Part shown: piece by piece, positions 1-64,000 of the stretch
Layout: the number at the start of each line of letters is the position of its first letter
How positions within the stretch are numbered: the first letter of the stretch is position 1
Origin: an uncultured Alphaproteobacteria bacterium
GTDB taxonomy: Bacteria > Pseudomonadota > Alphaproteobacteria > RF32 > CAG-239
Length of the DNA: 64,000 bases
NCBI GenBank assembly: GCA_944393215.1
Contig: CALXZL010000004.1
Span: forward strand, 105,464-169,463
Direction of reading: 5' to 3'
Notes under the pieces: generated by a model
What the model was told of the DNA's origin: nothing
Seen by the model: only the letters and a program-made list of their open reading frames with translations
Databases searched by the model: none
Translations under genes and position numbers: made by a program

Positions 1-20
1 TTTGATAAGAACTTCTTTTA

Positions 21-524
21 TCATTTGGTTTTCAAAAACTTTTCAATCTCGATCAAATCAGCTTTGGCTCTTTGACGGCTTTTTTCGGCATCTTCAACCT
101 TGCCCCATTTTTCCGCCTGCCAAATTTCTTCTAAATAAGCTGCCTGAAAAGCCTGCTCGGCATTAATTTTGCCTTTGACTAAAGCCGCAGCCAGCAAAAC
201 CGAACGCATATCCAAAGCAGCCTTATAAAAGGCAATCAGTTCTTTATCGGAGAACTTTTCCAAATAACGTTTGAACGCCACACCAAACTTTTCTTCCTGA
301 TCAGGCACATCAATGGAAGTAGATGTTTTGAGCTGAATATTAAGCTCTTGCCCGATCCAGCGCAAAACCGGAAACCAAAACTCATTTTGACGCGCCGTCA
401 ATTCGGGATTATCGTTCCAAAACAACAAAACATCCGTTTGTGCAAATTCGCACATTTTATCAATAATTTCCTGCTTATTAAGTGAGGCATCTTTCAAAGC
501 AGCTTTAAGCTCTTCCGAAATCAT
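21..524 (-). CDS. ATP12-type F1-ATPase assembly chaperone, short form
   Basis: ATP12 family proteins help assemble the F1 part of ATP synthase by protecting free alpha subunits; in bacteria they are essentially alphaproteobacterial. The 167-residue product keeps the family core: LLFWNDNPEL followed by ARQNEFWFPVL, then RSVLLAAALVKG, and the C-terminal EEIWQAEKWG motif. Family members are usually about 230-260 residues, so the N-terminal region appears reduced. The start is firm: ATG at 522-524 has AAAGGAGG just upstream. The gene begins two bases after the asmA stop and is last in the minus-strand run rarA-crcB-rluC-asmA-atp12. A gene order with rarA, crcB, rluC and ATP12 is common in alphaproteobacteria, which supports the call. 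Confidence 0.85.
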   Translation of the reverse strand: MISEELKAALKDASLNKQEIIDKMCEFAQTDVLLFWNDNPELTARQNEFWFPVLRWIGQELNIQLKTSTSIDVPDQEEKFGVAFKRYLEKFSDKELIAFYKAALDMRSVLLAAALVKGKINAEQAFQAAYLEEIWQAEKWGKVEDAEKSRQRAKADLIEIEKFLKTK

Positions 525-525
525 A

Positions 526-2667
526 TTAAAATCCTCCTTTAAACATATTCAAAATATCTTTAGCAGTATTTTTCAAATCCTTCACGCTTTGTTTTATCTC
601 TTTTTGTGTATCTTGATAAACCTCACGCGTCGTTGCTGCAACACCTGTCGGTTTGGGGAACATGGTCGCAAAAGGTGTTCCTTGCAAAGCCGTATAACAA
701 GGAGAAGCATCAGGATTAATAATCAGTTTTTCACCGAGATAAGCCGTTCCTCCGGTTGCAATCACACCAATCACGGCTTTGACTGTTTCCTTGTTATCCA
801 AACGGATGGTTGGATTTTCTACCGTTCCGCTGATTTTAAGGAAGGAAGATAAGGCTTGTGCCAAATTGGTATCAACAACTTTGCCGGAAAATGGCTGCAA
901 GGTAAAGCTGATTTTATCATTAACCAAATTCACATAACCGTCACTAACCAAGCTCATTTGTGTTGCATTCAGGGCAATTCCTTGCGGAAAAGTAGCACGA
1001 CCGTTAGCAAAATCGGCACGAACAACGGCGCAACGCACATCCATATCCATCGTTTTTCTTTTAATTTGCAGGGTATCCAAAATTTGGGTTAAGAAGTTTC
1101 CGGTAAAAAAGCTCAAATTACCGGTTTGGATAACCGATTGATTAAGCACAATAGCCGTTTGTCCTTTTAAGCCTTCAAACACCTGCCGATAAGTATTACC
1201 GGAACTTTGCAAATTGATATAGACGGTTGTATCGCCGCCGCTTTTAATACCGAAATCATTAGCACCGGTAATCTGAAATTCTTTATGCAGATTTTGCAAT
1301 TTCAAATTTTTACTGTTAGCTTTCAAGCTCAAACTTTTAGCATTGGCATTAACATTAAGCTCGGAAGAAATATCCCCCCCGCCAAAGGAAAGATTAAGTG
1401 GATTTATCGTCAATACACCGTTTTGAAGAGTTCCTTTTGCCACCACATTTTGTATTGAAAAGGCTTTATCAACAATCAAATTGCCGACTGATAAATCAAA
1501 CACGGCATTAAGCGTTTTCAAAACATCATAGGGAATAAGCTCAGCCGGAATATAATTTGCGGCTTGGGCAGAAGAAATCAGATTTAAATTCGGCAAAACA
1601 AAAGCTTGCTGTTGCGGCATAAACTTCTGCACATCAATTTGTGAGCTTTGCAAATTAGCTCTGACAAAGGGAACTTTTTGCGAAATATCGGCATCCAACT
1701 CACCGCTCATCACATTTCCTGCCACCGAAAGCTGGCTGATTTTGGTTTTAACATTATCTAAACCGCCGTTGACTAAACCGTCAAAAACAATTTCCGGTGC
1801 ATTGAAATTTCCTTGCGGATTAACCAGTTGCAAATTGAGGCTATAAGTCAAATTTGAAAACATATTGTTCAAATTACCATTGGCTTTTGCTGCCATACCA
1901 TAGGCTTTAACTTGCAAATTAATCGGATAAACCTTAGCGGCTAAAGCTTGCGTAATCGAGCCGACCGTACCGCTTGCTATAATTTGCTCACCGTTATAAA
2001 CCGCATCCACATCAAGCGAAATCAAATCATCGGGTGTCGGAATAGACAAATCAAGATGATTGATAACCACTTCTATTTTATCTCCGCTTTGTGCATCATC
2101 ATAAACAAGCGAACCGTTTTCAATTTGCACCATTTTAGCCACAATACTGGTCAACATGGCATCGGGAGAGGAAGTTTCAGCCGGAGCAACCGTTTCCGTT
2201 GCATTGGCAACCGAAATCAACCACCCGCTTTCGGCTTTTTTGGGTTGTTGTGCTTGAGGAGTGTCCAAAGCAGGAAAATCCCAGCTGGCATCACCGTTTT
2301 GCGCCACTTCCAAATTGATAAGCGGTTCTTCCAAAATCACCTTATCAATCACAATTTGCTGTTTCAGGAGAGGCAAAATGGCAAACTTAACATCCAGTTT
2401 TTTAACCTTAACCATCTGCGGATTTTTTGCCCAAGACGGATTTGCCAATTCCACATCTTCCAAAATAATCGTCGGAACAAGAGAAATTCCCAAATAAGCC
2501 TCTCCGTTAAGAGAAAGCTTGCGACCGAGTTGTTCTTGCACCATTTTTTCGGCATAAGCTTTATAGCTGTTCAAATCAAAAGTCTGAATAAACACCACCG
2601 CACTAACAATCAAAACGGCAAACAAAATAAAGATAGTGCTAAAGAGGATTTTAAAAAATTTCCGCAT
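526..2667 (-). CDS. AsmA family protein
   Basis: A 713-residue AsmA-like protein. AsmA proteins are large envelope proteins anchored in the inner membrane and linked to outer membrane assembly and phospholipid transfer. There is one N-terminal membrane segment (about residues 5-29), followed by the typical AsmA start: FDLNSYKAYAEKMVQEQLGR, then ILEDVELANPSWA and EEPLINLEV. The rest is predicted periplasmic and beta-rich. The C-terminal part has the conserved NATQMSLVSDGYVNL and ISGTVENPTIRL stretches, then a lysine-rich tail. The start has GGGAG placed inside the end of rluC, two bases away, so translation is probably coupled. The substrate cannot be told from the sequence. Confidence 0.88.
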   Translation of the reverse strand: MRKFFKILFSTIFILFAVLIVSAVVFIQTFDLNSYKAYAEKMVQEQLGRKLSLNGEAYLGISLVPTIILEDVELANPSWAKNPQMVKVKKLDVKFAILPLLKQQIVIDKVILEEPLINLEVAQNGDASWDFPALDTPQAQQPKKAESGWLISVANATETVAPAETSSPDAMLTSIVAKMVQIENGSLVYDDAQSGDKIEVVINHLDLSIPTPDDLISLDVDAVYNGEQIIASGTVGSITQALAAKVYPINLQVKAYGMAAKANGNLNNMFSNLTYSLNLQLVNPQGNFNAPEIVFDGLVNGGLDNVKTKISQLSVAGNVMSGELDADISQKVPFVRANLQSSQIDVQKFMPQQQAFVLPNLNLISSAQAANYIPAELIPYDVLKTLNAVFDLSVGNLIVDKAFSIQNVVAKGTLQNGVLTINPLNLSFGGGDISSELNVNANAKSLSLKANSKNLKLQNLHKEFQITGANDFGIKSGGDTTVYINLQSSGNTYRQVFEGLKGQTAIVLNQSVIQTGNLSFFTGNFLTQILDTLQIKRKTMDMDVRCAVVRADFANGRATFPQGIALNATQMSLVSDGYVNLVNDKISFTLQPFSGKVVDTNLAQALSSFLKISGTVENPTIRLDNKETVKAVIGVIATGGTAYLGEKLIINPDASPCYTALQGTPFATMFPKPTGVAATTREVYQDTQKEIKQSVKDLKNTAKDILNMFKGGF

Positions 2668-2668
2668 A

Positions 2669-3604
2669 TTAAAACTCCCTGAAACTTAAACCGAGTGCAT
2701 CCAAATCTGCCTTAAAATAATCGGGCAGCGGCGCTGTAATAATCATTTTCTTTTGATATAAATCGGATAAATCAATTTTGTAGGCATGAAGGTGTAATTT
2801 ATCACTAATATTGGCAAATTTCTGCCGAGCCGAGCCAAAATACTTATCATCCCCGACAATCGGACAACCGATATATTCCATATGGGCGCGAATTTGGTGT
2901 GTACGCCCCGTTAAAGGAGCGGCGGCGACAAGAGCAAACTTGGCACCGACATTATCCAAAACCTCAAACTCGGTTAAAGCCGATTTGCCTTCTTTGGAGA
3001 TGATTGACTTTTCTCCCACTTTTTCAAGAGCCGCTTTTATCTCGCCGTTTTGCTGTTTGGGACAACCCGAAACCAGGGCTAAATATGTTTTTTGTAAATT
3101 ATGCTCGCGAAAAGCTTTGGTAAGCATATCCGCGGTTTTGCGATTGCGCGCCAAAATCAAAACACCGCTGGTATCCTTATCAATCCGATGCACGAGCTTT
3201 GGCTTTTCTTGCCCATCAAAACACAAAGCCTCCAGCATACCGTCCACATGACGCGTGGTATTAGTTCCGCCCTGCACCGCCAAGCCGGAAGGTTTGTTCA
3301 AAGCAATGATGTTGTCATCTTTATAAATAACCATAGATTGAATATAAGCCGCATCTTTAGCGGATACGCCTTTGCGCTCCGGCGTTGCATTAGCTTCATT
3401 ATCCAAAGGCGGGACTCTGATTTCTTGTCCGGCAACAAGTTTATGTGAAGCCTCGGCTTTTTTGCCGTCGACTTTAATCTGCTTGGTACGAAGAAGCTTT
3501 TGAAACCGCCCGAATGAAAGCCCCGGATAATATTTTAAAAACCAGCGGTTCAAACGCATCCCGTCATCAACATCTTTAACTTTTTTAATCTCCACGCCGG
3601 ACAT
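2669..3604 (-). CDS. rluC: RluA/RluC-family 23S rRNA pseudouridine synthase
   Basis: Converts specific uridines in 23S rRNA to pseudouridine. The 311-residue protein has an N-terminal S4 RNA-binding domain (about residues 15-75, with RFQKLLRTKQIKVDGKKAE) and a catalytic domain carrying HRIDKDTSGVLILARN, which includes the catalytic Asp. GRTHQIRAHMEYIGCPIVGD is also present. Length and S4 domain fit RluC better than the shorter RluA. ATG at 3602-3604 is preceded by AAGGGG at good spacing. The gene lies upstream of asmA and atp12 and downstream of the small L7/L12-like gene, whose terminator separates the two. Family is certain; the exact uridine targets are inferred. Confidence 0.9.
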   Translation of the reverse strand: MSGVEIKKVKDVDDGMRLNRWFLKYYPGLSFGRFQKLLRTKQIKVDGKKAEASHKLVAGQEIRVPPLDNEANATPERKGVSAKDAAYIQSMVIYKDDNIIALNKPSGLAVQGGTNTTRHVDGMLEALCFDGQEKPKLVHRIDKDTSGVLILARNRKTADMLTKAFREHNLQKTYLALVSGCPKQQNGEIKAALEKVGEKSIISKEGKSALTEFEVLDNVGAKFALVAAAPLTGRTHQIRAHMEYIGCPIVGDDKYFGSARQKFANISDKLHLHAYKIDLSDLYQKKMIITAPLPDYFKADLDALGLSFREF

Positions 3605-3670
3605 CAGATTCCCCTTCTTAAAAACTTTTCAAAGTGTAACGGAAGGGAGATAAAAAAACAAGCGAATTTA

Positions 3671-3703
3671 AAACAAAAAAACGCGAACTTTCATCCGCGT
3701 TTT
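3671..3703 (-). terminator. Rho-independent terminator of the L7/L12-like gene
   Basis: On the minus strand AAAACGCG pairs with CGCGTTTT around an 11-nt loop and is followed by a T-rich tract (TTTTTTGTTT). The stem overlaps the stop codon and last codons of the small gene at 3691-3897. It isolates that gene from rluC downstream. Confidence 0.75.
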
Positions 3704-3897
3704 TGTCTTTTTTTAGTTTCTCGTTCACGCTTGCGACGTTCTTGCCGAGAAAGCGGAGTTTTATTGTTTTCCAAAATCACCACATCTCGCTCTGCTGCTT
3801 CAATACCATATTCTTCCTTCATAATATCTGTCAACTGTTGCACTTCCTTCGTTGACAAACTGACAAGCTTTTCGGCAAAACATTTCAAATCAAACAT
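3691..3897 (-). CDS. Small protein resembling the N-terminal dimerisation domain of ribosomal protein L7/L12
   Basis: A 68-residue protein. Residues 1-35 ([20 protein letters not shown] followed by [14 protein letters not shown]) look like the L7/L12 N-terminal dimerisation and L10-binding domain. From memory of the family, the closest match is the Bacteroidetes form, which begins [22 protein letters not shown]. The hinge and the C-terminal factor-binding domain are absent; a very basic tail ([19 protein letters not shown]) replaces them. The leader has no Shine-Dalgarno sequence and is AT-rich, unlike the neighbouring genes. The gene has its own terminator and sits between crcB and rluC in an otherwise typical alphaproteobacterial run. 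It might compete with L7/L12 on L10, bind RNA, or be a transferred remnant; function is unknown. Confidence 0.6.
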
Positions 3898-3967
3898 AGA
3901 TACAAATTTTTAAGATTAATAATTTTTTATTTAGAGACAAACTATCACAAATAAGAAAAAAATCAAT

Positions 3968-4326
3968 CTAAAAACAAAGCTTGCCGATTTTAATACCGAT
4001 AAACAAAAATCCGATTCCCAAGATAAGAGAACCTAAAAGATACAAAAGCCCTTCCGCCATTTTGGCATTGGTCAGCAAATTACCGAAATCGAGCATATAA
4101 GTAGAAAAAGTGGTAAAACCGCAAGCATTCCGGTAATGACAAAAGCACGCACTTCTGGACGCAAATCGGCTTTGTTGGCAAAATATTCAAAAGCAATACC
4201 AATCAACATCGCACCCATCAGATTCACACTCATCACCGCCCAATGATTACCGATTTTGGAACAAACCAAATGGCGAAGAATAGAACCCAATCCGCCTCCT
4301 AAAAACACACTCAAAAAAGTTGTCAT
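3968..4326 (-). pseudogene. crcB: crcB fluoride channel, disrupted by a one-base frameshift
   Basis: CrcB/Fluc is a small membrane fluoride exporter. The first frame reads MTTFLSVFLGGGLGSILRHL through AFVITGMLAV, then leaves the family. One frame over, the sequence continues with GFTTFSTYMLDFGNLLT and ends KIGKLCF with a TAG stop at 3968-3970. Inserting one base near 4121-4122 (ACCGCAAG instead of the expected ACCGCCAAG) restores a 119-residue protein with the diagnostic GGFTTFST motif. As written, translation stops at 4072. The change may be a real inactivating mutation or a base-calling error. The start overlaps the end of rarA by four bases (ATGA). About 70 bases separate it from the L7/L12-like gene. 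Confidence 0.85.
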
Positions 4327-5663
4327 TTTTCACTGTCCTTATTTTGCGTTTGTTGTTGTGCTTTGGCACGCTGTTTTTCGGCGCGCAAACGCTCAAAATA
4401 TTCCACTCTTTTCTTAATTTCTCTTTCAAAACCGCGGTCAACCGGAAAATAAAGCTTGGTACGACGCACGCCGTCGGGAAAATAGTTTGCCCCCGAAAAA
4501 CCGTCTTCGCAGTCGGGATCATATTCATAGCCTTCATTATAACCCAAATCACGCATCAGTTTTGTCGGTGCATTTAAAATGTTCTTCGGCGGCATCAGAG
4601 AGCCTGTTTTTCTTGCCAAATCGCGTGCGGCATAAGTTGATTTGTACAAAGAAGCCGACTTTGGTGCCGTTGCCAAATATGCCGTAAGTTGATAAAGTGC
4701 CAAATCTCCCTCCGGCGAACCCAACCGTTCATAAGTTTGCCAGCAGGAAATGGCTTGTGTCACCGCATTAGGATCCGCCAAAGAAACATCTTCCACCGCA
4801 AAGCGTGTTAAGCGGCGGAAAAGATATTTGGGATCTTCACCGGCTTCAAGCATACGAGCCACCCAGTATAAACCGGCGTCCACATCCGAGCCGCGCAAAG
4901 ATTTATGCACGGCGGAAATCAGATTATAGTGCCCGTCACGCCCTTTGTCATAAATCGGCGCGCGCGAACGGATAATTTTCACAATCGATTCTTTATCAAA
5001 AATCTCCTCCGGTTTGGCATAAGACCAGACCGATTCGGCTAAATTTAAAATATATCGACCGTCACCGTCAGCCGTATCCTTCATAAACTGGCGTGCTTCT
5101 TCATCAACAGGAAGCTTTTTGCCTGTTTCTTTTTCGGCACGGGTTAAAAGCACTTCAAAGTCATCTGAAGTTAAGCGGTTCAAAACAAAAACCTGACAAC
5201 GAGAAAGCAAAGCGGCATTAAGCTCAAAAGACGGATTTTCGGTTGTAGCTCCGACCAAAATCACCGTACCGTCTTCAACATAAGGCAAAAATCCGTCTTG
5301 CTGTGATTTATTAAAGCGATGGATTTCATCAACAAAAAGCAACGTCCCTTTGCCTTGATTGGCTCTTCTTTCCTGCGCATATTGAAACACGCGCTTCAAA
5401 TCGGCAACACCGGAAAACACGGCAGAAATCTGCTCAAAATAAAGATTGGTATGTTCGGCAATCAAGCGCGCGATAGTAGTTTTGCCGCAACCCGGAGGTC
5501 CCCACAAAATAAAAGAAGTAATTTTACCGGATTTTATCATTCGTCCCAAAGGAGCATTTTCACCGACCAAATGATCCTGCCCTACCACCTCTGCAAGTGT
5601 TTGAGGGCGCAATCTGTCCGCCAGCGGACGTTTAATCGTTGATGAAAATAAAGTTTCTTCCAT
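4323..5663 (-). CDS. rarA: Replication-associated recombination ATPase RarA (MgsA)
   Basis: RarA is an AAA+ ATPase related to clamp-loader subunits that acts at stalled replication forks. The 446-residue protein opens with RPLADRLRPQTLAEVVGQDH, then Walker A WGPPGCGKTT, Walker B LLFVDEIHRFNKSQQD and sensor motif GATTENPSFELN. The C-terminal tetramerisation region includes SLRGSDVDAGLYWVARMLEA. The length is normal for the family and nothing is missing. A short lysine- and glutamine-rich tail follows. The gene starts the minus-strand run rarA-crcB-rluC-asmA-atp12. The start ATG at 5661-5663 has only a weak ribosome binding site. The 100-base spacer upstream is AT-rich and contains no clear promoter. 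Confidence 0.95.
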   Translation of the reverse strand: MEETLFSSTIKRPLADRLRPQTLAEVVGQDHLVGENAPLGRMIKSGKITSFILWGPPGCGKTTIARLIAEHTNLYFEQISAVFSGVADLKRVFQYAQERRANQGKGTLLFVDEIHRFNKSQQDGFLPYVEDGTVILVGATTENPSFELNAALLSRCQVFVLNRLTSDDFEVLLTRAEKETGKKLPVDEEARQFMKDTADGDGRYILNLAESVWSYAKPEEIFDKESIVKIIRSRAPIYDKGRDGHYNLISAVHKSLRGSDVDAGLYWVARMLEAGEDPKYLFRRLTRFAVEDVSLADPNAVTQAISCWQTYERLGSPEGDLALYQLTAYLATAPKSASLYKSTYAARDLARKTGSLMPPKNILNAPTKLMRDLGYNEGYEYDPDCEDGFSGANYFPDGVRRTKLYFPVDRGFEREIKKRVEYFERLRAEKQRAKAQQQTQNKDSEK

Positions 5664-5763
5664 TTTTTTACCGATTCGTTAATACAATAAGAACACAATA
5701 TCAAACTTTACTTTAAAATGACAGCTTTTTTTCACAAAAAAAGAACGAAAATAGAACTTTCAA

Positions 5764-8073
5764 TTATTTTCGAAATGGATTAGCATTTTCTTTAACATCA
5801 GAAAAATCAAATGCATCTTCAGATAGCCACCAATCATTATCCTCATTTTCGGAGAGCATTTTTTGGTTTTGCCAGCGTGTTGAAATGTCATCTGCCAAAA
5901 CGCTTTCCTTATCGGCAACCTGTTCAATAGTTTCAACGGCAGCTTCATATCTATTTTCCAAATAAATATCAATATCTTCCAAATTTTCCAATTTGCAACC
6001 CGAAGAACGTAAAACCTCAAGCAAATCAGGCGTATCCATATCCTGTATATTACGCAAATGGAGCAAATCATTATCGGCAAAATAAGCGGCATCAAAAGTT
6101 GCTTTCCGTTTTAGACCGTCGAAAGCCAAAAAGAACGCCGAACGAATTTTAAAAGGCATTTTATAAACATTCGGCAAAAACAAAATTTCATCTCCATGAA
6201 CCCAAGACAAGTTTTTAGCCGCCAAAAGACGATTCGCAACCTTACGATAATAAGCAGAATCTTTAATCTGCGGAACAAGAGAACTATCCTTCTGCACAGA
6301 AGCCACAATTCCGCCCGTAGCCATTTTTTGCAACTCTGCGGCGGCATTGGAAATATTTTCTGATAATAAAATTTTATATTGAGTCTTATTAATGATGTTT
6401 TCTAAAGTAGTCTGAGAATATTTCAACTGTAAATTAGCCAAAGAATTAGCGGTCAACACCAGACCGATATTTCGAGCATCCGCCTCATGCATAGCTCGAG
6501 ACAAAGACTTATATTCGGGTTGCTGTTCTGCATTATCAAAAATAAACTGCAACGGACGTTCTCCTTTTTTTGAAGAAGAAGCCATATGATAATAAAGCAA
6601 CATGTCCACAAACAATTTATTGATAAAATTAATATTTTTATCCCCGGAAATACTATAAACCGTGGTAACCGGATCATCATAAGTTGAGCGCAAATCAGCA
6701 ATAGAAAAATCACTGGTAGAAGTACGTTCTCGCACGGAAGAATTGCGAAAAAGACTCAACGGATTAAACAGCATCGGAAAAATAACGCTTCTCTGTTTTT
6801 GCGAAAGATAAAACAGCTGTTGCAAAATCTCGGTAACCGTATTGTCATAACCAAAAAATTCAGCCTCTTGCGAACAATATTCCAGCACAATTTTCCAAAC
6901 ATCTACCACTTCTTTTTCTTGAGCTTTAACCAACAAAAAACATTGTAACAACCAATCTGCAAACATGGAAAGATTAAGCTCCTTACCTTGCCAAGCCTGA
7001 GGCACCCCTTCCCAACTTCCGATAGGCAAATAAGTATCCTTAGATAAAGTATTTTTTTCTAAAGCTTCAATAGCAGGAGCGGCATAATCTTTATTCATGA
7101 TAACATAATAGCTGAGCAACAATCGTTTATCTTCTTTGGACAAACGATCCTTATCCAACAAAACGCCCAAAAAATAATCATTAGCGGCAGCATGTTCAAT
7201 TTTGGCAACAAAAAAGCTCAATAAACCAAAAAGTGCACGTCCAGCCAACTGCGGCCAATAGTCATCACTCAAAGTTTCGGCTTTATCATTATAAAAAATA
7301 AAATATTTTGCCAATCCCTTCAAATAATCATCTCGCGCTTTTCCCTTTGGAGGCATTTCTTTATTTGATAACGGATTCCAGCGCGGATAATACTCATTTT
7401 TCAGCGGAGCATCACATAGGCTCCAATTAAAATAGAATACCGGTCCCAAAGAAGCCCGATACCCACTGGTATATTCAGCCAGCTCATTTTGCGAACTGAC
7501 AGCCACAATACAACTGTTATCCGCTTTTAAAATGGTCGGAATACAGACACAAGAAGTTTTACCCCCGCTGTCATTACCCAAAGCGAGCAAAGATTTATTA
7601 TCGGGCATTTGCAAAAGCATATCATCCGACACACCCAAAACACAATATTTTCCGTTAAGAAAATCTTTGTTAATCAGCTTTTGCGGATTGGAAAAATCTA
7701 TTGTTTCAATCTGACTTTTAAATTTTTTATAAACGGCTCTTCCCTTCCAAATTATCAAAGACAAAAGGAAAAGAGGAAGAATCATCGGAACAAAATGAGC
7801 CCCTGACAATTTATTTTGCAACCACAAAGTCTTTAAGCTTTTTGCCCAATCCCAATAAACCTCACCCAAATAGAAGGGATCAAAAAATATTTTTCCGGCA
7901 AAAGAAAATGCATCATGAAGAATTTTTAAGCTAAAACCTTTTTGAGACAAGCGGAGAAAAGCAATTAAAACAGCTGCCAACAGAAAGATTCCGATAACGC
8001 CTAAAAATATCACCAAAAATTTCTTTAACCAAATTTTTGGTGATATTTGTGCAATATAAGTTTTAATATCCAA
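5764..8073 (-). CDS. Degenerate VirD4/TraG-like coupling ATPase
   Basis: A 769-residue protein with two N-terminal membrane segments (about residues 18-40 and 95-110) and a cytoplasmic ATPase domain like type IV secretion coupling proteins. Walker A is intact (GNDSGGKTS, residues 166-174). The family NPL motif appears as YPRWNPLSNKEMPPKGKARD, followed by YWPQLAGRALFGLLSFF. Walker B is unusual: FIFDNAEQQ (Asp513-Asn514) where VirD4 proteins have Asp-Glu, and the usual QSxxQL motif reads NSLANLQ. The C-terminus is acidic. The start is TTG at 8071-8073, with GGGAG eight bases upstream. No other secretion components are in the window. It is the third gene of an operon with a pentapeptide-repeat protein and a SPOR lipoprotein. 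A role in protein or DNA transfer is only inferred. Confidence 0.7.
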   Translation of the reverse strand: MDIKTYIAQISPKIWLKKFLVIFLGVIGIFLLAAVLIAFLRLSQKGFSLKILHDAFSFAGKIFFDPFYLGEVYWDWAKSLKTLWLQNKLSGAHFVPMILPLFLLSLIIWKGRAVYKKFKSQIETIDFSNPQKLINKDFLNGKYCVLGVSDDMLLQMPDNKSLLALGNDSGGKTSCVCIPTILKADNSCIVAVSSQNELAEYTSGYRASLGPVFYFNWSLCDAPLKNEYYPRWNPLSNKEMPPKGKARDDYLKGLAKYFIFYNDKAETLSDDYWPQLAGRALFGLLSFFVAKIEHAAANDYFLGVLLDKDRLSKEDKRLLLSYYVIMNKDYAAPAIEALEKNTLSKDTYLPIGSWEGVPQAWQGKELNLSMFADWLLQCFLLVKAQEKEVVDVWKIVLEYCSQEAEFFGYDNTVTEILQQLFYLSQKQRSVIFPMLFNPLSLFRNSSVRERTSTSDFSIADLRSTYDDPVTTVYSISGDKNINFINKLFVDMLLYYHMASSSKKGERPLQFIFDNAEQQPEYKSLSRAMHEADARNIGLVLTANSLANLQLKYSQTTLENIINKTQYKILLSENISNAAAELQKMATGGIVASVQKDSSLVPQIKDSAYYRKVANRLLAAKNLSWVHGDEILFLPNVYKMPFKIRSAFFLAFDGLKRKATFDAAYFADNDLLHLRNIQDMDTPDLLEVLRSSGCKLENLEDIDIYLENRYEAAVETIEQVADKESVLADDISTRWQNQKMLSENEDNDWWLSEDAFDFSDVKENANPFRK

Positions 8074-8086
8074 GCGTCAAACTCCC

Positions 8087-9445
8087 TTAATCACGACCTC
8101 TGTCTCGATTGATAAAACGCTCAATTTTCACGTTATCTTTAGATTTTTCTTTTATATGAACATCCTTCTGTCTCTCAGGAGAATTTTCTTTAGAAACTTC
8201 TTTTTGAAATTCCTGTTTTTTTGCGGCAAGTTTTTTCCGTTCCTCTTCCTTATGCTGCATAATTCGCTCTTTCAACTCTTCATTACGAGCCTTATCTTCA
8301 TCTTTACGCAATTTTTCTTCTTTAATCTGAGCGACAATTTCCTCACCTTCCAGAGGAGGATTAGGTTTTCCTGCCGATTTTCGAAATAATTTCATTCCGG
8401 ATTCGACCAATTTGCCGATATCAAGCCCTTTTTCTTTAGTAACATCCCAAACGCCGAACTCTTTTCCGTTATCATAAAACAAATCATGCAAATCAATACC
8501 GTTATCTTTTTTCTTTTGTGGCTTTTTAGGAGCCAAAAGGCGAGCCAACTCCTGAGCTGAAGGCGGATGACCGAGCGCTTCGGCAATCTGAGCGGGAGAA
8601 ATAATACACTCACTTAAATCAAGCTCCCACAGGTTAACCCCACGCAAAGAACATCCGGTAAAATCCACGCCGCGCAAACTCACTTTGGTCAAATCGATTT
8701 TAGATAAATCGAGCAAAGTCAGGTTAAGTTTGGTCAAATTGAGCTTATGCGGATAATAGACTGCCATATATTCGACCAAAGCCTGCAACTCTTCAATACC
8801 GAGCTCATCAATTTCCACACCGAGCAGAATAGCTTCTTCCAAATTAGCTTCGGTTAAGACAACGCCGTTTAATTTTGCACCGGTAAAATTAGCCCGCAAA
8901 AGATTTGCTCCGGAAAGGACGGCTCCGGTCAAATCGGCATGGGACAAATTAACATCCGTCATATTTGCTCCGGAAAAATCTGCCCCGGACAAAATGGCAT
9001 GCGAGAAATCAGAACCGGTCAAATCCGCTGCCGAAAAATTAGCATTTGTTAAATCTGCCTTGGCAAAATTCTGTTCAGCCAAAACTTGTCCGGTAAATTC
9101 TTTGCCTTTGTTTTGGGCAAGTGTTTCTGGAATTTTAAACATTTTATTTTCCACGGCAATCTCTGCCATAGAAATTTGAGAAGGACGCAAACCTTCACTT
9201 TTTTTAGGAGCGGGAGAAACTGTTTTCTTTTCTTTTATTTCAGGTTTGGGAGAAGATTTTGCGGCATCCTCCTCAAGAGGAAATTCATCCTGATTGGAAA
9301 CGGCTCGCCAAGAATAAGTCATTGAGGTATCACCAACCTTTTTAGGCGGATAAGCATGCTTTGAAGAAGAAAAATCAAAGACATTGTCCTCACTTTTCTT
9401 ATCCTTTCGCGGTGGTATTGAAAACTTATTATTAAAATCGGACAT
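8087..9445 (-). CDS. Pentapeptide-repeat protein with charged flanks
   Basis: A protein of about 452 residues from ATG at 9443-9445; an upstream in-frame TTG would add ten residues but has no ribosome binding site. The first 100 residues are polar and low in complexity. The middle holds pentapeptide repeats of the A(D/N)LxG type, for example ADLTGSDFSHAILSGADFSG and ANLLRANFTGAKLNG, which fold as a right-handed quadrilateral beta helix. A second block (LNLTKLNLTLLDLSKIDLTK, then VSLRGVDFTGCSLRGVNL) follows. The C-terminus is a highly charged Lys/Glu coiled-coil region. No signal peptide is seen, so it is probably cytoplasmic. It starts 78 bases after the lipoprotein gene and ends 13 bases before the VirD4-like gene. 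It may be a scaffold for that ATPase. Confidence 0.8.
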   Translation of the reverse strand: MSDFNNKFSIPPRKDKKSEDNVFDFSSSKHAYPPKKVGDTSMTYSWRAVSNQDEFPLEEDAAKSSPKPEIKEKKTVSPAPKKSEGLRPSQISMAEIAVENKMFKIPETLAQNKGKEFTGQVLAEQNFAKADLTNANFSAADLTGSDFSHAILSGADFSGANMTDVNLSHADLTGAVLSGANLLRANFTGAKLNGVVLTEANLEEAILLGVEIDELGIEELQALVEYMAVYYPHKLNLTKLNLTLLDLSKIDLTKVSLRGVDFTGCSLRGVNLWELDLSECIISPAQIAEALGHPPSAQELARLLAPKKPQKKKDNGIDLHDLFYDNGKEFGVWDVTKEKGLDIGKLVESGMKLFRKSAGKPNPPLEGEEIVAQIKEEKLRKDEDKARNEELKERIMQHKEEERKKLAAKKQEFQKEVSKENSPERQKDVHIKEKSKDNVKIERFINRDRGRD

Positions 9446-9523
9446 ATTCAAAACACTTTCCCAACAAGCAGTCAATTTAGAATATAATAAAATATTTTCT
9501 GAATATTGACAACCATTTTAAGC

Positions 9524-11314
9524 TTATTTTTGTCTTAAAATACATTCAACTTTATCTGCCCGCAATTTATTACAAATATTTTGCCACCCGCCGTTTTTAG
9601 ACTTAACAATCAAGCGATACATCATTTTACCATTCTGCATAGAACTTTCGATTTTAGGTTTAACGTTTGAAAATTCTGGATAAATTTCTTTAAGCATTTG
9701 CCACTCGATATCCGCATTTTCCTTTTGTCGATAAGCCCCGAGCTGCATAACCGGCATTTTGTCATAAACCGGATCTTCGTAAGCATCAAAATTTCCGGCA
9801 GGTTTTAGGGGTAAAGTAATGGCTTGAGGCTCTTTTTTTCCGCCCTGATCAATTAAAATTTCCAGCCAATTATCTTGTTTTGCCCACGTATTTCCGGTGT
9901 TTTTTGCTGAACTGATACGATTATCTGCCTTTGCCAGCATATCAATCATATCCTGATTAAACGCTTTTTTAAGAGCGACCACAATTTGTGCAATTTTTTC
10001 CTTTAACAATTCTTCTGACAAAGGAGACAATCCGGCATGAAAATAAAGGGCTCTTAAAGCCGCAGCCCGGTCAGAAGAAATCTGAGTTTGTTTCCACTCA
10101 GATTCATCTAAGAGCAATCTCTGATTAATTAAATCGGACTTTTCTGCATCAGACAAATTACGTTTGCGCTCCGTTGTCCGAATTTCAGAACGTAATTGAG
10201 CTGTTTTTGTCGATACCTCCGCAAACTCGACATCAAACGCTTTAACCATGGCATAATCGAGCTCAATCTGAACCATAATAGCCATACCCAATTTATCAAA
10301 AGCATTTCGCAAAGCAATTTTTTTCAATTCCAAATCTTGTTCTGACAAATAAGCATGAACATCATTGATAAGGGATTGAGCCACATTTTCAGCTTTTTGG
10401 CTTAAATTTTTTTGAAAAAGATCCGTATTTGCATCAACACCGTTAATGTCCAAACGCTTGGTTTCAGAATACGAATTTTCAAGATTTTTTTGAGCATAAC
10501 GAGGGTTGAAACCAAAAATTTCTTTACGAGCCAAATCAAATTCGGTTCGATAATCGAGTGCCGTATTTTGAAAAGTTGTAAGCTTATTACGTTGATCAAA
10601 ATCTTGCAGTTCGTAGAAATTTTTGCCCTGTAAGTGCAAATCATTATATTCCACCTTCACTAAAGAGGCAAAATCTTTAACAAAGGCATCTAAAAAATCT
10701 TTGAACTGTTGCATTTTATTAATAGAAACTTCCAACGATTTTTTATATTCCAAATCTACCGGAGAAAGGCTGCCGTTTTTCTCTAATTTATTATCCAAAT
10801 ATTTGACGGATTTTTGTTGAGAGGCAATTCTACGGTCCAATTCTTTAATTTTTCGCAACGCAAACAAAGTATCCTGATGATTTTTAATAGCAACCAAAGC
10901 TAACTGCTGTGCTGTTTTATTATAGATATAATTTTTTACAAATCTATCATTAGCGGTCAGATTCACGGTTGCATAAACAATGGCAAAATCCAAATTTCTG
11001 GAAGCCTCATAAAAAGGCTGTTCACCGTCATTTTTAACATTAGAAATCGAGGCAAAAATTTGAGCGGCGTTTTTCCCACGGGTATCAATAACCGCTTTTT
11101 GATACAAATTTCTGTTTGCGGCAACCACATTATATTTTGCGGTACGTGCCATAGATTCATATACATTCAACCTTCCCTTCACCGCTTCGATATCGGTCAC
11201 GCCGGATTCCTCAACCGGATTCTGAGTTTTTTCGACAGGGTTTGATGTAGAGCAAGACGTCAGGCAACCCAGCAAAAACATTAGGAAAAAAGAAGGATAC
11301 AACATGTTTTTCAT
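9524..11314 (-). CDS. Lipoprotein with long helical region and C-terminal SPOR-like domain
   Basis: A protein of about 596 residues. A lipoprotein signal peptide (MKNMLYPSFFLMFLLGC then LTSC) places lipidated Cys around residue 19. ATG at 11312-11314 has GGAAAG upstream at good spacing, so it is preferred over the ATG six codons earlier. The body is long, alpha-helical and charged, probably coiled coil (residues about 40-450). The C-terminal 75 residues (VMQLGAYRQKENADIEWQML, ending near KVECILRQK) resemble a SPOR domain, which binds denuded peptidoglycan glycans. First gene of the operon with the pentapeptide-repeat and VirD4-like genes, divergent from the oxidoreductase gene at 11441. It suggests an envelope- or septum-located partner. 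No specific family is recognised. Confidence 0.7.
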   Translation of the reverse strand: MKNMLYPSFFLMFLLGCLTSCSTSNPVEKTQNPVEESGVTDIEAVKGRLNVYESMARTAKYNVVAANRNLYQKAVIDTRGKNAAQIFASISNVKNDGEQPFYEASRNLDFAIVYATVNLTANDRFVKNYIYNKTAQQLALVAIKNHQDTLFALRKIKELDRRIASQQKSVKYLDNKLEKNGSLSPVDLEYKKSLEVSINKMQQFKDFLDAFVKDFASLVKVEYNDLHLQGKNFYELQDFDQRNKLTTFQNTALDYRTEFDLARKEIFGFNPRYAQKNLENSYSETKRLDINGVDANTDLFQKNLSQKAENVAQSLINDVHAYLSEQDLELKKIALRNAFDKLGMAIMVQIELDYAMVKAFDVEFAEVSTKTAQLRSEIRTTERKRNLSDAEKSDLINQRLLLDESEWKQTQISSDRAAALRALYFHAGLSPLSEELLKEKIAQIVVALKKAFNQDMIDMLAKADNRISSAKNTGNTWAKQDNWLEILIDQGGKKEPQAITLPLKPAGNFDAYEDPVYDKMPVMQLGAYRQKENADIEWQMLKEIYPEFSNVKPKIESSMQNGKMMYRLIVKSKNGGWQNICNKLRADKVECILRQK

Positions 11315-11440
11315 AGCATATACTTTCCACATAACGAGTATGTAACAATATGTAACAAGAATTTAAAAGATTTTTATCAAAACTTTTGCTAATAGTAAAC
11401 TAAATAAATCAGCAAACTTAAATTTAAGGAATAAAAACTC

Positions 11441-12463
11441 ATGACAAACATAGTCAAAGTTGCCGTAATTGGTGCCGGCATGATGGGAAGAAACCATCTT
11501 AAGACCTACAAAAATCTCCAAGGCGTAGAATTGGTCGGCGTATATGACATTTTTCCCGAGGCAAGAGAAAAAGCCGCCGAAATGTTTGGAATCAAAGCCT
11601 TTTCTTCATTAGAAGAGGTTGCCCAAAACGTAGATGCGGTCAGTGTTGTAACCACCTCGGTCACCCATGCGGATGTCGGAGAATTTTTCTTAAACAGAGG
11701 AATCCACTGCATGATGGAAAAACCGCTTGCCACCACGGAAGAAGGCTGCAAGAGATTAATCAACGCGGCAGCAAAAAATAATGTTACATTGCTCGTCGGA
11801 CATATTGAGCAATTTAATCCGGCGGTTGAACAAATGCACAAAATTTTGCATGACACTTCCAAGATTCGTTCTTTGACGGCACAACGCATGTCTGCCGCCA
11901 GCGGTCGCATTACGGATGTTGATGTTTCTATGGATTTAATGATTCACGATGCCGAAATCATTTTGTCTTTGGTACAATCCCCGATTAAAAACGTTCAAGC
12001 TGCAGCCGTTGCCACACCGGATCATCCGGAAGGCAAAGATTACATCACCGCTTTATTAACCTTTGAAAACGGTGTTACGGCAAACATCACCGCCAGCAGA
12101 ATAACACAAGCCCGTGTTCGTACTCTGACGGTAACAACAGATACCAACTACATTGATATGGACTTCATCAATCAAAGCATCAACGTTCACTCACAAGGTC
12201 GTATGCCATATGTCAATCAGGAAAGCATCCCAGATTGGATGAATTACGGATTAAAAGGCAGTGTTGAACAACTGTTTATTCCGACCAATCAACCGTTAAC
12301 GGCAGAATTGACACATTTCATCAACTGCGTCAACGGCAAAGAAACACCGAGAATTACCGGCGAAAATGCTTTGGATGCTTTGCGTGTAATCTGGACGGTT
12401 CAAAAGAAACTGGGCTTGTGGCAGGAAGAAGAAAAACAAAATATTCTGACCTCTGCTGCATAA
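11441..12463 (+). CDS. Gfo/Idh/MocA family NAD(P)-dependent oxidoreductase
   Basis: A 340-residue protein with an N-terminal Rossmann fold (VAVIGAGMMGRNHLKTY) and the family motif MEKPLATTEEGC, where the Lys is catalytic. HIEQFNP and DLMIHDAEIILSL follow in the substrate domain. Related enzymes oxidise or reduce sugar hydroxyls, for example UDP-N-acetylglucosamine 3-dehydrogenase in surface polysaccharide pathways. The substrate here is not shown. ATG at 11441 is preceded by AAGGA. The 126-base spacer to the divergent lipoprotein gene contains a direct repeat of TATGTAACA and possible AT-rich promoter boxes. A strong terminator follows the gene, so it appears monocistronic. Confidence 0.88.
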   Translation: MTNIVKVAVIGAGMMGRNHLKTYKNLQGVELVGVYDIFPEAREKAAEMFGIKAFSSLEEVAQNVDAVSVVTTSVTHADVGEFFLNRGIHCMMEKPLATTEEGCKRLINAAAKNNVTLLVGHIEQFNPAVEQMHKILHDTSKIRSLTAQRMSAASGRITDVDVSMDLMIHDAEIILSLVQSPIKNVQAAAVATPDHPEGKDYITALLTFENGVTANITASRITQARVRTLTVTTDTNYIDMDFINQSINVHSQGRMPYVNQESIPDWMNYGLKGSVEQLFIPTNQPLTAELTHFINCVNGKETPRITGENALDALRVIWTVQKKLGLWQEEEKQNILTSAA

Positions 12464-12494
12464 TAACAGATTGCCAAAAGCAAAGTTTTATAAT

Positions 12495-12524
12495 AAAAGG
12501 AGGATAAGTTTTATCCTCCTTTTT
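12495..12524 (+). terminator. Strong hairpin terminator after the oxidoreductase gene
   Basis: A perfect 13-bp stem (AAAAGGAGGATAA with its complement) around a 3-nt loop, followed by a T tract. It ends only 17 bases before the truA start, so truA either has a leaderless or very short transcript or depends on readthrough. The stem contains an AGGAGG sequence. Confidence 0.9.
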
Positions 12525-12540
12525 ATATTGAAGACACACA

Positions 12541-13347
12541 ATGCGTTACAAACTAACACTGGAATATGACGGAACCGACCTGCTCGGCTGGCAAAGACAG
12601 CTGGACGGTCCGAGCGCACAAGAATATCTGGAAACGGCAATTGCTTGCTTTACCGGAGTGGAAAAAATATATACTGACGAACAAGGCAACACACATAATC
12701 CGTTTACAATTTTCGGAAAAGAGCCTCAAATCAGTGTTCAATGTGCCGGCAGGACGGATGCCGGAGTCCATGCCTTATGCCAAGTTGTCCATTTTGACAT
12801 GGATAAAGAGATTGATGAATTTCGAATGTTACAAGGATTAAATCATCATCTCCGTAGTCAAGACATTGCCATGAGTGTATTAAAAGTTGAAAAAGTAACA
12901 GAAGATTTTAATGCCCGTTTTTCCGCCAAAGGCAGGGGTTACATATACAAAATATTAAATCGCCGTTCTTTTCCCGCCCTGCAAAAAAATCGCGTTTGGT
13001 GGGTTCCCTATCCTCTTGATATTGAAGCGATGCGCAAAGGCGCTCAATATTTATTGGGACAACACGATTTCAGCTCCTTTCGTGCGGCGGCATGCCAAGC
13101 CAAATCACCAATAAAAACACTTGATAGATTAGACATTGTCCCAAACGGAGAGGAGATAGATTTTATTGTTGAAGCCAAATCTTTTTTGCATCACCAAGTC
13201 AGGAACATGGTCGGAACGCTAAAAATGGTAGGAAATCATCAAATTGAGCCGGAAGATGTCAAAAAAATCTTGGATGCCAAAGACAGAAGAAAATCCGGTC
13301 CCAACGCACCGGCATGCGGCTTATATTTAAGCAAAGTTGAATATTAA
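12541..13347 (+). CDS. truA: tRNA pseudouridine synthase A
   Basis: TruA isomerises uridines 38-40 of the tRNA anticodon stem. The 268-residue protein starts MRYKLTLEYDGTDLLGWQRQ and has the catalytic motif CAGRTDAGVHALCQVVHFD, in which the first Asp is the nucleophile. It continues with NARFSAKGRGYIYKI and SFLHHQVRNMVGTL. There is an extra stretch of roughly ten residues before the catalytic motif (YTDEQGNTHNPFTIF), which is seen in some alphaproteobacterial TruA proteins. The ATG is near a terminator hairpin and has no clear Shine-Dalgarno sequence. It converges on recX, the two stop codons overlapping by four bases. Confidence 0.95.
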   Translation: MRYKLTLEYDGTDLLGWQRQLDGPSAQEYLETAIACFTGVEKIYTDEQGNTHNPFTIFGKEPQISVQCAGRTDAGVHALCQVVHFDMDKEIDEFRMLQGLNHHLRSQDIAMSVLKVEKVTEDFNARFSAKGRGYIYKILNRRSFPALQKNRVWWVPYPLDIEAMRKGAQYLLGQHDFSSFRAAACQAKSPIKTLDRLDIVPNGEEIDFIVEAKSFLHHQVRNMVGTLKMVGNHQIEPEDVKKILDAKDRRKSGPNAPACGLYLSKVEY

Positions 13348-13889
13348 AAATCTTCCGTTGCCTGACAAACTTCACATACCACATCATAAGAAAAACCGGC
13401 ACGAGCCAAAGCCGCCATATCCTTCTGTTTATATTCGGCTTGCTTATCAGAAAGACGAAAGCGTCCGATTCGTTTTTTCTTGGCAAATTTGAGAGCTGCT
13501 GCAAGTTCATCATACTCTTGTTCATCCAGAAGGCTGGCAACCAAATCATCTGCCACACCGTTTTCTTTAAGTTTCATACGGATATAGCGCAAAGATTTTC
13601 CGGCAGCTTGATAATCGCGGATTCGCATTTCGGCGAAACGAGCATCATTAACATAACCTAAGCGGCAAAAATCGGCAACAATTTCATCAATCCAAGCATA
13701 AGCGGCAGCACGGTCAAATTCCTTATTTTGGAAGGCATAATCATTAACGCGTTTTTGCAAAACCTGACGCAAATGAGAAACGGAAGTTTCATATCTTTTG
13801 AGGTAATAGAGAGCAATATTTTTCAGCCGTTGAGGTGTAATTTTTTTCAACGGCTTCTTTTTTTGTATATGTTCCGAATTATCAAACAA
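13344..13889 (-). CDS. recX: RecX family regulator of RecA
   Basis: RecX binds RecA filaments and limits strand exchange. The protein is basic and helical, with the family pattern TPQRLKNIALYYLKRYETS, then LRQVLQKRV, and the second repeat YVNDARFAEMRIRDYQAAGK followed by RYIRMKLKENGV. I choose a TTG start at 13887-13889 (181 residues, FDNSEHIQKKK) because AGGAG lies eight bases upstream. An ATG at 13911-13913 would add eight hydrophobic residues but has no ribosome binding site. The stop overlaps the stop of convergent truA. recA is not in the window. The last residues are acidic. Confidence 0.85.
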   Translation of the reverse strand: MFDNSEHIQKKKPLKKITPQRLKNIALYYLKRYETSVSHLRQVLQKRVNDYAFQNKEFDRAAAYAWIDEIVADFCRLGYVNDARFAEMRIRDYQAAGKSLRYIRMKLKENGVADDLVASLLDEQEYDELAAALKFAKKKRIGRFRLSDKQAEYKQKDMAALARAGFSYDVVCEVCQATEDF

Positions 13890-13965
13890 CTTGCAAACTC
13901 CTAAAAAAATCATTACATATTTAACACAAAGATATCTAAAAAAACACTAAAAAAGGGGAAAAGAT

Positions 13966-14880
13966 TTGAACAAATTTGACACATGCACCTCGTTTCACAT
14001 ATCCGACGGCGCTTACCGCGGAAGATTGGTTCGCTTAAATGACGTAATAAATACCATTTTAACCAAACACAGCTATCCGCTTCCGGTTTCGGCAGTCATA
14101 GCAGAGAGTTCGGTTTTGGCGGCTTTGTTGGCAAGTTCTCTAAAATATGACGGACTATTCACCTTACAAACCGAAAGCAACGGACCTGTTTCAATGGTTG
14201 CAGTAGATGTAAAGTCTGACGGCACGATGAGAGCCTGCGCCAAATTTGATGAGGAACATTTAGCAAAATCGCAACGCTTAAGAAAATGCGAAGGAGAAAT
14301 AGAGCCTGCGCCGCATTTAATGGGAGAAGGACATTTAGCCTTCACGGTAGACCAAGGACCTGACACCCAGCTATATCAAGGGATAGTAGATCTGCAAGGA
14401 AAAAATTTAACCGAGTGCGCTTTAAGATATTTCAAACAATCGGAGCAAATTGAAACGGCATTACAACTGTTTATTTTGCCGCCGCAGGGAGAATCAAAAA
14501 ACTGGAGTGCCGCAGGTATCATGATTCAGAAGATGCCGAGCAAGGGCGGAAAAGAAAATCCGGAAGAAGAGATCGCGCAAGAAGAGTGGAATCAAGCCCA
14601 AATATTCATGCATTCTTTAACGGCAGATGAAGTTTTTAACGCCGACTTAAGTCCGGAAGAACTATTACATCGTCTTTATCATGACAACAAGCTGGTCATC
14701 ACCGAAAGCAAAGAATATAAATTTGGCTGTCGCTGCAGTCGAGAAAAGCTTTTAAAAACGCTACGTTCCTTTGGAGAAGAAGAGATTGAACATTTGGCAG
14801 AAAACGGAAAAATAACGGCAGAGTGCAATTTTTGTTCCGAAAAATATGTTTTTGACAAAGGGGAAATATTATCGCATTAA
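13966..14880 (+). CDS. hslO: Redox-regulated chaperone Hsp33
   Basis: Hsp33 is a cytoplasmic holdase that is switched on when its zinc-binding cysteines are oxidised. The 304-residue protein begins DTCTSFHISDGAYRGRLVRL, and the C-terminal switch contains GCRCS and CNFC, the CxC and CxxC zinc ligands. An internal insertion of about 20 residues (EEEIAQEEWNQ region) lies before the zinc domain. The start is TTG at 13966 with AAGGGG upstream at normal distance; no ATG is available nearby. The gene is followed 74 bases later by a lipoprotein gene and then convergent apaG. hslO near apaG is an alphaproteobacterial neighbourhood. Confidence 0.92.
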   Translation: MNKFDTCTSFHISDGAYRGRLVRLNDVINTILTKHSYPLPVSAVIAESSVLAALLASSLKYDGLFTLQTESNGPVSMVAVDVKSDGTMRACAKFDEEHLAKSQRLRKCEGEIEPAPHLMGEGHLAFTVDQGPDTQLYQGIVDLQGKNLTECALRYFKQSEQIETALQLFILPPQGESKNWSAAGIMIQKMPSKGGKENPEEEIAQEEWNQAQIFMHSLTADEVFNADLSPEELLHRLYHDNKLVITESKEYKFGCRCSREKLLKTLRSFGEEEIEHLAENGKITAECNFCSEKYVFDKGEILSH

Positions 14881-14954
14881 GCCGTTAACGACATTTTAAT
14901 CTATAAATCATATAAAAAGAATATGATAGAGAACAATAAAGACGGACAAAACAG

Positions 14955-15572
14955 ATGAAAAACATAAAAAGAATTTTACCGCTGGTAGTGGTGTTGATGA
15001 TGATATCTGCCTGTGCAGCGTTTAAGAGCAACGAAGAAGGCCCGGACAATTATCGCATGCCGCGTTTTACCAGCCTGGCGCCGATAGATTTAAATGTCAA
15101 ACAAATCGATACAATTTCAGAATTCACACCCAGTTTCACACGTCCCAATGTTGAACATTTATTCCCCATTTCAATAGAAAAGACGGCAAAAATTTGGGCA
15201 AGAGATCGGTTAAAAGCCGTAGATTTCAGCAGTGACCGAGTAGCCGAAGTCATTATCAAAGACGCCAGTGTCACGGAAGAGATAGAAAAATCGCAAGAAA
15301 TGTTTGTAAAAGACCGGATAAAATACCGTGCCAATTTAGATGTTGTTATCCGCATCCAAGACACCAAGAGCTTATCCAAAGCAGAGACGGAAGTCATTGC
15401 CTGGAGAGAGCTGATAATTCCGGCAGACACGGACATTACCGAAAAAGAAGAATATTGGAATGCCATGGTAACAAAACTTTTCAACGAGTTCAATGCCAAG
15501 ATGGATCAAAACATCCACAGATATCTAAATGCATATATTGCCAACAATGAACATATTGAAAGTTTTGAATAA
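14955..15572 (+). CDS. Conserved-type lipoprotein downstream of hslO
   Basis: A 205-residue protein with a lipoprotein signal peptide (KRILPLVVVLMMISAC; lipidated Cys about residue 20). The mature part has a short segment rich in Pro and Asp, then MPRFTSLAPIDLNVKQIDTI, and an alpha/beta region with a charged helix near the C-terminus (EYWNAMVTKLFNEFNAKMDQ). Similar lipoproteins next to hslO occur in alphaproteobacteria, but I cannot assign a function. The likely location is the periplasmic face of a membrane. It is probably cotranscribed with hslO and ends at a bidirectional terminator shared with apaG. Confidence 0.75.
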   Translation: MKNIKRILPLVVVLMMISACAAFKSNEEGPDNYRMPRFTSLAPIDLNVKQIDTISEFTPSFTRPNVEHLFPISIEKTAKIWARDRLKAVDFSSDRVAEVIIKDASVTEEIEKSQEMFVKDRIKYRANLDVVIRIQDTKSLSKAETEVIAWRELIIPADTDITEKEEYWNAMVTKLFNEFNAKMDQNIHRYLNAYIANNEHIESFE

Positions 15573-15591
15573 AGACATAAGAACCAAAAAT

Positions 15592-15625
15592 AAAGCCCGG
15601 AAATATTTTCGGGCTTTATTTTTTT
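15592..15625. terminator. Bidirectional terminator between the lipoprotein gene and apaG
   Basis: AAAGCCCG pairs with CGGGCTTT, extended inward by AT pairs. T tracts are present on both strands: ATTTTTTT after it on plus, TTTATTTTTGG on minus. It overlaps the last codon of apaG and serves the two convergent genes. Confidence 0.9.
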
Positions 15626-16034
15626 AATTAAGTACAATATTTTCGGGCAGATTATTTGTTGCCAAATTAAGCGTCGGAATCAGAATATCCTTAGTCAGAT
15701 TATGTTTTTCATCAACGATTCGGCAACTACCGTAAAAAACGGCATTATGAGAATTCACGGGAGCAGTTGACGTAAACTCAAAATACTCTCCTGGTTCCAA
15801 TTCGGGAATTTCACCTTTAAAACCTAAGGAATTATCACAATAGAGGTTTCCTTTTTCATCGGAAATATTCCAGCTTTTACCAAGTAATTGAATTTTATGT
15901 TTAGAATTATTTTCAATGCAAAGATAATATCCCCACAAATTACCGCGAGCAGATTCTTCAACCAAAACCGGGCAGGCAGAAACGGCAATATCATCCGTAA
16001 TTTTTGTTTGCATTTCATCATCAAAATTAAACAT
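15624..16034 (-). CDS. apaG: ApaG domain protein
   Basis: A 136-residue protein made of one ApaG immunoglobulin-like fold: WGYYLCIENNSKHKIQLLGK, SWNISDEKGN, then ELEPGEYFEFTSTAPVNSHN and GSCRIVDE. ApaG is a cytoplasmic protein of unsettled biochemical role, linked to Co2+ resistance and diadenosine tetraphosphate metabolism in enterobacteria. Length and motif order fit the family. ATG at 16032-16034 has AGAGG upstream at good spacing. The upstream region contains a 21-base palindrome and five GANTC sites (separate entries). It converges on the lipoprotein gene. Confidence 0.85.
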   Translation of the reverse strand: MFNFDDEMQTKITDDIAVSACPVLVEESARGNLWGYYLCIENNSKHKIQLLGKSWNISDEKGNLYCDNSLGFKGEIPELEPGEYFEFTSTAPVNSHNAVFYGSCRIVDEKHNLTKDILIPTLNLATNNLPENIVLN

Positions 16035-16065
16035 ATCAAAAACCTCTAAATAAAAAATTATTTAT

Positions 16066-16086
16066 AAGTTAATGATTCATTAACTT
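16066..16086. promoter_or_regulatory. Operator-like palindrome upstream of apaG
   Basis: A perfect inverted repeat: AAGTTAATGA and its complement separated by one base, followed on plus by a T tract. It lies about 35 bases upstream of the apaG start. It could be a repressor site or a weak plus-strand terminator; nothing in the sequence decides. Confidence 0.4.
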
Positions 16087-16198
16087 TTTTTGATTCGCAA
16101 ACAGAGTCTATGTTATCCCCAAAGTTTTCCTCAAAAAAATAAAGAGTCAAAATTTATGTTTGACAAGTTTAACACATTTCACAAGAAAAAAACGAGTC
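16074..16198. promoter_or_regulatory. GANTC site cluster upstream of apaG
   Basis: Five GANTC sequences lie at 16074, 16092, 16104, 16144 and 16194 in 125 bases of spacer. GANTC is the target of the alphaproteobacterial cell-cycle methyltransferase CcrM. One copy is within the form GAGTCTA that recurs in the two other clusters (35377-35572 and 44880-45071). The rest of the 16035-16251 spacer is AT-rich with no gene; a TTGACT box in it lies on the minus strand at about 16147. Confidence 0.5.
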
Positions 16199-16251
16199 TC
16201 ATAAAAGAGCACCGAGAAAATGCTGTTCTAAGTGCTGATAAACTGCAGTCA

Positions 16252-17143
16252 TTAAAACGCATAGTTCAAACCGGCATTAACCGCAGCATTGGTATAATCC
16301 GAGCCGAAGGTATAAGCCGCATTGGCAAAGCTGCTCCAATGTTCATCCAAGCTCATGCTTCCGCCAACTTCCAATCTTCCCAACGTGGCATTATCCAATC
16401 CGTCTACTTTTCTCAAGGATGTGACTTGAACATCTCCGCTACCGATATTTTGGATAATACTCGGTTTAGCATAAACTTTAGCATAGCCGTGTTTTCTTAA
16501 ATATGTCTTCTCAAACTTAACTCCGGCTTCTATCTCTACGTTTCTGACATCGTCATATCTTGCCGTCTTTCCGTAAGCATCCCTCGCATCATCATAGTTG
16601 ATTTGGGTGTAAGCCAAGCGCAATATCGGTTCTATCGTAAAGTTTGCCATTGGGTTAAATACCAAACCGGCTTCGACACTCGCTCCAAACTCTATTCCGT
16701 CCGTAGAGGATGATACACCGTCATCCGAACTCATTGACACATCTTGATACCCCAGGAAGAACTGGCTCATTACCCATTGTTTTCCTTCATCATAGCGGTG
16801 ATAAAGTCCCAAAATATAACTGTCTATATCCGTTTCCGCACCCTTCTTGGAATAATAATCTTCTCCGTCTCCGTCAAAGTCATAATTACCTTTCGGATTG
16901 AGCATAATTGTTGGAAAAATCTCCGGTAATATCACCTATAGTACCCTTATAATTATAAATCGCCCCGCCATAGACATAATAAGAATCTGATTGAGCAAAA
17001 TTTCCGGAAAAATTACCGCTGATATCGCCAATAGTACCTTTATTATAAATCGCCCCGCCATAGGCAGTATAAGAACTATTTACACCAAACCCCTCTAATT
17101 TAACATTTTGAATAATCAAATCAGTTTGATCAGAATTAGATTT
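16252..17143 (-). pseudogene. Remnant of an autotransporter adhesin
   Basis: Two frames together look like a decayed autotransporter. The upstream part (17143 to about 16886) encodes the passenger repeats GGAIYNKGTIGDISGNFSGN and GGAIYNYKGTIGDITGDF, but has no start codon beyond an internal TTG and follows a stop codon. It ends at TAA after YAQSER. In the next frame the sequence continues with NPKGNYDFDGDGEDYYSKK and a 12-strand-type beta-barrel domain ending LNYAF, with the terminal Phe expected of outer membrane barrels. An internal deletion with frameshift has joined passenger to barrel, and the 5' end, with its signal peptide, is lost beside the carD terminator. Probably not expressed as a functional protein. 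Confidence 0.75.
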
Positions 17144-17152
17144 TCAAAATAC

Positions 17153-17185
17153 AAAAAAGCACCATTATCTCTAATGGTGCTTTTT
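17153..17185 (-). terminator. Terminator downstream of carD
   Basis: AAAAAAGCACCATTA pairs with TAATGGTGCTTTTT around a TCTC loop, 17 bases beyond the carD stop. T tracts exist on both strands. Confidence 0.9.
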
Positions 17186-17201
17186 GTATCATTTTCTATA
17201 A

Positions 17202-17711
17202 CTATTGCTTGGTCAAAATATCCAACAAAGCCTTTTGTGCTTCTGCCGGAGCAATATTCTTAAATACGGCATATTCATTAGCCAGCCTGTCTAACGCTTG
17301 CTCATAAATTTGTCGTTCGCTGTAAGACTGTTCAGCCAAGTTTTCATTACGATGCAAATCTCTGATAACTTCGGCAATCGCCACCGGAGAACCGGAATTA
17401 ATTTTATTCTCATATTCCTGAGCCCGACGAGACCACATGATTTTTTTAACTTTTGCTTTGCCTTTTAAAGTTGTCAGAGCATCTTCCATCACATTTGCAT
17501 CAGAAATTTGACGCAAACCGGTTGTCTCGGCTTTAGCCATCGGAATACGCAAGGTCATTTTGTCTTTATCAAAATTAACCACAATCAATTCCAATTCCGA
17601 ACCGGCAATCTTCTGTTTGGTAATATCAGAAACTTTACCAACCCCGTGAGCCGGATAAACAACATAGTCTCCGGAAGAAAATGCTAATTTATATGGAGTT
17701 TTTTTATTCAT
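17202..17711 (-). CDS. carD: CarD family transcriptional regulator
   Basis: CarD/CdnL proteins bind the RNA polymerase beta subunit and stabilise open promoter complexes, notably at rRNA promoters. In alphaproteobacteria they affect growth and envelope metabolism. The 169-residue protein has the N-terminal RNA-polymerase-interacting domain (FSSGDYVVYPAHGVGKVSDI, residues about 11-70) and a helical C-terminal DNA-binding domain including MWSRRAQEYENKINSGSP and EVIRDLHR. ATG at 17709-17711. The spacer upstream (17712-17836) is AT-rich. It is a single gene bounded by terminators on both sides. Confidence 0.93.
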   Translation of the reverse strand: MNKKTPYKLAFSSGDYVVYPAHGVGKVSDITKQKIAGSELELIVVNFDKDKMTLRIPMAKAETTGLRQISDANVMEDALTTLKGKAKVKKIMWSRRAQEYENKINSGSPVAIAEVIRDLHRNENLAEQSYSERQIYEQALDRLANEYAVFKNIAPAEAQKALLDILTKQ

Positions 17712-17836
17712 TTGTTTGTCCTGTTTTTATGTTATGAAGTTTTATTCTACAAATGTTTTATTAAAAACAGGAATAACATACCACAATTTTGACCTCAAAT
17801 CTAGTCAAAAAATCACATTTTGTCAAAAAAAATAAA

Positions 17837-17867
17837 AAAAAGTGAACCTTTAACGGGTTCACTTTTT
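17837..17867 (-). terminator. Terminator downstream of the racemase gene
   Basis: AAAAAGTGAACC pairs with GGTTCACTTTTT; on the minus strand a long T-rich tract follows. It lies 26 bases after the racemase stop. Confidence 0.88.
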
Positions 17868-17892
17868 AAAATTAAAGAAATACGTTGCAGAA

Positions 17893-18585
17893 TCAACCGT
17901 TTATAGCCATATTAACGGCAGCTTTTACATGCAGTTCGGAAGAATCAAATGACGGAACACAAAAATCTTGCCGCAAGAGAGAAAATTCCGTACAAGCCAA
18001 AATCACAGCTTGAGCTCCGGTTTCCTTAACCACCCGCAACACAATATTTTCCACCAAACGATTCGCATCTTCACTCATATCGCCACGACAAAGATGATCA
18101 TAAATCAAGTTATTAAGTTGTTTACACTCAACATCGTTCGGAATAACCACCTCAAGACCTTTATCCACCAAATATTGACGATAAAAAGTACCAGTCATTG
18201 TATATTGGCTACCCAGCAACAAAACTTTATGATATCCGTGTTTGAGAACACTGTCGGCAACCACCTCTCGAATATCAAGGATGTCTTTATCAACAAACGT
18301 TTTCAAACTTCTGACCACACGGTGCATGGTATTGCTGGCAATAATAACAAAATCTACCGAAGGCATATCGGAGATAGCCGAAATAAAAATTCGCAAAGGC
18401 TCGCGAAAATTTTTGTTTTTCTCGGCTTCATGAATATCTGCCATATTAACACTCGACAAAACCACACGAGGAAAATTCAGTCCACCCATAATCTCATTAA
18501 ATTCCATCGCAATGCGAGAATAATAGACTTCGGTGGACATCGGAGAAATGCCTCCGACAATTCCGATTGTTTTTTTCTGATTCAT
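17893..18585 (-). CDS. Aspartate/glutamate racemase family protein
   Basis: A protein of about 230 residues of the Asp/Glu/hydantoin racemase superfamily, which interconverts L- and D-amino acids without a cofactor. The N-terminus is TIGIVGGISPMSTEVYYSRI. Catalytic positions normally occupied by two cysteines read ASNTMH (Ser) and LACTE (Cys). A Thr replaces the first Cys in E. coli YgeA, an enzyme with L-to-D preference, so the Ser here may give a similarly biased enzyme. I use ATG at 18583-18585; the TTG two codons earlier is less likely. Neither has a clear ribosome binding site. The gene stands alone between terminators. The true substrate is unknown. Confidence 0.82.
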   Translation of the reverse strand: MNQKKTIGIVGGISPMSTEVYYSRIAMEFNEIMGGLNFPRVVLSSVNMADIHEAEKNKNFREPLRIFISAISDMPSVDFVIIASNTMHRVVRSLKTFVDKDILDIREVVADSVLKHGYHKVLLLGSQYTMTGTFYRQYLVDKGLEVVIPNDVECKQLNNLIYDHLCRGDMSEDANRLVENIVLRVVKETGAQAVILACTEFSLLRQDFCVPSFDSSELHVKAAVNMAING

Positions 18586-18696
18586 AAGCAAATTTTTTTA
18601 ATTAAACATAAACTAAACATACTAATTGAGTCACAGAGACAAGGGATACCACAGACAGAAACAAAGTCAACTGATATTTGCAATATCAGCAACAAA

Positions 18697-18728
18697 AAAA
18701 GCCTTGCTCTAAAAAGAACAAGGCTTTT
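18697..18728 (-). terminator. Terminator of rplQ
   Basis: AAAAGCCTTG pairs with CAAGGCTTTT, with an inner TCT/AGA extension and one mismatch, followed on minus by TTTTTTTG. It ends the alpha operon. Confidence 0.88.
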
Positions 18729-18743
18729 GCAAAACAAATAAAA

Positions 18744-19196
18744 CTATTTGCTGGCTTCGCTGTTAGCTTTTTCAGCCTCGGCAGCGGCAGCTTTTTCAGC
18801 TGCAACACGAGCTAAATCTTTTGCACCTTTAGCATTAACATCACGATCAACCAATTCAATGATAGCCATCGGAGCGCAGTCTCCATAACGGAAACCTGCC
18901 TTCAAAACGCGGGTATAACCGCCGTTACGATCTTTATAACGTTCAGCCAAAGTAGAGAAAAGTTTAGAAACAGTTTCATTATTGCGCAAGAAAGACATAG
19001 CTTGACGACGATTGTTTAATTGACCTTTTTTAGCCAAAGTAATCATTTTGTCAGCAAAAGTTCTCAATTCTTTAGCGCGGGTAACAGTAATTGTAATTTG
19101 CTCATGGGTTAACAAAGCGTTGGTCAAGTTAGAGAACAAAGCTTTACGAGCGTTGGTATCCATATTCAATTTTCTGTGGGCCATTCCATGTCTCAT
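18744..19196 (-). CDS. rplQ: 50S ribosomal protein L17
   Basis: Large-subunit protein near the peptide exit tunnel. The 150-residue protein begins [20 protein letters not shown] and contains [19 protein letters not shown] and [20 protein letters not shown], all diagnostic. A low-complexity Ala/Glu/Lys tail ([19 protein letters not shown]) extends the usual core of about 120 residues. It is the last gene of the alpha operon, but here it is separated from rpoA by 241 bases holding a terminator, a candidate promoter and an attenuator-like hairpin. It may therefore be transcribed on its own. Confidence 0.97.
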
Positions 19197-19281
19197 GACA
19201 TATTTCCTTTCATTTTCTCTGTGCTTTGCAGGGCAAAGCGGATAAAAACCAATTCGGCACTACTTTTCATAAATGCCAAAC

Positions 19282-19304
19282 AAAAAAGCAGAGTCGTCCC
19301 TGCT
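19282..19304 (-). promoter_or_regulatory. Attenuator-like hairpin in the rplQ leader
   Basis: On minus, AGCAGGG pairs with CTCTGCT (one G-T pair) around an ACGA loop and is followed by six T residues, starting just downstream of the candidate rplQ promoter. It could terminate early transcripts or act as a second terminator for readthrough from rpoA. Confidence 0.45.
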
Positions 19305-19317
19305 CAAATGTGGCTTG

Positions 19318-19345
19318 AATATATCCTAAACAAATAAAAAAGCAA
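19318..19345 (-). promoter_or_regulatory. Candidate sigma-70 promoter for rplQ
   Basis: Minus-strand TTGCTT, 16-base spacer, TATATT. The predicted transcript start near 19311 would give a leader of about 115 bases. Confidence 0.45.
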
Positions 19346-19394
19346 GTTTTTTATTAAAAAATTTACATTTTTTTCCATACATTAAACAAGACAT

Positions 19395-19427
19395 AAAAAA
19401 ACTCTCGAAACATCGAGAGTTTTTTTT
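19395..19427 (-). terminator. Terminator after rpoA
   Basis: ACTCTCGA pairs with TCGAGAGT around an AACA loop, extended by A6/T6, ten bases after the rpoA stop. It would separate rpoA from rplQ, which are usually cotranscribed. Confidence 0.88.
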
Positions 19428-19437
19428 AATTCAATAA

Positions 19438-20448
19438 CTAGAAGTTTTCATCAACTCTTTTGATGAGCTCTTCAATATTCTCTGGCGGCCAACCCGGAGT
19501 ATCCATACCGAGGTGGATTCCCATCTTAGCCAAAACTTCTTTAATTTCGTTCAAAGATTTCCGACCAAAGTTCGGTGTTCTGAGCATTTCAGCTTCGGTT
19601 TTTTGAACCAAATCACCAATATAAACAATATTATCGTTTTTGAGGCAATTAGCTGAACGAACGGAAAGTTCAAGCTCTTCAACCTTTTTAAGCAAATTAC
19701 GGTTAAAGGGCAATTCTTCCTTCTCAGCTTCAACTTCAGCTTCAGGTTCATCAAAGTTAATAAACGGTTTCAACTGATCTTGTAAGATTCTGGCAGCGAA
19801 AGCAACGGCGTCTTCAGGAGTGACAACACCATTAGTTTCAACAATCATCGTCAACTTATCATAGTCAGTGATTTGACCGACACGAGTATTCTCAACTTTG
19901 TAAGAAACCTTTTTAACCGGAGAATAGATAGCATCAACCGGGATCAAACCGATCGGAGCATCAGCGGCTTTATTTTGGAAAGCCGGAACATAACCTTTAC
20001 CGGTATTAACAGTCAATTCCATCGCGATTTTAGCGCCTGCATCCAAATTGCAAATAACATGGTCGGGATTTTTAATTTCCACATCATGACCTGTTTCAAT
20101 CATGGCAGCGGTAACCTCGCAAGGACCTTCCGCTTTCAGAGTCATAGATTTCGGACCTTCACCGTGAACGGCGATAGCCAAACCTTTGATATTCAAAACA
20201 ATATCGGTAACATCTTCTCTAACGCCTGGGACAACAGAAAATTCATGAAGAACTCCGTTGATTTTGATAGCGGTAACCGCACCGCCTTGCAAAGAAGAAA
20301 GTAAAACTCTTCTGAGAGCATTACCCAAAGTCAGACCGAAGCCGCGTTCTAAGGGTTCAACCACTATTTTGGCTTTATTACCGCCATCAAACGGTGTAAC
20401 TTCCAAATTAGTCGGTTTAATAAGTTCTTGCCAATTTTTTTGAATCAC
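19438..20448 (-). CDS. rpoA: RNA polymerase subunit alpha
   Basis: Alpha subunit: the N-terminal domain dimerises and assembles beta and beta', the C-terminal domain contacts DNA and activators. GTG at 20446-20448 gives [17 protein letters not shown], the usual alphaproteobacterial start, with AGAGGA seven bases upstream; an in-frame ATG 23 codons earlier lies in the spacer and is unlikely. This yields 336 residues. [20 protein letters not shown] marks the N-terminal domain, and [16 protein letters not shown] the C-terminal domain. The gene follows rpsM and rpsK, but a terminator lies immediately downstream. rpsD, which follows rpsK in many bacteria, is absent here, as is normal for alphaproteobacteria. 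Confidence 0.97.
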
Positions 20449-20533
20449 TGGGATGTCCTCTTTAATTACTGCAAATGCAAAGTTTATAAACCAAGAATGC
20501 GAGGCACGAAACCTCACTTCTCAAACGCTTAAA

Positions 20534-20926
20534 TTATACGCGACGACGTTTTCTCAAGCGGCAGCCGTTGTGAGGAATAGGAGTAACATCACGAATAGAA
20601 GTGATGGTAAACCCTATAACCTGCAAAGCTCTAATCGCAGATTCGCGTCCTGAACCGGGACCTTTAACTTCGACTTCCAAGGTTTTCATACCATGTTCCT
20701 GAGCCTTTTTACCGGCATCTTCGGCAGCAACCTGAGCGGCATAAGGAGTAGATTTACGAGAACCTTTAAAACCTTGTGCACCTGCGGTTGCCCAAGAAAC
20801 AGTATTACCTTGAGCGTCGGTTATTGTTATTCTAGTATTATTGAAGGTAGAATTTACGTGAGCAACGCCCGCTGTAATATTCTTCTTCTCTTTTCTTTTC
20901 ACACGTTGTGTTACTGCTTTTGCCAT
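20534..20926 (-). CDS. rpsK: 30S ribosomal protein S11
   Basis: Small-subunit platform protein that contacts 16S rRNA near the E site. The 130-residue product contains [20 protein letters not shown], then [20 protein letters not shown], and ends with THE expected basic [15 protein letters not shown]. Standard length with no anomalies. It lies between rpsM and rpoA, 85 bases upstream of the rpoA GTG, and is transcribed from the rpsM promoter. Confidence 0.98.
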
Positions 20927-20946
20927 TTAACAATCACCTTTTCAAA

Positions 20947-21315
20947 CTATTTCTTTTTATTCGCAACGGTTTTGCGTTTACCTTTACGGGTACGAGCATT
21001 TTGTTTTGTGCTCTGACCGCGAACGGGCAAACCTTTACGATGTCTTAAACCTCTGTAGCAACCTAAATCCATCAATCTCTTGATATTGACACCGATTTCG
21101 CGACGAAGTTCACCTTCAACAACGATATCATTGTCAATAACTTCACGGATTTTAGCCAACTCATCTTCGCTCAGTTGATGAACGCGACGATCTTGAGGGA
21201 TTCCGGTTTTTGCACAAATGTCTTGGGCAGTTTTGCGACCAATACCATAGATATAAGTCAAAGCGACTTCAACTCTCTTGGCAGTTGGAATATTTACACC
21301 AGCTATACGAGCCAA
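20947..21315 (-). CDS. rpsM: 30S ribosomal protein S13
   Basis: Head protein of the small subunit that forms intersubunit bridges. The 122 residues include [31 protein letters not shown], and a basic C-terminal [20 protein letters not shown] followed by [10 protein letters not shown] that contacts the P-site tRNA. The start codon is TTG at 21313-21315 with GGAGAG closely upstream; no ATG is available. First gene after the strong promoter at 21386-21413, so adk and rpsM are not simply one unit. Confidence 0.97.
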
Positions 21316-21385
21316 ATTAACTCTCCATTTTCTATATTATTAACAAATTTAAAAAGTTGATCACCACTTTTCAAAATTAAGCCGG

Positions 21386-21413
21386 ATTATAGGCTATTAT
21401 TTATTAGTGTCAA
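21386..21413 (-). promoter_or_regulatory. Strong sigma-70 promoter of the rpsM-rpsK-rpoA operon
   Basis: Minus-strand TTGACA at 21413-21408 and TATAAT at 21391-21386, both perfect consensus, with a 16-base spacer. The predicted start lies about 60 bases before the rpsM start codon. It is the best promoter match in the window. Confidence 0.88.
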
Positions 21414-21425
21414 CACCCCTTTAAG

Positions 21426-21466
21426 AAAATTTTGCAAAAAAATGCATTTTTTTTCAAAATTTTTAC
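21426..21466. promoter_or_regulatory. AT-rich palindrome with A-tracts upstream of the rpsM promoter
   Basis: AAAATTTTG and a seven-base A tract mirror each other around ATGCAT, with one mismatch per arm. It lies 13 bases upstream of the -35 box. It could be an UP-element-like or bent-DNA activator of the promoter, a terminator for adk, or both. The remaining spacer to adk contains only a 12-base palindrome AGACTCGAGACT variant at 21541. Confidence 0.45.
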
Positions 21467-21563
21467 AAAATCTAAACTAATTTCATATTTACCGCAATTT
21501 TTTCAATCTTACAATCTGAAATAACACGATTATTCTTATCAGACTCGAGACTAAAAAGACAAC

Positions 21564-22238
21564 TTAAGCCGCGATTCCCAAAATAGCATCAATTTTTTTA
21601 GCCACGGCTTCAATCGTTCCGGTACCGTCCACGGTTCTGAGTAAACCTTTTTTCTCAAAATAGGGAATAGTCGGATAAGTCAACGCCCGATAATTCACCA
21701 AACGATTTTGCACTGTTTCACGATTATCATCGATTCGGCGATAGAAATCGGTGCCGCCGCAATTATCGCAAACACCGTAAATTTTGGGCTTTTGAAATTT
21801 GTCATGATACCCTTGTCCGCAGGTCATGCAAGCATAACGCCCTAAAATACGTTCCATAATGATTTCATCGGGAACCTGAATTTCAATCACGGCATCAAGT
21901 TTAATTCCTTTTTTGGCAAGCATTTCATCCAAAACTTCCGCCTGCGGCAAAGTTCTGGGGAAGCCGTCTAAAATGAAACCGTTCTTACAATCTTCTTCAT
22001 CAATGCGGGCAGAAAGCATTTTGATAATCATCTCATCGGGTACCAAATTACCGTCATCAATCAAAGCTTTGATTTCCAAACCGAGAGGAGTACCTTTGGC
22101 AGCTTCGGCACGCAACATTTCACCGGTTGAAAGATGCGGAATGGCAACTCTTTCTTTAAGCAATCTGGCCTGTGTGCCTTTACCGCAGCCGGGAGCTCCG
22201 GTAAAGACCACATGCAAACCTAATCCGTCTTTATTCAT
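21564..22238 (-). CDS. adk: Adenylate kinase
   Basis: Catalyses ATP + AMP to 2 ADP. The 224 residues carry the P-loop GAPGCGKGTQARLL, the DGFPRTLPQAE motif and a long LID domain with four cysteines (CMTCGQGYHDKF and CDNCGG) that should bind a structural zinc ion. RRIDDNRETVQNRL follows. The length is that of the long-LID form. It is the last gene of the secY-adk pair; its ATG overlaps the secY stop by one base (TAATG), so translation is coupled. Confidence 0.97.
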   Translation of the reverse strand: MNKDGLGLHVVFTGAPGCGKGTQARLLKERVAIPHLSTGEMLRAEAAKGTPLGLEIKALIDDGNLVPDEMIIKMLSARIDEEDCKNGFILDGFPRTLPQAEVLDEMLAKKGIKLDAVIEIQVPDEIIMERILGRYACMTCGQGYHDKFQKPKIYGVCDNCGGTDFYRRIDDNRETVQNRLVNYRALTYPTIPYFEKKGLLRTVDGTGTIEAVAKKIDAILGIAA

Positions 22239-23590
22239 TATCTTCTTTTTCCTTTTCCGGCAAGAGAGGCTTTACGAATTAAAGATTCATATTGATACGC
22301 AATCAGATGAGACTGAATTTGTCCGATAAAGTCCATGGTAACTTGAACCACGATGAGCAAGGTTGTGCCACCCAAAACAAAAGGAACCGAAAGTTTGGTA
22401 ATCAAAATCTCGGGCAAAATGCAGAGAGCCACCAAATAAACCGAACCGAGAACCGTCAAGCGTGTAACCACATAGTCCAAATATTCGGCAGTATTTTTAC
22501 CCGGACGAATACCGGCAATAAAGCCGCCGTGTTTTTTCAAATTATCGGCAGTCTCTTCCGGATTAAACACAACCGCGGTATAGAAGAAGGCAAAGAACAA
22601 AATCAATGCCGCATACAAAGTCAGATACAGAGGCTGACCATGACCGAGCATTTGGCTCAAAGATTGAACCCAAGCCGGACCGTTTTCCGAACTGAGCTGT
22701 GCAATAGTCATCGGCAACAACAATAATGAGCTGGCAAAAATCGGCGGGATAACACCGGTCGGGTTGATTTTCAATGGCAAATGAGAACTTTCAGCCGCGC
22801 CCATTCTTCCCATAATCTGACGTTTCGGATATTGAATAATGATTTTGCGTTGAGCTCTCTCAACCAAAACAATGATGTAAATCAAAGCCAAAACCATCAC
22901 GAGAAGCATTGCCATAACCGGCAAAGACATCGAACCGACGCGCCCCAATTCAAAAGTTTGAGCCAAAGCCGACGGAATGTTTGAAATAATACCAACGGTA
23001 ATGATAAGAGAAGAACCGTTGCCCACGCCGCGTGCGGTAATTTGTTCCCCGAGCCATACGATAAACATGGTACCGCCAACCAAAGAAACAATGGTTGTGA
23101 AGCGGAAAACAAAACCGGGGTTAATCACGGCAGAAATACCAGCTGAACCATGCATTCCTTCTAAACCGATAGCAATACCGTAACCTTGAATAATGGTAAT
23201 AAACACGGTCAAGATTCTGGTATATTGTGTAATCTTACGGTGTCCAGCTTCACCGTCTTTTTTCAACGAAGCCAAAGAAGGAATAACCGTTTGACCAAGT
23301 TGAACAATAATGGAAGCCGAAATGTAAGGCATAATGTTAAGAGCAAAAATGGTCATACGCTCTAAAGCACCACCGGCAAACATATTAAACATACCCAAGA
23401 TTCCGCCGGAATTTTTCTCAAAAATCTCCGCTAAAACATGGGGATCAATACCCGGAAGCGGAATAAAAGTTCCCAAACGGAAAACAATCAAAGCCAAGAC
23501 AGTGAACCACAATCTTTTCTTGAGTTCATCAGCTTTACTAAAGGCAGACATATCCATATTTGCTGCCATTTTTTCTGCTAAAGATACCAT
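22238..23590 (-). CDS. secY: Protein translocase subunit SecY
   Basis: Channel-forming subunit of the Sec translocon in the inner membrane. The 450 residues form ten predicted membrane segments, with the family motifs FRLGTFIPLPGIDPHVLAEI, IMPYISASIIVQLG near the plug region, and RGVGNGSSLIITVGI. It is normally transcribed with rplO directly upstream; here a plus-strand three-gene cassette and the rplO terminator lie between, so it needs its own promoter. A weak minus-strand candidate (TTGAAT, 16 bases, TATTAA) is present around 23665-23690. adk follows with a one-base overlap. Confidence 0.97.
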   Translation of the reverse strand: MVSLAEKMAANMDMSAFSKADELKKRLWFTVLALIVFRLGTFIPLPGIDPHVLAEIFEKNSGGILGMFNMFAGGALERMTIFALNIMPYISASIIVQLGQTVIPSLASLKKDGEAGHRKITQYTRILTVFITIIQGYGIAIGLEGMHGSAGISAVINPGFVFRFTTIVSLVGGTMFIVWLGEQITARGVGNGSSLIITVGIISNIPSALAQTFELGRVGSMSLPVMAMLLVMVLALIYIIVLVERAQRKIIIQYPKRQIMGRMGAAESSHLPLKINPTGVIPPIFASSLLLLPMTIAQLSSENGPAWVQSLSQMLGHGQPLYLTLYAALILFFAFFYTAVVFNPEETADNLKKHGGFIAGIRPGKNTAEYLDYVVTRLTVLGSVYLVALCILPEILITKLSVPFVLGGTTLLIVVQVTMDFIGQIQSHLIAYQYESLIRKASLAGKGKRR

Positions 23591-23730
23591 TTTTTTAACA
23601 ATCCTTACTCATTTAAAACATCAATACAGGGCATAAAACCCCTTTTAGCTAAGATATTAATACACGATATTTTTTTTAATTCAACAAAATTATCCACTTA
23701 CACCACAGATTTGAGGCGATTCTTTAATCC

Positions 23731-23758
23731 TTGAGCAAAAACCTTGCCACGGTAGTAT
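23731..23758 (+). promoter_or_regulatory. Candidate promoter of the pepE-GNAT-NUDIX cassette
   Basis: Plus-strand TTGAGC, 16-base spacer, TAGTAT, ending 39 bases before the first start codon. The rest of the 23591-23797 divergent spacer is AT-rich. Confidence 0.45.
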
Positions 23759-23797
23759 TTTTTATTTAAGCTAAAAGAAAACAAAAGGAAGGGAAAA

Positions 23798-24502
23798 ATG
23801 AACAAGAAAACCATAGTTGCCGTGGGTGGTGGCGAAATTGGCAGAACAAAGATTCTGCCCGACGGAACGACTTACCAAACAGAAATAGAAACAACTTTGA
23901 TAGATAAGTTTATTATTGAAGCCTCGGGCAAAAAAAATCCTAAAATGCTTTTTATCGGAACGGCATCAAATGATAAAACAACTTATCTTGATATCATAAC
24001 GACACATTTCAAGAATAGATTAGGCTGTGCATCTGTAGAACCCCTAAATTTGGTCGGAACCAATATTTCTTATGAAGAGATAAAGCGCAAAATATTTTCC
24101 GCCGATATTATCTATGTCGGCGGCGGCGACACCACGTCAATGCTCAAGATATGGAAGGAGCTTGATGTTGATAAACTTTTATATGAAGCCTACAATCAAG
24201 GAATTGTTCTGTCAGGCATCTCGGCAGGCGCGGTTTGTTGGTTTGAATATTATGATAATAGTGATGATATTGATAATATTGAACAACTGGATATTGTTTC
24301 CGGCTTATCTTTTGTTAAAGGCTTTGCCGTTCCGCATTATAATTGCTTAACGCCTGATGAAAAGCAAAAGATAAATGAAAAACTAAAGGATAAAAACATA
24401 AACGGCTGGAGTATTGATGATTGCGTTGCCATAGTTTTTCAGGACGATGAATTAAAAATTATTTCGTGCCGACCGGACCGCACCGTAACGCAGATACCAT
24501 AA
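23798..24502 (+). CDS. Peptidase family S51 (dipeptidase E-like)
   Basis: A 234-residue protein of the S51 family, serine peptidases with a class I glutamine amidotransferase-like fold; E. coli PepE cleaves Asp-X dipeptides. Visible motifs are VAVGGGEIGR at the N-terminus, IIYVGGGDTTSMLKIW, the nucleophile elbow SGISAGAVCW with the catalytic Ser, and FAVPHYN. The size fits cytoplasmic enzymes. ATG at 23798 has AAGGAAGGG upstream. It is first in a plus-strand trio with a GNAT and a NUDIX gene, inserted between rplO and secY. Substrate range is unknown. Confidence 0.85.
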   Translation: MNKKTIVAVGGGEIGRTKILPDGTTYQTEIETTLIDKFIIEASGKKNPKMLFIGTASNDKTTYLDIITTHFKNRLGCASVEPLNLVGTNISYEEIKRKIFSADIIYVGGGDTTSMLKIWKELDVDKLLYEAYNQGIVLSGISAGAVCWFEYYDNSDDIDNIEQLDIVSGLSFVKGFAVPHYNCLTPDEKQKINEKLKDKNINGWSIDDCVAIVFQDDELKIISCRPDRTVTQIP

Positions 24503-24515
24503 AAAAGGAAAAGCT

Positions 24516-25238
24516 ATGCACAAAAACCTCTTTCAACAAACTGTATTTGAAGTTTATAAAAACAAAGAAAAAGCCGGATACAAAGTTATTGAAACACCGA
24601 CAATGTTTGTTGTTTTATGGAACAATCAAAAACTTTCCGGATTAAATGTTGTACATTGTCAAAAATTTGCAAAAGAAGAATTAGCTTTTTTGCAAAATAA
24701 CTTTAGCGATATGGAGCTGATGATTGCCAGCAACCAAGAAAGTAATATTGATGACAAACGGCTGACTTTTGATGAACCGGCAAGTGCCATGATTTTAGAA
24801 GCCAATATCCTTCTGCCGCAAAAGAAAAATTTTGAGATAAAACTTGTGCAAACGCCACAAGATATAAATTGTTTTTGCCAAATCGCCGGAGAAGTTTTTC
24901 ATATGCAAAATGAAGTTGAAGAACTGGCGCAATCCTTATCTTCCGATATCAAAGATTCTCAATGCCTAAAATATATCGGCTATGTTGAAAACAAACCTGC
25001 CGGAATTATTGAAATTGCTAGAGGAAGAAATGCGGCTTTAATCTCTTGGGTTGGTGTTATAGAAAAATTTCGACGTCAAGGTCTTTGCTCGGCATTATTG
25101 ACCTATGCTATCAACCAAGAAATCAAAAAAGGCTGTAACAAATTTGTTTTGGTCGCCGCACCAACCGGACAAAAAGTCTATTCCTCAATAGGCTTTAAGG
25201 TTTTGAGCAATCGTTATGATTATATTTTGAAATTATAG
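24516..25238 (+). CDS. GNAT family N-acetyltransferase
   Basis: A 240-residue protein with a C-terminal GNAT fold: VGVIEKFRRQGLCSALLTYA carries the acetyl-CoA pyrophosphate loop (RRQGLC) and KVYSSIGFKVLSN the last conserved strand-loop. The N-terminal 110 residues are a less conserved domain, which may help recognise the substrate. It starts 14 bases after the peptidase gene, with AAAAGGAAAAG upstream of the ATG, and ends 10 bases before the NUDIX gene, so the three are one transcription unit. The acetyl acceptor cannot be predicted. Confidence 0.83.
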   Translation: MHKNLFQQTVFEVYKNKEKAGYKVIETPTMFVVLWNNQKLSGLNVVHCQKFAKEELAFLQNNFSDMELMIASNQESNIDDKRLTFDEPASAMILEANILLPQKKNFEIKLVQTPQDINCFCQIAGEVFHMQNEVEELAQSLSSDIKDSQCLKYIGYVENKPAGIIEIARGRNAALISWVGVIEKFRRQGLCSALLTYAINQEIKKGCNKFVLVAAPTGQKVYSSIGFKVLSNRYDYILKL

Positions 25239-25248
25239 GACAACAAAA

Positions 25249-25716
25249 ATGCAAGAAAAAGTTTTCAGATATTCAATGAAAGCCATTATCATCAAAGACG
25301 GAAAATTATTGGTAGAAAGTTGTGATTATGGACGCGGAAGATTTTGCAAACTCCCCGGTGGAGGACATCAATGGGGAGAAACCATGTGTGACGCCGTAAT
25401 CAGAGAATGTAAGGAAGAATTGAATATTGAAGTCATCCCGAAAAGACTTCTGTTTGTCCGTGATTATATTGCTAAAAACCACAACAGCTCTTTAGATTTA
25501 GACTGTTTTCATCAAGCCGAATTAATGTTTGAATGTGAAGTTAAAGACTTTTCGACTTTGGCTCTTGGGAGCGAGCCCGACGGCGACGGACAACAAATCA
25601 AATGGATTGCTCTTGATGATTTGGCAGATTCAGACTTTTACCCCAAAGCCATTGTGCCCTACTTAAAAAATTTAAGCGCTATCAAAGAAACCATCATCTT
25701 GGGTGATGTTAATTAA
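25249..25716 (+). CDS. NUDIX hydrolase
   Basis: A 155-residue NUDIX protein, expected to hydrolyse nucleoside diphosphate-linked compounds using a divalent metal. The NUDIX box is complete: GGHQWGETMCDAVIRECKEE followed by LNI, matching Gx5Ex7REUxEExGU with Asn for the last Gly. A Cys in place of a hydrophobic residue within RECKEE is harmless. It is third in the peptidase-GNAT-NUDIX unit. The spacer after it contains a dispersed repeat fragment and the rplO terminator. The substrate is unknown. Confidence 0.87.
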   Translation: MQEKVFRYSMKAIIIKDGKLLVESCDYGRGRFCKLPGGGHQWGETMCDAVIRECKEELNIEVIPKRLLFVRDYIAKNHNSSLDLDCFHQAELMFECEVKDFSTLALGSEPDGDGQQIKWIALDDLADSDFYPKAIVPYLKNLSAIKETIILGDVN

Positions 25717-25747
25717 TCTCTCCGCAAACATCATCCTATATACTAAT

Positions 25748-25777
25748 GTCATGCTGAACTTATTTCAGCATCTCATA
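25748..25777. repeat. Half copy of a dispersed palindromic repeat
   Basis: GTCATGCTGAACT, two variable bases, then TTTCAGCATCT, matching the left half of the repeat at 39921-39976. The right half is missing. Confidence 0.65.
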
Positions 25778-25835
25778 AAAAAAGCAAAACCAAACTCGTG
25801 ATACTATTTCTCGCATACAGCCTCGCTCATCACAC

Positions 25836-25870
25836 AAAAAAAGGGCGAGGAAAATTCCCTCACCCCTTTT
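25836..25870 (-). terminator. Terminator downstream of rplO
   Basis: AAAAGGG and GAGG pair with CCTC and CCCCTTTT around a short AT loop, with T-rich sequence on the minus side. It lies 24 bases after the rplO stop and would end the S10-spc transcript before secY. Confidence 0.82.
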
Positions 25871-25893
25871 CAAATTTTTTCTCAGCTTTTTAA

Positions 25894-26349
25894 TTAAGCA
25901 ACAACGTTAACTTTACCGCCTGCTTTTTCAACAGCTGCAATAGCAGCCTTAGAAGCTGAATTTACGCTAATGGTAACATTGCTGGTGATAGCACCGCGAG
26001 CCAACAGACGAACACCGTCGAGCTTTTTGGAGATAACACCGGCTTCCATCAAAGCATTCACATCAATAGAAGCAGCATTCAATTTACCGGCATCAACAGC
26101 TTTTTGGATAGTATCCAAATTAACAACTGCAAATGTTTTAGCAAAAGGATTTTTGAAACCGCGTTTCGGAAGTCTGCGGTAGATAGGCATTTGACCGCCT
26201 TCAAAACCGTTAACAGCCACACCGGAACGAGATTTTTGACCTTTTTGACCGCGACCACCGGTCTTACCGGAACCACTACCGATACCGCGAGCAACACGCT
26301 TGCGAGATTTTCTGGCTCCTTCGTTGTCTCTAATTTCGTTTAATTTCAT
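25894..26349 (-). CDS. rplO: 50S ribosomal protein L15
   Basis: Large-subunit assembly protein. From ATG at 26347-26349 (AAGGTG upstream) it has 151 residues; an in-frame GTG three codons earlier is less likely. It starts [20 protein letters not shown], followed by the glycine-rich [20 protein letters not shown] typical of L15, and [20 protein letters not shown]. It is normally followed by secY; here it ends the transcript at a terminator. Confidence 0.97.
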
Positions 26350-26418
26350 TTTTTTCACCTTAAACTTTTTTCAAAATCTTCCGGCGAGCGAGGACTTCCC
26401 CGCCCACCTATCAGATTT

Positions 26419-26604
26419 TTATTCTTCGACTTTAACGAGGTGAGCCACTTTGCGGATCATACCTCTGATTGACGGAGTATCTTCCAATTCTCTGGTCTTG
26501 TTCATCTTATTCAAACCCAAACCGATCAAGGTTTTTCTTTGAATTTCGGGACGACCGATAGGACTAGCGATTTGAGTAACTTTAATAGTCTTTTTATTAG
26601 CCAT
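26419..26604 (-). CDS. rpmD: 50S ribosomal protein L30
   Basis: A 61-residue L30 with [20 protein letters not shown] and the conserved [20 protein letters not shown]. Standard size for the short bacterial L30. It starts two bases from the end of rpsE; rplO follows after 69 bases. Confidence 0.96.
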
Positions 26605-26606
26605 TA

Positions 26607-27167
26607 TTAAGCCTCCTCAACCATTTTTGCGTTAGAAGAATTTTCGCGGCGGCTAACAATATCGCCAACCTTTTTACCTCTTTTAGCGGCAACCATTCTC
26701 GGAGAGTTGATGGATTCCAAAGCGTTGAAGGTAGCTTTAATCATATTGTAGGGGTTGTTAGAGCCCAATGATTTAGCAACAACGTCTTGGACACCCAAAA
26801 CTTCGAAGATAGCACGCAACGGACCACCGGCAATAACACCGGTACCGGCAGGAGCAGTTCTCAAATAAACTTTACCGGCACCGAAACGACCGGCAACGTC
26901 ATGGTGAAGAGTTCTGCCCTCGCGGAGAGGAATGCGAACCATATTCTTTTTAGCTTCGTTCGTAGCTTTAGAAATAGCGTCAGGCACTTCCGTTGCTTTA
27001 CCTGTGCCGTATCCAACGCGACCTTTTTGGTCACCGACAACGACAACAGCCGCAAAAGACATGTTGCGTCCGCCTTTAACAGTCTTAGCTACGCGGTTAA
27101 TATGAACCAGTTTTTCAACCAATTCTTCCTTTTTTTCAGCCTTACGACGATCTACAGCTTGTGCCAT
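26607..27167 (-). CDS. rpsE: 30S ribosomal protein S5
   Basis: S5 helps proofreading and mRNA unwinding. The 186 residues contain [40 protein letters not shown] and [20 protein letters not shown], all conserved. Normal length, with a slightly extended C-terminus. Cotranscribed with rplR upstream (9-base gap) and rpmD downstream. Confidence 0.98.
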
Positions 27168-27176
27168 TTAATCCTC

Positions 27177-27548
27177 CTAAAATTTCAGACCAGCTTCACG
27201 AGCTGCGTCAGCTAAAGCTTTTACACGACCGTGATAGATATAGCCGCCTCTATCGAAGACAACTTCACTAACACCATTTTTAACCGCTCTCTCAGCAACC
27301 GTCTTACCGATGAAGCTGGCAGCTTCAATGGTAGATGTTTTTTTGATGCTGTCGCGAATTTCTTTATCCAAAGTGGAAGCAGAAGCAACAGTAATACCTT
27401 TGGTATCATCAATAATCTGAGCATAGATGTGCTTACCGCTGCGAAATACAGACAATCTCATCTTTCCATTCGCAGCTTTTTTCAAAGCAGCACGAACGCG
27501 GTTTTTTCTTTTTTGATTTTTTTCAAACAATTTACTTGGCGTACTCAT
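27177..27548 (-). CDS. rplR: 50S ribosomal protein L18
   Basis: 5S rRNA-binding protein of the central protuberance. The 123 residues show [35 protein letters not shown] and the C-terminal [20 protein letters not shown]. Standard position between rplF and rpsE with gaps of 11 and 9 bases. Confidence 0.98.
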
Positions 27549-27559
27549 TTGATTAATCC

Positions 27560-28099
27560 TTATTTCTTCTTGCCTTCTTTACGACGTACATATTCGCCAA
27601 CATATCTGATACCTTTACCTTTATAAGGTTCCGGAGATCTGTAATCGCGAATTTCCGAGGCAACTTGACCAACCAATTTTTTATCGGCACCAAATACGGA
27701 GATTTGTGTCGGAGAAGCACAAGTAATTTTGATGCCTTCAGGAATTGCAAAGTCAATATCGTGAGAATAACCTAAAGACAAAACCAACTTTTTAGTGCCT
27801 TCAACACGAGCTTTGTAACCAACGCCGATAAGTTCCATTTCTTTAGTAAAGCCTTCGCTGACACCTTTAACCATGGTATTGATATTAGCGCGGGTAGTAC
27901 CCCACAAAGCTCTGGCTTGTTTAGAAGTAGACAACGGAGTTACAACAACCGTGTTGTTTTCCAATTTAGCGACTACGTGGCTATCGTCATACACGAGGCT
28001 TAATTCGCCCAATTTACCACTTGCTTTAACAACGTTACCGTTGATAGCAACATTAACGCCATTAGGGATAATAACAGGATATTTTCCAACTCTAGACAT
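27560..28099 (-). CDS. rplF: 50S ribosomal protein L6
   Basis: Binds 23S rRNA near the sarcin-ricin loop. The 179 residues begin [20 protein letters not shown] and end with the diagnostic [20 protein letters not shown]. Two tandem L6 domains are complete. Twelve bases separate it from rpsH. Confidence 0.98.
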
Positions 28100-28111
28100 A
28101 TCAGTTTCTCC

Positions 28112-28510
28112 CTAAAATACTTGACAAAGAACTTCACCGCCAACGTTAGCTTTGCGAGCTTCATGATCACTCATCACACCCGATGGTGTAGAGATGATAG
28201 AAATTCCTAAGCCGTTGTAAACTCTCGGCAAGTCTTTAACGCTTGAATATACGCGACGACCGGGAGTAGAAACGCGGTAAATTTCGGTTATAACAGATGT
28301 ACCTTCATGGTACTTTAATTTAATGTGAAGTTCATCAACACCGGCTCTGACATTAACTTTTTCATAACCGTTAATATAGCCTTCTCTTTTGAGAACTTCC
28401 AACACATTTTCACGCAAGCGAGAAGCCGGAGATACGACCTCAGATTTTTTCGCTCTTTGTGCGTTTCTAATGCGTGTGAGCATATCGCCCAAAGGATCAC
28501 TCATAGACAT
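28112..28510 (-). CDS. rpsH: 30S ribosomal protein S8
   Basis: Primary 16S rRNA-binding protein and, in E. coli, translational repressor of the spc operon. The 132 residues start [20 protein letters not shown] and contain [20 protein letters not shown] and [20 protein letters not shown]. Two adjacent in-frame ATGs (28508-28510 and 28502-28504) make the exact start uncertain by two codons. Confidence 0.98.
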
Positions 28511-28521
28511 TCTCGATTCTC

Positions 28522-28827
28522 CTACCAGCTTGATTTAACTAAACCTGGGATTTCACCTCTGCCGGCTTTTTCACGCAATTCAATACGTGCAATACCAAAC
28601 TTACGGTAATATCCGCGAGAACGACCGGTCAATTTGCAGCGGTTTCTGTAACGAATTGCTGCAGAGTTGCGCGGCAGTTCTGCCAATTTCAAAGTCGCTT
28701 GGAATCTCTCCTCAGGAGAAACAGTTTTATCCATAACGATCTCTTTGAGTTTCAAACGGCGAGAAGCAAACTTCTTAGCCATTTTAGCTCTTTTCAAGTT
28801 TCTGTAGATTTCACTTGTTTTTGCCAT
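28522..28827 (-). CDS. rpsN: 30S ribosomal protein S14, zinc-free type
   Basis: A 101-residue S14 without the CxxC zinc ligands, the long form of proteobacteria. It has the conserved [20 protein letters not shown] motif and ends [11 protein letters not shown], as expected. Gaps to rplE and rpsH are 14 and 11 bases. Confidence 0.97.
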
Positions 28828-28841
28828 AGTTCAGTCTCCAC

Positions 28842-29381
28842 TTAATTCTTGCACGGCAAGTTAAATGAGGTCAGAAGAGCTTTTGCTTCTTCATCGGTCT
28901 TTGCGGTAGTGCAGATGCAAACATCCAAACCGTGAATATTTTCAACTTTATCATAGTTGATTTCCGGGAAGATGATTTGTTCTTTAATACCGAAAGCAAA
29001 GTTTCCGCGACCGTCAAAGTTTTTACCGGTAATACCGTGGAAGTCACGAACACGCGGCAAAGCCATATTGATCAATCTTTCCAAGAACTCATACATTCTG
29101 TCAGAACGAAGAGTTACTTTGCAGCCGATAGGCATACCTTCTCTGAGCTTAAAAGTAGCAATTGATTTGCGAGCGTGAGTCAAAACAGGTTTTTGACCAG
29201 CAATCAATGCCAATTCTTCAGCAGCAGTGTTGAGTTTTTTCTTATCGGTAACAGCGTCGCCAATACCAACGTTCAACACAATTTTGGTCAGCTTCGGAAT
29301 CTCATGTGGGTTTTTGTAACCGAATTTTTCCACAAGAGATTTCTTAATGACCTCGTTATAAAGTTTTTCAAAATTAGTCAT
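28842..29381 (-). CDS. rplE: 50S ribosomal protein L5
   Basis: 5S rRNA-binding protein contacting S13 across the subunit interface. The 179 residues include [40 protein letters not shown] and the conserved [20 protein letters not shown]. Normal length and position. Confidence 0.98.
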
Positions 29382-29392
29382 TAGATTTTCCC

Positions 29393-29710
29393 CTATTTAT
29401 CGATTACTTCACCGGATTTACGAGCGACGCGTACTTTTTTACCGTCAACTTCTTTGTAACCGACTTTGGTTGCTTTTCCGGATTTCGGATCAACAATGGC
29501 TACGTTAGAAACGTTGATGGGAGCTTCCTTCGTAACAATGCCGCCAGGAGTAGTTTGGCTGGGTTTGGTATGTCTTTTAACCAAGTTGATACCTTGAACC
29601 ACCACTTTACTCTCTTTAGGCAAAGCTTTTACGACTTCACCGGTTTTGCCTTTGTCTTCTCCGGACAAGACAATAACCTGATCGCCTTTTTTAATTTTCA
29701 TCTTAGGCAT
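29393..29710 (-). CDS. rplX: 50S ribosomal protein L24
   Basis: Early assembly protein with an N-terminal KOW motif ([20 protein letters not shown]). The 105 residues also contain [20 protein letters not shown]. Starts one base after the rplN stop, so translation is probably coupled. Confidence 0.97.
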
Positions 29711-29711
29711 A

Positions 29712-30080
29712 TTATAAAACCTCCGGTGCTAACGAAATTATTTTCATAAATTTCTTTGCACGCAATTCTCTGGTAACGGGGCCAAAGATACGAGTACCGA
29801 TAGGCTCGCCGTCCTTATTAATCAGAACTGCAGCGTTTTTGTCAAAACGGATAACACTACCGTCTTTACGTCTGATGTCAGAAGCTGTTCTAACAATCAC
29901 AGCTTTTTGCACATCACCTTTTTTAACGCGTCCTTTGGGGATAGCGTTTGTAACAGAAACTACAATCACATCGCCGACCGAAGCATGCATTCTCTTGGAA
30001 CCGCCAAGAACTTTAATGCACTGCACCTGACGAGCACCTGAGTTATCAGCTACATCAAGGTTGGTTTGCATCTGTATCAT
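29712..30080 (-). CDS. rplN: 50S ribosomal protein L14
   Basis: Subunit-interface protein. The 122 residues begin [20 protein letters not shown] and contain [20 protein letters not shown] and the terminal [20 protein letters not shown]. Standard length. Confidence 0.98.
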
Positions 30081-30100
30081 TTTTTAATTCCTTCTTTTTT

Positions 30101-30337
30101 CTAGGCGTTATTAACGATTACAGTCCAAGTTTTGGTCTTAGAATATGGTCTTGATTCCTCAATAGAAACCACATCGCCGACTTTGAACTGATTGTTTTCA
30201 TCGTGGGCAGCATACTTTTTGCTTTTACGAATGAATTTTTTGTAAACAGGGTGCATAACTTGACGTTCAACTTTAACGACAACTGTCTTGTCCTGTTTAT
30301 CGCTTACAACAACACCTTGAAGAATTCTTTTAGGCAT
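30101..30337 (-). CDS. rpsQ: 30S ribosomal protein S17
   Basis: Primary 16S rRNA-binding protein with an OB fold. The 78 residues contain [20 protein letters not shown] and the conserved [13 protein letters not shown] near the end. Normal for alphaproteobacteria. Confidence 0.97.
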
Positions 30338-30347
30338 ATCTTTTCTC

Positions 30348-30545
30348 CTAACTATTCTTCTTGCGCTCAGCGATGAGCGTGTTGATTTTTGCTATTTCTC
30401 TACGGACATTTCTTATTACAGCAGAATTTTGTAATTGTCCAGTAGATTGTTGTACTCTTAAGTTAAATTGTTCTTTTTTCTTTTCGAGCAATTTAGCATT
30501 AAGTTCATCAATAGTCATAGCACGAAGATCTTTAACTTTAAGCAT
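30348..30545 (-). CDS. rpmC: 50S ribosomal protein L29
   Basis: A 65-residue two-helix protein at the exit tunnel: [20 protein letters not shown], then [14 protein letters not shown] and [17 protein letters not shown]. Its start overlaps the end of rplP by eight bases. Confidence 0.97.
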
Positions 30546-30975
30546 TAGCTTCTACTCCTTGCTCTGATTTCAATTTAGTAACAAATTTGGTTTTGATTGG
30601 GAGTTTAGCTGCGCCCAAAGCAAAAGCTGTGCGAGCTGTTTCTTCATCAATACCATCTGCTTCGAACAAAATGCGACCCGGTTTAACACGTGCGCACCAG
30701 TATTCGACAGATCCTTTACCTTTACCCATACGAACTTCAGCCGGTTTGTCTGAAACAGGAACGTCTGGGAAAATTCTGATCCATACTCTTCCGGCTCTTT
30801 TCATTTCACGAGTAATCGCACGACGAGCAGCCTCAATTTGGCGAGCTGTAATACGATCAGGTGTAAGAGCTTTCAATCCATATGAACCGAAGCTTAATTC
30901 TGTACCGCCCTTAGCATTGCCGTGAATACGACCTTTGTGCTGTTTGCGGAACTTTAATCTTTTTGGACTTAACAT
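30538..30975 (-). CDS. rplP: 50S ribosomal protein L16
   Basis: Binds near the A-site tRNA elbow. The 145 residues begin [20 protein letters not shown] and contain [20 protein letters not shown] and [21 protein letters not shown] short extra C-terminal tail (SEQGVEANA) extends past the usual 137 residues and overlaps rpmC. Confidence 0.97.
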
Positions 30976-30994
30976 CTTATTATAACCTCAAAAA

Positions 30995-31663
30995 TTATTT
31001 CTGTTCAGCCAACTTTTTGTCCTGAGCCATCGGATCGTGAGCCATAATATCGCCTTTGTAGATCCAAACTTTTACGCCGCAAGCGCCGTAAGTTGTGTGA
31101 GCCGTAGAGGTTGCATAATCAATGTCAGCACGCAATGTGTGCAAGGGAACACGACCTTCACGATAGTATTCTGTTCTTGCAATTTCAGCACCGCCTAAAC
31201 GGCCTGAGCAACTAACTTTGATACCTTCTGCACCCAAACGAAGAGCAGATTGCATAACTCTTTTCATCGCACGACGGAAAGCAACACGGCGTTCCAATTG
31301 TTGTGCAACGGAGTCAGCAACCAACTGAGCATCCAACTCAGGTTTTCTAACTTCCAAAATGTTCAATTGGACTTCAGAGTCAGTCATCTTTTGAATTTGG
31401 CTTCTCAAATTCTCAATGTCTTGACCTTTTTTACCAATTACAACACCCGGTCTTGCAGAATGAATAGTAACTCTAGCCTTTTTGGCAGGACGTTCGATAA
31501 CAATCTTGCTTACGCCGGCTTGAGCCAATTTCTCTTTCAAGAAATCTTTAATTTTCAAATCTTCGTGCAGGTAATCAGCATATTTTTCGTCTGCATACCA
31601 ACGAGAGTCCCAAGTGCGGTTAACTCCAAGACGAAGACCTGTAGGATTAACTTTTTGTCCCAT
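30995..31663 (-). CDS. rpsC: 30S ribosomal protein S3
   Basis: S3 lines the mRNA entry tunnel. I place the start at ATG 31661-31663 ([15 protein letters not shown], 222 residues), with GGGAG seven bases upstream; an upstream in-frame start would add nine residues that are not part of S3. The KH domain has [20 protein letters not shown], and the C-terminal domain has [20 protein letters not shown]. Confidence 0.97.
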
Positions 31664-31667
31664 TAAC

Positions 31668-32042
31668 TTACTCCCCACGCTCAGATACAACGATTGTTAA
31701 GTTAGAGAAAGGTTTCAGAACTCTTGCTCCTCTACCGCGACCTCTAGCGTGCATACGTTTCATTACCAAACCTTTGCCGACATAAGCTTCTTTAACATAA
31801 AGCTTATCGATATTTAACTGATGGTTGTTTTCAGCATTTGCAATAGCAGATTGTAAAACAGCCAAGGCAGCTTTTGCAATTCTCTTCTTAGAAAAAGTAA
31901 GTTCTGCAATAGCTTTTTCAGCATTCATACCACGGATAGTTTGAGCAACTAAGTTCAGTTTACGCGGACTTGTACGAATAGCATTACAAATAGCAATAGC
32001 TGATTTTGCGTCTACTCTTCTTTCATTTTTAGTCTGAGCCAT
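31668..32042 (-). CDS. rplV: 50S ribosomal protein L22
   Basis: Lines the exit tunnel through its beta hairpin. The 124 residues include [20 protein letters not shown] and the hairpin region [20 protein letters not shown]. The gene lies between rpsS (two-base gap) and rpsC. Confidence 0.97.
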
Positions 32043-32044
32043 AA

Positions 32045-32323
32045 TTAACCTCTCTTAGCTTTTTTATCAGCGGCGTGACCATAGAAGGTACGTGTCGGAG
32101 CAAATTCACCAAACTTGTGACCAACCATGTCTTCGGTAACCAAAACCGGAATAAATTTGTGACCGTTGTGAACACCAAATGTCAAACCGACAAATTGCGG
32201 CAACATGGTCGAACGACGAGACCAAATTTTGATTACTTCGTTTTTGCTGGAATTTCTAGCATTTGCAGCTTTTTTCAGAAGATAGCCATCAACGAAAGGG
32301 CCTTTCCATACGGAACGTGTCAT
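32045..32323 (-). CDS. rpsS: 30S ribosomal protein S19
   Basis: Head protein that works with S13. The 92 residues begin [20 protein letters not shown] and contain [20 protein letters not shown] and the conserved [20 protein letters not shown]. Fully standard. Confidence 0.98.
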
Positions 32324-32338
32324 TAGCTTTTCTCCCTA

Positions 32339-33172
32339 TTATTTCTTATTCTCATGACGGCTTCTCATAATGAACTTATCCGTCTTCTTGTTAGTACGAG
32401 TCTTATAACCCTTAGTCGGTTTACCCCAAGGAGTTGTCGGATGACGACCGCCGGAGGTTCTACCTTCACCACCACCCATCGGGTGATCAACAGGGTTCAT
32501 AGCAACACCACGGGAAACAGGTCTCATACCCAACCAACGAGCACGACCGGCTTTACCCAATGATCTGTTTTGGTTATCCGGGTTAGAAACAGCACCGACA
32601 GTAGCCAAGCACTCTTCACGAACAACACGGAGTTCACCAGAGCTCAATTTCAACTGAGCATAACCGGCGTCTTTACCAACGAGTTGAGCATAGCAACCGG
32701 CAGAACGGACTAATTGACCGCCTTTACCAGCTTTAAGTTCAACGTTGTGAATAATAGTACCAACCGGCATATTTTTCAAAGGCATTGCGTTACCCGGTTT
32801 AATATCTGCTTTGTCGGCAGAAATGATTTTATCACCGGATTTAATTCTTTGAGGAGCCAAGATATAAGCCTTTTCGCCGTCTTCATAGCTAATCAAAGCG
32901 ATGAAAGCGGAACGGTTAGGATCATATTCGATTCTCTCAACAGTAGCCTCGATATTCATTTTATTACGTTTAAAGTCAATAACGCGCAATTTGCGTTTAT
33001 GACCGCCACCAATTCTACGACTAGTAACGTGACCGAAATTATCACGTCCGCCAGTTTTTGTCAAACCAATAGTCAAAGATTTCTCAGGGGCTCCTTTATA
33101 AAGCTCGGATCTATCAACGATTACAAGCTGACGAAGTCCAGGAGAAGTGGGCTTATAATTTTTCAATGCCAT
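32339..33172 (-). CDS. rplB: 50S ribosomal protein L2
   Basis: Required for subunit joining and peptidyl transferase structure. The 277 residues have [20 protein letters not shown], the domain with [20 protein letters not shown] containing the conserved functional His, and the basic tail [15 protein letters not shown]. Normal length. Confidence 0.98.
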
Positions 33173-33175
33173 GTC

Positions 33176-33493
33176 TTATATTCCTGTAGTAACATCAATA
33201 TTTTGACCTTCAGCCAAAGTAACAACGGCTTTTTTGTAGTCAGAACGTTGACCAACATATCCTCTGAAGCGTTTTACTTTGCCGAATTGACGAATTGTAT
33301 TAACTTTGTTTACTGTAACGTTAAAGATGTTTTCAACCGCAGCTTTAACATCATCTTTAGTAGCAGACAAAGGAACCAAGAAGGTTACTTTACCAGCTTC
33401 TGAAGAAATCATAGATTTTTCAGTAATAACCGGACGTACGAGAGTATCATACATCTTAGCGGTTACATTGTTTGATTTTTTAGAGTTACTCAT
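33176..33493 (-). CDS. rplW: 50S ribosomal protein L23
   Basis: Exit-tunnel protein and docking site for trigger factor and SRP. Start chosen at ATG 33491-33493 ([20 protein letters not shown], 105 residues), which overlaps the rplD stop as ATGA; the in-frame TTG seven codons upstream lies within rplD and is unlikely. [10 protein letters not shown] and [20 protein letters not shown] are diagnostic. Confidence 0.96.
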
Positions 33494-34110
33494 TTCAATC
33501 TTTCTCCCAAGCAAACAACCGCATCTTTAGTCAATACCAATTTGTCTTTTCTCAAGATGTCGTAAACATTGGCACCGATTGTCGGCAATACATCAACGCC
33601 GATAATGTTTCTGGAAGCCAATGCAAAGTTTTCATCAACTTCTTTACCATCGATGAACAAGCAATTTGTCAAACCGCAAGCTGCCAATTTGTTTTGCAAA
33701 TCTTTAGTTTTCGGAGCAGACAATTTAGCTTCGTCAATGATAACGAGATTACCCTCTTTAGCCTTAGCAGAGAGAGCAGTTTTCAAACCGAGTTTTCTAA
33801 ACTTCTTGGTCAGTTCGTGTGAGTGGTCGCGAACAACCGGACCAAATACAACACCACCTTTTCTAAACTGAGTACCTTTGCGAGAACCTTGACGAGCATT
33901 ACCCGATCCTTTTTGTTTGAACGGTTTAGCAGGCGTCAAAGCAACTTCGCTACGGCCTTTGGTTTTGTGGTTACCAGATTGCAATCTGGCCAACTGCCAA
34001 TTTACAACGCGGTGCAAAATGTCAGCGCGAACTTCCAAGCCGAAAATGGACTCATCAAGTTCGATTGAACCAACATTTTTATTATCTAAATTTAAGATGT
34101 CCTGTTTCAT
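33490..34110 (-). CDS. rplD: 50S ribosomal protein L4
   Basis: Tunnel-constriction protein; in E. coli it also represses the S10 operon through the leader, which has not been shown in alphaproteobacteria. The 206 residues contain [40 protein letters not shown] and [20 protein letters not shown]. Coupled to rplW by a four-base overlap. Confidence 0.97.
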
Positions 34111-34130
34111 AATTTACTTTCCTTTTTCCA

Positions 34131-34856
34131 TTATGCATTCTCAGCTGAAGTAGTTTCAGCTTTAGCTGCAACAGGTTCATCAACTTTCTTCAAACCGGCA
34201 GGCATCGGCAAGTTAGAAGCAGCAGCTTTCTTTACGGCATCGGTAACATATACCCAAGCGTTTTCACCGCCCGGAACGGCACCTTTAACCATAATAAGAC
34301 CTCTGTTGGCATCAATAGCGGCAACCTTCAAGTTTTGAACGGTAACGCGTTCATCACCCATGTGACCAGCCATTTTCTTACCTTTGAATACCTTACCTGG
34401 ATCTTGACTTTGTCCTGTAGAACCATGAGAACGGTGAGAAATTGACACACCGTGAGATGCTTCCAAACCGGCAAAGTTATGACGTTTCATAACACCGGCA
34501 AAACCTTTACCTTTAGAAGTTGAGCAAACATCAACATATTGACCAACAACAAAGTGTTCTACAGATAATTCGCTGCCGACAGGGAGCAAGCAATCTTCAG
34601 AAACTCTGAATTCAGCGAGCTTTTTCTTCGGCTCAACATTAGCCTTGGCAAAATGTCCTTTAAGAGGCTTGGATACGTTTTTAGCTTTAACAGCACCTGT
34701 TCCGAGTTGAACAGCTGTATATCCGTCTCTTTCTTGTGTTTTAACATCAACAACTTGCAAGTTGTCAACTGCCAAAACGGTAACCGGGGTATGAGTACCG
34801 TCAGCACCGAAAATGCGAGACATTCCAAGCTTTTTTGCGATCAGACCCGTACGCAT
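34131..34856 (-). CDS. rplC: 50S ribosomal protein L3
   Basis: Early assembly protein reaching into the peptidyl transferase centre. The 241 residues begin [20 protein letters not shown] and contain [40 protein letters not shown] and [18 protein letters not shown] tail rich in Ala and Glu extends the C-terminus past most homologues. Confidence 0.97.
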
Positions 34857-34919
34857 TATTATTTTTTCCTTTTCTAATTGGTTGACAGCCTATCTAGTAA
34901 ACCGCCAACATTAAATTAA

Positions 34920-35231
34920 TTACAATTTGATTTCTACATTAACACCGGCAGCCAAATCAAGCTTCATCAAAGCATCAACGGTTTGCGGTGTCGGATCTAC
35001 GATATCAAGAAGTCTTTTGTGAGTTCTGATCTCGAATTGTTCACGAGATTTTTTATTTACGTGCGGAGACATATTTACAGTAAACTTCTCAATTTGAGTA
35101 GGCAGAGGAATAGGTCCTCTTACATTAGCCCCGGTTCTTTTAGCCGTGTGCACGATTTCTTTGGTAGAAAGGTCGAGCAAGCGATGGTCAAAAGCCTTGA
35201 GGCGAATTCTGATATTTTGTGTTTCCATCAT
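34920..35231 (-). CDS. rpsJ: 30S ribosomal protein S10
   Basis: S10 is a head protein and also the NusE antitermination factor. The 103 residues contain [20 protein letters not shown] and the conserved [20 protein letters not shown]. Two consecutive ATG codons leave the start uncertain by one residue, and no strong ribosome binding site is seen. It is the first gene of the S10 operon, 424 bases downstream of the acyl carrier protein gene. In many relatives tuf lies directly upstream; here about 5 kb intervenes. Confidence 0.97.
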
Positions 35232-35376
35232 TTTAAATTTTAATCCTATAACTAGACAGTAAAATTTTAATCATAAAAATTTAGATGAGTAAAATCTTAC
35301 CACCTAAAATGTTAAACTCAACAAATCATTGAAAAACAACAACTTGTGTTATGGTTTATATCGCATTTTCAGGGCA

Positions 35377-35572
35377 GATTCGCACCTTTTCCTTCAAATG
35401 CAAAGGCTTTGTAACATAATTGAGTCTAATTTGCAAGCAAAAAATTGCATAATTTTGCATTTTTTTCAAGGCTTAAAACCTTATCCAGACTCTTGTTGAG
35501 TCGGGTTGACAAAATTTTTAAATTCGAGTCTATTTTTTGTTAAAAAAGAAATAATTTTTTTTGAATCGATTC
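35377..35572. promoter_or_regulatory. GANTC cluster in the S10 operon leader region, with a weak promoter candidate
   Basis: Seven GANTC sites at 35377, 35422, 35488, 35498, 35526, 35563 and 35568 in 196 bases; two are in the form GAGTCTA. The last two form TTGAATCGATTCAA, a perfect palindrome. A possible minus-strand promoter (TTGCTT at 35440-35435, 16 bases, TATGTT at 35418-35413) has one GANTC in its spacer. No gene is seen in 35232-35610; the leader to rpsJ would be about 170 bases. Confidence 0.5.
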
Positions 35573-35610
35573 AATGGGTTAACCAATTTTTAAGAATTGC
35601 AAAGACACAA

Positions 35611-35648
35611 AAAAAGCATCTCACTTCATAAAAAGTGAAATGCTTTTT
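35611..35648 (-). terminator. Terminator of the acyl carrier protein gene
   Basis: AAAAAGCAT and TCACTT pair with AAGTGA and ATGCTTTTT with one internal mismatch; a minus-strand T tract follows. It lies eight bases after the stop codon. Confidence 0.88.
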
Positions 35649-35655
35649 TATAATC

Positions 35656-36036
35656 TCATTTCTTGAACCAATAGCGCTCAAAAACATCATAAAAGTCCGT
35701 AACGGTTTTAATATTCTCGAAATCTTCATCCGGAACAGCTTTACCAAATTTTTGTTCACAAGACATAATAAAATCTGTCATTAGCAAAGAATCCGCTCCT
35801 AAATCATCTGTAAAAGAAGTTTCCTTTGGAATAACAGGTTTCTGGTACTTGAATTTCTTAACCACTAAGACCCCGCCTGTTGGATAATAGCCTGATTCTA
35901 CTCTAATTTTACAATACTTTTCAACACGTTCTCTGTCATAGCGACTGAAATAATCATAAATGAGTTCTTTAGCCTCTTTAATCATTTCAGGATTATAAAC
36001 TTTTTCCGGCTGTGACTTTTTCTCTAAATTTTCCAT
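35656..36036 (-). CDS. Divergent acyl carrier protein-like protein with N-terminal extension
   Basis: A 126-residue protein whose C-terminal 60 residues are an acyl carrier domain: FTDDLGADSLLMTDFIMSCE has the DSL motif with Ser83 as the expected 4'-phosphopantetheine site, and PDEDFENIKTVTDFYDVFER fits the last helix. The N-terminal 65 residues (with EAKELIYDYFSRYDRERVEK, and YYPTGGVLVVKK) are not part of a normal ACP. No fatty acid genes are adjacent, so a specialised role is likely; the partner is unknown. The leader lacks a Shine-Dalgarno sequence and shares AATTATTAAT and TAAAAA with the leader of the L7/L12-like gene at 3691. It has its own terminator and promoter. Confidence 0.75.
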   Translation of the reverse strand: MENLEKKSQPEKVYNPEMIKEAKELIYDYFSRYDRERVEKYCKIRVESGYYPTGGVLVVKKFKYQKPVIPKETSFTDDLGADSLLMTDFIMSCEQKFGKAVPDEDFENIKTVTDFYDVFERYWFKK

Positions 36037-36078
36037 AAAATAATATTTTTTTAGAATTAATAATTAATTGAATTACCG

Positions 36079-36110
36079 CAAATTTAGTTCCTATTTAATA
36101 AAGAGTCAAA
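36079..36110 (-). promoter_or_regulatory. Candidate promoter of the ACP-like gene
   Basis: Two readings overlap on minus: TTGACT, 17 bases, TAAATT (sigma-70), and TTTG, 20 bases, TAAATTTG, which matches the Bacteroidetes -33/-7 pattern exactly. The start would lie about 35-40 bases before the ATG. Confidence 0.5.
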
Positions 36111-36140
36111 CAAAAAAGCCGCCCGATATTAGAGCGGCTT
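36111..36140 (-). terminator. Terminator of the NAD salvage operon
   Basis: AAGCCGC pairs with GCGGCTT; on minus TTTTTTGTTTG follows. It lies 20 bases after the nadE stop. Confidence 0.85.
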
Positions 36141-36159
36141 AAAATTTGAGATAACAAAA

Positions 36160-36939
36160 TCAGATTTTCAAAATCTCGGGCATTTGCTTGCGCTTAAAGG
36201 CCATTTTATGATATTGCTTAACCACCCAAGCAACGGTTTTTGCATCATACCCCAGCGCCACAATCTCCTCTTCTGTTTTCTGTTCATCGAGATACAAACG
36301 CAAAATTGCATCCAAAACAGAATACGGCGGCAAAGAATCTTCGTCTTTCTGCCCGTCGCTGAGTTCGGCTGAAGGCACACGGTTTATCACTTCTTCTGGG
36401 ATAACAAAACCTTGTTGATTGCGCCAGCGCGCCAAATCAAAAATCGTGGTTTTGTATAAATCACCAATCGGCAACAATCCGCCGCAAACATCACCATAAA
36501 GTGTGCAATATCCCATCGCCGCTTCCGACTTATTACCGCAAGCCAAAACCAAAGCGCCGTTCTGGTTAGAATAAGCCATCAAAATTTTGCCGCGTTCACG
36601 CGCTTGCAAGTTTTCCATCACTAAATTTTTCGGCTCTTCACCAAAGGCTTGGGTGAGAAATTGCTTTTGCGCAACAATAACCGGTTCAATATCCAAAATC
36701 TGATAAGCAAAGCCGTTCAAATCGGCAAGTTTTTGTGCAATTTGCAAACTTAAATCCGAGGTGTGTTTGGTTTTCATCATCAGGCAAGATACATTTTCTT
36801 TGCCCAAAGCATCGCAAGCCAACACCGAAACCAAAGCAGAATCCATACCGCCCGACAAGCCCAAAATCACTTTTTTGAAGCCGTAACGCTGACAATAATC
36901 TTGCAAACCTAAAACGAGTTTGTTCCAAATTTTTTCCAT
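36160..36939 (-). CDS. nadE: NH3-dependent NAD synthetase
   Basis: Last step of NAD synthesis: amidation of nicotinic acid adenine dinucleotide through an adenylated intermediate. The 259 residues have the PP-loop motif LGLSGGMDSALVSVLACDAL and the downstream GNKSEAAMGYCTLYGDVCGG, which binds substrate. There is no N-terminal glutaminase domain, so free ammonia or a separate amidotransferase is the nitrogen source. Residues DGQKDEDSLPPYSVLDAILR match the family. It is the last gene of nadM-pncA-pncB-nadE, four bases after pncB. Confidence 0.94.
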   Translation of the reverse strand: MEKIWNKLVLGLQDYCQRYGFKKVILGLSGGMDSALVSVLACDALGKENVSCLMMKTKHTSDLSLQIAQKLADLNGFAYQILDIEPVIVAQKQFLTQAFGEEPKNLVMENLQARERGKILMAYSNQNGALVLACGNKSEAAMGYCTLYGDVCGGLLPIGDLYKTTIFDLARWRNQQGFVIPEEVINRVPSAELSDGQKDEDSLPPYSVLDAILRLYLDEQKTEEEIVALGYDAKTVAWVVKQYHKMAFKRKQMPEILKI

Positions 36940-36943
36940 AGTC

Positions 36944-38422
36944 TTATCTCCCGAATTGATTTTGATAATGTTGAATCATCGCTTGCTGTTTTTGATAAAG
37001 CTGTGCATTCAGCCCCACACCGTAATAATGCGGATTGTGCAAACGCTTATATTCTTCCGGCAAAGCCTGCAAATTGCGCTGTGTGGCTTGCTGAATTTCC
37101 GTAAGCGGGCGATTTTTGTGTTTTTCATCTACTTGACCTTTTTGCACCACATCTTGCAACAAGAATTGTGCTGACGTTCCGGCTTCAAAGCGTCGCGGTG
37201 CTTGGGTTTTATCTTGCAAATGATAAGATACCAAAGGCTTAGTTAAAACCCCGTTTTGCAAATAATCTTCATCTTGCGAAACAACCACATCCCCGTTATA
37301 TTTTCCGTCTTCTAACAAGCGGATGACATTGGTTTTACCGGGGATGGTCGTTTTATCTCCTGCCACTTTGATTTTATCGGTACCTTCATAATTTTTGGTT
37401 TTATAAACGCAACCCAGCGCCGGCATATCATCGGCACGCACCAACTTGGTGCCGAGTGCAAAGCTGTCAATCGGTGCTTTTTGTACTTTGATTAAATCTT
37501 CAATAATATACTCATCCAAATCATTTGAGGTAATGATTTTGGTCTGCTTCATTCCGGCATCATCCAAAAGTTTGCGCGCTTGTTTGCTCCAATAAGCCAA
37601 ATCACCGGAATCAAGACGAATACCCTTGAGCGGAATTTGAGTTTCTTCACTTGCTTTAATCGCGTTCAAAATACCTTGTCTGGTTTCATAAGTATCGGGA
37701 AGCAAAATGCCGTCATAAGGATAAGTTTGCAAATAGGCTTTGAAGGCATCAACCTCATTTTCAAAAGACATAATCCAAGAATGCGCCATGGTTCCGACCG
37801 GCGGAATATGATAATTCTGCGCCGCCGCCACATTAGATGTTGCCACACAACCGCCGACAAATGCCGCACGCGTCGGGGAATATCCGCCCAGCTCCATAGC
37901 ACGACGCAAACCAAACTCCATCACCGCTCTTTTGATGCCGTCAGATTGTGCCGCATAAACCGCACGGGCTGCTTTGGTGGCTACTGTGTTTTGCGAGTTA
38001 AGAATATTCAATAACGCCGCTTCCACCAATTCCACCTGCCAGTTGGGACCGCTGATACTATAAAGCGGCTCTCCGGCAAAAACGAGCTCTCCTTCCGGCA
38101 CGGCTTTCACATCAACTTGCAATTTTTGACTCCTGAGTGCGGTTAAAAAATCTTTAGAAAAAAGCGGCTCGCCATTGCTGTTTTTTTGCGCAGCCAAATA
38201 AGCAATATCTTTGTCGGTCACCTGCCAATTTTCCACCCACTCGAGAAACTCGCCCAATCCGGCAGAAACGATATAACCGCAATCTTTGGGCATTTTTCTG
38301 AAAAAAGCCTCTGAGGTTTTATGCTCATTTTGTTTACCGGCAGCAAACCAACCACCACTCATAGTCAAATGATAAAAATCGCACCACAACAAACTGCCTT
38401 CATTAATCAAATTTTGTCTCAT
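36944..38422 (-). CDS. pncB: Nicotinate phosphoribosyltransferase
   Basis: Joins nicotinic acid to PRPP to give NaMN. From ATG at 38420-38422 (GGGAG upstream) it has 492 residues, starting MRQNLINEGSLLWCDFYHLT. Family motifs are FFRKMPKDCGYIVSAGLGEF, GLRRAMELGGYSPTRAAFVG, and KGIRLDSGDLAYWSKQARKL in the PRPP-binding barrel, where the regulatory His position reads THSW-like MAHSWIMSF. Spacing to pncA is one base, so the genes are translationally linked. The length fits the longer NAPRTase type. Confidence 0.93.
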   Translation of the reverse strand: MRQNLINEGSLLWCDFYHLTMSGGWFAAGKQNEHKTSEAFFRKMPKDCGYIVSAGLGEFLEWVENWQVTDKDIAYLAAQKNSNGEPLFSKDFLTALRSQKLQVDVKAVPEGELVFAGEPLYSISGPNWQVELVEAALLNILNSQNTVATKAARAVYAAQSDGIKRAVMEFGLRRAMELGGYSPTRAAFVGGCVATSNVAAAQNYHIPPVGTMAHSWIMSFENEVDAFKAYLQTYPYDGILLPDTYETRQGILNAIKASEETQIPLKGIRLDSGDLAYWSKQARKLLDDAGMKQTKIITSNDLDEYIIEDLIKVQKAPIDSFALGTKLVRADDMPALGCVYKTKNYEGTDKIKVAGDKTTIPGKTNVIRLLEDGKYNGDVVVSQDEDYLQNGVLTKPLVSYHLQDKTQAPRRFEAGTSAQFLLQDVVQKGQVDEKHKNRPLTEIQQATQRNLQALPEEYKRLHNPHYYGVGLNAQLYQKQQAMIQHYQNQFGR

Positions 38423-38423
38423 C

Positions 38424-39047
38424 TTAAATCTCCCTTGCTCCTTTAACCAAATTGAACTGACATTTTTTCTCATTCAAAGCCATGCGAAAAAATTGCTTTG
38501 ACGTCATCATTTTAAGACCGCCTTTTTCAACTGCTTTTTGATAAGCTGGCTGTTGGATGATTTCCGGCATTTGTTGGTTTGCTCCCATGCACAAATCTTC
38601 CAAAATTGTGACCTTAGCACCACGGCTTAAAAATCCGTTCATCGCCTGCTTCACACAAATATCGGAAAGCACACCGCAAAGATAAACTTCTTTATGCCTC
38701 CAGTCTTGCTGTAAAACGGCATAAGTCTTTTCTTCATTCCATAAATTCGTGGTTGATTTATAAAGATTAATAACCGGAATATTATCCTTAAATTCGGCAG
38801 CCTTTTGCCAACCCCAAGTCCCGTAAATGGTATGCAACGGAAAAGATTGTGCTTCTTTGGTTTCAGGATAAGTCTCGGCAAAATGCGTATCCGCCGCATC
38901 AATAATTTGCGTGAACATGCCTTTTTGCAGAGATTGATTAAATTGTTGATGTCTTTCAATCAACTCATGATTATTAATGGTAAGGTTACCGTTTTCGGCA
39001 ACGAAATCGTTTTGAAAATCGATGCGAACTAAAGTGCGTTCATTCAT
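38424..39047 (-). CDS. pncA: Isochorismatase-fold nicotinamidase
   Basis: Hydrolyses nicotinamide to nicotinic acid. From ATG at 39045-39047 (AAGGAG seven bases upstream) it has 207 residues; 11 codons upstream belong to the leader. The active-site Asp is in VRIDFQNDF, and the nucleophilic Cys in GVLSDICVKQAMNGFLSRG. DTHF and FPLHTIYGTWGW match the metal-binding and substrate loops, though some ligands differ from classic PncA, so the metal site may be modified. Its 83-base leader contains the second copy of the structured RNA motif, and the Shine-Dalgarno sequence lies in that structure. Confidence 0.85.
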   Translation of the reverse strand: MNERTLVRIDFQNDFVAENGNLTINNHELIERHQQFNQSLQKGMFTQIIDAADTHFAETYPETKEAQSFPLHTIYGTWGWQKAAEFKDNIPVINLYKSTTNLWNEEKTYAVLQQDWRHKEVYLCGVLSDICVKQAMNGFLSRGAKVTILEDLCMGANQQMPEIIQQPAYQKAVEKGGLKMMTSKQFFRMALNEKKCQFNLVKGAREI

Positions 39048-39054
39048 TTTTATA

Positions 39055-39117
39055 CTCCTTAGGCTTATCAGGTTAATCAAGCGACCTCTCTCCCATAAGC
39101 CCTGCGGAAGACCAAGG
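39055..39117 (-). ncRNA. Candidate cis-regulatory RNA, copy B (pncA leader)
   Basis: Minus-strand RNA between nadM and pncA. Outer stem: CCUUGG (39117-39112) with CCUAAGG (39063-39057), one bulged U; its 3' strand overlaps the pncA Shine-Dalgarno AAGGAG (39060-39055). Inner hairpin: UCUUCC with GGGAGA closing the 11-nt loop GCAGGGCUUAU. A third short stem, AGGU with ACCU, follows. Copy A at 39777-39828 has the same architecture and nearly the same loop. Folded, this copy would hide the ribosome binding site. I do not recognise the motif; a ligand in NAD metabolism is inferred from context only. Confidence 0.6.
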
Positions 39118-39130
39118 TCAGTAAAAAAAT

Positions 39131-39673
39131 TTAGAGAATTGCTTTTCTTTTGTAGAAATGATCTTCAATCAATTGGTAGTTTTCGGGATGAATAAAGTTT
39201 TTCCAGCGTTTATCACCAAACTTAATCATATCGCGCACCATCGTACCGGTAACAAACGGAAAATCCTCCGACGTGCGATCAACATATTCAATATTTTGAA
39301 AAGCTTCTTTAAACCAATGCGCATCATAAGAACTACCGGCATAATAAACATCGGGACGTCCGAGTTGCGGCAAACTTTCGTTCATAAAGTCCAAAACATA
39401 TTCCGCCCATTCCGCCGGATTATTGATGTCAAACAAACCAATGATTTTTAAGCGCGGATAATCGGGAGAATTGCGATAAACATTTTGAATCATCTTTTTG
39501 CGCGTGGTGTAGTTAAGCGGGTTACGCTCCGTACCCTGTTCTTGAATCGAACCCAAGATGATAGTGACTTGCGCACAGTCTTTAAGCATACGGTCAATCA
39601 AACGGGCATGCCCGATATGGAAAGGCTGCGCGCGCATAATGCTTAAACCGTGTTGATATTTATATTCAGACAT
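39131..39673 (-). CDS. nadM: Nicotinamide/nicotinate mononucleotide adenylyltransferase, NadM type
   Basis: Adenylylates NaMN or NMN to give NaAD or NAD. The 180 residues have the nucleotidyltransferase motif MRAQPFHIGHARLIDRML and the second motif FVTGTMVRDMIKFG, which stands for the ISSTxIR site. ERNPLNYTTRKKMIQNVY is typical of NadM. There is no C-terminal NUDIX domain, unlike the bifunctional proteins. It is the first gene of the salvage operon. Its leader of more than 150 bases carries RNA motif copy A and a Shine-Dalgarno-sequestering hairpin directly before the start. Confidence 0.88.
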   Translation of the reverse strand: MSEYKYQHGLSIMRAQPFHIGHARLIDRMLKDCAQVTIILGSIQEQGTERNPLNYTTRKKMIQNVYRNSPDYPRLKIIGLFDINNPAEWAEYVLDFMNESLPQLGRPDVYYAGSSYDAHWFKEAFQNIEYVDRTSEDFPFVTGTMVRDMIKFGDKRWKNFIHPENYQLIEDHFYKRKAIL

Positions 39674-39697
39674 AAAAAAAACTCCTTATTTAAGGAG
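39674..39697 (-). promoter_or_regulatory. Shine-Dalgarno-sequestering hairpin before nadM
   Basis: On minus, CUCCUUA pairs with UAAGGAG across two bases; the 3' arm contains AAGGAG, the only ribosome binding site for nadM. Eight U residues follow, then the AUG. The element looks like a terminator and a ribosome-site block in one, a plausible expression platform for RNA copy A about 80 bases upstream. Confidence 0.6.
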
Positions 39698-39776
39698 CCG
39701 ACATCAGAAAGATTTATTTATTACAGTCTACCCTCTGCATTATATTTGCAACTAGATAAACTCATCTATTCTTAAA

Positions 39777-39828
39777 CCGGCTCAGTTTACTTTACCGCCC
39801 CTCGTCCATAAGCCCTTCGGACGACCGG
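39777..39828 (-). ncRNA. Candidate cis-regulatory RNA, copy A (nadM leader)
   Basis: Minus-strand RNA upstream of nadM. Outer stem CCGGU (39828-39824) with GCCGG (39781-39777). Inner hairpin UCGUCC (39824-39819) with GGACGA (39807-39802) closing the loop GAAGGGCUUAU; the first pair could belong to either stem. A third stem, CGGU with ACUG, follows, and CUGA then GCC are shared with copy B. Compared with copy B, the inner stem differs at third and fourth pairs but stays paired (G-C to U-A, U-A to U-G), and the outer stem has a different sequence. This covariation points to selected RNA structure. Confidence 0.6.
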
Positions 39829-39872
39829 AACATTTTTTATAATAAAGAGAAAAAAATAAAATTGCAACAAAA

Positions 39873-39909
39873 AAGTCTTTAAGACACGCGGTCGAAACTC
39901 TCCACGAGG
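39873..39909. repeat. Direct repeat unit, copy 1
   Basis: AAGTCT, a short variable part, then AGACACGCGGTCGAAACT and TCCACGAGG. The same unit recurs at 40177-40215 with three differences. It lies in the gene-free, repeat-rich stretch 39841-40354 between nadM and tuf. Confidence 0.75.
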
Positions 39910-39920
39910 AAAACTCGAAT

Positions 39921-39976
39921 GTCATGCTGAACTCGTTTCAGCATCTTATGAGATTCCGAAACAAGTTCGGAATGAC
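39921..39976. repeat. Dispersed palindromic repeat, full copy
   Basis: GTCATGCTGAACTCGTTTCA and its imperfect complement ending GTTCGGAATGACA form a 56-base inverted repeat. Its minus-strand translation gives the spurious peptide SELVSESHKMLKRVQHD, often seen in databases where this repeat family is miscalled as a gene. A half copy lies at 25748. Confidence 0.75.
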
Positions 39977-40019
39977 ATAAACATGCCCCTTTCCACAAGG
40001 CACGCATAGAAACTCGATA

Positions 40020-40140
40020 ATTGAGATGAGTAGAAGCAAAAATAGAAAAGCCGAAAATCCTAGTGTACAAAAACGTACATGAATTTTTCCCTTTTCGAAA
40101 TTTTTGCTCTAGATGAGCTGTTATATGTGTTCTAAATCCT
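40020..40140. repeat. Large palindromic element R1, downstream of tuf
   Basis: Left arm TAGAAGCAAAAATAGAAAAG and right arm CTTTTCGAAATTTTTGCTCT are near complements; the centre is TAGTGTAC, seven bases, GTACATGAA. The right end GCTCTAGATGAGCTGTTATA is shared with R2. No coding sequence inside. Confidence 0.75.
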
Positions 40141-40176
40141 AAAAGCTCAAGATTTGGAGATTATAGCGTGAAAAAC

Positions 40177-40215
40177 AAGTCTCTCAGAGACACGCGGTCG
40201 AAACTTTCCACGAGG
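40177..40215. repeat. Direct repeat unit, copy 2
   Basis: Second copy of the unit at 39873-39909: AAGTCTCTCAGAGACACGCG then GTCGAAACTTTCCACGAGG. It separates palindromes R1 and R2. Confidence 0.75.
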
Positions 40216-40221
40216 CACTTT

Positions 40222-40353
40222 TTTTAGAACGCAGAGAATAGTTCAGATAGAGTGAAAATAAGAAAGGGAAAAATTCTAGTGTAGTTAAGCCTACATGAAT
40301 TTTTCCCTTTTCGAAATTTTCGCTCTAGATGAGCTGTTATATGCGTTCTAAAA
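40222..40353. repeat. Large palindromic element R2, abutting the tuf stop codon
   Basis: An imperfect inverted repeat with arms of about 60 bases. The outer end AGAACGCA pairs with TGCGTTCT, then ATAGAGTGAAAAT with TTTTCGCTCTAGAT, and inner AAGGGAAAAATTC with GAATTTTTCCCTT around TAGTGTAG and CTACATGA. The element ends one base before the tuf stop codon, so the tuf mRNA would carry a very long 3' hairpin. There is no U tract on minus after it. Confidence 0.8.
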
Positions 40354-40354
40354 C

Positions 40355-41545
40355 TTATTTCAAGATTTTAGATACCACACCTGCTCCGACAGTGTGTCCA
40401 CCTTCACGAATAGCAAAACGCAAACCTTCGTTCATGGCAATCGGGTGGATCAATTTTGCTGTCATGCGAATGTTATCGCCAGGCATTACCATTTCTGTAC
40501 CTTCAGGCAATTCAATTGCACCGGTCACATCGGTGGTACGGAAATAGAATTGAGGACGATAGTTAGAGAAGAACGGAGTATGACGTCCACCTTCTTCTTT
40601 GGTCAAAATGTAGCATTCGCAAGTGAAGTCTGTGTGCGGCGTAATGGTGCCGGGAGCTGCCAATACTTGTCCACGTTCAACTTCTTCTCTCTTGGTACCG
40701 CGGAGCAATACACCGATGTTATCGCCGGCTTCACCTTCATCCAACAATTTGCGGAACATTTCAATACCGGTACAGGTGGTTTTTTGTGTCGGACGGATAC
40801 CTACGATTTCGATATCATCACCTACGTGCAATACACCTCTTTCTACACGACCAGTAACAACTGTACCACGACCGGAGATTGAGAATACGTCTTCAATCGG
40901 CATCAAGAACGGTTGATCTTTCGGACGTTCCGGTTGCGGAATGTAGCTGTCTACGGCTTTCATCAATTCAACAATTGAATCGTGACCGATTTTCGGATCG
41001 CCGTTTTCCAATACTGCCAATGCAGAACCTTTGATGATTGGGATTTCGTCACCCGGGAAGTCATATGAGCTCAACAAGTCTCTGATTTCCATTTCAACCA
41101 AGTCCAACAATTCAGGATCGTCTACTTGGTCTACTTTGTTCATATATACAACCAATGCCGGAACGCCTACTTGACGAGCAAGCAAGATGTGTTCACGGGT
41201 TTGCGGCATCGGACCGTCTGCTGCGGATACGACCAAGATTGCTCCATCCATTTGCGCAGCACCGGTAATCATGTTTTTAACATAGTCAGCGTGGCCCGGG
41301 CAGTCTACGTGTGCATAGTGACGATTCGGAGTTTCATATTCTACGTGTGAAGTAGAAATGGTAATTCCGCGAGCTTTCTCTTCAGGAGCTTTATCAATTT
41401 GATCATATGCTGTGAAGCTTGCACCGCCTTCTTCTGCCAATACTTTTGTAATAGCAGCGGTCAAGGTGGTTTTTCCGTGGTCTACGTGACCGATAGTTCC
41501 AATGTTGCAGTGAGGCTTTGTGCGCTCAAATTTCTCTTTTGCCAT
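40355..41545 (-). CDS. tuf: Elongation factor Tu
   Basis: Brings aminoacyl-tRNA to the ribosome. The 396 residues contain the G1 motif [16 protein letters not shown]3 [13 protein letters not shown] and G4 NKVD, and end GVVSKILK. All three domains are full length. ATG at 41543-41545 with GGAG upstream. It follows fusA after a 286-base spacer filled by two palindromic repeats, and is followed by two more, which is unusual for a gene normally in a tight str operon. Confidence 0.98.
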
Positions 41546-41609
41546 TTAGATTTCTCCAAATAAAAAATTAAAATAAAAAAAATAAAATTAGTCAAAATTT
41601 TGTTTTTGG

Positions 41610-41695
41610 CGAGGAAGATAGAGTGATTTTGAAAGCAGAAAAATTAAACTTCAAAATTTTCAAGCCTGAACAAAATCGCTCTAGATGCCTCTTTT
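41610..41695. repeat. Palindromic element R3, between fusA and tuf
   Basis: GAGGAAGATAGAGTGATTTTG faces CAAAATCGCTCTAGATGCCT as an inverted repeat with an AT-rich centre. The central GTGTAC/GTACAT part found in R1 and R4 is missing. Confidence 0.7.
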
Positions 41696-41715
41696 CCATT
41701 TCAATTTTGTTTTTA

Positions 41716-41815
41716 GAGGAGCAGGTAGAGTGATTTTGGAAGCGAAAAAAATTTTAGTGTACATAAAAGGTACATGAATTTTTTGAGACTGAACAAAATC
41801 GCTCTAGATGCCCTA
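41716..41815. repeat. Palindromic element R4, between fusA and tuf
   Basis: GGTAGAGTGATTTTG faces CAAAATCGCTCTAGATGCC; inner arms AAAAAAATTTTAGTGTAC and GTACATGAATTTTTT flank a seven-base loop. The right end is shared with R3 and the centre with R1. Confidence 0.75.
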
Positions 41816-41831
41816 TAAAAACGAAATTTCA

Positions 41832-43907
41832 TTATGCGTTTTTGGCTTTCACCTTATCCGCAATATCCTTCGGCACTTCAGCATAGTGATCAAACACCAT
41901 AGTGAATTGTGCACGACCTTGGGACAAAGAACGCAATGTGTTAACGTAACCGAACATATTAGCCAATGGTACTTGAGCATCGATAACGCGAGCATTAGCG
42001 CGTTGATCCATACCGTTAACCATACCGCGGCGAGAGTTCAAGTCACCGATGATATCACCCATATATTCTTCCGGAGTAACAACTTCAACCTTCATAATCG
42101 GTTCCAGAAGTTTCGGGTTTGCCTGACGCATACCTTCACGGAAGGCAGCGCGAGCGGCAATTTCAAAACACATAACGTTAGAGTCAACTTCGTGATATGC
42201 ACCATCATACAAGGTACATTTTACGCCGCTGACCGGATATCCGGCAATAACACCGGCATCCATAGCCGAACGCAAACCTTTTTCAACACCCGGGATGTAT
42301 TCTTTTGGTACGTTACCGCCGACAACAGTGTTTTCAAATTCAAAACCGTTGTAACCTTCAATCGGTTCAAATTTGATTTTAACTTTTGCGAACTGACCGG
42401 CACCACCGGATTGTTTCTTGTGGGTATATTCGATATCGCAAGGTTTGGTAAATGTTTCACGATAAGCAACTTGCGGCTCACCGACGTTACATTCAACTTT
42501 GAATTCACGTTTCAAACGATCAACGATAATTTCGAGGTGCAATTCACCCATACCTTTGATGATGGTTTGACCGGAATCCGGATCGGAAGAAACTTTGAAA
42601 GACGGATCTTCCATAGCCAAACGAGACAAAGCCAAGCCCATTTTTTCAACATCGGCTTTAGTCTTTGGTTCAACTGCCAATTCGATAACCGGATCAGGGA
42701 ATTCCATGTTTTCCAAAACAATCGGTTTGTTTTGGTCGCACAAGGTATCACCTGTGGTGGTATCTTTCAAACCAGCCAAAGCGATAATATCGCCGGCATG
42801 AGCTTCCTTCAAATCTTCACGTTTGTTGGCGTGCATCAACAACATACGACCGACGCGTTCTTTTTTATCTTTAACCGAGTTATAGATATAAGAACCGGCA
42901 GTCATTGTACCGGAATAGATACGGGTAAATGTCAAAGAACCAACGAACGGATCGTTCATGATTTTGAATGCCAAAGCTGCCAAAGGTTGATCATCGGCAG
43001 GATGTCTGTCTTCTTCAATATCCGTACCGGGTTTAACACCTTTAATTGACGGAATATCAAGAGGAGAAGGCAAATAGTCAACAACGGCATCGAGCAAAGG
43101 TTGAACACCTTTGTTCTTGAATGCAGTACCGCAAAGAACCGGAACAAAATCTTGAGCCAATGTACCTTTGCGGATACATTTTTTCAAAGTTTCGACGGAG
43201 ATTTCTTTACCTTCGAGATAATCTTCCATTGCTTGTTCATCTTGTTCAACGGCAGTTTCAACCAAAGCGTGATGATATTCTTCTGCTTTGTCTTTCAAAT
43301 CAGCAGGGATATCTCTTTCTTCAATCGGAGAATCAGCCGTATCACCAGTGTAAACAATAGCTTTCATACGCAACAAATCGACAACGCCGACAAAGTCAGC
43401 TTCAGCACCGATCGGCAATTGCAAAGCCAACGGGCGAGCACCCAAGCGGTCAACGATCATATCCAAGCAACGATAGAAGTTGGCACCGATACGATCCATT
43501 TTGTTGCAGAAGCAAATACGAGGTACACCATATTTATCAGCTTGACGCCATACGGTTTCGGATTGAGGTTCAACACCGGCAACGGAGTCGAACACAGTGA
43601 TGGCACCGTCCAAAACGCGCAAAGAACGTTCAACCTCAACGGTGAAGTCCACGTGGCCCGGAGTATCAATAATGTTGATACGATAACCGTTCCAGTAGCA
43701 AGTTGTGGCAGCGGAAGTAATGGTAATACCGCGCTCTTGTTCTTGCTCCATCCAGTCCATGGTAGCGGCTCCTTCGTGGGTTTCACCGATTTTATGGTTA
43801 ACACCTGTATAATATAGGATACGCTCTGTAGTCGTGGTTTTACCGGCATCGATGTGAGCCATGATACCGATGTTTCTGTACATTTCAAGTTTATGTGTAC
43901 GAGCCAT
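41832..43907 (-). CDS. fusA: Elongation factor G
   Basis: GTPase that drives translocation. The 691 residues include [39 protein letters not shown] and [13 protein letters not shown], then domain IV motif [20 protein letters not shown] and the C-terminal [20 protein letters not shown]. Full length, single copy in the window, between rpsG (27-base gap) and tuf. Confidence 0.98.
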
Positions 43908-43934
43908 GTTTTTTTCCCTATATTAAAGTTAGAA

Positions 43935-44408
<474 letters not shown>

Positions 44409-44417
44409 TCATTTCTC

Positions 44418-44789
44418 CTATTTAGGTCTCTTTGCGCCGTATAAAGAACGACGTTGACGACGTTTAGCAATACCTTGAGTATCCAAAGTACCGCGGATGA
44501 TATGATAACGAACACCAGGCAAGTCTTTAACGCGTCCGCCCTTAATCAGCACCACTGAGTGTTCTTGCAAGTTATGACCTTCACCAGGGATGTAGCTGAT
44601 TACTTCAAAGCCGTTTGTTAAGCGTACGCGAGCCACTTTACGCAAAGCGGAGTTCGGTTTTTTCGGGGTAGTCGTGTAAACCCTTGTACAAACACCGCGT
44701 TTTTGTGGGCAAGCTTTCAAAGCCGGAACTTTGTTTCTCTTGACTTTTGGTGTTCGTGATTTACGAATTAACTGATTAATTGTAGGCAT
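44418..44789 (-). CDS. rpsL: 30S ribosomal protein S12
   Basis: Decoding-centre protein. From ATG at 44787-44789 (AAGGAA upstream) it has 123 residues starting [20 protein letters not shown]. An in-frame extension of 15 residues upstream is leader sequence. The loops [19 protein letters not shown] and [17 protein letters not shown] carry the wild-type lysines. First gene of the str operon rpsL-rpsG-fusA-tuf. Confidence 0.98.
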
Positions 44790-44879
44790 CACAATTTCCT
44801 TAAGTGTTATTAAAATTAAAACAATTTCGCTCAATTTTCAAACAAGTAAAAGGACACACCTGTGCCCTCCCTCTAAATT

Positions 44880-45071
44880 GAGTCTCGGCATAGTAGATTC
44901 AGATAACAAAATAGTCAAGAGGCAAAATACAATTTTTTTCACATTTTGAGTCTATTTTTTCGATGCCAGGCATAACGGAAAGAGATTTCAGATTCGTTTA
45001 ATCCTGTTCAAGACTCGTTTTTATTAAGTGTTTACAATTTATTAATCATTTTATTTAAGTCTAATTGAGTC
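44880..45071. promoter_or_regulatory. GANTC cluster between rpsL and kpsF
   Basis: Six GANTC sites at 44880, 44896, 44948, 44991, 45012 and 45067; two are GAGTCTA. The 13-base string GAGTCTATTTTTT is shared with the S10 spacer except for the last bases. The divergent spacer 44790-45169 has no gene; kpsF promoter boxes are not clear. Confidence 0.5.
44890..44918 (-). promoter_or_regulatory. Sigma-70 promoter of the str operon
   Basis: Minus-strand TTGACT (44918-44913), 17 bases, TACTAT (44895-44890). A GANTC site directly precedes the -10 box (GAATCTACTAT), and another (44880-44884) lies at the expected transcript start. The leader to rpsL is about 95 bases. Confidence 0.75.
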
Positions 45072-45169
45072 TATAAATTATGCAAAGAAATGAAAAAAAA
45101 CTTGCGTTTCATAAAATAAAATAATACTCTCAGCCTAAAATATAAAAACATATAAGGATTATAGCGAGC

Positions 45170-46132
45170 ATGGAAAATCAAGATATTTTATCAGCAAGAC
45201 GAACCATTGACAAAGAAATTGAAGCTTTGCGCATGATGGAAGATGAATTAAACGGAAGTCTGACTCAGGCACTTGATTTAATGCAAAAAACCAAAGGTCG
45301 TATCATTGTAACCGGCATGGGAAAATCTGGACATGTTGCAACCAAAATTGCCGCTACATTAGCCTCCACCGGCACACCTTCCTTCTTTGTTCACCCCGGA
45401 GAAGCCAGTCATGGTGATTTGGGGATGCTGACAAACGATGACTGCGTCGTAGCCATATCCAACAGCGGCGAAACCAAAGAATTAAGCGATATAGTTCTAT
45501 ACTGCAAAAGATATGGGATTCCCTTAATATCCATCACCAAAAATCCTGACAGCACTTTGGGTAAAAACGGTGATCTCCTCTTAAAACTTCCCGATGACGG
45601 AGAAGCCTGCCCGTTAGGTTTGGCGCCGACATCATCCACCACCGCAACAATGGTTTTAGGAGATATTTTAGCCGTTCGTTTGTTGGAAAGAAAAGGCTTT
45701 ACCAAAACAGATTTCAGACAACGTCACCCCGGCGGTAAACTCGGTTCATTCTTGAAAAAAGTTTCGGATTTAATGCATACCGGAGATGATATTCCGCTGG
45801 TAAAAGAAGATACCCCGATGCAAGATGCTTTGCTGGTCATGACCTCCAAAATGCTCGGATGTGTCGGAATTACGGACAAAGACGGAAATTTGGTCGGCAT
45901 CATTACTGACGGAGACTTACGTCGTTATCTCGGAGCCGACATTTTAAAAAGAAAAGTCCAAGAAATTATGACCACAAATCCCAAAACCATTGATCCTGAC
46001 GTTTTGGCGGTTGAAGCCTTAAAAACCATGAACACAACCGGCAAAGGCATCACCCAATTATTTGTCATACAAGACCAAAAACCGATTGGCATTATCCATA
46101 TGCATGATTGTTTAAGAGCCGGAGTAAGATAA
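45170..46132 (+). CDS. kdsD: D-arabinose 5-phosphate isomerase KpsF/KdsD
   Basis: Converts ribulose 5-phosphate to arabinose 5-phosphate, the first step to KDO in lipopolysaccharide. The 320 residues comprise a SIS domain (GMGKSGHVATKIAATLASTG, and HPGEASHGDLGML) followed by two CBS domains (about residues 205-320, with GIITDGDLRRYLGAD). Normal length. It leads the run kdsD-lptC-lptA-lptB-rpoN-hpf-ptsN, as in many alphaproteobacteria. ATG at 45170 has AAGGATT upstream. Confidence 0.93.
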   Translation: MENQDILSARRTIDKEIEALRMMEDELNGSLTQALDLMQKTKGRIIVTGMGKSGHVATKIAATLASTGTPSFFVHPGEASHGDLGMLTNDDCVVAISNSGETKELSDIVLYCKRYGIPLISITKNPDSTLGKNGDLLLKLPDDGEACPLGLAPTSSTTATMVLGDILAVRLLERKGFTKTDFRQRHPGGKLGSFLKKVSDLMHTGDDIPLVKEDTPMQDALLVMTSKMLGCVGITDKDGNLVGIITDGDLRRYLGADILKRKVQEIMTTNPKTIDPDVLAVEALKTMNTTGKGITQLFVIQDQKPIGIIHMHDCLRAGVR

Positions 46133-46134
46133 GA

Positions 46135-46812
46135 TTGGTCAATGTAGAGAAAATAGATTCTTTATTTAATGAAGAATCAGAAAAAAGAACCTCTGCATCC
46201 CCGGTTGACGGAGTGAGCAAACATACGCGCCGCGTAAATATGGCAAAATTACTTCTTCCGAGTTTTGCCGCGGTATTGATTGCAATGCTTCTTATCTTTC
46301 CGTCCTTAAAAAATGATGAAAAAAGCTTTCTGTTTGATATAACCTTACCCAAGAAAGGGGAATTGGAAAAATTACATATCGAAAAAACCGTTTTAAACAT
46401 CACCGACAAAAACAATCGCGTCAATAATTTTACGGCAGATAACGTTGATGAAACGGAGCCCGGCTCTAAATTAATAAAGTTAAACAACCCGGACGGAGTT
46501 CTTCCCACCTCCGATACGGATTGGCTTAATATAAAATCACCGACGGGCTATTATAATCAGACACAAAATACGTTAGAACTTATCGACAACGTAGAAATCT
46601 ATTATTCGCCCGGAATGAGTGTAAATGTCCCCGATATTTTATACGACTTCAAGACCAACATTGCTCGGAGCGACAAAAAAGTTAAAGCTCAGGGCGAGAT
46701 AGGAGATTTAACATCGGAAGCTTTTGAAATTAATACGGACACCGGTATCATAACCTTCAAAGGCAAAACCTATATCAAACTAAGAGAAGATACATTAAAA
46801 GGAATGAAATAA
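46135..46812 (+). CDS. lptC: LPS export protein LptC
   Basis: Inner membrane protein of the Lpt bridge that passes LPS from LptBFG to LptA. I choose TTG at 46135-46137 (225 residues), two bases after the kdsD stop, with GGAG ten bases upstream; there is no ATG near. A cytoplasmic N-terminus of about 45 residues, a single membrane segment (LLLPSFAAVLIAMLLIFPSL) and a periplasmic beta-jellyroll with NVEIYYSPGMSV and GIITFKGKTYIKL follow. Sequence is poorly conserved as usual; the context makes the call strong. Confidence 0.85.
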   Translation: MVNVEKIDSLFNEESEKRTSASPVDGVSKHTRRVNMAKLLLPSFAAVLIAMLLIFPSLKNDEKSFLFDITLPKKGELEKLHIEKTVLNITDKNNRVNNFTADNVDETEPGSKLIKLNNPDGVLPTSDTDWLNIKSPTGYYNQTQNTLELIDNVEIYYSPGMSVNVPDILYDFKTNIARSDKKVKAQGEIGDLTSEAFEINTDTGIITFKGKTYIKLREDTLKGMK

Positions 46813-47583
46813 ATGCGCAAAGCCGTCTATGTCATCTTAGCCACAATCATCGTCATTACGTCAGCCCGGGCTCAATATATTACGCTTGATGCCGACAAAG
46901 AAGTTATATGGGATTCCAAAGCACAAAAGATGTCAGCCATAGGCAATGCCATAGCCCGCAAAGAAGATATGACCGTTAAAGCAGCCCGCATGGAAGCTTA
47001 CTATGCCAAAAATAACACCACCGGCAAAAATACCATCACCGAAGTACATGCTTATGATAATGTTATTATGACCTCTCCCAAAGCAAACGCATACGGGGAT
47101 GTTTTAAATTATGACGTTCTTAAAGACGAAATCGTCTTAAAAGGACAACCGGCAAAACTGACAACAGAAAAAGAAATTATCACGGCGCAAGATAATATCA
47201 CCTATTATCCGACGGAACAAAAAGCAATCGCCAACGGCAATGTTGAAGCGACGGATAAAGATAACAACAAAATTTTTTCACAAAAAATGATATCCTTTTT
47301 CCATAAAGATGAAAAAGGTGATATGGTCATGGACAAGGTCGAAATTTATGATAATGTAAAAATTGTGACTAAAGATGCCACGGTTACTGCCGATAAAGGT
47401 CTGTATTTGCCAAAAACTGCCGTTATCAAATTATTTGACAACGTCTTAATTGACCAACAAGGCAACAAACTGAAAGGTGACTTTGCCGAAACAAATTTAA
47501 ATACGGGAAAAAGTCGTATAATCGCCGGTCAAACCTCTAAAGGCAAAGTATCAGGCATTTTCAAGGAAAAGAAAAAAGATTAA
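46813..47583 (+). CDS. lptA: LPS export protein LptA
   Basis: Periplasmic bridge protein for LPS. The 256 residues start with a signal peptide (AVYVILATIIVITSARA, cleavage before QY) and contain an OstA fold with repeats such as MTVKAARMEAYYAK, NVIMTSPKANAYGDVLNYDV and KDATVTADKGLYL. A lysine-rich C-terminus ends the protein. It begins directly after the lptC stop and is followed 16 bases later by lptB. Confidence 0.9.
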   Translation: MRKAVYVILATIIVITSARAQYITLDADKEVIWDSKAQKMSAIGNAIARKEDMTVKAARMEAYYAKNNTTGKNTITEVHAYDNVIMTSPKANAYGDVLNYDVLKDEIVLKGQPAKLTTEKEIITAQDNITYYPTEQKAIANGNVEATDKDNNKIFSQKMISFFHKDEKGDMVMDKVEIYDNVKIVTKDATVTADKGLYLPKTAVIKLFDNVLIDQQGNKLKGDFAETNLNTGKSRIIAGQTSKGKVSGIFKEKKKD

Positions 47584-47599
47584 ACAAGAGAGAACCAAC

Positions 47600-48346
47600 A
47601 TGAACATATCTTCAACAGCTCCCGTTTCCAAATTAGAAGTATTCAATATCGGTAAAAAATATAAAAATCGACCGGTATTGCGCAATGTTTCTTTGAACAT
47701 CAAACGCGGAGAAGCCGTTGGCTTGCTCGGCCCGAACGGAGCCGGAAAGACCACTTGTTTTTATTGCGTTACCGGTTTGATAACCCCTGATTACGGAGAT
47801 GTGCATATTGACGGACAAGATATCACCAATCTGCCGATGTACCGAAGGGCCCGCATGGGTATTGGTTACCTGCCGCAAGAGGCTTCCATTTTCCGGTCTT
47901 TGAGTGTGGAAGATAACATCAAATCCATTTTAGAGATTGTAATTGATGACGAGAGTCAACGAGAAAATATGTTGGAAGAATTGTTATCGGAATTTTCAAT
48001 CGCGCATTTAAGAAAATCTCCGGCAATAGCGTTATCCGGCGGTGAAAGAAGGCGTTTAGAAATTGCCCGCGCTTTGGCAAGCCAACCGCATTTTATCCTG
48101 CTTGACGAACCTCTTGCCGGTATTGATCCGATCGCCGTCGGAGAAATCAGAAATTTGGTTTCTCAATTAAAGCATCGCGGTTTAGGCGTTTTGATTACCG
48201 ACCACAATGTTAGAGAAACTTTGGACATTACCGACCGCGCTTATATTTTGCACGGAGGAACCGTTTTAATGGAAGGTACTCCGGATGAAATTGTTAATAA
48301 CGCAGAAGTAAGAAAAGTCTACCTCGGCGATAATTTCTCAATGTAA
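47600..48346 (+). CDS. lptB: LPS export ABC ATPase LptB
   Basis: ATPase powering LPS extraction with LptF and LptG. The 248 residues have Walker A GLLGPNGAGKTTCFYCVTG, signature ALSGGERRRLEIARALA, Walker B FILLDEPLAGIDPIAVGEI and switch His in ITDHNVRETLDI. Q-loop is LPQEASIF. Complete and standard. lptF and lptG are not in the window. Confidence 0.97.
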   Translation: MNISSTAPVSKLEVFNIGKKYKNRPVLRNVSLNIKRGEAVGLLGPNGAGKTTCFYCVTGLITPDYGDVHIDGQDITNLPMYRRARMGIGYLPQEASIFRSLSVEDNIKSILEIVIDDESQRENMLEELLSEFSIAHLRKSPAIALSGGERRRLEIARALASQPHFILLDEPLAGIDPIAVGEIRNLVSQLKHRGLGVLITDHNVRETLDITDRAYILHGGTVLMEGTPDEIVNNAEVRKVYLGDNFSM

Positions 48347-48364
48347 AAAGCGGAGGGTTAATCA

Positions 48365-49846
48365 GTGGCGATTACACCCAAACTGGAAATCAGGCAGTCA
48401 CAATCCTTATTAATGACGCCGCAGTTGCGCCAAGCCATTAATTTATTGCAAATGAACAATTTGGAATTAAGCGCACTGTTGGAACAAGAGATAAACGCCA
48501 ATCCTCTGCTGGAAAGAGAAACTGATGATATCGGCAACGCTGCGGAAATTCCCCAAACAATAGATGATTATGACCGCCCGACAGAAAATGAATACTCTGA
48601 AACCGAATTTTCGCCGGATATGGATGAACGAGAAAGTTTTGATGATTATGGTTCGGATAATGAAGGTTATAATAACCAAGACAACAATTACGGCTGGGAA
48701 GATATCAATCAAAGAAAAAACAACTACGACGGCGAAGATTTTGACTACTTTGAAAAAAGATTAGAAGAAAAACCCTCTCTATATGACATTTTAAAAAAAC
48801 AAATTGGTTTAACCTTTAAGTCAAGAATTGAACAAATAATAGCATTAAGACTATGTGAATATTTGGACGGAGCGGGCTATTTTCGCGGAGATATAAAACA
48901 AATAGCAACCCAATTAAAAATATCTGCCCCTCGAATAGAAAATATTTTAAATCGTTTGAAGGGACTGGAACCTTCGGGCATTTTTGCTCAAAACCTAGCC
49001 GAGTGTCTAAAAATTCAAGCACAAGAAAAAGGCTATACGGATACCAAGCTATTTTTAATGCTAGAACATTTACCTCTTTTGGGTGAAGGAAAATTTAAAG
49101 AGCTAAAAAAAATCTGCAATCTCAATGATGAAGAGTTAAATAAAAACATCAAAACAATCAAAAGCCTCAATCCCAAACCCTGTGCCGACTATAACAGCAT
49201 AACTGCCGTCAACATAATTCCCGACGTATTTGTAACCCGAGACAAATATGGCATTTACCACATTGAACTCAACAACATGTCATTACCGCGAGTTTTAATT
49301 AATCGACATTATTACAGCGAAATCAAAGATAAAGATAAAAAGAGCAAAAAATATTTAAAAGAACAACTGAGTTCAGCCAATTTTTTAATCAAATCACTGC
49401 ATCAACGAGCCGTAAGCATTTTAAAAGTATGCGAAGAAATCGTAAAATATCAATATGATTTTTTTGAAAAAGGGATAGAATATTTAAAACCGATGACCTT
49501 AAAAGACGTTGCCACAAATATTGAAATGCATGAAAGTACAATCAGCCGAATAAGTAACGGAAAATATATGCATACCCCGCTCGGTATTTTTGAGTTGAAA
49601 TACTTTTTCAGCCAAGCCGCCGGTAGTTATATCGGAGAAGAAAACACCTCGGTATTAAGCATCAAACATAAATTGAAAAAATGGATAGAAGAAGAAAAAG
49701 CAGAACATATACTCTCTGATGAAGAATTATCCGAACTTTTAGCTCGAGAAGGAATACGAGTAGCGCGACGTACCGTAGCAAAATATCGAGAATCCCTAGG
49801 GATTGGCACCTCGGCACAAAGGAAAAGAGAAAAGCGCCGAGCCTAA
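48365..49846 (+). CDS. rpoN: RNA polymerase sigma-54 factor
   Basis: Directs polymerase to -24/-12 promoters and needs enhancer-binding activators. The 493 residues begin with region I (PKLEIRQSQSLLMTPQLRQA, then INLLQMNNLEL) and an acidic, Asn-rich region II of about 80 residues. The core-binding and HTH domains follow, and the RpoN box reads ARRTVAKYRESLGI near the end. GTG at 48365 is preceded by GGAGGG. No -24/-12 promoter or activator is seen in the window. Confidence 0.96.
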   Translation: MAITPKLEIRQSQSLLMTPQLRQAINLLQMNNLELSALLEQEINANPLLERETDDIGNAAEIPQTIDDYDRPTENEYSETEFSPDMDERESFDDYGSDNEGYNNQDNNYGWEDINQRKNNYDGEDFDYFEKRLEEKPSLYDILKKQIGLTFKSRIEQIIALRLCEYLDGAGYFRGDIKQIATQLKISAPRIENILNRLKGLEPSGIFAQNLAECLKIQAQEKGYTDTKLFLMLEHLPLLGEGKFKELKKICNLNDEELNKNIKTIKSLNPKPCADYNSITAVNIIPDVFVTRDKYGIYHIELNNMSLPRVLINRHYYSEIKDKDKKSKKYLKEQLSSANFLIKSLHQRAVSILKVCEEIVKYQYDFFEKGIEYLKPMTLKDVATNIEMHESTISRISNGKYMHTPLGIFELKYFFSQAAGSYIGEENTSVLSIKHKLKKWIEEEKAEHILSDEELSELLAREGIRVARRTVAKYRESLGIGTSAQRKREKRRA

Positions 49847-49903
49847 GGATAAACAAGTTTTTATTGACTTTTATCAATATTGGGGTTAAGTACAAACTTA
49901 CAT

Positions 49904-49932
49904 TTGCTATTCTGCCTAAAAATAACTATATT
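49904..49932 (+). promoter_or_regulatory. Candidate sigma-70 promoter of hpf-ptsN
   Basis: TTGCTA, 17 bases, TATATT, 45 bases before the hpf start. The 131-base spacer after rpoN has no terminator-like hairpin. Confidence 0.5.
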
Positions 49933-49977
49933 AGATAGGTAGATTGTTTTTTAATATATTTTGTAAGGATACAGATT

Positions 49978-50547
49978 ATGAAAATTGAAATAACTGGAAA
50001 ACAAGTTGACATCGGAGATAAACTTCACAAACACGTTGAAGAAGGCGTCATGAATTCCGTCAACAAATATTTCAACGCACCAATCAGTGCAACCGTTGCC
50101 TTTTCCAAAGAAGGCGAAGAGTTCAAAGCTGAAGTAACCGTTCATCCTGCAAAAAATATTGTCTTGAAAGGTACCAGCGAAAGCTGTGCCGATCCTTATT
50201 CGGCATTTGATTCTGCAAATCAACACATAGCTACTCGTTTGCGTCGTCACAAAAATAAATTGAATGACCATAAAGGCAAGGCAGGCTTAGATGAGGCAGA
50301 AATTGCCAATCAAGCCATTTTCCCGTTGATTGAAACCGAAGAAGAAATGGACATCAACGAAGATGCCCCGATCACCATTGCTGAAACAGAAGCCAACATT
50401 CCGGTTTGCACCGTAAGCGAAGCCGTAATGCGTATGGACTTGGCAGATGAATGCGCCATCATGTTCAAAAATAGCGCTAACGGACATATCAGCATGGTAT
50501 ATCGTCGTAAGGACGGCAATATCGGCTGGGTTGAGCCTAAAGCCTAA
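49978..50547 (+). CDS. hpf: Ribosome hibernation promoting factor, long form
   Basis: HPF dimerises ribosomes into inactive 100S particles in slow growth. The 189 residues show the N-terminal domain (MKIEITGKQVDIGDKLHKHV) and a separate C-terminal dimerisation domain (SEAVMRMDLADECAIMFKNS, then MVYRRKDGNIGWVEPK), joined by an acidic linker. This is the long HPF of most bacteria. Placement between rpoN and ptsN is typical of proteobacteria. ATG at 49978 has AAGGAT upstream. Confidence 0.95.
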   Translation: MKIEITGKQVDIGDKLHKHVEEGVMNSVNKYFNAPISATVAFSKEGEEFKAEVTVHPAKNIVLKGTSESCADPYSAFDSANQHIATRLRRHKNKLNDHKGKAGLDEAEIANQAIFPLIETEEEMDINEDAPITIAETEANIPVCTVSEAVMRMDLADECAIMFKNSANGHISMVYRRKDGNIGWVEPKA

Positions 50548-50576
50548 TCTCGTATTAACAATAAAAGGCACCAAAG

Positions 50577-51026
50577 ATGAAACTTTCAGAAATAATGTCT
50601 GAGAAAAGTATTTTAATGGGATTAAAATCAAACAGCAAAAGACAACTTTTGCAGGATTTTTCCGTAAAAGCAGCCGAAATCACCGGTTTAAATGAGCGTA
50701 CGATTTTTGATACGATTATGGAAAGAGAGAACTTGGGTTCAACTGGTTTTGGCGAAGGAACGGCATTACCGCACGGACGTTTTGAAGGCTTGAACCGAGT
50801 ATACGGACTTTTTGCACGTCTGAATTCTCCGGTAGATTTTGAAGCTATAGACGGCAAACCCGTAGATTTGATTTTTATGCTTTTATCTCCGGAAGGAAAC
50901 GGCGCAGACCATTTAACGGCTTTAGCTCAAGCATCAAGATTTCTTAAAGACGAGTCTACACGCAATAAACTTCGTCAAATTTCTTCAAGCCAAGAAATTT
51001 ATGCTCTTTTAAATAATAACGAGTAA
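50577..51026 (+). CDS. ptsN: Nitrogen PTS EIIA protein PtsN
   Basis: Receives phosphate from the nitrogen-related PTS and regulates transport and stress functions by its phosphorylation state. The 149 residues have the active-site His in GTALPHGRFEGLNRVYGLFA and the conserved NLGSTGFG before it. Standard length. Thirty bases after hpf, and ended by a terminator. No ptsP or hprK is in the window. Confidence 0.95.
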   Translation: MKLSEIMSEKSILMGLKSNSKRQLLQDFSVKAAEITGLNERTIFDTIMERENLGSTGFGEGTALPHGRFEGLNRVYGLFARLNSPVDFEAIDGKPVDLIFMLLSPEGNGADHLTALAQASRFLKDESTRNKLRQISSSQEIYALLNNNE

Positions 51027-51042
51027 TAAGAAATAATGTGAA

Positions 51043-51073
51043 AAAAAACACCTTCAAAACGAAGGTGTTTTTT
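51043..51073. terminator. Bidirectional terminator between ptsN and the DUF1150 gene
   Basis: AAAAAACACCTTC pairs with GAAGGTGTTTTTT around AAAAC; T tracts on both strands. Confidence 0.92.
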
Positions 51074-51078
51074 TATAT

Positions 51079-51297
51079 CTATTGTACCAACTGAGGAATT
51101 AAATCATTTTGCTTGGCAACAATAAAAGCAAATTCTTTATCATCAGTCACGGCAATTTTTTCACCGTCAGCCGCATAAATGGACCACATTTCCTTCCCGT
51201 TTTCCCAATCAGGCTTAATAAAAGCCACATTTTCATCATTCCAAAAGCCCATTTTACTTAACGTACGAGAATCAAAATTTTCTATTATTTTTTTCAT
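51079..51297 (-). CDS. DUF1150 family protein
   Basis: A 72-residue cytoplasmic protein. GFWNDENVAFIKPDWENGKE then MWSIYAADGEKIAVTDDKEF and AKQNDLIPQLVQ match the DUF1150 pattern (tyrosine/Val-Lys-Pro, AADG, late Gln-Asn-Asp-Leu). The family is small, alphaproteobacterial and of unknown function, and often lies beside ptsN. ATG at 51295-51297 lacks a clear ribosome binding site. It converges on ptsN. Confidence 0.8.
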   Translation of the reverse strand: MKKIIENFDSRTLSKMGFWNDENVAFIKPDWENGKEMWSIYAADGEKIAVTDDKEFAFIVAKQNDLIPQLVQ

Positions 51298-51395
51298 AAA
51301 AGCCTCATATTCTTTGATTATAAAAATATCGTAACAAGACTTTATTAAATTTTAACTAAAATCTGCTTTATATAAATCAGAAGCAGGAGAGAAAA

Positions 51396-53036
51396 ATGTT
51401 TGTCAGCCTTAATAAAAAATTCATCTATACCATAGTCATTTTCTTTATATTTATGTCGCTGATATTTTTGTATTCTTTTTATCAGACCTATGGGATGAAA
51501 TTTCAAGAAGAGTTACAATCCAACATTGCGCGCAATCAAGAATATGTAAACCTTTTATATGAAAATAATAATTTAAAAAAAGAGCTGGCAAATTTAGCAA
51601 AAAACAATCCCGACATAAAACTATCATCAACAGTTCATAAAAAAAATCCCTTAGCGCTCGAAAATACAATCTCACGAGAAAAGAAACGCATTTCAGAGCT
51701 GCAAAAAAGTTATGATGATCGCTACGCATCAATCTATGAAGGCGCCAAAATTGTCGGTTCATGCTCAATTTTAATCATTTTCTTACTATTTTTATTGTGG
51801 TTTTTACTCCGCAGATGGGTACTCCGCCCCATGAAAATATTAACGGAAGCAAGTAAAAATATAACATCAGGAAATTTATCACAACGCGCCGAAATTGAGA
51901 AACAGAGATATTTTCTGGACGAAACGGACTTTTTAATAGACACCTTCAATAACATGCTTGATGAATTGGAAGACGGAATAAGAGAAATCCAAAAGACCGA
52001 AAATTTCTTACAAAAAATAATAGACGGGATTCCGGATGGTCTCCGTGTTATCGATCAAAATTATAACATTATCATCGCCAATAAAGCATACTATAAACAA
52101 GTCGGTTCCAAAAACAAAAACTTAAAATGCTATGAGGCATCCCAACACCGTAGCACGCCATGTAGCACGGCAATAACGGACTGCCCGCTGAATGAGATAT
52201 GCAAACAAAAGAAAAAACATATTCACATTATTCAACAATTTGCCCATAACCCCAATAATCATCTCTATATCAACGCTGCTCCGCTAAAAATTGCCGATAA
52301 GCTTCTTGTAATTGAAATTATACGAGATTTAAGTGATGACATAAAATTTTCTCATCAACAAAAACTCTCTTCATTAGGGTTTATGGCAACCTCCGTAGCC
52401 CATGAAATGAAAAATCATCTCGGTGCCATAAGGATAATATTGGAACGTTTAATTGAAAAGAAAGACAGCAGTCAATCAGAAACACAAAAATTGCTAAAAT
52501 TAATCTTACAACAAATAATAGAAAGCATCCAAGTTCCTGAAAGATTGCTAAAAATATCCAATCTAACACCAAACGACCAACAAAAGATAAATTGCTATGA
52601 AAATATAAAAGATGTTATAAAACTCATGGATTATGAAGCTAAAACGCACGGCATAAACATAAAAATAGAGGGAAAGAAAGATTTAACAATAATTGGCAAT
52701 GAAAATGATTTCAAAATGGTATTGATAAATCTGATATTAAATGCCATAAAAGCAAGTAAAGCCAACGGAGAAATAAAACTAACACTAAAACAAGAAAAGA
52801 AACATGTATTAATAGAGGTTTCAGACGACGGCTGCGGCATTTCTCAAGACAACCTGCCCCATATTTTTGATCCCTTCTACTCCAACGGGGAAGGAGGAAA
52901 TTTAGGTGGAACCGGACTAGGTTTAGCCATTGTAAAATCCATTATGGAAAAACACAAAGGAGAGATTAGCGTTCAGAGCGAAGTAAACGTCGGAACATGT
53001 TTCAGTTTAAGATTTCCGAAAACAAATGAAAAATAA
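51396..53036 (+). CDS. Orphan membrane histidine kinase with HAMP and Cys-rich PAS domain
   Basis: A 546-residue sensor kinase. Membrane segments lie at about residues 8-30 and 118-140 and flank a predicted periplasmic helical sensor of about 85 residues. HAMP follows (WVLRPMKILTEASKNITSGN), then a PAS-like domain (about 205-310) with CYEASQHRSTPCSTAITDCP and a further Cys five residues on. The H box is SVAHEMKNHLGAI with His336; N box NLILNAIKAS; DDGCGISQD; FDPFYSNGEG and GGTGLGLAIVKSI complete the ATPase. No response regulator is adjacent. The cysteines resemble CYxxx(H)xxxxPCxxCPL motifs of PAS domains thought to bind metal or sense redox state. Confidence 0.88.
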   Translation: MFVSLNKKFIYTIVIFFIFMSLIFLYSFYQTYGMKFQEELQSNIARNQEYVNLLYENNNLKKELANLAKNNPDIKLSSTVHKKNPLALENTISREKKRISELQKSYDDRYASIYEGAKIVGSCSILIIFLLFLLWFLLRRWVLRPMKILTEASKNITSGNLSQRAEIEKQRYFLDETDFLIDTFNNMLDELEDGIREIQKTENFLQKIIDGIPDGLRVIDQNYNIIIANKAYYKQVGSKNKNLKCYEASQHRSTPCSTAITDCPLNEICKQKKKHIHIIQQFAHNPNNHLYINAAPLKIADKLLVIEIIRDLSDDIKFSHQQKLSSLGFMATSVAHEMKNHLGAIRIILERLIEKKDSSQSETQKLLKLILQQIIESIQVPERLLKISNLTPNDQQKINCYENIKDVIKLMDYEAKTHGINIKIEGKKDLTIIGNENDFKMVLINLILNAIKASKANGEIKLTLKQEKKHVLIEVSDDGCGISQDNLPHIFDPFYSNGEGGNLGGTGLGLAIVKSIMEKHKGEISVQSEVNVGTCFSLRFPKTNEK

Positions 53037-53105
53037 CATTGCAAAAATAAAAATATAGAGATATATAGAAAACAATAATAAAAAAAATAACAAAGGAATA
53101 AATAT

Positions 53106-53330
53106 ATGAGTAAAGAAGAACTCTTAGAATTAACCGGCGAAGTAATCGAAAAACTTCCCAACGCCATGTTTAGAGTTAAATTAGAAAACGGCGTAGAGAT
53201 TTTGGCACATACGGCAGGAAAGATGCGCAAATTTCGTATCCGCGTCATGGTTGGAGACAAGGTTGATATTGAAATGACACCTTATGACTTAACCAAAGGT
53301 CGTATAACCTTTCGCCACAAAGATCAATAA
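53106..53330 (+). CDS. infA: Translation initiation factor IF-1
   Basis: Binds the A site during initiation. The 74 residues have an OB fold: [40 protein letters not shown] and [13 protein letters not shown]. Nearly all proteobacterial signature residues are present. Upstream AAAGGA; monocistronic, with a terminator. Confidence 0.97.
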
Positions 53331-53362
53331 AAAATTCCCTGAAACTTTCAGGGAATTTTTTA
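53331..53362. terminator. Bidirectional terminator between infA and yqaA
   Basis: AAAATTCCCTGA pairs with TCAGGGAATTTT around a five-base loop, with T runs on both sides. Confidence 0.92.
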
Positions 53363-53368
53363 TTTCAA

Positions 53369-53986
53369 TTAAATATACTTAATCAAAGCAAAACTTCCGA
53401 TAAGCAAAACAAAAAACAAAACGGCAAGCATCCCAAGATTTTTTTCAATAAAAACCTTCATAGGCTCACCAAATTTTTTGAGCAGCCATGCGACCAAGAA
53501 GAAACGCCCACCGCGAGACAAAACCGAAGCGACGGTAAACACGATCAAGTCCAGGTGGACAACTCCGCTGGCAATTGTAATAACTTTATACGGGAAAGGA
53601 GTGATACCAGCTCCAAAAACAATCCATGCCCCCCACTGATGATAATAATCACTAAAAACATCAAACTCGTGAGCATAGCCGTAAAAATTCAAAAGCGGCA
53701 AAGCAACGGCATCAAAAAGAAAAACACCGATAGCATAGCCGAAATATCCGCCCAAAACACTGGCAACTGTTGTAACCGTTGCAATTTTCCATGCCTTCTG
53801 AGGTGTTGCCAACACCATGGGTATAAGCATGACGTCAGGAGGAATAGGAAAAAAGGAACTTTCAATAAAAGAAACCGCAAACAAAAAATACAAAGCTGTT
53901 GGCCGTGCAGCTAAATCAAGCATATAATCATAACATTTCTGAATACAACCACGGCTGAAACCTATAAAACGAGATACTAATACCAT
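53369..53986 (-). CDS. YqaA/DedA superfamily membrane protein
   Basis: A 205-residue inner membrane protein with four to five predicted segments. FLFAVSFIESSFFPIPPDVM is the DedA-type motif (re-entrant loop with E and two Pro), ASVLGGYFGYAIGVFLF and GAGITPFPYKVITIASGV are typical of the YqaA branch. Related proteins are tied to lipid or undecaprenyl phosphate flipping. ATG at 53984-53986 has AAGGGG upstream. It is the last gene of yggT-yggU-folD-yqaA. Confidence 0.87.
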   Translation of the reverse strand: MVLVSRFIGFSRGCIQKCYDYMLDLAARPTALYFLFAVSFIESSFFPIPPDVMLIPMVLATPQKAWKIATVTTVASVLGGYFGYAIGVFLFDAVALPLLNFYGYAHEFDVFSDYYHQWGAWIVFGAGITPFPYKVITIASGVVHLDLIVFTVASVLSRGGRFFLVAWLLKKFGEPMKVFIEKNLGMLAVLFFVLLIGSFALIKYI

Positions 53987-54001
53987 ATCTTCCCCTTCTA
54001 A

Positions 54002-54856
54002 TTAAAAGTTAAAATGATTCTGCCGAGCAAAAGCTTCATAAGTATTTAATAAAAGCATGGCAATGGTCATCGGTCCTACTCCGCCCGGCACCGGAGTAAT
54101 ATATCCGGCTTTAAGTTGAACATTATCAAAATCAACATCTCCGCAAATTTTGCCATTAATACGATTTATTCCGACATCAATGACGCAAGCACCCGGCTTA
54201 ATCCAATTTTCGGTTACGATTTTGGGTTTTCCGCAAGCTGCAATCACAATATCGGCTTGAGCAACAATACTTTCCGTATCAAGCGTTTTGGAGTGCACCA
54301 CGGTAACGGTACAATTATGATTAAGCAAAAGTGCGGCAAGTGGTTTTCCGACAATATTGGAGCGACCGATAACCACGGCTTTTTTGCCCGACAAATCAGA
54401 AAAAACACGCTCCAACATATATAAAATTCCCTTAGGTGTAGCAGGCACAACGGCATAAGGAGAATTATTCAGAAGCAAACCGGCATTATAAGGATTAAAA
54501 CCGTCCACATCCTTCTCGGGAGAAATTCTGGTAAGAATATTCAATGTATTAATATGTTTTGGTAGCGGCAACTGAACCAAAATTCCGTTTACTCTAACAT
54601 CCTCATTAAGCTGATCAATAAGTTCAAGCAGCTCAACTTCGGTAATATTTTCTTCCAAGTGATAAATATGACAATCCATCCCCACTTCCTGAGCCGCCTT
54701 TTGCTTATTTCTGTCATAAATCAAGCTGGCCTCATCATTTCCGACCAAAACCACGGCTAAATTAGGTTTAAGGTCATGAGCTGCAACCTTCTGAGCAACT
54801 TCGGAGCGGAGTTCAACAGCTAAAGCTCTACCGTCAATAATTTTTGCATTTGTCAT
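54002..54856 (-). CDS. folD: Bifunctional methylenetetrahydrofolate dehydrogenase/cyclohydrolase
   Basis: Interconverts 5,10-methylene- and 10-formyl-tetrahydrofolate with NADP. From ATG at 54854-54856 it has 284 residues. SLIYDRNKQKAAQEVGM carries the catalytic Tyr and Lys; NGILVQLPLPKHIN, SPEKDVDGFNPYN and VVIGRSNIVGKPLAALLL are conserved, and TPVPGGVGPMTIAMLL closes it. The start overlaps the preceding stop (ATGA). Complete and active by all visible residues. Confidence 0.96.
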   Translation of the reverse strand: MTNAKIIDGRALAVELRSEVAQKVAAHDLKPNLAVVLVGNDEASLIYDRNKQKAAQEVGMDCHIYHLEENITEVELLELIDQLNEDVRVNGILVQLPLPKHINTLNILTRISPEKDVDGFNPYNAGLLLNNSPYAVVPATPKGILYMLERVFSDLSGKKAVVIGRSNIVGKPLAALLLNHNCTVTVVHSKTLDTESIVAQADIVIAACGKPKIVTENWIKPGACVIDVGINRINGKICGDVDFDNVQLKAGYITPVPGGVGPMTIAMLLLNTYEAFARQNHFNF

Positions 54857-55182
54857 TTTTCTTCCTTTTCTGCCCATTTTTGCAAGAGATTGAGGACCAT
54901 CTGAGAATTATCATCGAGCCAAAGCTTTTTATAACGATCCGTTTCTCCGCTCACAATTTGTATTTTATTTTTTGGTATTTTCAAATTTTTTGCTAAAAAA
55001 GTGATCAATTCCTGATTAGCTTTACCCTTTTCGGGAACACTAACGACATTAATCTTCAAAAAATCTTGTCCGAGAGCATCGGTAAAAACACCTTTTATCA
55101 AACACGCAGAAGAGTTAGGCGTTAATCTAACTCTTAAAAAAATACCCTGCCCACTGATTTCATAAAACACTGCAATCTTCAC
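54853..55182 (-). CDS. DUF167 family protein (YggU)
   Basis: A small alpha/beta protein of unknown function. RVRLTPNSSACLIKG and VVSVPEKGKANQELITFLAK (the conserved P-x-x-GKAN motif) are diagnostic, as is SGETDRYKKLWL. I place the start at GTG 55180-55182 (109 residues), four bases after the yggT stop; the earlier in-frame TTG overlaps yggT by 29 bases. It is coupled to folD by ATGA. Confidence 0.88.
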   Translation of the reverse strand: MKIAVFYEISGQGIFLRVRLTPNSSACLIKGVFTDALGQDFLKINVVSVPEKGKANQELITFLAKNLKIPKNKIQIVSGETDRYKKLWLDDNSQMVLNLLQKWAEKEEK

Positions 55183-55186
55183 AAAA

Positions 55187-55495
55187 CTAAGAAAGCAGGA
55201 ATTGAGACAAAACAAAAATCAAGCGGCTGACAAACAACAACAATAACAAAAGAACAAAAGGGGACAAGTCAAAATTGCTGACAACGACAGCCGGAAATTT
55301 TTCTTTAATTTTATTATAAACCGGATGTGTAGCTTTTTCTAACAGTTCCATTGTTTTTTGAGAATATTTGTTAGATGTTTCCAAAATTTTAAAATGAATC
55401 AGCCAATGTAAAATGATTTCAATGATTACAATTTTGAAATACAAACTGACAATCAAACCGATAATATACAAAAAAGGCTCAAACAAAGCACCCAT
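55187..55495 (-). CDS. YggT family membrane protein
   Basis: A 102-residue protein with two main hydrophobic blocks (residues about 5-33 and 78-100). The YggT pattern is visible: LEKATHPVYNKIKEKFPAVV, with the Pro-x-Tyr before a charged helix, and a second helix starting FDLSPFVLLLLLLF. YggT relatives affect osmotic shock tolerance and, in chloroplasts, haem attachment or nucleoid placement. It precedes yggU, the common order. Confidence 0.87.
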   Translation of the reverse strand: MGALFEPFLYIIGLIVSLYFKIVIIEIILHWLIHFKILETSNKYSQKTMELLEKATHPVYNKIKEKFPAVVVSNFDLSPFVLLLLLLFVSRLIFVLSQFLLS

Positions 55496-55507
55496 AATTT
55501 CTACTCC

Positions 55508-56719
55508 TTAAGCATACTGTTTATCCAACCGTGTTTTAAGAGCAACATATCTATTCAAATCAAACGATTGGATTCTATCTCTGTTAACAGATTTTGAAAC
55601 AAAAGAATTTGATTGTCTACCTCTAAGTTCATTTATCCTCTTAATAACATCAGATTGAGACTGAGAACTAATATTACGTTGCAAAATTTCTTCACTCATG
55701 CTGTAATCAGGCACAAAAGATTTCACCCCAAGCTTATACAAAACTTTTTCGGGAACTTCTTTATCGCGACGTCTATATTCGAGCACGGCGCCGCAAACAT
55801 TACGTCGAATTTGTTCTTCTTCGGTAAAATGTCCGTGATTTTGTGCTGTGTTGGCAACTTTAACCAAATTCATCATTTCAACATGACGAGAATAGTTACG
55901 ATTAAGATTCTGATCCGGATTGATACGATTTAAAAAGCGCATATCATCGGCACGACGAGCCATATAATTAAGGTAACGCTGTTTGCGCAACTGATTAGCC
56001 TTATCCAACTCATCTACGGCAGCCATAGCAATCAAAGTCTGAGCCATTGCCAAACTGGCCTTGTATTCAAAATCGGAATATAGTTGCTCTTGCTGTTTTT
56101 CCTCCAATATTCGTTGATATTCCATAGCCAAGCGTTTTTCTTCTTCTTTAGCTTGTCGTTCAGCCTCTGCTTCGGCGCGGCTTTTAGTTGTAGCCAACAC
56201 AGCGCTGCGAAGTTGTTGCAATTTAGCCAACTTTAGTTGCAAGAAGCTCAAACGATCTTTAGCCTTAGAAGAATTTGAAGCGGCATAAAGAGCCATATAG
56301 ACTCGCATTTCGGTTTCACGTTCATCCAAAGTAGATAAGAAGTTTTCACGATTATCAATATCAGCGTCATTAATATGACCGTCTGTCATATCATGAATAA
56401 CTTTATTGGCATCTTCAATCCAGTTAATATACTCATTCTCGGGAGCGACTTCATTTTCAATAGACTGTAAAGCATCCGCTACAATAAAAGCAAAATCCTC
56501 CAGATTTTTATCCATCGGCAAATTTTCGCCATCAACCGCACGAGACAAAATTTCCTTAGCTTTTTCCTTTTCAGGACCTTTTAAATCTGGTCTGGCTCGA
56601 GCAATACCTTTTTCAATGACCTCTTGCTTTTTCTTCTCTTTTTCCGTTTTATCAGAAAGTGCTTTTTTCGGATTATTATCAGAAGAAGAAATACCTCTCA
56701 ATTCGTTAATATCAACCAT
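55508..56719 (-). CDS. Uncharacterised helical, charged protein
   Basis: A 403-residue cytoplasmic protein with no recognised family. The N-terminus is very charged (KALSDKTEKEKKKQEVIEKG). A long coiled-coil stretch around residues 165-225 includes AEAEAERQAKEEEKRLAMEY and RILEEKQQEQLYSDFEYKAS. The second half has an Asn/Arg-rich section (MARRADDMRFLNRINPDQNL). No signal peptide or membrane segment. It starts 14 bases after a TerB-like gene and is 12 bases from yggT, so it may be read with both. It could be a structural or phage-derived assembly protein; I do not infer a function. Confidence 0.65.
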   Translation of the reverse strand: MVDINELRGISSSDNNPKKALSDKTEKEKKKQEVIEKGIARARPDLKGPEKEKAKEILSRAVDGENLPMDKNLEDFAFIVADALQSIENEVAPENEYINWIEDANKVIHDMTDGHINDADIDNRENFLSTLDERETEMRVYMALYAASNSSKAKDRLSFLQLKLAKLQQLRSAVLATTKSRAEAEAERQAKEEEKRLAMEYQRILEEKQQEQLYSDFEYKASLAMAQTLIAMAAVDELDKANQLRKQRYLNYMARRADDMRFLNRINPDQNLNRNYSRHVEMMNLVKVANTAQNHGHFTEEEQIRRNVCGAVLEYRRRDKEVPEKVLYKLGVKSFVPDYSMSEEILQRNISSQSQSDVIKRINELRGRQSNSFVSKSVNRDRIQSFDLNRYVALKTRLDKQYA

Positions 56720-56733
56720 ATACGTACCTCAAA

Positions 56734-57180
56734 TTAAGCTTCTTCAAAAATTAGTTTGGCCTCTTCAAGCCAAATAACTCTATCAATTACCCATTGGCTG
56801 ATTTGTTCAATTTTTTCAAGTTCAACACCCATAGCTTGTCCGACACGACCGATAAGCAAAACTTCCTCATCACTTAATTCATTATCAGCATGAGCCAAGA
56901 TACACATTTCCTTAATAAGTTCCAAAGCGGCGCGTCGATTATCAATGACTTTAACGGAATCTACAACATCATCAACATTACCAACCTGCAAAATTTCTTG
57001 TACTCTGTTTTGCGGCACGCCGTAAATAACGGCAACATCTTGAATAAATTCAATTTCCTCTTTATCGAATTTGCCGTCAGCATTAGCCAAAGAAGCCAAA
57101 GCCTTCATAAAAGCGATTCTCTGATTGTCATTTAACTTTGACAAAATGTTCATATTCATCTCCATTCCTAAATTGCTCAT
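56734..57180 (-). CDS. TerB-like helical protein
   Basis: A 148-residue protein with two TerB-like blocks, each a helix pair with an acidic, possibly metal-binding loop: LASLANADGKFDKEEIEFIQ (about residues 26-46) and MCILAHADNELSDEEVLLIG (about 90-110). TerB domains occur in tellurite resistance and in many stress or envelope-linked systems. ATG at 57178-57180 has AGGAG eight bases upstream; the TTG two codons before is not needed. It is the first gene of a possible unit with the uncharacterised protein and yggT-yggU-folD-yqaA. Confidence 0.75.
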   Translation of the reverse strand: MSNLGMEMNMNILSKLNDNQRIAFMKALASLANADGKFDKEEIEFIQDVAVIYGVPQNRVQEILQVGNVDDVVDSVKVIDNRRAALELIKEMCILAHADNELSDEEVLLIGRVGQAMGVELEKIEQISQWVIDRVIWLEEAKLIFEEA

Positions 57181-57367
57181 AATCAAAACTCCTAAACAAC
57201 AATAATTTATGATAACGTGAAAAAAAGAGTAATTTCAACAAAAAAAAAGAATAAAAACTCAAAGGATAAAAAAAAAGCAACAAAATAAGCAGAAAATATT
57301 TGAAATTATAAGGACAATAGCCTAAACTTAAGATTTAAGAGACCGAGACGATTATTAGGAACTGACT

Positions 57368-58705
57368 GTGAATAAAAAACACTATTATATCAAAACTTTT
57401 GGCTGCCAAATGAATGTCTATGATTCGCAACGCATTGCCAATATTCTAGAAACATTAGGCTATTTTCCTGCCAACACGCCTAAATCAGCCGATTTGATTA
57501 TTTTCAACACATGCCACATCCGTGAAAAAGCGGCAGAAAAAGTTTTTTCCGATTTAGGAAGAGCATACGCCGTCAAACAAGAACGTGCCGAAGAAGGGAA
57601 AGACACCATCATCGGCGTAATGGGATGTGTTGTTCAAGCAGAAGATGAACAAATTGCCAAACGTGCCCCGTTTGTTGATTTTGCTACCGGACCTTTAACC
57701 TATCATCGCTTACCCGAAATTTTAGCAAAAATTGGTCGTAAAAAAGGTACTACCGTTATAGATACCGAATTTCCGGCTGAATCCAAATTTGACTTTTTAC
57801 CGGAAAATCACTCCACCGGCGGCTGTTCCTACATAGCCATCCAAGAAGGCTGTAACAATTTCTGTACATACTGTGTTGTTCCCTACACCCGCGGCGTGGA
57901 ATGTTCCCGCCCGATTGAAGACGTTTTAAACGAAGCCAAACGTTTGGTCTCTGAAGGCACGTTGGAAATCAATCTTTTAGGTCAAAATGTCAATTCTTAT
58001 CATGGAGAAGATAAAAACGGCAAAGAGCGCAATTTAGCATATTTGCTAAGAGAAATTGCCAAGATAGACGGATTGCGCCGCATTCGCTATACCACCTCAT
58101 ATCCGGCAGATGTAGATGATGATTTAGTTGCCTGCCACCATGATCTAAAACAACTGATGCCATATTTACATTTACCGATTCAATCCGGTTCGGATAAAAT
58201 ATTAAAGGCAATGAACCGAAGACACAATTCCTCCGATTATTTGCGTGTTGTCGAAAAATTGCAAACAGCAAACCCCGATTTAAGAATGTCATCTGATTTT
58301 ATCGTCGGATTTCCCGGAGAAGAAGATTCGGATTTTCAAGCCACCTTAGATATTGTCAATCGTGTCAAATTCATTCAGGCATTTTCATTTAAATACAGCC
58401 GTCGCGCCGGAACCCCTGCTGCGGTTATACCTAATCAGGTTGAAGAAAAAATCAAGAAAGAACGATTAGACATCCTACAAGATTTACTTTTTTCCTACCA
58501 GCGCCAATTCAACGAAGCCAGCATTGGCAAAGTCATGCCCGTACTGTTTGATATGAAAGGTCGACACGCGGGACAACTCATCGGCAGAACCCCTTATATG
58601 CAAAATCTGCATGCCGAATTGGGAAAAGAATACTTAAACAAAATAGTAAACATGAAAATAACACAAGCCACGACCAACTCTTTAAGTGGTATAAAGGAGG
58701 ACTAA
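57368..58705 (+). CDS. miaB: tRNA-2-methylthio-N6-dimethylallyladenosine synthase
   Basis: A radical SAM methylthiotransferase acting on A37 of tRNAs. The 445 residues have the auxiliary cluster cysteines in KTFGCQMNVYDSQRI, NTCHIREKA and VMGCVVQAE, and the radical SAM motif EGCNNFCTYCVVPYTRG. A TRAM domain forms the C-terminus. GTG at 57368 is preceded by AGGAACTG. miaB-phoH-ybeY-lnt is the standard proteobacterial order. The spacer 57181-57367 holds no gene. Confidence 0.96.
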   Translation: MNKKHYYIKTFGCQMNVYDSQRIANILETLGYFPANTPKSADLIIFNTCHIREKAAEKVFSDLGRAYAVKQERAEEGKDTIIGVMGCVVQAEDEQIAKRAPFVDFATGPLTYHRLPEILAKIGRKKGTTVIDTEFPAESKFDFLPENHSTGGCSYIAIQEGCNNFCTYCVVPYTRGVECSRPIEDVLNEAKRLVSEGTLEINLLGQNVNSYHGEDKNGKERNLAYLLREIAKIDGLRRIRYTTSYPADVDDDLVACHHDLKQLMPYLHLPIQSGSDKILKAMNRRHNSSDYLRVVEKLQTANPDLRMSSDFIVGFPGEEDSDFQATLDIVNRVKFIQAFSFKYSRRAGTPAAVIPNQVEEKIKKERLDILQDLLFSYQRQFNEASIGKVMPVLFDMKGRHAGQLIGRTPYMQNLHAELGKEYLNKIVNMKITQATTNSLSGIKED

Positions 58706-58709
58706 AACC

Positions 58710-59675
58710 ATGGCAGAAATCAGCTTTGAACTCTTTAATAACATTTTGGTACAACAACTGGTAGGACCGCAAGATGATAACTTGCGTTTGATAGAAAAGA
58801 TGACCGGAACCGAAATATCTTCCTTTGGCAACCAAATTAACATCAAAGGAAATCAAGATGCCATAAATCTTGCCAAAAATGCCATAGATGCCTTATACAA
58901 CAAAGTCAGTCGCGGCATAGAAATCGGCGAAGAAGAAGTAAAAGCGGCAGTAAGGATGAATGGCGGCAATGTTGGGACAAACACGGAACAAAACCTCAGT
59001 GATATTGTCTTAAAAACCAAAAAACGCCATATTTATCCCAGAACGGCAACCCAAGCCCAATACATCCAAGAAATGATGAAAAATGAATTGGTATTTGGCT
59101 TAGGACCTGCCGGTACCGGTAAAACATATCTGGCGGTTGCTTTGGCAGTATCCATGATGCTGGAAGGAAAAATTGATAAAATCATTTTATCCCGTCCGGC
59201 AGTAGAAGCCGGAGAAAACTTAGGCTTTCTCCCCGGTGATTTGAAAGAGAAGGTTGATCCTTATCTGCGTCCGTTATATGATGCTTTGTATGAAATGTTA
59301 CCGGCAGAACAAGTTGATAAAAAAATTGCCATCGGCGAGATAGAAGTAGCCCCGTTGGCATTCATGCGCGGACGTACCTTGACCAATGCTTTTGTCATTT
59401 TGGATGAGGCGCAAAACACCACCCCGATGCAAATGAAAATGTTTTTAACCCGTATGGGAGAAAATTCACGCATGGTTGTCAACGGAGACTTAAGTCAGGT
59501 AGACTTACCTAAAGGTACCATTTCCGGTTTACGAGACGCCTTAGACATTTTGAAAAACACCCAAGGAATAAGTTCGGTTCGTTTCACGGCAACCGATGTT
59601 GTCAGACATGGTCTTGTCGCCAAAATCGTCAAAGCCTACGAAGAGAGGAGCCAAAAAACTTATGGAGAAGAATAA
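58710..59675 (+). CDS. PhoH-like ATPase (PhoL/YbeZ)
   Basis: A 321-residue P-loop ATPase with Walker A GLGPAGTGKTYLAVALAV and Walker B VILDEAQNTTPMQMKMFLTR. An N-terminal KH-like region (DNLRLIEKMTGTEISSFGNQ) precedes it. PhoH-like proteins interact with YbeY and are thought to act on RNA in ribosome maturation. Starts four bases after miaB with AAAGGAGG upstream, and overlaps ybeY by 14 bases. Confidence 0.93.
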   Translation: MAEISFELFNNILVQQLVGPQDDNLRLIEKMTGTEISSFGNQINIKGNQDAINLAKNAIDALYNKVSRGIEIGEEEVKAAVRMNGGNVGTNTEQNLSDIVLKTKKRHIYPRTATQAQYIQEMMKNELVFGLGPAGTGKTYLAVALAVSMMLEGKIDKIILSRPAVEAGENLGFLPGDLKEKVDPYLRPLYDALYEMLPAEQVDKKIAIGEIEVAPLAFMRGRTLTNAFVILDEAQNTTPMQMKMFLTRMGENSRMVVNGDLSQVDLPKGTISGLRDALDILKNTQGISSVRFTATDVVRHGLVAKIVKAYEERSQKTYGEE

Positions 59676-60189
59676 ATTTGAACTCAATATCGAAATTGAA
59701 GAAGAGGGCTGGCAAAAAGCCCTCCCTTCTTTGCAAGAATTATCGGAAAAAATTGTTGATACGGTTTTATCCTATGTCAAAGAACATGAAGATATTGACT
59801 TTTTGAAAACAGACAAACCCATATGTATAAACTTAGCCTTGAGCAATGATGAAAACATTCATCATTTAAATGCCGAATTTCGTCATATGGACAAACCGAC
59901 CAATGTATTATCCTTTGCCAATATAGATGATGAACATTTTGAAGAAGAAATAAAAACCGCGCCGCAAATTGAATTGGGGGATATCATGATAGCATTGGAA
60001 ACCATGCAGCGAGAAGCTCAAGAAAAAGGCATCAGCTTACATGATCACTATTGCCACCTTTTCACACACGGTATTCTGCATTTGTTGGGATTTGACCATA
60101 TGGAAGATGATGAAGCGGAATATATGGAAAGTTTTGAAATAGCCGTTTTGGCACAAATGAACATAGCCAACCCCTATGAGGAAGAATAA
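59662..60189 (+). CDS. ybeY: Endoribonuclease YbeY
   Basis: Metal-dependent RNase for 16S rRNA 3' maturation and ribosome quality control. ATG at 59662 (175 residues) has GAGGAG upstream; the start lies inside the end of the PhoH-like gene. The zinc motif is HLFTHGILHLLGFDHMEDDE (H-x3-H-x5-H) and the substrate region is RHMDKPTNVLSFA. An acidic N-terminus of about 20 residues is extra. Many alphaproteobacteria have a CorC gene next; here lnt follows directly. Confidence 0.95.
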   Translation: MEKNKFELNIEIEEEGWQKALPSLQELSEKIVDTVLSYVKEHEDIDFLKTDKPICINLALSNDENIHHLNAEFRHMDKPTNVLSFANIDDEHFEEEIKTAPQIELGDIMIALETMQREAQEKGISLHDHYCHLFTHGILHLLGFDHMEDDEAEYMESFEIAVLAQMNIANPYEEE

Positions 60190-60192
60190 GCA

Positions 60193-61734
60193 TTGCCTTT
60201 TTTAAGCCGAACAATTCATCAAGCCGTAAAGCAAATCATGGAGCATAAAAAATTAACATGCCTGATAATAGGCATGATTTCGGCACGAGCTTTACCGCCG
60301 TTTTATGCTTTTCCTTTGCTTTTTTTAACAATTTCGGGATTTTTATTAATATTAAACACTTCCCACAATAAGAAACAAAGTTTTGCTTACGGATATTGGT
60401 TTGGTTTTGGATATTTTGCCTGCAACATGGCATGGATAGGCAACGCGGTTTTGATAGATTCAGCCAAATTAGGCTGGCTTTTTCCCATAATATTACTGGC
60501 AGCGGGAGGATTTTTCGGACTATTTATTGCCCTCCCCGCACTATTAAGCGCCCTATTCAAATCTTTTTACGCGAAATGGCTCTCTTTTTCTGCCTGGTGG
60601 GTTATTTTTGAGTGGATAAGAAGTTTTATTTTTACAGGCTTTCCATGGAATTTGCTTGGCTCGGTATTAGCCTTTAACACCCATTTATTACAAGCGGCAT
60701 CAGTGGTTGGCACTTACGGATTATCTTTAGCTATTTTATTAATTATGGGAGCTCCGGCATTAATAATATATTACCGCAACAAAATAAGCTTATGGGTAAC
60801 ATTGGGGACAATAGTTTTAATTTTAGGAAGTTTAACCGGTTATGGCATCCATCACATGTCCGAACAAGACAATACGCCGTCAACAACCAAGATTCGTCTG
60901 GTACAACCGGCAATTCCGCAAGAAATGAAATGGAACAAACAAAAATTAGAAGAAAATTTAGAACAATATATTCATTTATCGCAAAGCCAAAATTCGCAAG
61001 ACATTGATTTCATCATCTGGGGAGAAACGGCAACGCCTTTTGCCTTAGATTTTGAACCGGAATATATGGAAAAAATCAAACCAGCCATACCGGAAAAGGG
61101 ATACCTAATCACGGGATTGGTGCGTTATGAAATTTCCGAAGATAAATTTCGCCCGCTAAATTCAGCTTTTATAATAGATAAAACGGGAAAGATAATCAAT
61201 TATTATGATAAGAGTCATCTTGTACCGTTTGGAGAATATATCCCGTTCCGAAATTATATTCCGAATCAAATACAACCGCTTACCGACACCATATCGGACT
61301 TCTTAGCCGGAGACGGTGCCAAAACCATAGAAATTCCAGGGCAACCAAGCTTGGGCATATCAATATGCTATGAAATAATTTTTCCGCACCAAATTATCAA
61401 TTCTCAAAACAAACCAGACTGGCTGATAAACTTAACCAATGACGGTTGGTACGGAATTTCGCAAGGACCGTATCAACATTTAGTCACAACCCAACTCCGA
61501 GCCATTGAAGAAGGCAGAACCATAGTCAGAGCCGCCAATACGGGTATCAGCGCCGTCATAAATCCTTATGGTAAAATTTTAGCCCAAATACTTTTGAATC
61601 AAAAAGGAATCATCGACATAAATCTGCCGCAACAATTATATATAAAGACAATTTACGGAGAAATGGGCAATTTTATTCCGCTTATATTATGTATAATAAA
61701 TATATTAATTGCATTTACAATTAAAAATAAGTGA
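60193..61734 (+). CDS. lnt: Apolipoprotein N-acyltransferase
   Basis: Adds the third acyl chain to lipoproteins in the inner membrane, required for their release to the outer membrane. The 513 residues have six to seven N-terminal membrane segments and a nitrilase domain (about 225-490) with the catalytic triad in IIWGETATPF (Glu), DKSHLVPFGEYIPF (Lys) and GISICYEIIFP (Cys). A last hydrophobic segment ends the protein. The start is TTG at 60193 with GAGGAAG upstream. It fits with the several predicted lipoproteins of the window. Confidence 0.94.
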   Translation: MPFLSRTIHQAVKQIMEHKKLTCLIIGMISARALPPFYAFPLLFLTISGFLLILNTSHNKKQSFAYGYWFGFGYFACNMAWIGNAVLIDSAKLGWLFPIILLAAGGFFGLFIALPALLSALFKSFYAKWLSFSAWWVIFEWIRSFIFTGFPWNLLGSVLAFNTHLLQAASVVGTYGLSLAILLIMGAPALIIYYRNKISLWVTLGTIVLILGSLTGYGIHHMSEQDNTPSTTKIRLVQPAIPQEMKWNKQKLEENLEQYIHLSQSQNSQDIDFIIWGETATPFALDFEPEYMEKIKPAIPEKGYLITGLVRYEISEDKFRPLNSAFIIDKTGKIINYYDKSHLVPFGEYIPFRNYIPNQIQPLTDTISDFLAGDGAKTIEIPGQPSLGISICYEIIFPHQIINSQNKPDWLINLTNDGWYGISQGPYQHLVTTQLRAIEEGRTIVRAANTGISAVINPYGKILAQILLNQKGIIDINLPQQLYIKTIYGEMGNFIPLILCIINILIAFTIKNK

Positions 61735-61819
61735 CAATAATTAATTGAAATTTATAATATAAATTCCTATATTAGAAGATATATAAATTAACAATATAAT
61801 ATATTATATAAAATATCTG

Positions 61820-61848
61820 TTGACGTAATAGCCTAAAAATCATATTTA
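61820..61848 (+). promoter_or_regulatory. Candidate sigma-70 promoter of the HTH regulator gene
   Basis: TTGACG, 17 bases, TATTTA, in a 145-base spacer that is almost pure A and T. Confidence 0.6.
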
Positions 61849-61879
61849 TATAGTATGTAATAAAAAAAGGATATGAATA

Positions 61880-62380
61880 ATGAGTGCAGAATTAGTAAAA
61901 AGATCAAGTCGGGGACGCACCCCGCAAGGCGAACCGAATCCGATTGACGTACATGTAGGCAATCGCATTCGTTTAAGACGTACCCTTTTAGGTTTGAGCC
62001 AAGAGAAGCTAGCATCCATGCTTGGCTTAACATTTCAGCAGGTACAAAAATACGAAAGAGGTATGAATCGCGTTGGTGCCAGCCGCTTGTGGGATATTGG
62101 AAAAGTATTGGAAGTACCGATTGGATTCTTTTATGAAGATATGGATAAAGAAGTGGCAAATCAAAGTCCGCGCATGTTCAGTATACCGGACAGTCACCCG
62201 ACCGAACTGGCAGAAGAAGATGAAAACATAGACTTAGATCCGATGCACCGTCAGGAAACAATTGAGTTGGTCAAAGCATATTATAAAATCCCCAACCGCA
62301 AAGCGGCAAAACACATGTTTGATTTGATTGTTGCCATGTCCAAAACTTCTTATAATAATGACGATGATGACGAAAAATAA
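61880..62380 (+). CDS. XRE family transcriptional regulator
   Basis: A 166-residue protein with one HTH domain (about residues 24-85): IDVHVGNRIRLRRTLLGLSQ, then KLASMLGLTFQQVQKYERGM and LEVPIGFFYEDM. The C-terminal 80 residues are acidic, include RQETIELVKAYYKIPNRKAA, and end in a run of Asp. This type with the same tail is widespread in alphaproteobacteria next to metK and trmB, and is related to cell-cycle or symbiosis regulators. Here metK is missing between it and trmB. Target genes are unknown. Confidence 0.9.
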   Translation: MSAELVKRSSRGRTPQGEPNPIDVHVGNRIRLRRTLLGLSQEKLASMLGLTFQQVQKYERGMNRVGASRLWDIGKVLEVPIGFFYEDMDKEVANQSPRMFSIPDSHPTELAEEDENIDLDPMHRQETIELVKAYYKIPNRKAAKHMFDLIVAMSKTSYNNDDDDEK

Positions 62381-62399
62381 TCAATAAGGACAACCTGTA

Positions 62400-62429
62400 A
62401 AAAAAAGCTGGTTTTTACCGGCTTTTTTT
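62400..62429 (+). terminator. Terminator of the HTH regulator gene
   Basis: AAAGCTGGT pairs with ACCGGCTTT (one G-T pair) around a TTT loop; plus-strand T tract of seven follows. Confidence 0.9.
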
Positions 62430-62476
62430 ATTAATATGAGAAAGAAGTATTGATAAAGCAAAGAGAAAATTAAAAG

Positions 62477-63274
62477 ATGCCGCAAGAAACCATACAAAAT
62501 AAACAGATTCATATTGAATTTGAAGAAAAGAACCCTTCCTTCACCCCCTATAACGGCTATAACAAGCCCAAATTTTACGGACGCCGCAAAGGAAGAATAA
62601 TTCGCAAAGCCAAAACAACCTTATTGGAAAGTTTTTTACCGTCAATAAAGATAACCGATAAAAGTGAGTTAAATAAAGACAAATTATTTGGAACTCCGGT
62701 AGAAAAAATTGCATTAGAAATAGGTTTCGGAGACGGACAACATCTAGCCGGACAAGCCAAAAATCATCCTGAAATCGGTTTTATCGGCGCAGAAGTTTTT
62801 CAAAACGGCGTTGCCAATTTATTAACATTACTAACCGGAATAAAAGAAGGCACGCATTTACCGGAAAAAATAAATCTTGAAGAAGGACGCGTAGATAATA
62901 TTCGAGTTTTTGATGATGACATCCGCCTCCTTTTTCAACAAATTCCGGATGCTTTTTTAGATAAAGTATATATTTTGTTTCCGGATCCATGGCCCAAGAA
63001 ACGTCACGCCAATCGCCGACTGGTTAATCCGGACAACTTAAAAGAAATTGCCCGAATATTAAAAAAAGGCGGAATTTTACGCATAGCCACCGATCACAAA
63101 ATTTACAAAGGCTGGGCATTAAGACAAGTCAAAGAAAACGGCAATTTTGTTTGGACAGCAAAATGCGGAAATGACTGGAAAAAAGAACCGGAAGACTGGG
63201 TTCAAACCAAATATGAATTAAAAGCATTAAGAGAAGGTCGACGACCGGTATTCTTAGATTTTGAAAAAATTTAA
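62477..63274 (+). CDS. trmB: tRNA (guanine-N7-)-methyltransferase
   Basis: Methylates G46 of tRNAs using SAM. The 265 residues show the SAM-binding motif EIGFGDGQHLAGQAK and the signature LFPDPWPKKRHANRRLVNPD, then GGILRIATDHKIYKGW. An N-terminal extension of about 55 residues with RKGRIIRKAK is longer than in E. coli but common in alphaproteobacteria, and two short insertions are present. ATG at 62477 lacks a strong ribosome binding site. It is preceded by its own spacer after a terminator. Confidence 0.94.
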   Translation: MPQETIQNKQIHIEFEEKNPSFTPYNGYNKPKFYGRRKGRIIRKAKTTLLESFLPSIKITDKSELNKDKLFGTPVEKIALEIGFGDGQHLAGQAKNHPEIGFIGAEVFQNGVANLLTLLTGIKEGTHLPEKINLEEGRVDNIRVFDDDIRLLFQQIPDAFLDKVYILFPDPWPKKRHANRRLVNPDNLKEIARILKKGGILRIATDHKIYKGWALRQVKENGNFVWTAKCGNDWKKEPEDWVQTKYELKALREGRRPVFLDFEKI

Positions 63275-63281
63275 AACCAAT

Positions 63282-63309
63282 AAAGGACACTTAATCAAAA
63301 GTGTCCTTT
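63282..63309. terminator. Bidirectional terminator between trmB and the membrane protein gene
   Basis: AAAGGACACTT pairs with AAGTGTCCTTT around AATCAA, overlapping the last codons of the minus-strand gene. T tract on plus (ATTTTT). Confidence 0.88.
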
Positions 63310-63663
63310 ATTTTTCAAACTTTGTAACACACATTTTTGCACGCTGCGCCAACGTTCTTCCAAAAGTTTAGCGTCAAAAAGCTCTTGCTTGGTTGTAGCC
63401 CTGTCAGCTTTTTGTTGAAGCTTTTGACACTCTTCTTCAATTTCCGCCAAAATGTTTTCCGGTAATTGGGCATGATACTTTTGAAACAAAAGTTTAAAAC
63501 CATCCACCTGCAAATCAAGTGCATCCGTAACCTGTCGCAAATTATTGAATTTCTGTTTTTGCTCTGCCAATTTTGTATAATTGGAATAATAAAGAAACCC
63601 CATATAAGCAAACAAAGCGACAATCAACACAATAAGAAGAAAAAAAACAAAGACATTTTCCAT
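63295..63663 (-). CDS. Small membrane-anchored helical protein
   Basis: A 122-residue protein from ATG at 63661-63663; an in-frame TTG eight codons upstream is less likely. One N-terminal membrane segment (VFVFFLLIVLIVALFAYMGF, residues about 4-25), then a cytoplasmic or periplasmic helical part with coiled-coil character (KQKFNNLRQVTDALDLQVDG and LAEIEEECQKLQQKADRATT). No family recognised. Ribosome binding site weak. It faces trmB convergently. Confidence 0.6.
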   Translation of the reverse strand: MENVFVFFLLIVLIVALFAYMGFLYYSNYTKLAEQKQKFNNLRQVTDALDLQVDGFKLLFQKYHAQLPENILAEIEEECQKLQQKADRATTKQELFDAKLLEERWRSVQKCVLQSLKNKGHF

Positions 63664-63760
63664 ACACAACAATTTGAAATTAAACAATAATAAATAAAGT
63701 TATTTTATAATAAAAACATGTAAAATTTTGTCAATATGGATTTTTAGACAAAAAAAGATA

Positions 63761-63789
63761 TTTACGACTTGCCAAAAATAGTGTATGAT
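63761..63789 (+). promoter_or_regulatory. Candidate promoter of the last gene
   Basis: TTTACG, 17 bases, TATGAT, 34 bases before the ATG at 63824. Confidence 0.45.
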
Positions 63790-63823
63790 AAGTTCATTAT
63801 AATAAAACAAGAAGGAAAAAATT

Positions 63824-64000
63824 ATGGCTAAAACCACACAAAAAAAGCAAAAACGCAAAGTTGCAAAAGAATTTGAAGTACACTCTTCAGAATTTCCAAA
63901 GAAAAAAGCCCCAAAATTAACTCTGGAAGACCGCGTCAATAATGAATTTGATGAAATGGCAGTCTCTGTTGCTTATGGCAAAAATGAAGGAGAAAAACTC
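63824..64000 (+). CDS. Partial gene for a lysine-rich protein
   Basis: Open to the end of the window: 59 codons starting MAKTTQKKQKRKVAKEFEVH and running through KKAPKLTLEDRVNNEFDEM and AYGKNEGEKL. The N-terminus is very basic, then mixed. ATG has GAAGGA upstream at good spacing and a plausible promoter, so the gene is probably real. I recognise no family from this fragment. Confidence 0.6.
   Translation, partial: MAKTTQKKQKRKVAKEFEVHSSEFPKKKAPKLTLEDRVNNEFDEMAVSVAYGKNEGEKL

Follow-up and report, generated by a model that had tools for sequence, protein, structure and literature searches.

The question raised by this locus is whether the two minus-strand leaders of a putative NAD salvage operon, one before a nadM-like and one before a pncA-like gene, carry the same regulatory RNA and, if they do, what that RNA would sense. 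The DNA analysed, here called the window, is a 64 kb stretch (64,000 nucleotides) forming part of a host genome of 1.72 Mb in 27 contigs. Among named records, the closest to this genome are MAGs that bear the title uncultured Alphaproteobacteria, with animal rumen, colon, rectum or cecum in several titles. A first-pass annotation of the same DNA had suggested that the leaders share a structured, metabolite-responsive motif. From sequence comparison we propose that both leaders carry a copy of a single cis-regulatory RNA, which most likely works as an OFF riboswitch that senses NAD or a compound close to it in the pathway.

The operon lies entirely on the minus strand and would encode, in order of transcription, a nadM-like NMN/NaMN adenylyltransferase of 180 aa (39131-39673), a pncA-like nicotinamidase of the isochorismatase fold (38424-39047), the nicotinate phosphoribosyltransferase pncB (36944-38434) and the NAD synthetase nadE (36160-36939). 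The nadM-like protein scores below the NCBIfam equivalog cut-offs and the NCBIfam match of the pncA-like protein is likewise under its cut-off, so that both names rest on family membership and context. Searches for other NAD-pathway proteins (35 genomes in all) gave no NadA match in the host genome or in 18 other genomes of its family; NadD had none in the host genome and a best match of E 4e-6 at most in the 18 others, and PnuC had none in the host genome and two matches, both sub-cut-off, in the 18 others. The same searches were positive in 12 (NadA), 11 (NadD) and 5 (PnuC) of 14 control genomes. As nadA, nadD and pnuC have no match in the host genome, the nadM-pncA-pncB-nadE operon may be its main or only NAD route, and the host seems to be dependent on external nicotinamide or nicotinate. 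Just 5′ of the nadM leader lies a promoter-like TTGCAA-17 nt-TATTAT (39839-39867, minus strand), a match to consensus only, of a kind found 3 times against 3.2 in shuffles; since it adjoins the leader, the motif would be close to the transcript's 5′ end. Further upstream, towards tuf, the intergenic DNA (39863-40357) contains direct repeats of 103 nt (85%) and 47 nt (79%) together with an inverted repeat, and these are perhaps members of a family of dispersed intergenic repeats.

The common motif spans 39771-39832 before nadM and 39055-39119 before pncA, and its shared part, which we call hairpin 1, consists of a stem P1, a 2-nt bulge, a stem P2 and an 11-nt loop, GNAGGGCUUAU. The loops GAAGGGCUUAU (nadM) and GCAGGGCUUAU (pncA) and the inner stems UCGUCC/GGACGA and UCUUCC/GGGAGA described by the first-pass annotation were all re-found. 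The 11-mer AGGGCTTATGG occurs at exactly two places in the window, these being the two leaders, and at one more with one mismatch; when one mismatch is allowed, 3 of 100 shuffles reach three matches. In the nadM leader P1 is formed by GUUCC (39827-39831, supported by alignment covariation and RNAalifold) and GGGGC (39797-39801), the bulge is GG (39825-39826), P2 is formed by UCGUCC (39819-39824) and GGACGA (39802-39807), and the loop (39808-39818) contains the kissing strand GGCUU (39810-39814). In the pncA leader the corresponding parts are GACCU (39115-39119) and AGGUC (39083-39087) for P1, UCUUCC (39106-39111) and GGGAGA (39089-39094) for P2, and a loop (39095-39105) with the kissing strand GGCUUAU (39095-39101); every one of these stem arms is supported by covariation.

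Folded singly, either leader shows no greater stability than its shuffles (z -0.31 to -0.82), and the evidence for the fold is consequently comparative and not energetic. In an alignment of 46 sequences of both leader types (A2), 92.9% of the cells of hairpin 1 and the kissing helix are paired against a shuffled mean of 78.7, with 164 double-change cells against 47.7, and all 11 pairs of hairpin 1 are changed on both sides; sliding the partner by 1-3 columns drops the pairing to 40-48%. This alignment takes 46 of 52 non-redundant rows, those dropped (both rows of L024 and of L040, the pncA row of L025, and L032) having either P1 shifted by one base or long linkers. Separate alignments give 94.5% paired for the nadM type (A5, 52 rows: 53 rows minus L131 and L147, in which P1 is shifted, plus L122, which the script had sorted with pncA) and 96.8% for the pncA type (A6, 37 of 43 rows, the close copies L109, L110, L111, L135, L137 and L138 being omitted). 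RNAalifold, unaided, predicts hairpin 1 from the nadM set. Beyond pairing, the second G of the bulge does not vary among the 46 rows of A2, nor do A17 and G18 of the loop, which are at least 90% conserved in A5, and an A-U at the loop end that lies outside the reach of the kissing helix is invariant in A5. The leaders of these NAD-pathway genes carry a conserved structure with covariation, as expected of a riboswitch. Covariation had been claimed earlier for inner and outer stems alike, and it is the inner stems that homologues keep by changes on both sides. The outer stem CCGGU/GCCGG is paired in 73.0% of cells against a shuffled mean of 73.2, with no pair changed on both sides among 52 sequences, and CCUUGG/CCUAAGG in 59.9% against 61.0 among 37, so that neither is supported in relatives; the outer stem with support is the P1 given above, GUUCC/GGGGC at nadM and GACCU/AGGUC at pncA.

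The CUGA before GCC of the first-pass annotation proved to be part of a second element, the role of which had been missed: its loop pairs with the loop of hairpin 1. At nadM this element is a second hairpin, P3 (39774-39788, minus strand), in which AAAC (39785-39788) pairs with GUUU (39774-39777) around the loop U-GAGCC-G, and GAGCC (39779-39783) makes five pairs with loop 1, while the partner of the pncA-type loop is AUAAGCC, making seven. Three of the four P3 pairs are changed on both sides in some relative of the nadM type, and 87.5% of cells pair as aligned (A5); the arms read AAAC/GUUU in most nadM-type rows and AGAG/CUCU in L158. RNAalifold, unaided, did not predict P3 from the nadM set. 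The kissing helix has at least five contiguous pairs from its anchored end in 84 of 92 distinct rows and at least three in 90, the exceptions being L126 and L157, mismatched near the anchored end, and L129, L149, L158 and L161, with three or four pairs. The strong conservation of this helix by itself would say little, and it is the compensatory changes that lend it support. A U-A kissing pair has become C-G in 5 of 37 pncA-type rows (A6) and in a sixth, L164, which is shifted in the alignment; the C-G state of these six loci needs at least three changes on the NadM tree, either three gains or a gain with losses; the tree has long branches, and its bootstrap is unsettled. In the nadM leader of L164, from isolate Lab288P3bin38, which we take to be a termite-gut sample, a U-G kissing pair has become A-U. 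Four features of the predicted fold are thus demonstrated by comparison among relatives: hairpin 1, the kissing helix, the P3 of nadM leaders, and the position of the Shine-Dalgarno (SD) sequences described below.

Downstream of P3 the nadM SD AAGGAG (39682-39687) is held in a hairpin, GGCUCCUUAAAUAAGGAG (39682-39699, minus strand), followed by a terminator-like tract of eight U (39674-39681) between this hairpin and the AUG. The arm of the SD hairpin together with its preceding base, CGGCUC (39695-39700), is the reverse complement of GAGCCG in P3. Among 57 distinct nadM leaders the GGCUCC arm facing the SD is found in 53, with altered arms in L129, L158, L161 and L164, and 6-9 U after the SD and before the start in all 57. 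As GAGCC of P3 is complementary both to loop 1 and to the GGCUCC arm, it can pair with either. Duplexes between the P3 stretch (20 nt) and the arm stretch (32 nt) average -14.0 kcal/mol against -8.6 (sd 2.7) for shuffled partners, a comparison in which the sequences are related, and so not independent trials, and in which pairs beyond GAGCC/GGCUC are included; the L164 duplex is weak, at -8.4 kcal/mol. The last 36 nt of the nadM leaders, containing the SD hairpin, average -8.5 kcal/mol. The GAGCC/GGCUC pairing covaries in part, the partner opposite GAGCCA of P3 being U in some leaders and C or A in others. Furthermore, the unconstrained fold of the nadM leader of the window (173 nt) contains hairpin 1 with the P3 strand paired to the arm, and the same leader cut at the U tract folds with the SD hairpin and without hairpin 1, which hints that the two predicted folds are competing states. 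The spacing between the kissing strand and the start of nadM varies from 53 to 203 nt across the 57 leaders, with the pairing partners kept, and the longest leaders (L111, L119 and L123) carry an insert that resembles, by eye, the intergenic repeat of the window.

The pncA leader places its ribosome site differently. The kissing strand AUAAGCC (39062-39068) ends one base 5′ of the SD AAGGAG (39055-39060), and a CCU (39070-39072) stands upstream as a candidate anti-SD (39055-39072 together, minus strand). Across leaders an upstream CCY can pair with the SD by 3 to 5 bp, and in the window CCU/AGG (3 bp) would close a second hairpin. In a search for stems, others than the anti-SD helix were chosen in several rows and the anti-SD reading was kept by eye; this weakly supported helix is the weakest part of the model. 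In both leaders, nevertheless, a putative expression platform appears to be coupled to the conserved fold, at nadM by way of the arm, the SD hairpin and the U tract, and at pncA by the setting of the SD beside the kissing strand. In L149 a short reading frame (2216-2284) separates the pncA-type element from the start of pncA, so that the element there would control a small leader ORF first.

Outside the host genome the motif is found in part of one family and in one genome of another. A covariance model built from 46 leaders of both types (R1) finds the motif once or twice in each of 53 genomes among the 127 of the family, and all 53 are among the 71 in which the NadM protein was found. In the order it matches 55 of 154 genomes, in the class 4 of 385, including one genome of another family (G184) that has both copies, and in the phylum the host genome only (1 of 299); these sets overlap, and searches of more than 40 genomes used strict filters, by which weak matches can be lost. 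In a separate collection of 77 named NadM loci R1 matches 58, 44 of them twice and 14 once. A pncA match is present in 47 of these named loci, with a second motif copy in 44 and without it in three (L155, L156 and L162), and none of the 11 motif-bearing loci lacking a pncA match has a second copy, some of these contigs ending early. Neither form of the motif, the second form being that described below, is present in six of the 77 loci (L165, L167, L168, L169, L184 and L185). The motif is confined to one operon type and essentially to one clade, and its association with these genes therefore amounts to few independent events. An over-specific exact pattern of the motif had no match in the host genome, and no relatives of NadM were found in viral contigs. 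Two of the loci, L156 and L177, come from MAG records titled Lactobacillaceae and Candidatus Gastranaerophilales, and their nadM groups with alphaproteobacterial nadM on the NadM tree; the record titles are probably wrong names or reflect mixed bins.

In 19 of the 77 named loci R1 finds nothing significant. Reading the leaders of these loci by eye identified, in 13 of them (L170-L182) that all lie in one divergent nadM clade on the NadM tree, a leader of the same plan before the gene we call nadM2. Its loop is (G/A)AGGGC(A/U)AU and its P3 GAC..UGGCC..GUC; an SD hairpin with a tract of 7-8 U is present in 13 of 13 and GGCC in the arm in 10 of 13. The hairpin covaries (A7, 14 distinct rows, 95.1% paired against 90.2 shuffled), and in the kissing helix GGC/GCC is invariant, with the fourth pair mismatched in 8 of the 14 rows. 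A further copy of this type (L189) occurs in G443, a genome of a third family of the class; the nadM frame there stops after 26 codons and looks broken or misread. All 13 loci have in addition a second hairpin downstream of nadM2, with P1, a GG bulge, a 6-bp P2 and the loop UAGGGACAGU, which pairs with ACUGUC directly 5′ of an SD; in 2 of 11 distinct rows (A8, without L172, which the pattern missed and the model R3 found) an A-U pair is replaced by G-C. The next gene is cofE-like (PF01996, below its NCBIfam cut-off) in 12 of the 13 loci and a short frame in L174. The operon plan in these divergent MAGs, as in L171 (2498-5412), is nadM2, the cofE-like gene, further genes and, in 9 of 13 loci, pnuC, which in L171 is the third gene after nadM2; the presence of an F420-ligase-like protein in such an NAD uptake operon is unexplained. 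R3, built from the second, post-nadM2 leader alone, recognises three nadM2 leaders as well, those of L177 and L182 at E 0.004 and that of L181 at 0.022, and one pncA leader, that of L164, at 0.053. The best value that R1 gives for a nadM2 leader at the correct position is E 8.2. As R1 is blind to them, the kinship of the nadM2 leaders with the main type is read from their common anatomy, with weak model support. The search R2 matched 4 of 109 family genomes, three of which (G037, G066 and G087) are nadM2 leaders; the fourth match, in G106 (E 0.017, L194), looks like chance, and a single weak R3 match in the class (1 of 275, E 0.018, L195) sits in apparent coding sequence and is probably chance as well.

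Rfam 15 (4227 families) has no match in the 64 kb window at gathering score, and at E up to 10 the interval 39000-39900 gives seven weak sRNA and snoRNA matches, all under their gathering scores, and no NAD, TPP or SAM family. The earlier view that the motif is not NAD-I, NAD-II, TPP or SAM thus holds at gathering score and at lax thresholds alike, the TPP and SAM classes being rejected for lack of any match to their Rfam models. In the SAM-II, preQ1 and SAM/SAH pseudoknot riboswitches a hairpin loop pairs with a strand at or near the SD. The SAM/SAH riboswitch is described as an H-type pseudoknot (PMC7367207). The mode of action proposed here is like that of these three classes, and their covariance models give no match.

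Two NAD riboswitch classes are named in PMC7749635 and PMC10043782, and the authors of the second class expected more rare classes (PMC7749635). That second class, NAD+-II or the pnuC motif, resembles the present element, as its reports describe it, in being a short RNA at an NAD-pathway gene with a proposed OFF mode; it consists of P1, P1a and a long-range pseudoknot involving the ribosome site, to which the kissing helix predicted here may correspond (PMC7749635, PMC10085692). By the same descriptions it differs in standing before pnuC, in having been found first in Streptococcus only, and in its A5 triplex strand and pseudoknot helix C10-C14 (PMC7749635, PMC10085692). Here, in contrast, the RNA is a bulged hairpin of Alphaproteobacteria whose loop, GNAGGGCUUAU, kisses a second element; the predicted logic at the ribosome site, the kissing strand lying one base before the SD at pncA and competing for an SD hairpin at nadM, would be similar but the sequence is different. 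The genes downstream are nadM and pncA, with PnuC not found in the host genome, and the Rfam model of NAD+-II has no match in the window; in 39000-39900 no NAD family appears even with E allowed up to 10. NAD+-I, the nadA motif, shares the association with NAD synthesis genes but is made of two tandem bulged stem-loops with a ACANCCCC bulge, according to PMC7297122, whereas here each of the two copies precedes a different gene; this bulge is absent from the aligned leaders of A2, A5 and A6, and no NAD+-I Rfam match was found. The pntA motif (WRC-36-2) is described in PMC11109978 as a candidate that may respond to some form of NAD and that has SD nucleotides in a stem, but as one known from Streptomyces only, before pntA; our comparison with it is by description. 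No description of a nadM/pncA leader element was found in a largely open-access literature, a coverage by which its absence from print is unproved. We regard as real a conserved RNA family of NAD salvage leaders that is unlisted in Rfam 15, and it is probably a rare riboswitch class.

The main rival to the riboswitch reading, and one that we consider unlikely, is that a protein binds the RNA, for example NadM repressing its own operon in the manner of ribosomal proteins, with the kissing complex as the protein site. The short, highly conserved loop core, the confinement to nadM-bearing genomes and the two sites in one operon would suit such a partner, as would the changed loops that come with the nadM2 paralogue and that a co-evolving protein would demand. 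Against it, the tract of 6-9 U and the competing arm before nadM are the usual parts of a riboswitch platform; protein-bound leaders can have both as well, and no NAD enzyme is known to us to regulate itself by binding RNA. It is improbable that the leaders have no specific ligand and act as an attenuator, an RNA thermometer or a passive fold setting translation or mRNA stability: the two mutually exclusive pairings of GAGCC would permit such non-specific control, but the conserved loop positions beyond pairing (A17, G18 and the A-U at the loop end) speak against it. That the GGGCUUAU loops are the target of a trans-acting small RNA, as a conserved and accessible-looking loop might suggest, is very improbable, as the loop changes together with the cis strand of the same leader and differs between paralogous operons. 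A DNA operator for an NAD repressor of the NadQ, NrtR or NiaR type, for which two similar sites within one operon could be taken, hardly deserves consideration because arms of different sequence covary, the stems changing while pairing is kept, and the second site reaches the ribosome-binding site.

Returning to the riboswitch, we propose the following model. When ligand is scarce, GAGCC of the nadM leader would pair with the downstream GGCUC, leaving AAGGAG free and the gene on. Ligand held by a core of bulge and loop would favor the kissing complex, which would withdraw GAGCC; CUCCUU would then pair with AAGGAG and the SD would be hidden. The CUCCUU/AAGGAG hairpin with the U8 tract would make a transcription stop also possible at nadM. 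At pncA the kissing complex next to the SD, together with the CCU/AGG pairing, would hide the ribosome site directly. The signal would likeliest be end-product feedback by NAD+, followed by NMN, NaMN, nicotinamide and nicotinate; NAD+ is our first guess because the named genes, leaving the cofE-like gene aside, are concerned with making NAD or taking up its precursors. This model retains from the first-pass annotation a metabolite-responsive RNA in an NAD salvage operon, a proposal that came through the three checks named with it, on Rfam matches, on presence in other genomes and on covariation of the stems in homologues, the binding of a metabolite being the step that we infer, and it adds what the earlier account lacked, namely the loop-loop helix, the link to the SD, the terminator-like hairpin before nadM and the nadM2 look-alikes.

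We lean towards a third NAD-sensing architecture, a family of kissing-loop riboswitches that comprises four or more leader types (nadM, pncA, nadM2 and post-nadM2), in which the bulged hairpin and an AGGG core are kept and the kissing sequence is exchanged. Within one operon the fold would have a different output at each of the two genes: at the first, transcription termination or release of the SD, and at the second, masking of the SD. That the loops are exchanged between paralogous operons may mean that the ligands differ as well, say NAD+ in one case and a compound derived from nicotinamide riboside in the other. NAD is universal, yet the papers cited here name only two riboswitch classes for it, and the present element, of about 60 nt, is a short candidate, with two natural copies in one operon and look-alikes at a paralogous operon in uncultured, host-associated Alphaproteobacteria. 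Binding of NAD+ would make it a new fold for this ligand, whereas binding of NMN, NaMN, nicotinate or another precursor would make the ligand itself new.
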